33,585 bases of DNA, taken from positions 1 to 33,585 of the forward strand of contig JAUTXN010000366.1 of assembly GCA_030838045.1 (NCBI GenBank). The letters run 5' to 3'. The DNA comes from Acidimicrobiaceae bacterium (GTDB lineage: Bacteria > Actinomycetota > Acidimicrobiia > Acidimicrobiales > Palsa-688). Every line of letters starts with the position of its first letter. Positions within the stretch are counted from its first letter, which is position 1. The notes beneath the pieces are model-generated. The model saw only the letters and a list, made by a program, of their open reading frames with translations, did no database searches and had not been told where the DNA came from. Made by a program: the position numbers and the translations under genes. This document shows positions 1 through 33,585 of the stretch, one piece after another.

Positions 1-2
1 TC

Positions 3-149
3 AGGGGCCTGGTCAAGCACCTGGACGGGATCAGCGACGAGGACATCCCCAATCTGGAGATCCCGACCGGCATCCCGATCGTCTACGACTTGGACGGGGA
101 CCTGAAGCCCACATCCCGGGGCGGCGCATGGCTTGAGGCCCCGGCCTAG
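3..149 (+). CDS. gpmA: 2,3-bisphosphoglycerate-dependent phosphoglycerate mutase, C-terminal end (partial)
   Basis: Only the last 48 codons are present; the gene enters from the left edge in the frame starting at base 3 and stops with TAG at 147-149. The visible peptide contains [19 protein letters not shown] followed by [10 protein letters not shown] and DLKPT. This is the conserved C-terminal signature of the dPGM family, which interconverts 3- and 2-phosphoglycerate in the cytosol during glycolysis and gluconeogenesis. The catalytic RHG motif and phosphohistidine region lie outside the window, so activity cannot be judged. The gene converges with the SEC-C protein on the other strand, with about 190 nt between the two stops. 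The identification rests on the C-terminal signature alone but that stretch is very characteristic. Confidence 0.9.
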
Positions 150-342
150 CCCAGCTACGCGGCAATCTAGACCTCGGGTTTGACGGCGCTCACGGGTTGC
201 CATCGGCCCTACGTCGCATCAAAGCCGCAGGACGCCGTAGGTCACAGCCGCCGAGACCGGGCGGGCCCAGACCGGGAGCCGGCCCAGCCGGGAGCCGGGC
301 AAACCCAAGCTGGGGCGGGACAGGCCTGGGGGGCGGGGCGGG

Positions 343-1605
343 CTAGTGCCCGGTGCCGTGGCAGAACTTGTACTTCTTGCCGCTCCCGCACGGGCAGGGG
401 GCGTTGCGCCCCACTCGGACCTGGCGGCGGAACGGAACCGGCTTCGGAGGATCGACTTCCTGTGCCGCTGCCGCGGCGGCGACTGCGAGGTCGTCAGCCG
501 AGGGGGCGGTGAGCAACTCCTGCGCGGCCGGGGCCACGCGAGCCGCCTCGTCGGTCAGGCCGTGGGCGTCGAGGTCGGCCGGCAACCGCTCGAGCCACGG
601 CCGCACCGGGGTCAGACGGCCTCCGAGCGGCGTCTGGGGATCGGGGAGTCCGGCCATGAGGCTGGCGGCACCGACCACGAGGTCGGCATGGGCCGTGAGC
701 TCGGCCACTCCGGGCGCGTCCATCTCTGCCGCAGCCACCAGCCGCGGGCCGAGCCCGTTGGGCAGATGGGGCTCGATCAGGCGCTGACCGGCCTCGAGCA
801 ACGCTTCCCAACCCGAAGGATTGCTGGCCTTGGCCGTCTCCAACCGGGCAGTCGTGATGCGCAACGCCTCGGTCCGGTGGGTTCCGCAGATCGCGTCCTG
901 GGTGTCCTTCAAGCCGTCGGGGAACTCCACCGCTTGCCCCCCGCAACCGGGGCAGCCCGGATAGGCCTCAAGTCCCTCGCCCGGCTCGGAGAATCGGACC
1001 GGCGACCGGTCGAGATCGGCGGGGCCGAAGTCGTCCTGGGCCAGGTCCTCGAGCACGTCGAACTGGATCGGCCGCCAGCCGCGGCTGTCCATCGTGATGT
1101 TCGGAGGGGCGAACTCGAGTTGGTCGGGGATGCGGCTCAGCATCCGGGGCAGTACCCCGGCCTGGACCCCGGCGGCGTAGCTGCCGTCGACGATGGCCTC
1201 TCGTTGCTCGGCGCCAACCGACAGCACCGATTCGGCCAGCCGGCCCAGGACCTCGGGCAAGCGGGCTGCCTCACCCCCGGCCATCGCCATCGCCCGCCAG
1301 TGGGGCAGGTACAAGACCAGGCCGACGCCGTCGGCGCGGCTGGTCGATGTGGCGAAGGCCGCCGGGCGCCCCGGCTGCCATTCGAACGGATCCCACGTCA
1401 GCAGGAACATCCGCAGCCGGTCAGCCGCCCACGCCCGATCGCCCGTGAGCCGACCTTCGTCGCCGTCCCACCGGACACCGATCTCAAGTACCTGCTTCTC
1501 CCACACCGGTGCGATGAGGAGGGCATCCACGAGGGCGCCGTCGGGTTCGGACGTTGCCCGGCTCGCCGTCTCCGTCTCAGTCACTCGCACATCGGACAGG
1601 GCCAT
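343..1605 (-). CDS. SEC-C motif protein of unknown function
   Basis: The 420-residue protein ends in a clear SEC-C zinc-binding motif: [20 protein letters not shown] at the extreme C-terminus, as found at the end of SecA and in many otherwise unrelated proteins. A second possible metal site lies near residues 218-245 (CPGCGG, then CGTH about 20 residues later). The remaining sequence is acidic, rich in Ala and Leu, has no signal peptide or membrane segment, and is not recognised; it should be cytosolic. The start is ATG at 1603-1605, preceded by a GGGAA-like purine stretch. About 100 nt separate it from the stop of the upstream small repeat protein on the same strand. SEC-C suggests a zinc-dependent interaction, but the partner is unknown. 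Confidence 0.8.
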
Positions 1606-1706
1606 CGGTTCCCATTGTCAGGACACCTCGAGCCGGGGCGCGGCTGAGGGAAAACGTCAGTCTACGCCCCGATTGGTGCCGGCCAGGACTGGGACGACGA
1701 GGACTA

Positions 1707-2402
1707 CTAGTCCTTGAGTTCGGTGGCCTTTGCCCGACCGGCCCGACCGGTAGCCCGACCACTAGCCCGACCGGTGAGGAGCAGCCCGACGGCGGCGGAC
1801 AGCGGGATGACCTCGCCGCCGGTGGCCGCAGCCAGAGCGTGACGACGCCGGTTGGCCAGTCCTACGGCCAGGGCACCACTCGCCATGAGTCCCATCGCCA
1901 GGGTCAAGGGCGCAGTGGAGCTGCTACCGGTGAGCGGCAAGGTCTGGCCTTCCACCTGAATGGGCGTGCCAGCCTCACCGATGACGGTCGTACCGGGGTG
2001 GTCGCCAGGCGTGGTGGGAGGCGTGGTCGGATGCGTGGTGGGAGGCGGGCTGGAGGTGCAGGAGTTGCCGCCCGAGTTGCCCACGCCGGTGTTGCCGCCG
2101 CCGGAGTTGGCGGTGCCATTGTTGCCGCACCCGGAGTTGCCGGTGCCGGTGTTGCCCGAGCCGGAGTTCGCCGTACCGGTGTTGCCGGTGCCGGAGTTCG
2201 CGGTGCCGTTGTTGCCGCCGCCCGAGTTGCCGACACCGACATTGCCCATGCCCGAGTTCCCGGCACCTATGTTGCCGCACCCCGAACTCGAGATGTCGGC
2301 GTTGGGCGCACAGACGATCGGCGTCGACGCCAGGGCCGCTGGGGCAGAGTGCCCCGAGAGGGCCGAGACCAACATGAGGCTTGCAAGCAACGGAGCGGGC
2401 AT
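1707..2402 (-). CDS. Small secreted GNxG-repeat protein with LPLTG sorting signal
   Basis: The open frame begins at a GTG at 2457-2459, but ATG at 2400-2402 is chosen because a hydrophobic signal peptide begins directly after it (MPAPLLASLMLVSALSG, then AALA). The mature part starts with CAPNADI and about 16 pentapeptides of the type GNSGxGNTG or ANSGxGNxG, with cysteines in CAPN, GCGN, SGCGN and NSC. A Thr/Pro-rich stretch follows, then LPLTG (DNA 1926-1940), a hydrophobic segment and NRRRH, which is a standard cell-wall sorting signal. Unusually, about 45 residues follow the basic stop, including a second hydrophobic segment and a short RASG/RATG repeat. The pentapeptides resemble those of mycobacterial PPE-MPTR proteins. 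It is a miniature relative of the neighbouring giant protein and probably a surface protein. Neither start has a strong ribosome site. Confidence 0.75.
   Translation of the reverse strand: MPAPLLASLMLVSALSGHSAPAALASTPIVCAPNADISSSGCGNIGAGNSGMGNVGVGNSGGGNNGTANSGTGNTGTANSGSGNTGTGNSGCGNNGTANSGGGNTGVGNSGGNSCTSSPPPTTHPTTPPTTPGDHPGTTVIGEAGTPIQVEGQTLPLTGSSSTAPLTLAMGLMASGALAVGLANRRRHALAAATGGEVIPLSAAVGLLLTGRASGRATGRAGRAKATELKD
1736..1785 (-). repeat. 12-nt tandem repeat in the tail of the small surface protein
   Basis: Four imperfect copies of a unit close to GCCCGACCGGTA lie side by side. They encode the RASG/RATG/RAGRA tail of the small GNxG protein. The copies differ by one to three bases, so the tail looks like a minisatellite expansion after the sorting signal. 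Confidence 0.6.
2056..2315 (-). repeat. GNxG pentapeptide-repeat module of the small surface protein
   Basis: About 16 near-identical 15-nt units encode GNSG/GNTG/ANSG pentapeptides. Four Cys codons punctuate the module: two near its N-terminal edge (CAPN, GCGN), one inside (SGCGN) and one at the end (NSC). The same layout recurs in the giant protein at 2838-3096. Confidence 0.8.
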
Positions 2403-2500
2403 GGCGTCGGACGGTAGTTCATCAAGGATCCGATTGCAACCATCAGGGCCGCAACCCACCGAGAAACCACCAAACGGACACTACGGGGCCGGAAGCGCGG

Positions 2501-2528
2501 GAAAGGGGAGCGAAGTCGCTCCCCTTTC
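2501..2528 (-). terminator. Hairpin terminator after the giant surface protein gene
   Basis: A 13-bp perfect inverted repeat, GAAAGGGGAGCGA and its complement separated by two bases, lies 56 nt after the giant gene's stop and about 100 nt before the start of the small gene. There is only a short T run (TTT) on the minus strand. Placement and perfection support a terminator that separates the two surface-protein genes, implying that the small gene has its own promoter. Confidence 0.7.
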
Positions 2529-2583
2529 TCGACAATTCTCGATGCCGCAACGGCGCCCGGAGGGCGTCCGAACAACCGAGCGA

Positions 2584-5500
2584 CTAACCCTCGCTGTCGG
2601 CTTCCTCACGCCGGCGACTGGTGAGGCCGACCGCCGCGCCACCACTCAGCAGCAGCCCGAGGGCTACGGCCAGCGGCATCGCGGTGTCTGATCCTGTCAG
2701 CGCCAGTGAGCTCACTTCGGCGGATGTCTCCTTCACATGCTTCACGTGCTTCCCCGGCGTACCGGGAACACCTGGGGTACCAGGAACGCCCGGTGTGCCA
2801 GGAACTCCTGGCGTACCGGGGACGCCGGTGATCGGGCACTCATCGGGGCCGGAGTTGCCGACGCCGACATTGAGGAAGCCCGAGTTCGCGGTACCGATGT
2901 TGAGGCAACCGGAGTTGCCCGTCCCGTTGTTGAGGAACCCGGAGTTGGCCATCCCGACATTTCCCGCACCCGAGTTGGCGACCCCGACGTTGCCGGCACC
3001 GCTGTTGCCGACGCCGGTGTTGCCGCGTCCCGAGTTGCCAACGCCGGTGTTGCCGCATCCCGAGCTGGCGATGTCGGCGTTGGGAGCACAGCCCGAAGCG
3101 GCCGTAGCCGCCGAAGCCGCGGGGGCTGCGTTACCGGTCGCCAACAGTGCCGCAGCATGTTGCCCGACGGCGCTGGTCGTCGATCCGGTGTCCACCGACG
3201 AGCTGAGCTTCGATGCCGAGAACGTGGCACCCGAAGCAGCAGCTGCGCCCGTGGCCCCGGCACTCGCCCCACTCGCTCCACTCGCCCCGCTGGCGGATGC
3301 CAGTGCGCTGAGGAACGAAGGCGCCTCGGGCGCCAGGTTGACGACGAGGAACGCAGGTCCGCCGGTGTCGCCCGAGCTGACGTTGATGGTCTCCGACGCG
3401 CTACCCGACGGGCCCGACGTTCCGCCGGGACCGCTGGCGGAGGTGTTGTCGGACACCGGATCGGAGTTCGCGGCGCCGCTGGTGCCACCGGTCGCCGAGG
3501 AATGGGTCTCAGCGGCGCCGCTGTCACCTGTGGTGGCATTGCCGGTGGCGGTGCCGACGGCAGCGCCGCTGGAACCACCGTTGGCCGTGCCCGTGGCGTC
3601 GCCGCTCCCGCCGGTGACCACGACGTTGGCGACCGCCCCGCTCCCGCCCCGTCCCACCGCGCCCGAGAACACGACAGGGGAAGTGGCAGCGCCGGTGGCC
3701 GCGGTGGTCGGGCGGACCGTTGCCCGCCCGCCGTTACCGCTGTCGGCGGTCACGACTGGAACGAGCGTCGCGGGTCCCGTGGTCCCGGTGTTTCCACCGG
3801 TCGCATCGGCGGCCGCTCCGGCATCCCCGCTGCGGGCATCGCCGATGGTGGTGGAGACGTTGCCCGCCGGGCCTGAAGGACCGCCGGGGCCGGTGGTCCC
3901 AGAGGTCGCCTCGCCTTCGGCCGTGGCCTTGCCCGTGCCGCCGGTCGGCCCGCTGGTACCGGGGCCGCCCGTGTCGCCCGAGGTGGCGTCGGAGGTCTGC
4001 GATGCACTGCCGGTCGCACCCGAGGCACCTCCGTCGCCCGAAACGGCGGCGTTGGTGGAACTGGGGTTGGAGACGGCATCGCCCGACGTCCCGCCGGTCG
4101 CCGATGCGGTGGTGATCGCGGCGCCGGAGTTGCCCGAGGTGGCGTTGCCCACCGAAGTGGCGGTTGCGCTACCCGAGGTCCCGCCGGTCGCGGTACCCGT
4201 GGCATCGCCGGAGTTGCCCGACACGACGGTGACACCGACGGCACCGCTGCCGCCGCGCCCGCCGACATCGCCCGAGAAGGCGGTACCTGACGTGGCGTCG
4301 CCGGTCGCCCGTGTCCTGGCCCGCACGCGAGCCCGGCCGCCGTTGCCGCTGGTGGCGGTGTTCACCGGACTGTTGGTGGCGGCGCCGGAGTCGCCCGACG
4401 TGCCACCGGTAGCAGCCGCCGTACCGCTGGCGTCGCCGCTGGCCGCGGCGCCCCTGGTGGTGGAGGTGTTGGACGCATCACCGGAGTCGCCGCCGCTGCC
4501 GGAGTCGCCCGATTCTGCGCCGCCCGATGCCGCAGCCGCACCCGAACCTCCGGTGCCCACCGGGGCCACCGGATCGGTGGTCCCCGACGTGGCGCTCGAC
4601 GTCTGCGACGCCGAACCGCTCGCCCCTGACGCACCGCCGTTGCCCGAGCCCGCCGTGTTGGCCGAAGTCGGGTTGGAGGTGGCGGCACCACTGGTCCCGC
4701 CGGTGGCGGACGCGCTGGTCGTCGTGTCACCCGTCGTCCCCGACGTGGCGTTGCCCGTCGAGGAGGCGGTGGCGGCGCCGGATGAGCCACCATTGGCAGT
4801 GCCGTCGGCGGCGCCACTGTCACCACTGGTCACATCGACCGCGACGGCCCCGCTACCACCGGAACCCGTGACGGCGCCCGAGAAGGCCGCACCTGAGGTG
4901 GCGGCGCCGGTGGCGCCTGAGCGGGACCGTACACGAGCCGCTCCGCCATTCCCGCTGGTGGCTGTGTTCACGGGCACGTTGGTGGCGTCACCCGACGTAC
5001 CGGTGTTGCCACCGACGACAGTTGCGCTGCCGTTGGCCGACCCGCTGCCCGCGGTCCCAGTCGTGAGGGAGGCGTTGGTCGCGTCGCCGGTTGCCCCACC
5101 GTCACCGGTCTCGCCCGATTCGGCGCCTCCCTCGGAGGTGGCGCTTCCCGAGCCGCCCGTCGGACCGACCGTGGCCGGACTGCCGGTGTCGCCCGATGCT
5201 GCGGTCGACGTCTGGGAAGCGCTTCCGGAGGCACCTGAGGCACCGCCGTCTCCCGAAGCTGCCGTATTGGTGGAACCAGGGCTCGCGGTGGCGGCGCCCG
5301 ATGTGCCCCCGGTCGCCGACGCCGTGGTCAGCGAGGAGCCGGAGTCGCCTGAGGTGGCGTTGCCGGTGGAACTGGCCGTGGCCGCGCCCGACGTGCCGCC
5401 GGTGGCGTCGCCGCTGGCATCGCCGGAGTTGCCGCTGGTCACGTCGACGCTCACGGCCCCGCTACCGCCGCTACCGGTCACGTCGCCCGAGAACGCTGCT

Positions 5501-8500
5501 CCGGACGTGGCGTCGCCGGTCGCCCCGGTCCTGGAACGTACCCTGGCGATCCCACCGTCACCGCTGACCGCGGTGTTGGTCGGTGCGTTGGTGGCGGCGC
5601 CAGAGTCGCCCGAGGTGCCCCCGGTGGCCGTGGCCGTGCCGTTGGCGGAGCCGCTCGTGGCCGCACCGGTGGTGGTCGAGGTGTTGGTCGCGTCGCCCGT
5701 CTCTCCGCCGTCACCGGTGGCGCCGCTGGTGGCTTCGCCTTCGGCGCTGGCGTTCCCCGAGCCACCGGTGGGTCCGGTGGCCGCCAGGGTGTCACCCGAG
5801 GTGGCGGTGGAGGTTTGCGATGCGGTCCCGGTGGCGCCCGAGGCCCCGCCGTTGCCCGTCCCCGCCACGTTGGCCGAAGTCGGGTTGGCAGTGGCGGCCC
5901 CGCTGGTGCCGCCGGTCGCCGAGGCGTGGGTCACGGAGTCACCCGTGGCGCCCGAGGTGGCGTTGCCGGTCGACGACGCGGTGGCAGCACCGGAGGAACC
6001 GCCGTTGGCCGTCCCGTCGGCGGCGCCACTGTCGCCGCTCGTGACGTCGACACTCACGGCGCCGCTTCCACCCCTGCCGGTCACGGTGCCCGAGAATGCC
6101 GCACCTGAGGTGGCCGCGCCGGTGTTGCCGCTGCGCAGCCGCACCGTGGCGTCGCCCCCCAACCCGCTGAGGGCCAGGTTGACCGGGGCGTTGGTGGCGG
6201 CGCCCGAGCTGCCGGTGTTGCCACCGGTTGCCGTGGCGCTGCCGTTGGCCGCCCCGCTGGTCGCGGTCCCGCTGGTCAGCGTTCCGCCGATCCGCCCGCC
6301 GGTGTTGGTCGCCGCGCCGGAGTCGCCCCCGGTGCCGGAATCACCCGAGACGGCGTCGCCGTCGCTGGTGGCCCGGCCAGAGCCGCCGGTGGGACCGGTG
6401 GTCGTCGGACCGCCGGTGGCCCCCGAGGCGGCCGAGGAGGTCTGCGACGCGCTGCCGGTGGCGCCCGAGGCCCCGCCGTCACCGCTGCCGGCCGCATTGG
6501 TCGACGTCGGGCTGGCGGTGGCGCTGCCCGATGTCCCGCCAGTGGCCGAGGAGGTGGTCACGCTGGAGCCGGTATCGCCGCTGGTGGCGTTGCCGGTGGA
6601 TGTGGCGGTGGCCGCTCCGGAGGTGCCGCCCGTCGCAGAGCCCGTCTCGTCACCCGAGGACCCGGAGGTCACGGTGACATCGACGGCGCCGCTGCCGCCG
6701 TTGCCGGTCACGTCGCCCGAGAAGGCGGCGCCCGAGGTGGCGGACCCGCCACTGACGTTGACGCTGACGGCACCACTGCCGCCGCCGCCCGTCACAGCAC
6801 CCGAGAAGGCGGTGCCCGACGTGGCGCCGGGACCGGCCGCACCGGTAAGGGAAATCACCGTCGCCGTCCCACCGTCGCCGCTCGTGGCGATGTTGGTGGG
6901 CGAGTTGGTGGCGGCGCCCGAATCGCCGGAGGTGCCCCCGGTGGAGGTGGCGATGCCCGTCGCAGAACCGGTGTTCGCCACACCGAAGGTGCGGGACCGG
7001 TTCGTGGAGTCGCCTGAGGACCCGCCGTCGCCGGAGAAGCCAGAGTTGGCGTCACCGTCGGCCGAGGCCGCGCCCGAGGCGCCGGTCGGTCCCGCCGGAG
7101 GATCGGTGGTCCCCGACGTGGCGTCGGAGGTCTGGGAGGCGGCCCCGGTCGCACCGGATGCGCCGCCGTTACCGGTGGCGGCGGTATTGGCCGAGGTGGG
7201 GCTTGCGGTGGCGCTACCCGACGTGCCGCCCGTCGCCGAAGCGCTGGTCACGGAGTCGCCGGTGTTGCCCGAGGTGGCGTCACCGGTGGAGGCCGCGGTG
7301 GCCGCGCCGGAGCTTCCGCCGTTGCCGCCGTTGCCGTCGCCGCCGGTTCCGCTGAGCGCCACGTTGACCGGGGCGTTGGTCGCCGCACCGGACGTGCCGG
7401 TGTTGCCACCGAGGGCGACGGCGAGTGCGCCGGCGTCGCCGGTGATGGCCGTCCCACGGGTGCGGGAACGGTTGAACGCGTCGCCCGACTCGCCGCCGGC
7501 GCCCGAGTCACCCGAGGTGGCCTCGCCCGTCGCGCGTGCCGCGCCGGAGCCACCGGTGGGCCCGGTGCCCGTGGGGCTGCCGGTGTCACCGGATGCCGCT
7601 TCGGACGTCTGCGACGCCGTGCCGGTCGCACCGGAAGCGCCGCCGTCGCCCGTCGAGGCCGAGTTGGTCGAGCTGGGGCTGGCGGTGGCGTTACCCGACG
7701 TGCCGCCCGTGGCCGATGCCGTGGTCACCGAGGATCCGGTGCTGCCGCTGATGGCATCGCCCACCGAAGCTGCGGTGGCCGCACCCGAGGTGCCGCCCGT
7801 ACCGCCGCCGTTGCCCGCACCGCCGTTACCGCTCGTCGCGGTGTTGGTCGGGGTGTTGGTGGCGGGACCCGAGCCGCCGCTCGTGCCGCCGATTGCCACC
7901 GCGCCGGCACTGGCGTCGCCACTGATCGCCCGGCCGCGAGTGCGGGACCGGTTCGTGGCGGAGCCCGAGGAGCCGCCGTCGCCCGAGAAACCCGAGAACG
8001 CGTCACCATCCGCAGTGGCCCGGCCCGAGCCGCCGGTCACGCCGGGGCCGGCCGCAGCCGTGTTACCCGACGAGGCCAGCGAAGTCTGTGCGGCGCTGCC
8101 GGTGGTCCCGGAGGCTCCGCCGTCGCCGGTGGTGGCGCTGTTGGACGAAGTGGGGCTGGCGGTGGTCCAGCCACTGGTGCCGCCCGTCGCCGAGGCATGC
8201 GTGGCGGTGTCGCCCGTGGCCCCCGAGATGGCGTCGCCCGCCGATGCTGCGACCGCTTCACCGGTCGAGCCACCGTTGCCGCCGCCGCCGACACCGCCGG
8301 CACCGCTGGTGGCGGTGTTGACCGGGGCGTTGGTGGCCGCACCGGACGAACCGGTGTTACCGCCGACCGCCAAGGCACCGGCGCCCGCGTCGCCGCTGAA
8401 TGCCCGGCCGCGGGTGAAGGAGGTGTTGCTGGCATCACCCGAGTCGCCGCCGGTGCCCGAGTCACCCGAGACGGCATCGCCGTCGGCGCGTGCGTTGCCC

Positions 8501-11500
8501 GAACCACCGGTTGTACCGGTCGTGGTCGGGCCGCCGGTGTCGCCCGAGGCGGCATCGGACGTCTGGGAGGCCGTCCCGGTGTTGCCCGAGGCCCCGCCCG
8601 CTCCGCTGGAGGCGGTGTTGGAGGAGGATGGGCTCGACGTGGCGTTGCCCGAGGTGCCGCCCGTCGCCGAGGCGGTGGTGAGTGAGGAGCCGGTATCGCC
8701 GCTGATGGCGTCGCCGACCGAGGTCGCGGTGGCGGCGCCCGAGGTGCCGCCGGTACCGCTCACGCCCGCGCCGCCGGCGCCGCTGGTGGCGGTGTTCACC
8801 GGAACGTTGGTGGCGGGCCCGGAGTTGCCGCTGGTACCGCCAAGGGCGACCGCGATGCCGAAGGCGTCGCCGGTGACCGCCCGACCGTTCGTGCGCGAGG
8901 TGTTGGTGGCGTCGCCCGAGGCGCCGCCGTCACCCGAGAAGCCCGATCCGGCGAAGCCGGTGGCCCGGGCGCTGCCCGAACCGCCGGTGGTACCGGCCGG
9001 CGGGTCAGTCGAGCCGCTGGCGGCGGTGGAGGTCTGCGAAGCGCTGCCGGTCGAGCCGGAGGCGCCGCCATTACCCGAGTTCGCCTCGTTGGAGGACGTG
9101 GGATCGGCTGTGGCGTCACCTGAGGTGCCACCGGTAGCCGAACCGGTGGTGGTGACATCGCCCGTGGTACCCGAGATGGCGTCGCCGACCGAGGAGGCCG
9201 TTGCTGCGCCCGAGGAGCCGCCGTTCGCCGTGTCCGACGCCGATCCGGAGCCGCCCCCGGCGCCGTTGGCGACCGTGACATCGACTGAACCGCTGCCGCC
9301 GCCGCCCGTCACGGCACCCGAGAACGCAGTGCCCGAGGACGCGGGGCCCCCGGTCACGGTGACGTCAACGGCACCGCTGCCGCCGCCGCCGCTGACTGCG
9401 CCCGAGAACGCGGTGCCTGAGGTGGCAGGGCCCGAGCCGCTGTTGACGCCGACGTTGACGGCACCGCTGCCGCCGCCGCCGCTGACTGCGCCCGAGAAGG
9501 CAGTACCCGAGGTGGCTGCGCCGTCACCGCTGTTGACGCTGACGTTGACGGCACCGCTGCCGCCGCCGCCCGTCACGGCACCCGAGAACGCGGTGCCCGA
9601 CGTGGCGCCTCCGCTGGCGCCGGTGCTGGAGGCGGAGTCGGCGGTTCCGCCCGCGCCGCTGGCAGCGGTGTTGACTGGTGCGTTGGTGGCCGCGCCGGAC
9701 GAACCGGAGTTGCCGCCCAACGAGATCGCCAGGGCACCGACGTCGCCGGTGACCGCGGTCCCGGTGGTGTCGGAAGTGTTGGTGGCGTCGCCCGTCTCGC
9801 CGCCGGTACCGGAGTCACCCGAGATCGCGGTGCCCGAAGCGCGGGCCCGGCCCGAACCGCCCGTCGCTCCGGCGCCGGCGGGGTCGCCGGTGTCGCCCGA
9901 GGTGGCGTCAGAAGTCTGCGAGGCGCTCCCGGTGGCGCCCGAGGCACCGCCGTCGCCCGTCGATGCCGAGTTGGTCGAACCGGGGTTGGCGACCGCGTCG
10001 CCTGAGGTCCCGCCGGTGGCCGAGGAGGTGGTGAGAACCGCCCCGGTGTCACCCGAGATGGCATCGCCGGCCGACCGGGCGCTGGCCGCGCCCGAAGTCC
10101 CGCCGGTGGCTGCGCCGGTGGCGTCGCCCGTCGTACCCGACGTCACGGTCACATCGACCGCGCCGCTGCCGCCGCCGCCGTGGACGTCGCCCGAGAAGGC
10201 AGCGCCGGAGGTGGCGGCGCCCGTGGCGCCGCTATCGGCCGTGGTGACGGCCGCGCCGCCGTCACCGGAGACCGCGGTGTTGACAGGCACGTTGGTGGCG
10301 TCGCCCGAGTCGCCGCTGGTTCCCCCGAGGGAGAACGCGAGGGCGCCGGCGCTACCGGACGTCGCGGCACCCGTCGTAGTCGAGGAGTTGGTGGCGTCGC
10401 CCGAGGCCCCGCCGTCACCTGAGAAGCCCGATCCCGCGAAACCCGAGGCCCGGGCGGCACCAGAGGCGCCCGTCGGACCAACCGGCGGGTCGGTGTTGCC
10501 CGACTCGGCGGTCGAGGTCTGCGAGGCAGAACCCGTGGGGCCCGACGCCCCGCCGCCACCCGTGCTGGCGGTGTTGGCCGAGGTGGGGCTGGCGGTGGCG
10601 GCACCCGAGGTCCCGCCGGTCGCCGACGAGGTGGTGACGGTGTCGCCCGTGGCGCCCGAAATGGCATCCCCGGTCGACGACGCGGTGGCCGCGCCGGTGG
10701 AACCGCCGTTGGCGGTGCTGGTGGCGGCGCCCGAGTCGCCCGAGGTGACCGTGACCGCAACTGCGCCGCTTCCACCGCCGCCGGTGACGGTGCCCGAGAA
10801 GGCAGCCCCCGAAGTGGCGGCGCCGGTGGCGCCGCTGGTCGTCGCGGTGGTGGCCGTGCCACCGGCACCACTGACCGCGGTGTTGACCGGGGCGTTGGTG
10901 GCGGCACCCGAAGTGCCGGTGTTGCCACCAAGTGAGATGGCGGTGGCGTCCGCTTCACCGCTCCTCGCGGTGCCGGTGGTCGCCGAGGTGTTCGTCGCTG
11001 CGCCCGAGTCGCCGCCGGTGCCAGAGTCGCCCGAGATCGCGGTACCGCTGGACCGGGCCAAGCCCGACCCGCCGGTCGGCCCACCCGAGGTGGGGCTGCC
11101 GGTGTCGCCCGAAGTGGCACCGGACGTCTGCGAGGCGCTCCCGGTGGCGCCCGAGGCGCCGCCGTCGCCCGTGCCCGCGGTGTTGGCCGAGGTCGGGCTG
11201 GCGGTGGCGGCACCCGAGGTGCCGCCGGTGGCCGAGGCGGTGGTGACCGTGTCGCCGGTCGCACCGGAGATGGCGTCGCCGGTTGACGACGCAGTCGCGG
11301 CACCGGAGGTACCGCCGGTCGCGTTGCCGGTGGCGGCACCGGAGTTGCCCGAGGTCACGGTGACCGCGACGGCGCCGCTGCCACCGCCGCCGTGGACATC
11401 GCCCGAGAAGGCGGCGCCCGAGGTGGCCGCGCCGGTCGCCCCGCTGGCGGCAGTGACGACGGCGGCGCCGCCATCACCGGACAAGGCGGTGTTGACCGGG

Positions 11501-14205
11501 ACATTGGTGGCATCGCCCGAGTTGCCGGAGGTGCCGCCCGTGGCGAATGCTCCCCCTTCGGCTTCGCCCGTGGTGGCGGTGCCGGTCGTGGCGGAGGTAT
11601 TCGTCGCGTCCCCGGAGAATCCGCCGTCGCCCGAGAAACCCGAGAACGCCGCGCCGGTGGCACGGGCCCGGCCTGAGCCGCCCGTGGGACCAACCGGGGG
11701 ATCGGTGTTGCCCGAGGTGGCGCTGGAGGTCTGCGAGGCGGTGCCGGTGGCGCCCGAGGCGCCGCCGTTGCCCGTGCCCGCGGTGTTGGATGACGTCGGG
11801 CTGGCGGTGGCGCTGCCCGAGGTGCCGCCGGTCGCCGAGGAATGCGTGACCGAGTCGCCGGTGGCGCCGGAAACGGCGTTGCCGGTCGACGAGGCGGTGG
11901 CCGCGCCGGTGGAGCCGCCGTTGGCGGTACCTGTGGCGTCACCCGAGCTGCCCGAGGTGACATGGACGGCGACGGCGCCGCTTCCGCCGCCCCCGGTGAC
12001 GGCGCCCGAGAAGGCGGTGCCCGAGGTGGCGGCACCGGTGCTGCCGGAGGTCACGCCGACAGTGGCATTGCCGCCGGTGCCGCTGACCGCGGTGTTGACC
12101 GGAGCGTTGGTGGCGGCACCCGAGGTACCGGTGTTGCCGCCGATGGCGGTCGAGTCGCCGGTGGCCTCGCCGCTGGTCGCGGTGCCCGTGGTGGCGGAGG
12201 TGTTGGTGGCGGCACCGGAGTCGCCGCCGGTACCGGAGTCACCGGAGGTCGCAGTGCCGTTGCCCGTGGCCCGCCCTGAGCCGCCCGACGGGCCGGCCCC
12301 ACCGGTGGAGCCAGAGGTGGCGCCCGAGGTCTGGGAAGCCGCGCCGGTGGCGCCCGAAGCGCCGCCGTCGCCGCTGCCGGCTGCATTGGTGGACACCGGA
12401 CTGGCAACCGCGCCGCCCGACGTGCCGCCGGTGGCCGACGACGTGGTCGTCGAATCTCCGGTGGCGCCGGAGGTGGCGTTGCCGGTCGAGGTGGCCGTGG
12501 CCGCGCCCGAGGTGCCGCCGGTGGCGTTGCCAGTGGCGGCGCCCGAGTCGCCCGAGACGACCGTCACGAGGACTGCGCCGCTGCCGCCGCCGCCGGTGAC
12601 GGCGCCGGAGAACACGGTGCCGGAGGTGGCGGCGCCGGTGTTGCCGCTGGTGGCGGTGACCGTGGCCGAGCCGCCGGGGCCGGACGTGGCGGTGTTCACC
12701 GGAACGTTGGTGGCGTCGCCCGAGTTGCCCGAGGTGCCGCCGGTCGCGGTGGACGAGCCGGATGCGTCGCCCGTGGTGGCGGTGCCGGTGGTCCCCGAGT
12801 TGTTGGTGGCATCGCCCGAAAAGCCGCCGGCGCCCGAGTCGCCGGACGTCGCGGTGCCGTTACCGCGCGCCGAGCCCGAACCGCCGGTGGGACCGGAGCC
12901 GGTGGCGCCGGTGTCACCCGACGATCCGATGGAGGTCTGCGAGGCCGTACCGGTGGCACCCGAGGCGCCGCCGTTGCCGCTGCCCGCGGTGTTGGTGGAC
13001 ACCGGGCTGGCAACCGCGCCGCCCGAGGTGCCCCCCGTCGCCGACGACGACGTGGTCGTGGAGCCGGTGGCGCCCGATGTGGCGTTGCCGGTCGAGGTGG
13101 CGGTGGCCGGACCGGAGGACCCGCCGTTGGCGGTGCCAGTGGCGGCACCGGAGTTACCGGAGATCACGGTCACCATGACCGCGCCACTGCCCCCACCATG
13201 GGTGGCGGCACCCGAGAACACGGTCCCGGAGGTGGCGGCGCCGGTGTTGCCGCTGGTCGGCGTGACGTTGGCGTTGCCGCCGGCGCCGCTGGTTGCGGTG
13301 TTGACGGGGGCGTTGGTCGCCGAACCGGAGCTGCCGGTGTTGCCGCCGGTGGCCTCAGAGGTGGCGTCGGCTTCGCCCGACGAGGCCGTGCCGGTGGTAT
13401 CCGAGACGTTGGAGGCGATACCCGAGTCGCCGCCGGCGCCCGAAGAACCGGAGCCCGCGGATCCCGCCGCGGACGCCTGGCCGGAACCGCCGCTGGGCGC
13501 GCTCCCGGAGGTGCTGGTGCTGCCCGTGGCCGCGAGGGACGTCTGGGACGCGCTGCCGGTGGGGCCGGAATGGCCGCCGTTGCCCGTGGTGGCGGTGTTG
13601 GTGGACACCGGACTGGCGACCGCCGAGCCCGAGGTGCCTCCCGTGGCCGAGGAGGTGGTGGTCGAGGCACCCGACGCGCCCGAAGTGGCGTTGCCGACCG
13701 AGGATGACGTGGCGGCGCCCGAGGAGCCGCCGGTGGCGTTGCCGACCGCAGCGCCGGAGTTACCGGTCGTAACGATCACAGCCACCGCGCCGGTACCGCC
13801 GCCTGCGCCGCCGCCGCCGCCGCCGGAGAAGACGGTCCCGGAGGACGCGCCGCCCGTCGTGCCGCTGACCGGCGTCGCGGTGCCCGCGCCGCCCGCGCCG
13901 CTAGCCGCGGTGACAACGGGGCTCACGGTGGCAGCCCCGGTTGACCCGGTCGTGCCTCCGGTCGCCGTCGCGGTCGCAGCCGCGCTCCCGCTGTGGGCGG
14001 ACCCAGTCGTGGTCGAGCCGTTGGTCGACGGCCCTGAGGCTCCGCCCGCGCCAGTGCCACCGGTGGTGGACGCGCCGGTGCCGGTGGCCTGTCCTGTACC
14101 TCCGCTCGGCCCGGCAGCGACCGGTGCAGTAGTTGAAGCAGTGGAAACGCCGGGGTCCCGACTAAGGGTGGCCGCGAGCGCGAGAACTCCGAGCAGTCCT
14201 GACAT
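2584..14205 (-). CDS. Giant Gly/Ser/Thr/Ala repeat surface protein (3,873 aa) with LALTG sorting signal
   Basis: The open frame extends upstream to 14409, but ATG at 14203-14205 begins a signal peptide (MSGLLGVLALAATLS) and is preferred; no strong ribosome site is visible. Residues after it up to about 3,580 are 18 units of near 200 residues made almost only of G, S, T, A, N and D, with landmarks such as ATNAPVNTATSG, FSGAVTGGGGSGAV, ATGGTSG and GGASGATG. They have no cysteine and very few aromatics. The C-terminal part has an Ala/Ser linker, CAPNADI plus GNxG pentapeptides with four cysteines, four collagen-like GVPGTP copies, KHVKHVKE, then LALTG, a hydrophobic segment and SRRREE. LAxTG is the motif reported for class E sortases. 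A wall-anchored fibre, stalk or adhesin is inferred. No enzymatic domain and no sortase gene were seen. The long frame has no break. Confidence 0.85.
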   Translation of the reverse strand: MSGLLGVLALAATLSRDPGVSTASTTAPVAAGPSGGTGQATGTGASTTGGTGAGGASGPSTNGSTTTGSAHSGSAAATATATGGTTGSTGAATVSPVVTAASGAGGAGTATPVSGTTGGASSGTVFSGGGGGGAGGGTGAVAVIVTTGNSGAAVGNATGGSSGAATSSSVGNATSGASGASTTTSSATGGTSGSAVASPVSTNTATTGNGGHSGPTGSASQTSLAATGSTSTSGSAPSGGSGQASAAGSAGSGSSGAGGDSGIASNVSDTTGTASSGEADATSEATGGNTGSSGSATNAPVNTATSGAGGNANVTPTSGNTGAATSGTVFSGAATHGGGSGAVMVTVISGNSGAATGTANGGSSGPATATSTGNATSGATGSTTTSSSATGGTSGGAVASPVSTNTAGSGNGGASGATGTASQTSIGSSGDTGATGSGPTGGSGSARGNGTATSGDSGAGGFSGDATNNSGTTGTATTGDASGSSTATGGTSGNSGDATNVPVNTATSGPGGSATVTATSGNTGAATSGTVFSGAVTGGGGSGAVLVTVVSGDSGAATGNATGGTSGAATATSTGNATSGATGDSTTTSSATGGTSGGAVASPVSTNAAGSGDGGASGATGAASQTSGATSGSTGGAGPSGGSGRATGNGTATSGDSGTGGDSGAATNTSATTGTATSGEATGDSTAIGGNTGTSGAATNAPVNTAVSGTGGNATVGVTSGSTGAATSGTAFSGAVTGGGGSGAVAVHVTSGSSGDATGTANGGSTGAATASSTGNAVSGATGDSVTHSSATGGTSGSATASPTSSNTAGTGNGGASGATGTASQTSSATSGNTDPPVGPTGGSGRARATGAAFSGFSGDGGFSGDATNTSATTGTATTGEAEGGAFATGGTSGNSGDATNVPVNTALSGDGGAAVVTAASGATGAATSGAAFSGDVHGGGGSGAVAVTVTSGNSGAATGNATGGTSGAATASSTGDAISGATGDTVTTASATGGTSGAATASPTSANTAGTGDGGASGATGSASQTSGATSGDTGSPTSGGPTGGSGLARSSGTAISGDSGTGGDSGAATNTSATTGTARSGEADATAISLGGNTGTSGAATNAPVNTAVSGAGGTATTATTSGATGAATSGAAFSGTVTGGGGSGAVAVTVTSGDSGAATSTANGGSTGAATASSTGDAISGATGDTVTTSSATGGTSGAATASPTSANTASTGGGGASGPTGSASQTSTAESGNTDPPVGPTGASGAARASGFAGSGFSGDGGASGDATNSSTTTGAATSGSAGALAFSLGGTSGDSGDATNVPVNTAVSGDGGAAVTTADSGATGAATSGAAFSGDVHGGGGSGAVDVTVTSGTTGDATGAATGGTSGAASARSAGDAISGDTGAVLTTSSATGGTSGDAVANPGSTNSASTGDGGASGATGSASQTSDATSGDTGDPAGAGATGGSGRARASGTAISGDSGTGGETGDATNTSDTTGTAVTGDVGALAISLGGNSGSSGAATNAPVNTAASGAGGTADSASSTGASGGATSGTAFSGAVTGGGGSGAVNVSVNSGDGAATSGTAFSGAVSGGGGSGAVNVGVNSGSGPATSGTAFSGAVSGGGGSGAVDVTVTGGPASSGTAFSGAVTGGGGSGSVDVTVANGAGGGSGSASDTANGGSSGAATASSVGDAISGTTGDVTTTGSATGGTSGDATADPTSSNEANSGNGGASGSTGSASQTSTAASGSTDPPAGTTGGSGSARATGFAGSGFSGDGGASGDATNTSRTNGRAVTGDAFGIAVALGGTSGNSGPATNVPVNTATSGAGGAGVSGTGGTSGAATATSVGDAISGDTGSSLTTASATGGTSGNATSSPSSSNTASSGAGGASGNTGTASQTSDAASGDTGGPTTTGTTGGSGNARADGDAVSGDSGTGGDSGDASNTSFTRGRAFSGDAGAGALAVGGNTGSSGAATNAPVNTATSGAGGVGGGGNGGSTGEAVAASAGDAISGATGDTATHASATGGTSGWTTASPTSSNSATTGDGGASGTTGSAAQTSLASSGNTAAAGPGVTGGSGRATADGDAFSGFSGDGGSSGSATNRSRTRGRAISGDASAGAVAIGGTSGGSGPATNTPTNTATSGNGGAGNGGGTGGTSGAATAASVGDAISGSTGSSVTTASATGGTSGNATASPSSTNSASTGDGGASGATGTASQTSEAASGDTGSPTGTGPTGGSGAARATGEATSGDSGAGGESGDAFNRSRTRGTAITGDAGALAVALGGNTGTSGAATNAPVNVALSGTGGDGNGGNGGSSGAATAASTGDATSGNTGDSVTSASATGGTSGSATASPTSANTAATGNGGASGATGAASQTSDATSGTTDPPAGPTGASGAASADGDANSGFSGDGGSSGDSTNRSRTFGVANTGSATGIATSTGGTSGDSGAATNSPTNIATSGDGGTATVISLTGAAGPGATSGTAFSGAVTGGGGSGAVSVNVSGGSATSGAAFSGDVTGNGGSGAVDVTVTSGSSGDETGSATGGTSGAATATSTGNATSGDTGSSVTTSSATGGTSGSATASPTSTNAAGSGDGGASGATGSASQTSSAASGATGGPTTTGPTGGSGRATSDGDAVSGDSGTGGDSGAATNTGGRIGGTLTSGTATSGAANGSATATGGNTGSSGAATNAPVNLALSGLGGDATVRLRSGNTGAATSGAAFSGTVTGRGGSGAVSVDVTSGDSGAADGTANGGSSGAATASSTGNATSGATGDSVTHASATGGTSGAATANPTSANVAGTGNGGASGATGTASQTSTATSGDTLAATGPTGGSGNASAEGEATSGATGDGGETGDATNTSTTTGAATSGSANGTATATGGTSGDSGAATNAPTNTAVSGDGGIARVRSRTGATGDATSGAAFSGDVTGSGGSGAVSVDVTSGNSGDASGDATGGTSGAATASSTGNATSGDSGSSLTTASATGGTSGAATASPGSTNTAASGDGGASGASGSASQTSTAASGDTGSPATVGPTGGSGSATSEGGAESGETGDGGATGDATNASLTTGTAGSGSANGSATVVGGNTGTSGDATNVPVNTATSGNGGAARVRSRSGATGAATSGAAFSGAVTGSGGSGAVAVDVTSGDSGAADGTANGGSSGAATASSTGNATSGTTGDTTTSASATGGTSGAATSNPTSANTAGSGNGGASGASGSASQTSSATSGTTDPVAPVGTGGSGAAAASGGAESGDSGSGGDSGDASNTSTTRGAAASGDASGTAAATGGTSGDSGAATNSPVNTATSGNGGRARVRARTRATGDATSGTAFSGDVGGRGGSGAVGVTVVSGNSGDATGTATGGTSGSATATSVGNATSGNSGAAITTASATGGTSGDAVSNPSSTNAAVSGDGGASGATGSASQTSDATSGDTGGPGTSGPTGGTGKATAEGEATSGTTGPGGPSGPAGNVSTTIGDARSGDAGAAADATGGNTGTTGPATLVPVVTADSGNGGRATVRPTTAATGAATSPVVFSGAVGRGGSGAVANVVVTGGSGDATGTANGGSSGAAVGTATGNATTGDSGAAETHSSATGGTSGAANSDPVSDNTSASGPGGTSGPSGSASETINVSSGDTGGPAFLVVNLAPEAPSFLSALASASGASGASGASAGATGAAAASGATFSASKLSSSVDTGSTTSAVGQHAAALLATGNAAPAASAATAASGCAPNADIASSGCGNTGVGNSGRGNTGVGNSGAGNVGVANSGAGNVGMANSGFLNNGTGNSGCLNIGTANSGFLNVGVGNSGPDECPITGVPGTPGVPGTPGVPGTPGVPGTPGKHVKHVKETSAEVSSLALTGSDTAMPLAVALGLLLSGGAAVGLTSRRREEADSEG
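2752..2829 (-). repeat. Collagen-like GVPGTP repeat
   Basis: Four consecutive copies encode GVPGTP, a strict Gly-X-Y pattern. The copies use different synonymous codons (gtaccgggaaca, gtaccaggaacg, gtgccaggaact, gtaccggggacg on the plus strand), so the peptide is conserved more than the DNA. The stretch lies between the cysteine module and the sorting signal, a usual position for a stiff wall-spanning spacer. Confidence 0.8.
2838..3096 (-). repeat. GNxG pentapeptide module of the giant protein
   Basis: Fifteen-nucleotide units encode GNTGVGNSG, GNVGVANSG, LNNGTGNSG and similar pentapeptides. The four cysteines (CAPN, GCGN, SGCLN, DEC) sit in the same order and at similar places as in the small protein at 2056-2315, so the two modules are homologous. 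Confidence 0.8.
3746..13950 (-). repeat. 18 tandem units of about 605 bp in the giant gene
   Basis: The codons for the ATNxPVNTA landmark recur near 13906, 13296, 12688, 12088, 11486, 10877, 10273, 9665, 8788, 8311, 7838, 7358, 6887, 6174, 5569, 4960, 4354 and 3746. Spacing is 600-610 bp, except for one interval of about 877, four of 471-480 and one of about 713. First and last units are degenerate (PVVTA in place of PVNTA). Successive units alternate between a GGNTG...TNAPVN form and a GGTSG...TNVPVN form, so the true period is a dimer of about 1.21 kb. Positions were read by eye and may be off by a few bases. Confidence 0.85.
9265..9605 (-). repeat. Fourfold amplified FSG-GGGGSGAV submodule
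   Basis: Four back-to-back copies of a submodule of about 90 bp encode SGTAFSGAVTGGGGSGAV followed by a short VxVxxG strand-like stretch. Most other units contain a single copy. The extra three copies account for the long 877-bp interval between unit landmarks, while the following four units lack the submodule. Confidence 0.8.
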
Positions 14206-14374
14206 GGGCGGGGACGGTACTTGACGGACAACCCTTACGCAACCATCCCAGGAGAGAAGAACCAAAGGTATAAAGGGCGGCTGACCTGGTATGGGGATAC
14301 CAGGGCGCAGTCCCCTGGTAGGTTGCTCAGGCGGTCGTTTCGCGGCAACACCAGTGACGGAACAAGAGGTATCG
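14206..14374. promoter_or_regulatory. Divergent regulatory region with a perfect inverted repeat (14285-14304)
   Basis: This 169-nt region separates the giant surface gene (minus) from the esterase-like gene (plus). It holds arms CCTGGTAT and ATACCAGG, perfectly complementary around a GGGG centre, and a further half-site CCTGGTA at 14314-14320. A TATACC box on the minus strand (14267-14272) could be a -10 element for the giant gene; the inverted repeat would then lie over its -35 position. This fits an operator for one regulator acting on both genes. A plain hairpin in a transcript is the alternative. Confidence 0.5.
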
Positions 14375-16720
14375 GTGGGTTCGGGACGGCAGTCCAAATT
14401 CGGGGTCAAGGGGACCCGCCAGGGGAAGGTGACGGTCTGGCGAGGGGTGCCCTACGCCGACGCGCCCGAAGGCCCCCGCCGGTTCCAGCCGCCCCAGCCG
14501 TCGCCACCGTGGGACGGGCCCCGCACGGCCATCGAGTTCGGCCCGTCGAGCATCTCGACCGACGTCCCGGGCCTCGTCCTGCCGTCAGGATCGGGCGTCG
14601 TACCCGAGAGCGAGGATTGCCTTTACCTCAACGTCTGGTCACCAAGGGCTCGGGGAAAACCCCGCCCGGTCCTGGTCTGGCTGCACGGAGGGGCGTTCGT
14701 CTTCGGCAGCGGGAGCAACTTTGACGGGGCATGGCTGGCCAACCGCGGTGACGCCGTCGTCGTGACGATCAACTACCGCCTGGGTCCATGGGGCTTCCTG
14801 GACCTGGCGGCGATCGGCGGGACGGGCCTCGACCAGTCGGTCAACGTGGGCATGCTCGACCAAGTCGCGGCCCTGCAATGGGTGAGCGACAACATCGAGG
14901 CGTTCGGTGGCGATCCCGACCGGGTGACGGTGATCGGGCAGGCCTCCGGTGCGACCTGCGTCGGGGCGCTGCTGGCCATGCCCGCCGCAGCCGGCTTGTT
15001 CCACCGGGCGGTCATGCAGAGCGGCGCTGCCGACCGGGTCCAGAGCCGCTGGCGCTCCCGGTCGGTCGTCGTTCGCGTCCTCAACTCGCTCGGCGTCGAC
15101 TACCGAGAGGTGTCGAAGCTCCAAGACCTCCCGGTCGAGGCAATAAAGCAGGCCGCGGGCTCGTTGATGCGCGATTCGGACGACGCCGAACTTGAAGGCG
15201 AGCCCTTCCTGCCCGTGGTCGACGGCACCGTGCTGCCGGGCCATCCCATGGCCGGCTTGGTCTCGGGAGCGTCGTCTCAGGTACCTCTACTCATAAGTAC
15301 CTGCCAGCAGGAGGCCAACCTCTACCTCGCCATCTCACCCGAGGGCTTCATCAAGGCCAAGGAACTGCGGGCCCGGGCGTGGTTCGGCGATGTCGCCTGG
15401 GAGCGGCTGGTGCGGACCTACGAGAAGGGATCGCCGCCCGATCGGGGCCGGGCCGACCTGCTCACCGATCTGCTGTTCGGCATTCCCGCCGTGCGCACCG
15501 CCGAAGCCCACCACCGAGGTGGGGGCCGGACGTGGATCATGCGCTTCGACCACACGCCGGGCCAGGTCCCCTTCGACCAGCTCGGACCCTGCCACGGGGC
15601 CGACCTGCCTTTCACCTGGTTGGACTTCACCGGACCAACCGAGGGGGCGTTCCCCGGGCTGTCGACCAACGCCGACCGCACGGTTGCCGAACTGCTGCAA
15701 GACGTGATCTTGAACTTCGCCCGCCTCGGCGACCCCGGGATACCGGCGCTTCCCGCCTGGCCGTCCTACCAACCGGGCCGCCGGGCGGTCATGTCGATCC
15801 AGTCCCGTGCCGCGCTCGACATGGACCCGGCGCCCGAGCGACGACGGGCGTGGGACGCCCTGCCGCTGCCCCAGACGCTCAACGTGCGCCGCTCGTCCAG
15901 CCCGGCCCGACCCCCGGGTCCAAGAGCGACCGTCCCCGCGAGCCCGGCGGCCAAGTCCGCTCCCGAGGAACCCCAAGCCCCGACCGAAGCGGCTGAACCG
16001 ATGAGCCCCGCGGCCCCGGCGCCCATCGACACCTGGGCCGACCCCGCCCCCGCCGAAACCCCAGCCCCGGCCGCTGTCGACAGCTGGGCCGACCCCTCTC
16101 CCCTGGAGACCCCGGCCCCGGCCGAGCCGGCTGAGCCGGCAAACCCCGAAGCCCCCACGAGCGCCGAAAGCCCGCCCGACGCCACCACCCCGGCCCCGCC
16201 CGACCCCGAGACCTGGGCCGCCCCGCCCGACCCCGCCCCCCCCACCACCGCCGACGAATGGGTCGACCCCGTCGCCCCAGCCCCGTCCGAGCCGCCCGGC
16301 ACGGCTGAGCCTGAGCGCCTGACAGCCCTGGATCTGTTCGACGGCTGGACAGATGCCGACCTGCCCACCTTGGCCACCCCGACCATTTTCGATGAACCGG
16401 CCAGCCCCACAAGCGCTCACACCGGAGCCGAACCCGCCGCCCCGATCAAGCCGCCTGAGCCGGAACGCCTCGGAGGCCCGGATTGGTTCGATGGCTGGGC
16501 GGACGAGTATCCGCCCACCTCACTCGCCGCGACCATCGCGGCTGATCCGGCAGTCCCCGCTGACTCCGCCGAGCCAACCCCCTCGGCCGAACCGGAGTAC
16601 CCGGCACCGCCCGAGCGCGCTGACGACTCGTCGGATCCCGTCGCCCCGGAAGGCCCGGTACCCACCATGGACCCGCCGTCGCGGAAGGTTCGACGCCTCC
16701 GGCGGTCGCGCCAACGGTAG
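14375..16720 (+). CDS. Carboxylesterase-fold (type B) protein, probably inactive, with Pro-rich tail
   Basis: GTG at 14375 is chosen because AAGAGG lies five bases upstream and the type B esterase family normally starts close to this point; the frame is open back to ATG 14291. Residues 1-510 show the family order: GVPYADAPEGPRRF, the oxyanion loop WLHGGAFVFGSG, NYRLGPWGF, FGGDPDRVTVIG, the catalytic-acid region TCQQEA and the histidine region CHGADLPF. At the nucleophile elbow, where the family has GESAG, the sequence reads GQASG, so alanine occupies the serine position. The last 270 residues form a Pro/Ala/Glu-rich tail with DTWADP, DSWADP, ETWAAP, DEWVDP, DLFDGW and DWFDGW motifs and a basic end (RRLRRSRQR). 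No signal peptide is evident. Esterase activity is doubtful; a binding role like that of cholinesterase-like adhesion proteins is possible. Confidence 0.8.
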   Translation: MGSGRQSKFGVKGTRQGKVTVWRGVPYADAPEGPRRFQPPQPSPPWDGPRTAIEFGPSSISTDVPGLVLPSGSGVVPESEDCLYLNVWSPRARGKPRPVLVWLHGGAFVFGSGSNFDGAWLANRGDAVVVTINYRLGPWGFLDLAAIGGTGLDQSVNVGMLDQVAALQWVSDNIEAFGGDPDRVTVIGQASGATCVGALLAMPAAAGLFHRAVMQSGAADRVQSRWRSRSVVVRVLNSLGVDYREVSKLQDLPVEAIKQAAGSLMRDSDDAELEGEPFLPVVDGTVLPGHPMAGLVSGASSQVPLLISTCQQEANLYLAISPEGFIKAKELRARAWFGDVAWERLVRTYEKGSPPDRGRADLLTDLLFGIPAVRTAEAHHRGGGRTWIMRFDHTPGQVPFDQLGPCHGADLPFTWLDFTGPTEGAFPGLSTNADRTVAELLQDVILNFARLGDPGIPALPAWPSYQPGRRAVMSIQSRAALDMDPAPERRRAWDALPLPQTLNVRRSSSPARPPGPRATVPASPAAKSAPEEPQAPTEAAEPMSPAAPAPIDTWADPAPAETPAPAAVDSWADPSPLETPAPAEPAEPANPEAPTSAESPPDATTPAPPDPETWAAPPDPAPPTTADEWVDPVAPAPSEPPGTAEPERLTALDLFDGWTDADLPTLATPTIFDEPASPTSAHTGAEPAAPIKPPEPERLGGPDWFDGWADEYPPTSLAATIAADPAVPADSAEPTPSAEPEYPAPPERADDSSDPVAPEGPVPTMDPPSRKVRRLRRSRQR

Positions 16721-16752
16721 CGCCCACTTCACGACCCGCGAGCCGTAGGCCT

Positions 16753-16788
16753 GCTGAATTTCCGGTGTGTACACACCGGTAATTCAGC
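16753..16788. terminator. 36-nt palindrome between convergent genes
   Basis: GCTGAATT, T, CCGGTGTGT is followed directly by ACACACCGG, T, AATTCAGC. The only unpaired position is one T-T mismatch. It lies between the stops of the esterase-like gene (plus) and the glutamine synthetase-family gene (minus), as expected of a bidirectional terminator, although no T run follows and there is no loop sequence. A protein-binding palindrome cannot be excluded. Confidence 0.6.
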
Positions 16789-16824
16789 TAGCCAAGCCCC
16801 CGACAGCGACCGCAAGCGCTACGC

Positions 16825-18090
16825 CTACGCCTCGTCCACGTAGTGCTCGACTTCCCACGGCGTGACCTGAGCCCGAAAATCCTCGGCCTCCACCCGGCGC
16901 CCGTCCACCAGGCGGGACAGCAGCCGGCTGTCGAAGGCGTCGACCAGCACGTCATCTGCCAGCAGCGCATCCAGCGCTCCGTCCAGGTCCCGGGGTAGCC
17001 GCCGGACCTGCATGGCGGTGGCGGTGGCAGGGTCGAAACCACCGATGTCCTCCTCAAACGGCCCGCCCGGGTCGAGCCCGGCATCCATGCCGTGGGCCGC
17101 GGCCGCAAGTAGCCCCGCCACGAGCAGGTAGGGGTTGGCCGCGGGATCGGCCAGCCGGAACTCGATCGCCGGTCGCTGCTCGCACGAGCTCCCCACTCGG
17201 ATCAGCGCCGAGCGATTGAGGTGACCCCAGATGATGTCGCCCGGTGCCTCCGGCCCGCTGTGCAGCCGTTTGTACGAGTTGATGTTGGGGGCGGCCAGCG
17301 CGGTCAGCCCCGAGGCGTGGGCCAGCTGCCCGCCGAGGAACGAGCGACCGACCACAGTCAGCGTTCCGCGCGAATCGAAGAGCGCCGCGCCGTCGCCGTC
17401 GCCGGAGCTCTCCCGGTGCTGGTGCAGGTGCAGCCCCGATCCCGGCTCGTTCACGAACGGCCGGGCCATGAACGTCACCCGCAGCCCAGCGTGCGTCGCC
17501 TCCTCGCGCAACACCTGCTTGGCCAGCACCAGCGCATCGGCCAGCGCCAGGGGCGCCAACGACGCCAGGTCCAGTTCGTACTGGCCGGGGCCCGACTCGA
17601 GATGGGTGCTGATCACCTCCACGCCGTAGCCCGACAGCCGCGAGGCCGCCGCCCGTGTCACCGCCGAACCGGGGCCCTCCAGCTCACCGAAATAGCCACC
17701 CCGGTCGACCGGACGCCCATCGGCGCGGAGGATGTAGAACTCGACCTCCGCAGCCGCCCTATAAGTAGAGGCCACGCTCCCCAGTTCCGTGAGCTTGGTG
17801 ACCAGCGCCGTTCGGGGATCGCCGAGCCATGGAAGGCCATCAGGTCCGATGACGGTGCACGCCACCCGTCCCTGACCCTCACCGAGGTCGAGCAGGGTTG
17901 CCGGGTCCGGCCGCAGGACCATGTCCTCCTCGAAATGGCGGGCCCGCCCCGCGAGGGCCGACCCGTCGAACGGGGCGCCTTTCTCCAGGGCATCGGTGAA
18001 GTGCGCCGCGGGCAGCGCGACCGCGTGCGCCGCGCCGAACACGTCGACGAACACGAGCCGGATCCAGCGCAAGCCGTCGGTTTCGGTCAC
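16825..18090 (-). CDS. Glutamine synthetase-family ligase (non-standard, GlnA/PuuA-like)
   Basis: This 421-residue cytosolic enzyme belongs to the ATP-dependent glutamate-amine ligase family. Visible are the substrate loop PFDGSALAG, metal ligands in AAEVEFYIL and GPGQYELDLA, GSGLHLHQ, NSYKRL, and IEFRLADPAANPYL. It is shorter than housekeeping type I glutamine synthetases (near 450-470) and lacks the NLY(D/E)LPPEE adenylylation loop, ending instead in a LPRDL...VTPWEVEHY tail typical of GlnA-like and gamma-glutamyl-amine ligases. The acceptor could be ammonia, a polyamine or another amine. GTG is the start, with AAGGA six bases upstream. Only 9 nt separate it from the kinase stop, so it is the last gene of the phosphatase-kinase operon. 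The operon link suggests phosphorylation control or shared response to nitrogen; this is inference. Confidence 0.85.
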   Translation of the reverse strand: MTETDGLRWIRLVFVDVFGAAHAVALPAAHFTDALEKGAPFDGSALAGRARHFEEDMVLRPDPATLLDLGEGQGRVACTVIGPDGLPWLGDPRTALVTKLTELGSVASTYRAAAEVEFYILRADGRPVDRGGYFGELEGPGSAVTRAAASRLSGYGVEVISTHLESGPGQYELDLASLAPLALADALVLAKQVLREEATHAGLRVTFMARPFVNEPGSGLHLHQHRESSGDGDGAALFDSRGTLTVVGRSFLGGQLAHASGLTALAAPNINSYKRLHSGPEAPGDIIWGHLNRSALIRVGSSCEQRPAIEFRLADPAANPYLLVAGLLAAAAHGMDAGLDPGGPFEEDIGGFDPATATAMQVRRLPRDLDGALDALLADDVLVDAFDSRLLSRLVDGRRVEAEDFRAQVTPWEVEHYVDEA

Positions 18091-18099
18091 AGGCGTTCC

Positions 18100-19089
18100 T
18101 TACCCTAAGAGGATGGACAGCGTGATGATGACGGCGGCCAGGCCGAGGAAGCCGGCGGCGATCATGGCCGCAAGGGCCCACAACCGGCGAGACGACTGGG
18201 CGGGGGCCAGTCCGCCCATGGGCTTCTCGGGGGACACGTCGTAGGCCGCCGGGTCGACCTGGTCGAGGTGCTCGAGGTCGGCGAGCAGGGCGTCCGCCGA
18301 CTGGTAGCGGTTGTCGGGGTGGCGGCGCATGGCGTGCATCACCACCGCCTCGAGGGCGGGCGGCACCTCGGGGCGCAGCTTGTGGACGGGCTTCGGGTCG
18401 CCCTGGAGGTGGCCCGCCATGACCGCCATCCAGTTGTCGCCCTCGAAGGGCACCCGGCCCGTCAGCAGCTCGTACAGCATGAGGCCGAGGGAGTAGACGT
18501 CGCTGCGGGCGTCGCCCCGCTCCCCCTGCGCCTGCTCGGGGCTCATGTAGTCGGGGGTGCCCAGGCTTTCGGAGAGGTGTTTCCAGGTCAGGCGGCGGGC
18601 GCCGGTGAGCTGTGCCGTGCCGAAGTCGCCGATGACGAGACGGTCGTCCGGGGTGACCAGGATGTTCTCCGGCTTGAGGTCACGGTGCACGACCCCTTTG
18701 CTGTGCAGGTAGGCCAGGCCGTGGGCCAGCTGGCGACCCCAGTCGACGATCTTGTCGACGGGCACCAGGCCGCCGAACGAGCGCATGCGTTTGCGCAGCG
18801 ACACGCCGTCGATGTAGTCGAGCACCAGGTAGGGAGCGCTGCGGGTCTCGCCGGGGTCGACCGCCCCTTGCACACTCGGGTGGTCGAGCCGGCGCGCCAC
18901 CTCGGCCTCCCGGCGGTAGCGGTTGAACGCCGAGGGGTCGGCGAACAGGTTGGGGTCGGGGACTTTCAGCACCACCGTCCCGCCGTCGCGGGTGTCGGTC
19001 GCCTTGTACGACTCGGCGTAGGCCCCCGAACCCAGCAACTCCTCGATCTTGTAGTTGTCGAGGACGTCCCCCGGGGCGTAGCGGCTCAT
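18100..19089 (-). CDS. Membrane-anchored Ser/Thr protein kinase
   Basis: This Hanks-type kinase has the glycine loop LGSGAYAESY, catalytic lysine in VVLK (about residue 42), HRDLKPEN near 135, DFG near 155, the activation-segment end GTPDYMSPEQ and the D-x-YSLG helix. After the kinase domain come VSPEKPMGG and a single transmembrane helix (about residues 302-327), ending only two residues later. There is no PASTA, NHL or other extracellular sensor. The ATG overlaps the previous kinase's TGA (ATGA), indicating translational coupling. It is a close paralogue of the upstream kinase, probably from tandem duplication. The missing sensor domain suggests that it senses through the membrane, a partner, or its cytosolic part. 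Confidence 0.9.
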   Translation of the reverse strand: MSRYAPGDVLDNYKIEELLGSGAYAESYKATDTRDGGTVVLKVPDPNLFADPSAFNRYRREAEVARRLDHPSVQGAVDPGETRSAPYLVLDYIDGVSLRKRMRSFGGLVPVDKIVDWGRQLAHGLAYLHSKGVVHRDLKPENILVTPDDRLVIGDFGTAQLTGARRLTWKHLSESLGTPDYMSPEQAQGERGDARSDVYSLGLMLYELLTGRVPFEGDNWMAVMAGHLQGDPKPVHKLRPEVPPALEAVVMHAMRRHPDNRYQSADALLADLEHLDQVDPAAYDVSPEKPMGGLAPAQSSRRLWALAAMIAAGFLGLAAVIITLSILLG

Positions 19090-20023
19090 CCGCCGCCTCG
19101 CGTCTTGAACATCTTCGAGAACAGCCCCTTGCCGCCGCCGCCCGGCGCGCCCCCCATGGGCTTCTCCGGCGAGAGGTCGAAGGCGGCCGGGTCGAGGGTG
19201 TCGAGCCGGTCGAGGTCGTGGCGCACGTCGTCCGCCGACTGGTACCGGTTCTCGGGGTGGCGGCGCATGGCGTGCATGACGACCGCCTCGAGGGCCGGCG
19301 GCACGTCGGGGCGCAGCTTGCGGATCGGCTTCGGGTCGCCCTGCAGGTGGCCGGCCATGACGGCCATCCAGTCGTTGCCTGAGAAGGGGGTCCGGCCTGT
19401 CAACATTTCGTACATAATTACCCCCAGCGCATAGATGTCGCTGCGAGCGTCGCCCCGGCCGCCCTGCGCCTGCTCCGGGCTCATGTACTCAGGGGTGCCC
19501 AGAAGGCCCGTGAGGTGCTTGAACGTGAGCCGCCGCGCTCCGGCCAGCTGCGCCGTGCCGAAATCGGCTATGACCAGGCGGTCGTCGGGGCCGATGAGCA
19601 CGTTGCCCGGTTTGAGGTCCCGGTGGATCACCCCCTGACCGTGGAGGTAGGCCAGCGCGTCGGCCAGCTGCCGGCCCCAGTCGACGACGGTAGGGATGGG
19701 AAAATCCCCCCGCTTCCCCCGCAGGCGGTGGCTGAGGGAATCGCCGTCGACGAAGGTGAGCACGAGGTAGGGCTCGGCTCGCCTCTCTCCATCATCTATC
19801 GCGCCCTGCACCGCGGGATGGTCGAGGCGTTTCGCCACCTCGGCCTCGCGCTTGTAGCGGTTGTAGGTGGCCGGGTCGGCGAACAGGTTGGGATCGGGGA
19901 TCTTCAGGACCACGGTTCGGCCGTCGCGCAGGTCGGTGGCGCGGTAGGACTCGTTGTAGGCGCCCGCGCCGAGCAGTTCGACGATCTCGTAGGTGTCGAG
20001 CCGTTCGCCGGGTGAGAAGCGGC

Positions 20024-20027
<4 letters not shown>
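19086..20027 (-). CDS. Soluble Ser/Thr protein kinase, paralogue of the next gene
   Basis: This 313-residue Hanks-type kinase has [14 protein letters not shown] (Lys42), HRDLKPGN (135-142), DFG (155-157), [10 protein letters not shown] and the substrate-binding DIYALG region. It matches the downstream kinase over nearly the full domain, including the unusual shared SPEKPMGG motif right after it. It then ends in a Gly-rich, basic stretch ([15 protein letters not shown]) instead of a membrane helix. It is therefore expected in the cytosol, perhaps loosely membrane-associated through the basic end. The ATG overlaps the PP2C stop as ATGA and its own stop overlaps the next start in the same way. 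Autophosphorylation and partner sharing with the sister kinase are inferences. Confidence 0.9.
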
Positions 20028-21358
<1,331 letters not shown>

Positions 21359-21383
21359 CGGCTCCTCCGAAGCCGGCGACCGC

Positions 21384-21400
21384 TAACGTTGCCATCCATG
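21384..21400 (+). promoter_or_regulatory. Possible leaderless start for the small membrane protein
   Basis: TAACGT lies eight bases before the ATG and no purine-rich ribosome site is present. This is the arrangement of a leaderless transcript, common in actinomycetes. No good -35 element was seen, so the call is tentative. Confidence 0.3.
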
Positions 21401-21703
21401 GCCACCCGCCAGCGCAAGCCCGGTTTGAGCGGCCGGGTCACGCCGAAGGGTGGCCGGCCGAAGGCGACCAGAGGTCCCGCGCCGAATCCCGAGCCCGCGG
21501 TCAGGGTCGGGCGTCGACCGTCGAGCTCCGGATTTCTGGCATTCGTCTCCGTCATGTGGCTGGCGGTCGGCGTCATCTTGTTCCTGACCCTGTCCACAGG
21601 CTGGCGGCTGATCCCGGCCATCGTGGCATTCGGCATCGGGCTCCTGTTCCTGCGGGGCGCCGTTTCCAGTGTGCTGCGCCGAGAGCGTCCTCGTTCGCAA
21701 TAA
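21398..21703 (+). CDS. Small two-helix membrane protein of unknown function
   Basis: This 101-residue protein starts with ATG at 21398. The frame is open far upstream, but that part lies antisense to the phosphatase and does not look coding. The first 43 residues are basic and Pro-rich (RKPGLSGRV, KGGRPKATRG). Two hydrophobic helices follow, FLAFVSVMWLAVGVILFLTL and LIPAIVAFGIGLLFLRGAV, and then a basic end (LRRERPRSQ). An inner-membrane protein with both ends in the cytosol is the simplest topology. It diverges from the PP2C operon and converges with the amino acid permease across a strong hairpin. The family is not recognised and no function is proposed. Confidence 0.65.
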   Translation: MATRQRKPGLSGRVTPKGGRPKATRGPAPNPEPAVRVGRRPSSSGFLAFVSVMWLAVGVILFLTLSTGWRLIPAIVAFGIGLLFLRGAVSSVLRRERPRSQ

Positions 21704-21711
21704 ACGCCCAT

Positions 21712-21737
21712 TGGGCCGGGTCCGATCACCCGGCCCA
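21712..21737. terminator. Bidirectional hairpin terminator
   Basis: Ten perfectly paired bases, TGGGCCGGGT and ACCCGGCCCA, enclose a CCGATC loop. The hairpin begins 8 nt after the small membrane protein gene and lies about 25 nt past the convergent permease stop. There is no clear T run, but placement and stability support termination in both directions. Confidence 0.7.
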
Positions 21738-21762
21738 CCTGGCGCACCGGGGGTTGACGGCG

Positions 21763-23337
21763 TCAGACTGCGGCCGGCGACGGCGGTGTTCTCGAAGTGC
21801 GGTCCTCGTGGACCTTCCTGGCGTGATCCTTGTTGGGGTTGGCGGCAACCCAAACAACACCGAGCACGATCCACAGTGCCACGAGGCCGAGCGCCTTGTA
21901 CGCGTCCTTGGAGCTGGCGCCGCCTGCCGTGATCGCCAGGTACACGATCCCGGCCAACTCGGCCACGTTCATCAACGCCCCGAGACCCGGAACGACGAGG
22001 TGTTTCAACACGTGTTTGTCGTGCCGTTGGGCAAATGCAACCACCGCCACGACGCAGGTCATCCCATAGACGAGGAATGTGCCGGTATTCGAGGCAAGCG
22101 TGATCTGGGTGATGTTGTCGACGTTGTACGGCGTGGCGCAGTACACACCGATAGCCGCCGAGATAAGGGTCAGGACCAGGATCCCACCGTGGGGCGTGGC
22201 GAACCGGCCGTGAAGAAGTCCCAGTATTCCTGGCATCTCCTTGTCCTTCGCCATCGCGTAGGTCACGCGGACTCCGGTGTTCAGGCTGGCAAGTGTCGTG
22301 CCCACGAGTGCGACCAACACCGTGGCGGCAACAAGTAACGACACCGACGTTCCCGCGTGCAGGGTGCTGGCCGCAATATTCTTCGCCATAGTGCCGATCG
22401 GCGCCGGGTCGACAGCGGCGCTGGCAAAGCCGCCGAGTGGGTCCGTGCCCGCCGGAAGGACTATCGCGGGGTTGTGGGTCGTCGCCGTGCTCACTGCGAA
22501 GTTGGCCGCGAAGTACTCGAACAGGTAACAGATCCCACCTTGAATGATGAGCGAAAGCAGCACGCCCTTCTTGATGTCCTTCTCCGGCCGAAGTGCTTCT
22601 GCGCCAAGGGCGGTGACCGATTCGAAGCCCACCAGCAGGAGAATCGCGATCGTGGACTGGTAGATGATGTGAATGAAGCTGTGCGGGATCACGACTTTCC
22701 CGGCATTGGCGAAGGCGTAGACCTCGTGACCGTGGCCCAGCCGGTAGGCGATGAACAGGAAGCTCACCGCGACCAGACACGTGATCTGGACAACATTGAT
22801 GATGATTGCCGTCATTGTGGAGCCACTGATGCCTCGGAAGGCGATGTACCCGCAAGCCAGAGCCAAGGCCACGCAGCCTGCCGCCTGGGGGATGTAGGTA
22901 AGCGTGTGATGGAAAATGGCGGAATAGAGGTATCCGAACAGGATCCCCATGAACCCCACCATGATCGCGGGGTACAGCCAGTAGTACAGGTGGCTGATCC
23001 ACCCGACGGTGAGCTTGGCCGTGCGGGCGAATTTCCGCATTCTCGGGCCTTCGCGATCGAGCAGCGCCGCCTCGGCGAAGTAGTAGCTCGACCCGGTCCC
23101 AGCATCGGGATAGATACGCGCCAGCTCGCTGTAGCTATAGGCCGTCAGGAGGGCCAGAACGAGGGCAAAGACGAGACCGGTCCACATGTCGGTCGCCGTC
23201 GTGCCCCCCTTTTGGGCGGCCTGCAACTGGAATGTGGTCCATAAGAATGCGCCCGGCGCGATGAGCGCCATGGCGTTGACGGTGATGCCCGTGAGCGTGA
23301 GGCTGCGCCTCATCTCTCCGGCGGGAACGTCTGACAC
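21763..23337 (-). CDS. APC-family amino acid permease
   Basis: The chosen start is GTG at 23337 (VSDVPAGEMRRSLT), because GGGGAGG ends seven bases upstream; the frame is open a further 29 codons. The 524-residue protein has about 12 hydrophobic helices and the APC-superfamily pattern in helix 1 (ITVNAMALIAPGAF), GTGSSYYFAE after helix 2, and the helix 6 region LLLVGFESVTALGAEA, followed by RPEKDIKKG. It should import an amino acid or amine using the proton or sodium gradient. Its substrate cannot be read from the sequence. The C-terminal tail is hydrophilic. It is transcribed away from the neighbouring winged-helix regulator's 3' end, across a 316-nt gap that carries possible control sites. 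Confidence 0.85.
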   Translation of the reverse strand: MSDVPAGEMRRSLTLTGITVNAMALIAPGAFLWTTFQLQAAQKGGTTATDMWTGLVFALVLALLTAYSYSELARIYPDAGTGSSYYFAEAALLDREGPRMRKFARTAKLTVGWISHLYYWLYPAIMVGFMGILFGYLYSAIFHHTLTYIPQAAGCVALALACGYIAFRGISGSTMTAIIINVVQITCLVAVSFLFIAYRLGHGHEVYAFANAGKVVIPHSFIHIIYQSTIAILLLVGFESVTALGAEALRPEKDIKKGVLLSLIIQGGICYLFEYFAANFAVSTATTHNPAIVLPAGTDPLGGFASAAVDPAPIGTMAKNIAASTLHAGTSVSLLVAATVLVALVGTTLASLNTGVRVTYAMAKDKEMPGILGLLHGRFATPHGGILVLTLISAAIGVYCATPYNVDNITQITLASNTGTFLVYGMTCVVAVVAFAQRHDKHVLKHLVVPGLGALMNVAELAGIVYLAITAGGASSKDAYKALGLVALWIVLGVVWVAANPNKDHARKVHEDRTSRTPPSPAAV

Positions 23338-23653
23338 CCGGATGCCTCCCCTGCTTCTGTTGGGATGTGCCTGGCCTGCTCGGCTACGCAACCGGAAAGC
23401 CGCCACGGCCCGCGGCGCCGGCATCGTTCAGCGGAACGAGCGCGAACCCTGCGCTCGTCAACGGACGGTAAAGAACCGACATTTCACATTCGTGGCCAGT
23501 TTGTGAACAGTCCGTTACACGACGACAACCGAGGACGACAGTCGATCGTCGGCCGCGATCGCGGCACCCCGTACGTTCGGCGCGTTTGGTCGCCGTCGAG
23601 CATCCGCGAAGCCGAACTCATCCCGGCCTCGCGGCCATACCGACCTGCGCGAC
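23338..23653. promoter_or_regulatory. Gene-free 316-nt region upstream of the permease, with spaced AC motifs
   Basis: No convincing gene is seen here. On the minus strand (23517 down to about 23491) GTAAC, TTCAC and GCCAC follow each other so that their AC dinucleotides are exactly 11 bases apart. This is the phasing described for GlnR-type operators (gTnAC-n6-GaAAc), although the rest of the consensus matches poorly. The arms TTCACA and TGTGAA also form a 6-bp inverted repeat around 13 bases in the same place. The site is about 155-180 nt upstream of the permease start. Confidence 0.35.
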
Positions 23654-24175
23654 TTACGCCTCGGCGACGGAGCGGACCATGGCGACGCTTGGGAGCCCCT
23701 CAAGGAGGTAGCCACGAGAGCGGACGGTGCGAATCGCCAGACCCAGGGGGTGGATGCGCCGGCGCAGGCGCAGGACGTGGACGTCGAGGGCATTGCGCCC
23801 CGGTGCCCCATCGGGCCAGCCGGCGCGCGCCAGGCCCTCGCGGCTGACGACGGCCCCAAATCGCTGGAGCAATGCCTCGGTCAGGCGGGCCTCGACCGGC
23901 GGTAACGGCACCCAGATCCCGCTGAAGCGCAGGACCCCGTCGTCATCGAGCGTCGGCGAGGCAGAAACATGTTGCTCGGCTCGGGAGGCCAACGACGAGC
24001 ACCGCGACCGCACGTCGATCTCGGCGGCTGGAACACGTATCCAGTCCTCGAGGCAATCGGCGGGCTGGGGCGGGACGGCGTTGTCCTCCAGCAGCAGTAG
24101 GCGGGGCATTTGGCGGAGAGCGAGCTGCGCTCTGCGCACCGCCTCCGCAGGCCATCGAACCAGGACGACATCCAC
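23654..24175 (-). CDS. Orphan OmpR/PhoB-type winged-helix regulator with a degenerate N-terminal domain
   Basis: The frame is open to 24442, but that part overlaps the divergent oxidoreductase gene, so GTG at 24175 (VDVVLVRWP) is preferred; this start is uncertain. The C-terminal 95 residues form an OmpR-type winged helix: LRFSGIWVPLPPVEARLTEALL, then the helix pair VSREGLARAGWP and ALDVHVLRLRRRI, ending in IRTVRSRGYLLEG. The N-terminal 75 residues read like a short remnant of a receiver domain (VDVVLV, LLLLED), without a clear phosphoacceptor pocket. Atypical orphan regulators such as GlnR share this plan. No histidine kinase is adjacent. Likely targets are the neighbouring permease and oxidoreductase genes; this is inference from position. 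Confidence 0.7.
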   Translation of the reverse strand: MDVVLVRWPAEAVRRAQLALRQMPRLLLLEDNAVPPQPADCLEDWIRVPAAEIDVRSRCSSLASRAEQHVSASPTLDDDGVLRFSGIWVPLPPVEARLTEALLQRFGAVVSREGLARAGWPDGAPGRNALDVHVLRLRRRIHPLGLAIRTVRSRGYLLEGLPSVAMVRSVAEA

Positions 24176-24290
24176 GGCTCGGACGCTACGAGGGCAACGT
24201 TGCGCGAATGTTTCGGGTTGGTAAAGGTTCCGTGCCCCCGCCGGCCGACTCTCGTGGTTTCCGTCACACCGACCAGGTAGTTTCGGCCTC
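24176..24290. promoter_or_regulatory. Divergent promoter region with GCAACGTTGC palindrome (24194-24203)
   Basis: This 115-nt gap separates the winged-helix regulator and the oxidoreductase gene. GCAACGTTGC is a perfect 10-bp palindrome placed just upstream of the regulator start, a reasonable position for an autoregulatory operator. Consensus -35/-10 elements could not be assigned. Confidence 0.35.
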
Positions 24291-26573
24291 ATGGCAACCC
24301 AACAGGCGACCGGCCTGACCGAGTCGCCTCCGACCGCCATCGCATCGGCTGGTGACCGTCGCCGCCGTCCAAAGATCAAGCCGTCGACCTTCGGGCTGAT
24401 GATCGCGGTCGGGCTGGCCGCGGTCACCGTGGTCCTTGCCATCGGCGCGTCGGTGACGAGCTGGCAAGACGATTCGCCGATCCAACGGGTGGTGTTCTAC
24501 AACATCCCGACCGCCCTACAGGCCCTCTTCTACTCGGTCCTGCCGCTGTTGTTCATCATGGCGGGCTGGTTGTTCCATCAGCGGATTCAAAACTGGGAGC
24601 GGGGCCAGCCGGACCGCCGGGCGACCACCGGGCGCAACATCAAGCGCCGCCTGCGTGACCTCCGGGCAGGCCTCTACATGCAGACGCTGCTGCGGGACCC
24701 CGCCGCCGGCCTGATGCACTCGCTCATCTACTTCCCCTTCTTGATCTTGTTCGCGGTCACGACGGTCGACGAGATCAACCATGTGCTGCCAGGGAGCGCA
24801 AAGTTCCTGCACGGCACGACGTACCAGGCCTACGCCGTGGTCGCCAACATCGCCGGCGTGCTGTTCCTCGTCGGCATCGTCTGGGCGATCGTCCGCCGCT
24901 ACGTCATCCGGCCCTATCGGATCCGCATCAAGACCAGGCCCGAGGACGGCCTGATCCTTGGAACGTTCCTCGTGATCGGCATCACCGGCTTCACGACCAG
25001 CGCCCTTCGGATCGAGTTGCAGGGGCGGCCGGCCTTCGAGAAGTGGCGTGTCCTCGGTTACCCGCTGGCGCCGCTGTTCGATGGCCTCAGCAACCAGCAG
25101 CTCGTGGCGGCCCACCAGTGGTCATGGGGTATCCACGTGCTGGGGTTCTTCGCCCTGGTGCTGCTGGTTCCGACGACCAAGCTGCGCCATATGTTCACGT
25201 CCCCGCTGAACATGTACCTACGCGACCGGGACCGGCCCAAGGGGGCCATGAAACCGTTGCCGGACCTGACCGAGACGTCACTCGAGACCTTCGGGGCCAA
25301 CGCCATCGAGGACTTCACATGGAAGCAGCTCCTGGATCTCGACGCGTGCACGGTGTGCGGGCGCTGCACGTCCGTGTGCCCCGCTCATGCCACGGGCAAG
25401 GCGCTCGACCCGCGCGAGATCGTTCTCAAGATCGGCGACGTCATGGCCGCCACCCATCCTGGGGGACCGATTTCACCGGTCGTAGGCCGTGAGACCGAGC
25501 TCACGGTGACCGCCGACTCGGTCTTCCAAAGGATTACGCCCGACGAGATCTGGGCCTGCACCAGCTGCAAGGCGTGCGACGAGATCTGCCCGGTCCACAT
25601 CGAGATCCTCGACAAGATCCTCGACATGCGCCGCTACCTCTCGCTCATGGAGTCGAACTTCCCGAGCGAGCTCGGCACGGCCTACCGGGCCATGGAGAAC
25701 CAGCAGAACCCGTGGGGCCTGCCCCCGGCGGAGCGGGCGGCGTGGGCCAAGGGCCTTCCCGACGGGGTGGCCTTCGTCAATCCCAGCCGTCCCTTCACCC
25801 ACGAATATCTGTACTGGGTCGGCTGCGCCGGCAGCTTCGATGACAAGAACAAGAAGGTCACCGTCGCCACGGTGAAGCTCCTCCAGAAGGCGGGCGTCGA
25901 CTTCGCGGTACTCGGGCCGCTCGAAAAATGCACCGGCGACCCGGCCCGGCGTTCGGGGAACGAGTACCTCTTCCAGATGCTGGCCAAGGAGAACGTCGCC
26001 AATCTGGAGCAACTCGGGGTCAAGAAGGTGATCACCCAATGCCCGCATTGCTTCAACACCCTGAAAAACGAATACCCCCAACTCGGCGGCAACTACGACG
26101 TCATCCACCACAGCCAGTTGCTCGAACTTCTCATCGAGACCAAGCAGCTCGACGTGTCCGAGGCCGTCCTCGAAGACCGGGTGGTGTACCACGACAGCTG
26201 CTACCTGGGCCGGCACAACGACATCTACGGCGCGCCCCGACGGGTCCTCGGCCAGCTGGCCGGGATCGAGATCGTGGAGGCGCCGCGTAACGGGACGAAG
26301 GGGATGTGCTGCGGGGCCGGTGGTGCCCGAATGTGGATGGAGGAGTCCACGGGGACCAAGGTCAACACCGAACGGTCGCGCGAGCTTCTCGCGACCGGCG
26401 CCGATCGCATCGCCACCGCCTGCCCGTTCTGCTACATCATGATCGACGACGGTGCCAAGGAGCACGGTCGAGACGACGTCATCGTCCAGGACATCTCGCT
26501 CCACCTGCTCGACGCCCTCGAAGGCCGGGGCCGGCGCGCACCTGAGACCATCCCCGCCGTCGGTCCCGAGTAG
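24291..26573 (+). CDS. EtfD-like membrane Fe-S oxidoreductase (ETF:menaquinone oxidoreductase family)
   Basis: This 760-residue fusion has an N-terminal membrane domain of five or six helices (about residues 35-300), resembling the NarI-type gamma subunit that binds heme and quinone. Two 4Fe-4S motifs follow (CTVCGRCTSVCP near 352 and CTSCKACDEICP near 422). Two HdrD-type CCG-related halves come next (VGCAGS, KCTGDPARR and CPHCFN; then DSCYLGRHN, CCGAGG and CPFC up to about 710). The architecture matches mycobacterial EtfD (Rv0338c), which passes electrons from electron-transfer flavoprotein in fatty acid oxidation to menaquinone. EtfA and EtfB are not in the window. ATG 24291 is used and hisN follows after 13 nt. 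A different cytosolic electron donor is possible. Confidence 0.85.
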   Translation: MATQQATGLTESPPTAIASAGDRRRRPKIKPSTFGLMIAVGLAAVTVVLAIGASVTSWQDDSPIQRVVFYNIPTALQALFYSVLPLLFIMAGWLFHQRIQNWERGQPDRRATTGRNIKRRLRDLRAGLYMQTLLRDPAAGLMHSLIYFPFLILFAVTTVDEINHVLPGSAKFLHGTTYQAYAVVANIAGVLFLVGIVWAIVRRYVIRPYRIRIKTRPEDGLILGTFLVIGITGFTTSALRIELQGRPAFEKWRVLGYPLAPLFDGLSNQQLVAAHQWSWGIHVLGFFALVLLVPTTKLRHMFTSPLNMYLRDRDRPKGAMKPLPDLTETSLETFGANAIEDFTWKQLLDLDACTVCGRCTSVCPAHATGKALDPREIVLKIGDVMAATHPGGPISPVVGRETELTVTADSVFQRITPDEIWACTSCKACDEICPVHIEILDKILDMRRYLSLMESNFPSELGTAYRAMENQQNPWGLPPAERAAWAKGLPDGVAFVNPSRPFTHEYLYWVGCAGSFDDKNKKVTVATVKLLQKAGVDFAVLGPLEKCTGDPARRSGNEYLFQMLAKENVANLEQLGVKKVITQCPHCFNTLKNEYPQLGGNYDVIHHSQLLELLIETKQLDVSEAVLEDRVVYHDSCYLGRHNDIYGAPRRVLGQLAGIEIVEAPRNGTKGMCCGAGGARMWMEESTGTKVNTERSRELLATGADRIATACPFCYIMIDDGAKEHGRDDVIVQDISLHLLDALEGRGRRAPETIPAVGPE

Positions 26574-26586
26574 CGAGACGGCGGCT

Positions 26587-27384
26587 GTGGGCGACACACC
26601 CGGCGATCCGCCCGTCGGACCTCCGGTCGACCCTGTCCTGCTCGGCGAGGCGGTGGAGTTCGCCCGGCGGGCAGGCGAGCTCAGCCTCAGTTGGTTCCGC
26701 ACGACCGACCTTCGGGTCGACCAGAAGGGGGACGGCACACCGGTCACCGAAGCCGACCGGGCCGTGGAGCGTTTCCTCCGCGTGGAGATCGGTCGTGCCC
26801 ATCCGGGCGACGGGATCATCGGCGAAGAGGAGGCGGCGCAGGCGTCGTCCACCGGGCGAACCTGGATCCTCGACCCGATCGACGGCACCAAGGCCTTCAC
26901 CCGGGGCGTTCCGCTCTATGCCAACCTCCTGGCGCTGGAGGACGAGCACGGCAGCGCCGTCGGGGTGGTCAACATTCCCGCCCTGGGGCAGTTGTTGTGG
27001 GCCGGACGGGGCCAGGGCTGTTTCCTGAACGGCCTCCCCACCCGGGTGAGCGATCGTGACACCCTTGACGGGGCGTACTGCAGCAGTTCCGGCTACGAGT
27101 CCTGGGACGAGGCGGCGCTCCTCGCGGTCAAGCGGGCGGGCATGGTGCTGCGGACCTGGGGCGACGGGTACGGGTTCCTGCTGGTGGCATCCGGTCGGGT
27201 CGACGCCATGGTGGACCCGGCGGCGGAGCGGTACGACCTGGCCCCCATGGCGGTGATCCTGGCCGAGGCGGGAGGGCGGTTCACCGACCTGGCCGGCCGG
27301 CCGACGACCGCGGGCGGCAGCGCCGTGGCGACCAACGGGCGGATCCACGATGCGCTCCTCGGTTGCCTGGGGGGCCGCGCCTGA
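26587..27384 (+). CDS. hisN: Histidinol-phosphatase HisN (inositol monophosphatase family)
   Basis: The 265-residue protein has the metal-binding motifs of the Li-sensitive phosphatase superfamily: TEADRAVE, GEEEA, WILDPIDGTKAFTRG and, near the C-terminus, RYDLAPMAVILAEAGG. The TRGVPLYANLLAL stretch after the DPIDGT motif and the ALGQLLWAGRG segment resemble the actinobacterial HisN type, which hydrolyses histidinol phosphate in histidine synthesis. A general inositol-1-phosphatase or a PAP phosphatase is the alternative. GTG at 26587 is chosen as the first start beyond the end of the upstream gene (13-nt gap); its ribosome site is weak, so the true start may be a few codons away. Cotranscription with the oxidoreductase looks likely, without an obvious functional link. 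Confidence 0.75.
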   Translation: MGDTPGDPPVGPPVDPVLLGEAVEFARRAGELSLSWFRTTDLRVDQKGDGTPVTEADRAVERFLRVEIGRAHPGDGIIGEEEAAQASSTGRTWILDPIDGTKAFTRGVPLYANLLALEDEHGSAVGVVNIPALGQLLWAGRGQGCFLNGLPTRVSDRDTLDGAYCSSSGYESWDEAALLAVKRAGMVLRTWGDGYGFLLVASGRVDAMVDPAAERYDLAPMAVILAEAGGRFTDLAGRPTTAGGSAVATNGRIHDALLGCLGGRA

Positions 27385-27403
27385 CGACCCCCACGGACGC
27401 GGC

Positions 27404-27784
27404 CTACGGCCCCGACGTCGGTGAGCTCGGGGGCACCACCGTGGCGGTGGTCGGTGCCCCCGCCGGTACCGATGTCGTGGTCGAAACAAACGGTAGGAGT
27501 GCGGTCGTCGTGTCGCTGGGCGGAACGCTCGCCGACGTGACACTCGGCGTCGGCACCGTTGTGGTCGTCCTCTTGGGCGCGATGGTGGTCCGAGGGGCCG
27601 CAGTCGTGGGCGGGAGAATCACCGCGGGCGCCGGGCCGTAGGGAACCAGCGTCTGCTTGGTCTGACGGGGATGCACCGCGGCATAGAGGACCCAAATGGC
27701 AATGAAGGCCGCCGTAAGCGCAAGGGTCGACCGGCGTACCCGCAGCTGGAATGGCAACTTGAAGTGACGCGGCGTTCTGGGCAT
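27404..27784 (-). CDS. Small single-pass membrane protein with Thr/Pro-rich tail
   Basis: The chosen start is ATG at 27782-27784, which lies one base after the MscS stop (TGAGATG), suggesting coupling. The 126-residue protein has a basic N-terminus (PRTPRHFKLPFQLRVRR), one hydrophobic helix (TLALTAAFIAIWVLYAAV, about 20-38) and a long tail rich in Thr, Pro and Ser. This favours a cytosolic N-terminus and an extracytoplasmic, possibly glycosylated tail. No family is recognised. It may accompany the channel encoded just upstream, but that rests only on the gene order. Its stop converges with hisN at a distance of 19 nt. Confidence 0.6.
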   Translation of the reverse strand: MPRTPRHFKLPFQLRVRRSTLALTAAFIAIWVLYAAVHPRQTKQTLVPYGPAPAVILPPTTAAPRTTIAPKRTTTTVPTPSVTSASVPPSDTTTALLPFVSTTTSVPAGAPTTATVVPPSSPTSGP

Positions 27785-27785
27785 C

Positions 27786-28652
27786 TCAGCTGTCCGGTCG
27801 GCGAACATTGATGGCCGGCGGGACGACCCCCGCCTCCTGGAGGGCCAGGGCGGCCCGCAGCCGCAGCTCCCGGCCCACCTCGAACTGCTTGCCCGGCAAG
27901 GTCCGGGCGATCAGTCGGAGCTGCAGGTAGCCGACCTCGAAGTTCTCCACGCCGGCCAGGACCGGCTCGCCCATCAGCAGACCCTTCCACTCGGGGTCTT
28001 GGCCCATCTTCGCCGCCACCTCCCGCAGCACCCTGACGGCGGTCTCGATGTCCTGGTCGGCGGGGACGGGGATGTCGACCACGACCCGAGACCACTCCTT
28101 CGATAGATTCGTCACCTGGCGCAGGGCCCCGTTGGGAATGAACACCAACTCACCCTGCACGGTGCGCAGCCGGGTGACCCGCAACGTGAGCTCCTCGACC
28201 GTGCCCGAGATGCCGACCGCCTGACCGGGCTGGGCCAGGCGGACCAGGTCACCGACGCTGAACTGCCGCTCGGCGAACAGGAAGAACCCGGCCAGGAGGT
28301 CCTGCACGATCTGTTGGGCGCCGAAGCCGATGGCCGCGCCCGCCACCGTCGCCGGGGCGACCAGGCCCGAGAACGGGATCCCCGCCCGGTTGAGGATCAG
28401 CAGGCCGGCCAGGAAATACAGCACCACCTCGCTGGCCCATTCGGCGACCTGGGCGACGGTGCGGGACCGCTTGGCGTGCTCCGAGACGACGCCGCCCTTT
28501 TCGATCTGCTCCCGGACCTCGTCGTCGATGTGCCTGCGGTACCGCGCCCCCACCCAGTGGATGAACCGGCCCGCCAGGGCGGCACCGATGGCGATCATCA
28601 GGATCTCCAGCCCGCTGCCCCGGACCCAGCGGCTCAAGCCCCGGAAGTCCAT
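27786..28652 (-). CDS. MscS-family mechanosensitive channel
   Basis: ATG at 28650-28652 (MDFRGLSRWV) is taken as start, shortly after a GGAGAGG-like stretch; a longer frame to 28697 exists. The 288-residue protein shows three hydrophobic segments, the last being the Gly/Ala-rich pore helix (ATVAGAAIGFGAQQIVQDLLAGFFLF). The conserved beta domain follows: FSVGDLVRL, GTVEELTLRVTRLRT, ELVFIPNG and VTNLSKEWSRVVVDIPV. The cytosolic vestibule domain ends the protein. Members release solutes when membrane tension rises during osmotic downshock. The length is close to E. coli MscS. It heads a two-gene unit with the Thr/Pro-tailed protein and diverges from a lipoprotein gene. Confidence 0.9.
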   Translation of the reverse strand: MDFRGLSRWVRGSGLEILMIAIGAALAGRFIHWVGARYRRHIDDEVREQIEKGGVVSEHAKRSRTVAQVAEWASEVVLYFLAGLLILNRAGIPFSGLVAPATVAGAAIGFGAQQIVQDLLAGFFLFAERQFSVGDLVRLAQPGQAVGISGTVEELTLRVTRLRTVQGELVFIPNGALRQVTNLSKEWSRVVVDIPVPADQDIETAVRVLREVAAKMGQDPEWKGLLMGEPVLAGVENFEVGYLQLRLIARTLPGKQFEVGRELRLRAALALQEAGVVPPAINVRRPDS

Positions 28653-28765
28653 CCTGCCAGCTTGCCTCTCCCGGACGCACTTGGCGACAAAGGGCACGAA
28701 TCAATCCCCGCGACCGCCTCGCACGTACGAAACATTGAAGATCAACGAGAGAGGGAGTCGATCAA

Positions 28766-29338
28766 ATGCGCCCATTCCCCCGTTCCCGCCGGTTGGCGAT
28801 CGGCGGCCTGACCGGTGTCGCAACGCTGGTCCTGGCCGCCTGCGGAAGCTCGTCGTCCACCAAGGCCTCCTCTGCGACGTCGACGACCGCCGCAACCGCC
28901 AAGGGAGTCACGATCGCATCGGCCAACGTGCCCGGGGTAGGCACCGTGCTTGTCAACGGCGACGGTATGACCCTGTACCTCCTGAGCTCGGAGGCCGGGG
29001 GAAAGTTGACCTGTACCGATGACAACGGGTGCACCAAGGTGTGGCCCGACACCGAGTTGCCAGCCGGCGTCACCTCGGCGACCGCCGGAAACGGGGTTGA
29101 CAGCTCGAAGCTGGGTACGGTCAAAGGCTCGTCGGGCAGCCTGTACGTGACCTACGCGGGCTGGCCGCTGTACACCTTTGCCCACGACACCGCGACCGGC
29201 CAGTCGCATGGCGAGGGCATCGTCAGCTTCGGCGGGACCTGGAAGACCCTGACCCCGGCGGGCACACCTGTCGAGCCGACGGCCGCGGGTACGCCGACCA
29301 CTGCGGGGGCATCGACCACGACCACGTACAAGTATTAG
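28766..29338 (+). CDS. Lipoprotein with PF03640-type secreted repeats
   Basis: The ATG has GAGAGGGAG about ten bases upstream. A basic N-terminus and hydrophobic stretch end in the lipobox LAAC (Cys at about residue 26), so the mature protein is a lipid-anchored exported protein. A Ser/Thr-rich linker comes next. Then follow two repeats of the type seen in the Lipoprotein_15 family: GTVLVNGDGMTLYLL...CTKVWP, and GSLYVTYAGWPLYTFAHDTATGQSHGEG with FGGTWKTLTP. Such proteins are widespread in actinomycetes and Gram-negatives with unproven function. A Thr/Ala-rich tail ends the 190-residue product. A strong terminator follows, so the gene is probably monocistronic. Confidence 0.85.
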   Translation: MRPFPRSRRLAIGGLTGVATLVLAACGSSSSTKASSATSTTAATAKGVTIASANVPGVGTVLVNGDGMTLYLLSSEAGGKLTCTDDNGCTKVWPDTELPAGVTSATAGNGVDSSKLGTVKGSSGSLYVTYAGWPLYTFAHDTATGQSHGEGIVSFGGTWKTLTPAGTPVEPTAAGTPTTAGASTTTTYKY

Positions 29339-29370
29339 GCCTTTCCCGGAGGGATAGGTGCGACGGCTCT

Positions 29371-29400
29371 GCAACCCGCCCGCTTGCCAGGGCGGGTTGC
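29371..29400 (+). terminator. Rho-independent terminator of the lipoprotein gene
   Basis: An 11-bp perfect stem, GCAACCCGCCC paired with GGGCGGGTTGC, encloses the loop GCTTGCCA and is followed by TATTA. It begins 33 nt after the lipoprotein stop. The remaining sequence up to 29532 shows no gene. Confidence 0.85.
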
Positions 29401-29532
29401 TATTACCTCGTCAAATTCGTAAAGGGAACACCCCGACCATCGTTGGCTTTGTCGGCCTGGTACTTCGCAACGTTTTCGCCTGCCACGAGGCTAAAACCCT
29501 TGCGGTGCAAAGCAACTTTGCTGGAACCCATT

Positions 29533-31107
29533 CTATGGCGGGACGGCCCCCGATTGAGCCGCGGCAACGATGGAATGTGCGGGATTGCTCACCTGGGGAT
29601 GGGTCATCTGTCGGGCGGCTTGCACGATGTCCTTGGCGGCAACGGCCACCGCCACGGGGTTGAACCCAGTCTTCGCTGGGAGGCTCAGACCGATGTTGGA
29701 CACCGTCGGGGGAGGTGGTTTGGCGATCGTGCGCCCACCACTCCCCCGGCTGGAGCCCGCGCCGGTCGATACGCCCGGGACGGCGGGATGGGGTCGCGGG
29801 ACGCTGGACGCGGCCGGCGCCGCAGGAGCCGTCGGGGCGGCAGGGATCGCGGGGGCGGCGGGGACCGAGACCTGCATGGTGAGAGTCGCCGTGGCAACCG
29901 CGGGGGGCGCCTCGGCGTCGGTCACTAGCACGGTGAACACCGCCATTCCGGGATTGCGGGGCGTGCCGCTGATCACGCCCGAGGGTGAGAGGGCCAGACC
30001 CGACGGCCACATGCCCGAGGCCACGGACCAGGTATAGGGAGAAGTCCCTCCGCTGGCGATCAGGGCCGTCACCGGATACATCGCTCCGGGGGTGGCGGTG
30101 GGGATGGAGGTGGTGGTCACGACCAGGGGTGGAGGACCCACGGGGAGCTGGACGACTTGGTTGTTCATACCGTCGGCCACGAAGAGCGATCCCGAGGCGT
30201 TCACCGCGATCGCACTCGGATGGTTGAGGTCGCCAAAGCCGAGGGCGGTTGCCGCGCCGCCCTGCGGGAGGGCGATCACCCGACGGCCCGCGGTGTCGAC
30301 CACGAAGACCGTTCCGGATCGATCGACCGCCACCCCTTGGGGCTGGTGGAGGTCCGTGAAGGGAAGCACGACCTGTGACCTGCCCGGGGCCAGCTTGACG
30401 ACCCGGTTGTTGCCCGTATCGGCCACGTATACCGCCCCCGCGGTGTCGACGGCCACGCCGTACGGCCCGTTGAGCCCCTTCATCGCCAACTTCACGGGCC
30501 GGCGGCCGCCCTCCATCGCCAAGATCTGGTTGTTGTTGGTGTCGGCGACGAGCACTCGGCCCCTGTCGTCCACGGCCACCGATTCGGGCTGGTTGAGACC
30601 CGAGAAGGCCAAGGTCGTCTGGCGCCCCTCGGTCGTCAGGGCGACGATCCGGTTGTTGTTGGTGTCCGTGACATACACCGTGCCGGCCCGGTCGACCGCC
30701 ACCGACTCGGGGTCGTTGAGTCCGGTGAACGGCAACCACCGCTGGATGCCGCCCTTCGGCCATGTGACCACCGCATCGCGACCCGTGTCGGCCACGAACA
30801 GGTCGCCCAGGGCTCCGGCCGCAACGCCATGGGGATACGCCAGGCCACTGAAGGTCACCGGTCGTGCCGGTCCGTACTCCGGCAACAGCCCGACCGATGG
30901 GGTCGCGCCCGCCGTCGCGGGAGGGGTCACAACGAGCGCGAACGAGGCCAGCCCGGCGACCGGTGCGAGACCGACCGCCAGCCATCGACGAAGGGACAAA
31001 CTGGTCGAGCCGGACGTGGGTGGAACGATACACCGCCGGCCTGGCCGTCGCCACGGCCCCGTCGCTGGCCGAGGTCGGCCCCGGGGGTTCCGGTCAGACC
31101 CGATCAC
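29533..31107 (-). CDS. Secreted NHL-repeat beta-propeller protein with a putative Ig domain
   Basis: The frame starts with GTG at 31107, but a better signal peptide begins at TTG 30999 (LSLRRWLAVGLAPVAGLASF, then ATAGA); which start is used is unclear. Six NHL repeats follow, each with a turn such as LNDPESVAV or LNGPYGVAV and a VADTxNNR motif. They make a six-bladed propeller like the extracellular sensor of mycobacterial kinase PknD. Here it stands alone. After it comes a putative Ig-like domain (GTSPYTWSVASG, LSPSGVISGTP, FTVLVTDA), then a Pro/Ala-rich tail and a short hydrophilic end. It is probably an exported binding or adhesion protein; the ligand is unknown. It diverges from the NA37-like gene across 47 nt. 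Confidence 0.8.
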   Translation of the reverse strand: MIGSDRNPRGRPRPATGPWRRPGRRCIVPPTSGSTSLSLRRWLAVGLAPVAGLASFALVVTPPATAGATPSVGLLPEYGPARPVTFSGLAYPHGVAAGALGDLFVADTGRDAVVTWPKGGIQRWLPFTGLNDPESVAVDRAGTVYVTDTNNNRIVALTTEGRQTTLAFSGLNQPESVAVDDRGRVLVADTNNNQILAMEGGRRPVKLAMKGLNGPYGVAVDTAGAVYVADTGNNRVVKLAPGRSQVVLPFTDLHQPQGVAVDRSGTVFVVDTAGRRVIALPQGGAATALGFGDLNHPSAIAVNASGSLFVADGMNNQVVQLPVGPPPLVVTTTSIPTATPGAMYPVTALIASGGTSPYTWSVASGMWPSGLALSPSGVISGTPRNPGMAVFTVLVTDAEAPPAVATATLTMQVSVPAAPAIPAAPTAPAAPAASSVPRPHPAVPGVSTGAGSSRGSGGRTIAKPPPPTVSNIGLSLPAKTGFNPVAVAVAAKDIVQAARQMTHPQVSNPAHSIVAAAQSGAVPP

Positions 31108-31154
31108 TACACTCCAAATCGAGTCCGCCCCCGGGCTCGGCCACGGGAGCCGAA

Positions 31155-32099
31155 TTGTCGATTATCCACCTCACCTACTCGTATGTATCACCGGGAGTTG
31201 CGGCCTCTCCCTGTTCGCTGCGAACGCCATCTTCAGAATTGGCTGAATATCTCGAAGATCACATCACGTCGCTTGTAGCCGGGGCCGGCTCGAGAAAGAG
31301 TCCACCCGCGGAATTCCTGACACAAGACGCCCGCGAACGATTTCTTCTTTTAGAGACCGGCACGACAGAGGAGTTCATCACCGGCGCGCAACAACTCCTC
31401 GATCGGCTGATGGCCAATATGGACGCCCGATCGAAACCCGGGTTCTTCGTGGCCGTCCGCAGACAAGACGGGAGATTCTTGCAAGCCGCCGTCCTGAAGC
31501 TCGACGTCAGCGACAAGGCGGCCGCAGCCGTCCGCGACGTGGCAAGCGGTGACCCGACGCTCGAAGCGTTCAAAGGGTTGCTGGACACGCCCGGTTCCCT
31601 GCAGAAGGGGGCGATTCACCCTGATCCCCGGCCGTACGACGAAAGCGAACTCGTCGTGGGCGACCGCCAACTGAGCGAGGCGGCGCTCTTCTTCTTACGG
31701 ACAATCGATGTTCGACAGAACGCCGATCCGGGCCAGGCGACCGTCCAGGTCATTCGTGCCGTGTATGAGATTGCACCCGAAAAAGCGCCGGGAGTGGCAG
31801 CCGCACTGGTCGCGACGACTACCCAGGTCGCACCCATTGACTTCTTCGATGACAATCCTGATCTTCTTGACACCGAAGAGCGGGAAAAGGTAGTAGGGCG
31901 CTTGACGACCGGTCAACGTCCGGTTCGTGATATCGACCCGACACGCCATGCATTGCAAGTCGAACTCACCGCCGACGGGATACTCGTACGAGTCCGAGCC
32001 GAGGACATCGACCGGAAGGTCGATGTCCGGCCGAGACAAGGGGGTGGCTGGACGATCGAGATCGAGGTCGAGGAGGAACCGCGACGGAGGTACCTCTGA
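31155..32099 (+). CDS. NA37/YejK-like nucleoid-associated protein (tentative)
   Basis: TTG at 31155 is chosen because GGGAG lies five bases before it and the family typically begins with an (I)xH segment, here SIIHLTYS. The 314-residue protein then shows ELAEYLEDHI, a central TTEEFITGAQQLLDRLM helix, the strand pair GFFVAVRR and FLQAAVLKLDV, KGAI, ELVVGDRQLSEAALFFL, and a C-terminal strand region ILVRVRAEDIDR with GWTIEIEV. This order of features resembles the NA37 family, whose members include YejK, a nucleoid-associated protein. The match is by eye and could be another DNA-associated family. The DNA is less G+C-rich than its surroundings. Its TGA overlaps the next start, so the two genes are coupled. 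Confidence 0.5.
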   Translation: MSIIHLTYSYVSPGVAASPCSLRTPSSELAEYLEDHITSLVAGAGSRKSPPAEFLTQDARERFLLLETGTTEEFITGAQQLLDRLMANMDARSKPGFFVAVRRQDGRFLQAAVLKLDVSDKAAAAVRDVASGDPTLEAFKGLLDTPGSLQKGAIHPDPRPYDESELVVGDRQLSEAALFFLRTIDVRQNADPGQATVQVIRAVYEIAPEKAPGVAAALVATTTQVAPIDFFDDNPDLLDTEEREKVVGRLTTGQRPVRDIDPTRHALQVELTADGILVRVRAEDIDRKVDVRPRQGGGWTIEIEVEEEPRRRYL

Positions 32100-33585
32100 T
32101 CCCCGTCGAAGCCACCAGCGAGGCGGCAGCCTGGGTCGCAGCCGCGGCCGGCGCGTTTGAACAGGCGACCTTCGATGACCGCCTGGACGGTTGCTCCGCG
32201 TCGGGGCGAGCCAAGGTGGGCTCCATTGCACCTGCGGATCTACGTCGTTTTGCCGACGGCGGGCATCGTTTTGAGATCGTCGGAGACCGGACCTCGTTCA
32301 GCATCTCGATCTCCGGATCGGGCCGAGGAGCATTCGTCGCCGTACCGGACGGTACCTGGAGTGACGCATTCGACGATCCCGAAGTCGCCGCCGCGGCCGA
32401 GAACGCGGCCAGCGCCGATCCCGCGGCTCTCCTCGTGCTGTGCGCCGATCTCGATGCCAGGTTCACCTTGACGGTTGTCCACGACGCGGAGGCAGCCGGT
32501 TGTCACTGGCTTCGCACCACCGCCGCGCTCACCCGCCTCTTGGAGGCGCCAGACTGGCCCGCCGTTCTCGGCCGCTTTCTCAGCGGCCCACGGGTCACGG
32601 TGGTCGGCGACGGCGCTTCGGCCGCCATCGTCTGCGGATCGTTGGTCATCCGAGGGCCTGACAGCACCGTGACTTCGCCGGTGGGCGGCCCGGATACCGC
32701 AGCCGCCGCCTTCTCTGGGGCGGCGTTCATGGTGACCGACCCCCGACGCGGGCTGCCCCGGCCGACGCAGGTCGCGCCGGTGGACCATGTTGGACTCGAC
32801 GACGCTGCCCAACTCCTCCGAGGCGCGGGCGCGTCGCTCACCTGGCTATGGATTGGTAGCAGCGCCAGTATCGACCCGGGGCCGCCGCGCGTGCGGTTTC
32901 AGGGCGCCCTTCCCCTGGATGTCGATCTCCCGGCGAGACGTTCGCCCGACGCCAGTGCTGAGATGGCGCTCTGGCAGTGGCTGACCGACGGGGACGACAC
33001 GGGACGGCGCGACGCGACCCAGCAGGCGGTCGTGATCGTCGTGCGCGACGCCGACGACCTGCCGGGTGCCGCGCCCCGCGTCCTGTCCGCGGCCCGGTTC
33101 CTTCATCAAGCCGGCCAGCGGGGACTGCTCGCCGAAGCCTTGGCGGCGCGCAGGTCGGCCCGAGACGCGGCTGCGGCCGCGGCCCGGACTGCCGCCGACA
33201 CGGCACGGTCCGTGGCCCGGTCCACCTTCGATCGGGTGCTCGTTCAGATCGCTGGTGCTGCCGGCCTCCTCGTCGCGGCCAGAGGAGGACTGCTCGACCG
33301 AACAGTTGCAATAGCCCTGGCCTGCGCAATAACGGCCCTTCTTCTCGGCACCGCCTTCAACGCCCTCCTGTTCGATTACAACTCGGCGCAGACCGCCATC
33401 GACGCATTCACGACCGACTTGGACGTGTATGGCGATGCGCTCACTCCGGCGGATATCGAAGAAGTCCGCAACATGACCGCGTTATCGGACGCCAGGCAAT
33501 CCCTTCACCGGGCCAAGAAGGCGACAGGGTGGACCGTCACCGTGGCGGGAACCGTCCTGGTCGGCCTGCTGGTCGCAGCAGTGCT
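32096..33585 (+). CDS. Large membrane protein of unknown function, partial at the window end
   Basis: The frame is open from the TGA of the preceding gene to the right edge (at least 496 codons). No ATG, GTG or TTG is in a fitting place, but a CTG at 32096-32098 lies exactly five bases after GGAGG and overlaps the upstream stop as CTGA; it is taken as a non-canonical start. The first in-frame GTG is about 40 codons later. Residues 1-340 look soluble and alpha/beta with no recognised motif. A helical Ala/Arg-rich stretch (about 345-380) leads into hydrophobic helices (about 382-425), a hydrophilic loop of about 50 residues, and another helix at the edge (GWTVTVAGTVLVGLLVAAV). It probably works at the membrane with the NA37-like protein. 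Confidence 0.6.
   Translation, partial: MIPVEATSEAAAWVAAAAGAFEQATFDDRLDGCSASGRAKVGSIAPADLRRFADGGHRFEIVGDRTSFSISISGSGRGAFVAVPDGTWSDAFDDPEVAAAAENAASADPAALLVLCADLDARFTLTVVHDAEAAGCHWLRTTAALTRLLEAPDWPAVLGRFLSGPRVTVVGDGASAAIVCGSLVIRGPDSTVTSPVGGPDTAAAAFSGAAFMVTDPRRGLPRPTQVAPVDHVGLDDAAQLLRGAGASLTWLWIGSSASIDPGPPRVRFQGALPLDVDLPARRSPDASAEMALWQWLTDGDDTGRRDATQQAVVIVVRDADDLPGAAPRVLSAARFLHQAGQRGLLAEALAARRSARDAAAAAARTAADTARSVARSTFDRVLVQIAGAAGLLVAARGGLLDRTVAIALACAITALLLGTAFNALLFDYNSAQTAIDAFTTDLDVYGDALTPADIEEVRNMTALSDARQSLHRAKKATGWTVTVAGTVLVGLLVAAV

Follow-up and report, generated by a model that had tools for sequence, protein, structure and literature searches.

A giant repeat protein with a sortase-type anchor signal in an Acidimicrobiaceae bacterium, probably grown by copying pairs of alternating units

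The window analysed here, a DNA stretch of 33,585 nucleotides, is an entire contig of a 4.0-Mb metagenome-derived Acidimicrobiaceae-type genome, whose bin comprises 380 contigs. Its minus strand carries a giant surface-protein gene and a small paralogue of the C-terminal part of that gene, and both are preceded by the same promoter-like motif. The gene-level features are as follows.

14213..14247 (-): promoter-like motif GATGGTTGC-N19-TACCGTC, in which TACCGT ends 8 bases before ATG 14205
2584..14205 (-): giant surface-protein gene, an open frame of 3,873 aa from ATG 14205
14131..14205 (-): likely signal peptide MSGLLGVLALAATLSRDPGVSTAST, by sequence reading, with a weak n-region
2857..3063 (-): GNTGVGNSG pentapeptide-2 repeat stretch (Pfam PF01469, E = 6.3e-12)
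2753..2826 (-): collagen-like GVPGTP stretch, four copies (Pfam Collagen, E = 0.0016, below cut-off)
2584..2706 (-): LALTG sorting signal, hydrophobic stretch and basic tail SRRREE (from sequence; Gram_pos_anchor E = 0.024, below cut-off)
2410-2444 (-): second copy of GATGGTTGC-N19-TACCGTC, in which TACCGT ends 8 bases before ATG 2402 of the small paralogue
1707..2402 (-): small paralogue of the giant protein's C-terminal part, predicted to be wall-anchored, 231 aa starting at ATG 2402, with GNxG repeats and LPLTG

The initial annotation had placed a giant repeat protein at 3746-13950; the open frame was confirmed, and the strand was corrected to minus. A mechanical ORF call starts at a TTG and extends to 14409, and the minus strand is open from 14409 to 2584. 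ATG 14205 is the likely start, because a 1-base indel directly upstream shifts the frame between the window species and a sister species of the same genus, and because TACCGT ends 8 bases before it. Between the two species, divergence in the giant-gene frame is 0.38 at third codon positions versus 0.10 and 0.09 at the other two, with a dN/dS of 0.17, and the protein sequence is clearly under purifying selection. A plus-strand antisense ORF of 3,867 aa (2621-14224) was dropped as a shadow frame, as the sister species has stops in it.

After ATG 14205, a hydrophobic MSGLLGVLALAATLS can be read in the sequence without a clear basic n-region, and about 20 codons of the likely signal-peptide region have identical residues and identical codons in the sister species. 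Exact copies of the upstream motif are found only twice in the 4.0-Mb genome, at the two putative wall-anchored genes, and its fixed bases are identical upstream of the sister-species giant gene. By its spacing to the ATG, the motif looks like a leaderless promoter shared by both genes. The DNA at about 14125-14410 is unusually conserved between the species and includes two change-free runs of roughly 65-85 bases each. These runs cover about 20 giant-gene codons, with no synonymous change (pS of the repeats is 0.41), as well as the divergent start region. When this region was searched against Rfam, there was no match at the gathering threshold and only chance-level matches below it, and a riboswitch or other known RNA was dropped on this ground.

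At the C-terminus of the giant protein, the PF01469 match reaches 45.6 bits against a cut-off of 26.4 and is confined to this part of the chain. LALTG at 2692-2706 is followed by a hydrophobic stretch and then by SRRREE, which is the build of an LAXTG-type C-terminus. The small paralogue is 61% identical to the giant C-terminus, matches PF01469 with E = 4.3e-10 and scores over the cut-off of LPXTG_anchor TIGR01167. Sortases are encoded in both genomes, with three in the window genome by PF04203. Two of the window-genome sortases carry HRTTYG and match SrtE1 5cuw, although other sortases score higher. Since a tyrosine has been described for the class E sortase SrtE1 (PMC5148588), HRTTYG in the two enzymes is consistent with class E, and they may be called class-E-like. 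Elsewhere in the window genome, a sortase gene adjoins the gene of an LPVTG-type surface protein (L050:1474-3124, minus strand).

The LAXTG-type sorting signal on an actinobacterial surface protein is shared with the long chaplins ChpA-C and with the class E substrates CwpA and CwpB of Actinoplanes, which have 337 and 436 residues (PMC13251363). However, a chaplin domain is marked by GN motifs and two cysteines (PMC13251363), whereas the repeats of the giant protein lack cysteine and have no Pfam match. Chaplin membership was dropped because, in addition, Pfam gave no chaplin match on the unit or on the whole protein. Similarly, the GNTGVGNSG stretch matches PF01469 as in the mycobacterial PPE-MPTR pentapeptide-2 proteins, but here the match is limited to a short piece of the chain and no PPE domain was found.

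The repeat array consists of 18 minus-strand units with the landmark GG[N/T][S/T]G..G.AT..P, which form nine dimers of a T-type and an N-type unit.

12742..13959 (-): dimer 1, unit 1 (T, degenerate PVVTA) and unit 2 (N)
11539..12741 (-): dimer 2, unit 3 (T) and unit 4 (N)
10327..11538 (-): dimer 3, unit 5 (T) and unit 6 (N)
8842..10326 (-): dimer 4, unit 7 (T) and unit 8 (N; 292 aa, four ~30-aa sub-modules)
7891..8841 (-): dimer 5, unit 9 (T, 159 aa) and unit 10 (N, 158 aa), both without the ~30-aa sub-module
6940..7890 (-): dimer 6, unit 11 (T, 160 aa) and unit 12 (N, 157 aa), short
5623..6939 (-): dimer 7, unit 13 (T; 238 aa, two sub-modules) and unit 14 (N)
4408..5622 (-): dimer 8, unit 15 (T) and unit 16 (N)
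3358..4407 (-): dimer 9, unit 17 (T) and unit 18 (N; degenerate PVVTA, recognisable over ~147 aa)

The strict two-type alternation across 18 units that had been noticed at the outset was borne out. GG[T/N] reads T,N,T,N in order in 18/18 units (the chance of strict alternation for one 9:9 column is 4e-5), and the A[T/N]GG site (unit position 74) likewise alternates in 18/18; position 77 (T/S) alternates in 17/18, and positions 171 and 174 do so in most units. Neighbouring positions had been said to alternate in most units as well. This applies to the D/F and T/D sites of SG[D/F]SG[T/D]GG mainly in units 3-12, and for APVN/VPVN it fails in units 14-18. The period of two is also seen over the whole chain: self-identity of the protein is 0.299 at lag 404 versus 0.22-0.24 at lags 201-203, with 0.156 expected by chance from composition. 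Pairwise identity between units ranges from 44 to 80%, and for units 2-17 the identity of same-parity pairs exceeds that of different-parity pairs by 0.051, a difference attained in 2 of 20,000 shuffles of the labels. Leaving out the four hallmark columns still gives an excess of 0.031, which 7 of 20,000 shuffles reach. A period-3 grouping of the units, tested likewise, gave no signal. The sum of parity mutual information over all columns was not significant alone (381 of 5,000 shuffles), whereas the identity-based tests were significant.

The dimers are less regular in size than in the first description, which gave about 1.21 kb for all nine. This figure suits the pairs of units 1-2, 3-4, 5-6, 15-16 and 17-18 and not the other four, and the range is about 0.95-1.49 kb. 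Dimer size is irregular because units, which are 157-292 aa long, carry zero, one, two or four copies of a ~30-aa sub-module. The greatest divergence within the array is seen in its first and last units, which do share PVVTA; this fits their proposed role as capping repeats, but simple end decay would fit as well.

Searches beyond the array returned few relatives. Pfam gave no family on the repeat unit, and the only above-cut-off match on the whole protein was the C-terminal PF01469 stretch. Homologues were found neither in 30 other genomes of the family nor in 297 genomes of the order (a limited first look), nor in plasmids or viral contigs, and GTDB genome contigs gave only the sister species; the one named relative with the same gene, the Acidimicrobiaceae MAG BP_112, is apparently the sister-species sequence. 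Single-unit relatives are present in both genomes, on G001:C76 in the sister genome and at the end of G000:C62 in the window genome. The former (L035:2478-3746, minus strand) is open over about 423 codons and has a C-terminal membrane-like stretch, and the latter occupies the last ~340 bases of L036, where it is cut by the contig end. The repeats, which have no sequence relative in Pfam or the PDB and occur in one genus only among the searched genomes, can thus be regarded as uncharacterised structural material from a poorly studied actinobacterial class.

Using the sister species, the age of the array could be assessed. Unit order in its giant gene is unchanged from unit 1 to unit 10, within which the contig ends, and the comparison between species accordingly covers the gene as far as unit 10. 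The lengths of units 1-9 (204, 202, 200, 201, 203, 201, 203, 292 and 159) are identical in both species. Orthologous units are 81-90% identical, versus at most 80% for any two units within one protein, and every unit has its orthologue as its closest match. Identity at 4-fold sites between units is 0.54 at lag 1 and 0.54 at lag 2, where chance from codon usage is about 0.41-0.54 depending on the residue, and pS is 0.48 between units versus 0.41 between species. As units are closest to their orthologues and synonymous sites between units are near chance, pair copying predates the species split. Recent dimer duplication or gene conversion was dropped, because synonymous sites are equal at lag 1 and lag 2. 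Since the split, the array is frozen as far as it can be compared, and it is under purifying selection.

The two parity classes also behave as lineages. On a tree built from 27 units of both species, 2 changes suffice for the odd/even label, versus 9.3 with shuffled labels, which speaks for the growth by dimer duplication put forward in the initial annotation; seven orthologue pairs (units 1, 2, 4, 7, 8, 9 and 10) were recovered with strong support. As an exception, unit 2 clusters with the odd unit 3, and growth was therefore not purely by clean dimers. In the sister species, A[T/N]GG alternates in 10/10 units and the D/F site in units 3-10. At GG[T/N], the order of residues there is S,N,D,D,T,T,T,D,V,D, without alternation, and the overall parity test on these ten units alone is weak (1,126 of 20,000 shuffles). 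Taken together, growth by dimer duplication before the species split is well supported by the sequence comparisons, and parity appears to be inherited and kept at some turn-like sites.

From these data, we consider it probable that the giant protein is a secreted, sortase-anchored stalk or fibre whose array grew by pairs before the two species separated and has since been fixed. According to this model, the protein would be secreted and attached to the cell wall through its C-terminal LALTG, with a class E type sortase making the link. The 18 Gly/Ala/Ser/Thr-rich units, in which these four residues account for 78%, cysteine and tyrosine are absent and the net charge is about -131, would extend outwards from the cell, probably in the form of a beta-rich rod with a possible role in a surface coat or in adhesion. 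The array would have started as a single unit, of which single-unit paralogues persist in the genus. This unit would then have doubled, with the halves diverging into the T type and the N type, and repeated copying of the T/N pair as a block would have given the strict alternation. All this would have preceded the split between the genus's two known species, and afterwards copy number and order in the comparable part would have stayed fixed, with the protein under purifying selection.

Other explanations concern either the present role of the alternation and the fold or the state of the array itself. Selection could keep the alternation because a fibre needs two faces, with T and N units either contacting two partners via distinct loops or taking turns in a lateral assembly. 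In its favour, the alternating residues are mostly confined to turn-like segments rich in glycine (GG[T/N], A[T/N]GG[T/S] and SG[D/F]SG[T/D]GG) and are not scattered along the unit, and A[T/N]GG alternates without exception in the 18 + 10 units of both species while synonymous sites are near chance. However, the alternation at GG[T/N], strict in the window, is missing from the sister species. The same pattern would be expected if two inherited lineages were simply under general purifying selection, and two AlphaFold predictions (pLDDT 38 and 35) drew short strands without a usable fold. We hold selection for a two-face fibre to be unlikely. The fuller proposal, in which an undescribed beta-solenoid-like fold carries the alternation as a selected two-face code and packs or binds with a two-unit period, is rather doubtful. 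It is likewise unlikely that the repeats lack a fixed fold, in which case the stalk would be disordered, rich in Ser and Thr, possibly O-glycosylated, and would serve only to hold something away from the wall. The same low pLDDT values of 35-38 would suit such a stalk, and so would the low-complexity composition, with 35% Ser and Thr and 25% Gly. But about 70 columns, mostly glycines, are invariant among the units despite near-saturated synonymous sites, and sequence has been lost or gained in whole modules of ~30-45 aa, neither of which is like a disordered linker.

The initial annotation likened the array to satellite DNA. Growth and homogenisation via recent unequal exchange of dimers, as in such DNA, would explain a period-2 structure inside one open frame, but the details did not sustain it and we regard it as very improbable. 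There is no homogenisation, as 4-fold identity is the same at both lags and lag 2 has no shared synonymous signature; exact DNA repeats reach 41 bp at most, and the second species keeps the first ten units in order and the first nine in length. Misassembly could be suspected in a metagenome bin of 380 contigs, in particular as the sister gene is cut by a contig end inside the array. With exact repeats of only 41 bp at most and a second-species assembly that has equal unit order and equal lengths for the first nine units, misassembly of the array is unlikely; it was dropped for units 1-10, and an artefact as the explanation of the pattern has barely any probability.

Copying of several repeats at once is a common growth route of domain repeats (PMC1553488) and is known at larger scale from titin (PMC10665226). 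The giant protein resembles the super-repeats of the titin A-band and of nebulin in its higher-order repeats, in which units at equal positions resemble each other (PMC10665226, PMC1553488), and here too such units are more alike than neighbours. Titin and nebulin, however, are muscle proteins of eukaryotes whose super-repeats comprise 7 or 11 domains of known fold, and they have no sequence relation to the units. Among bacterial proteins, the staphylococcal SasG/Aap is similarly a wall-anchored, single-chain, repeat-built protein with two alternating elements. In SasG/Aap these are two different domains, E and G5, of 50 and 78 residues with strain-variable repeats (PMC4458895, PMC9704523), whereas the giant protein alternates two divergent versions of one ~202-aa unit in a number that is fixed where comparable. 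As a long repetitive stalk on a bacterial surface, it also recalls the Periscope Proteins, which are defined by highly identical repeats of variable number (PMC9704523). In contrast, its units are only 44-80% identical with 4-fold sites near chance, and the compared part is stable. Giant proteins that grow by multi-repeat copying are therefore already known, and the T/N-dimer protein is a tidy new example from bacteria. Its value is that of a clear example from bacteria, in which a giant surface protein would have grown two repeats at once and then been frozen, and two species make it possible to separate duplication history from current selection.

Elsewhere in the window, a 46-copy degenerate hexanucleotide repeat (CGGCTC) at 20948-21223 overlaps a PP2C-type phosphatase frame (20024-21358, minus strand), which stands beside two Ser/Thr kinase genes.
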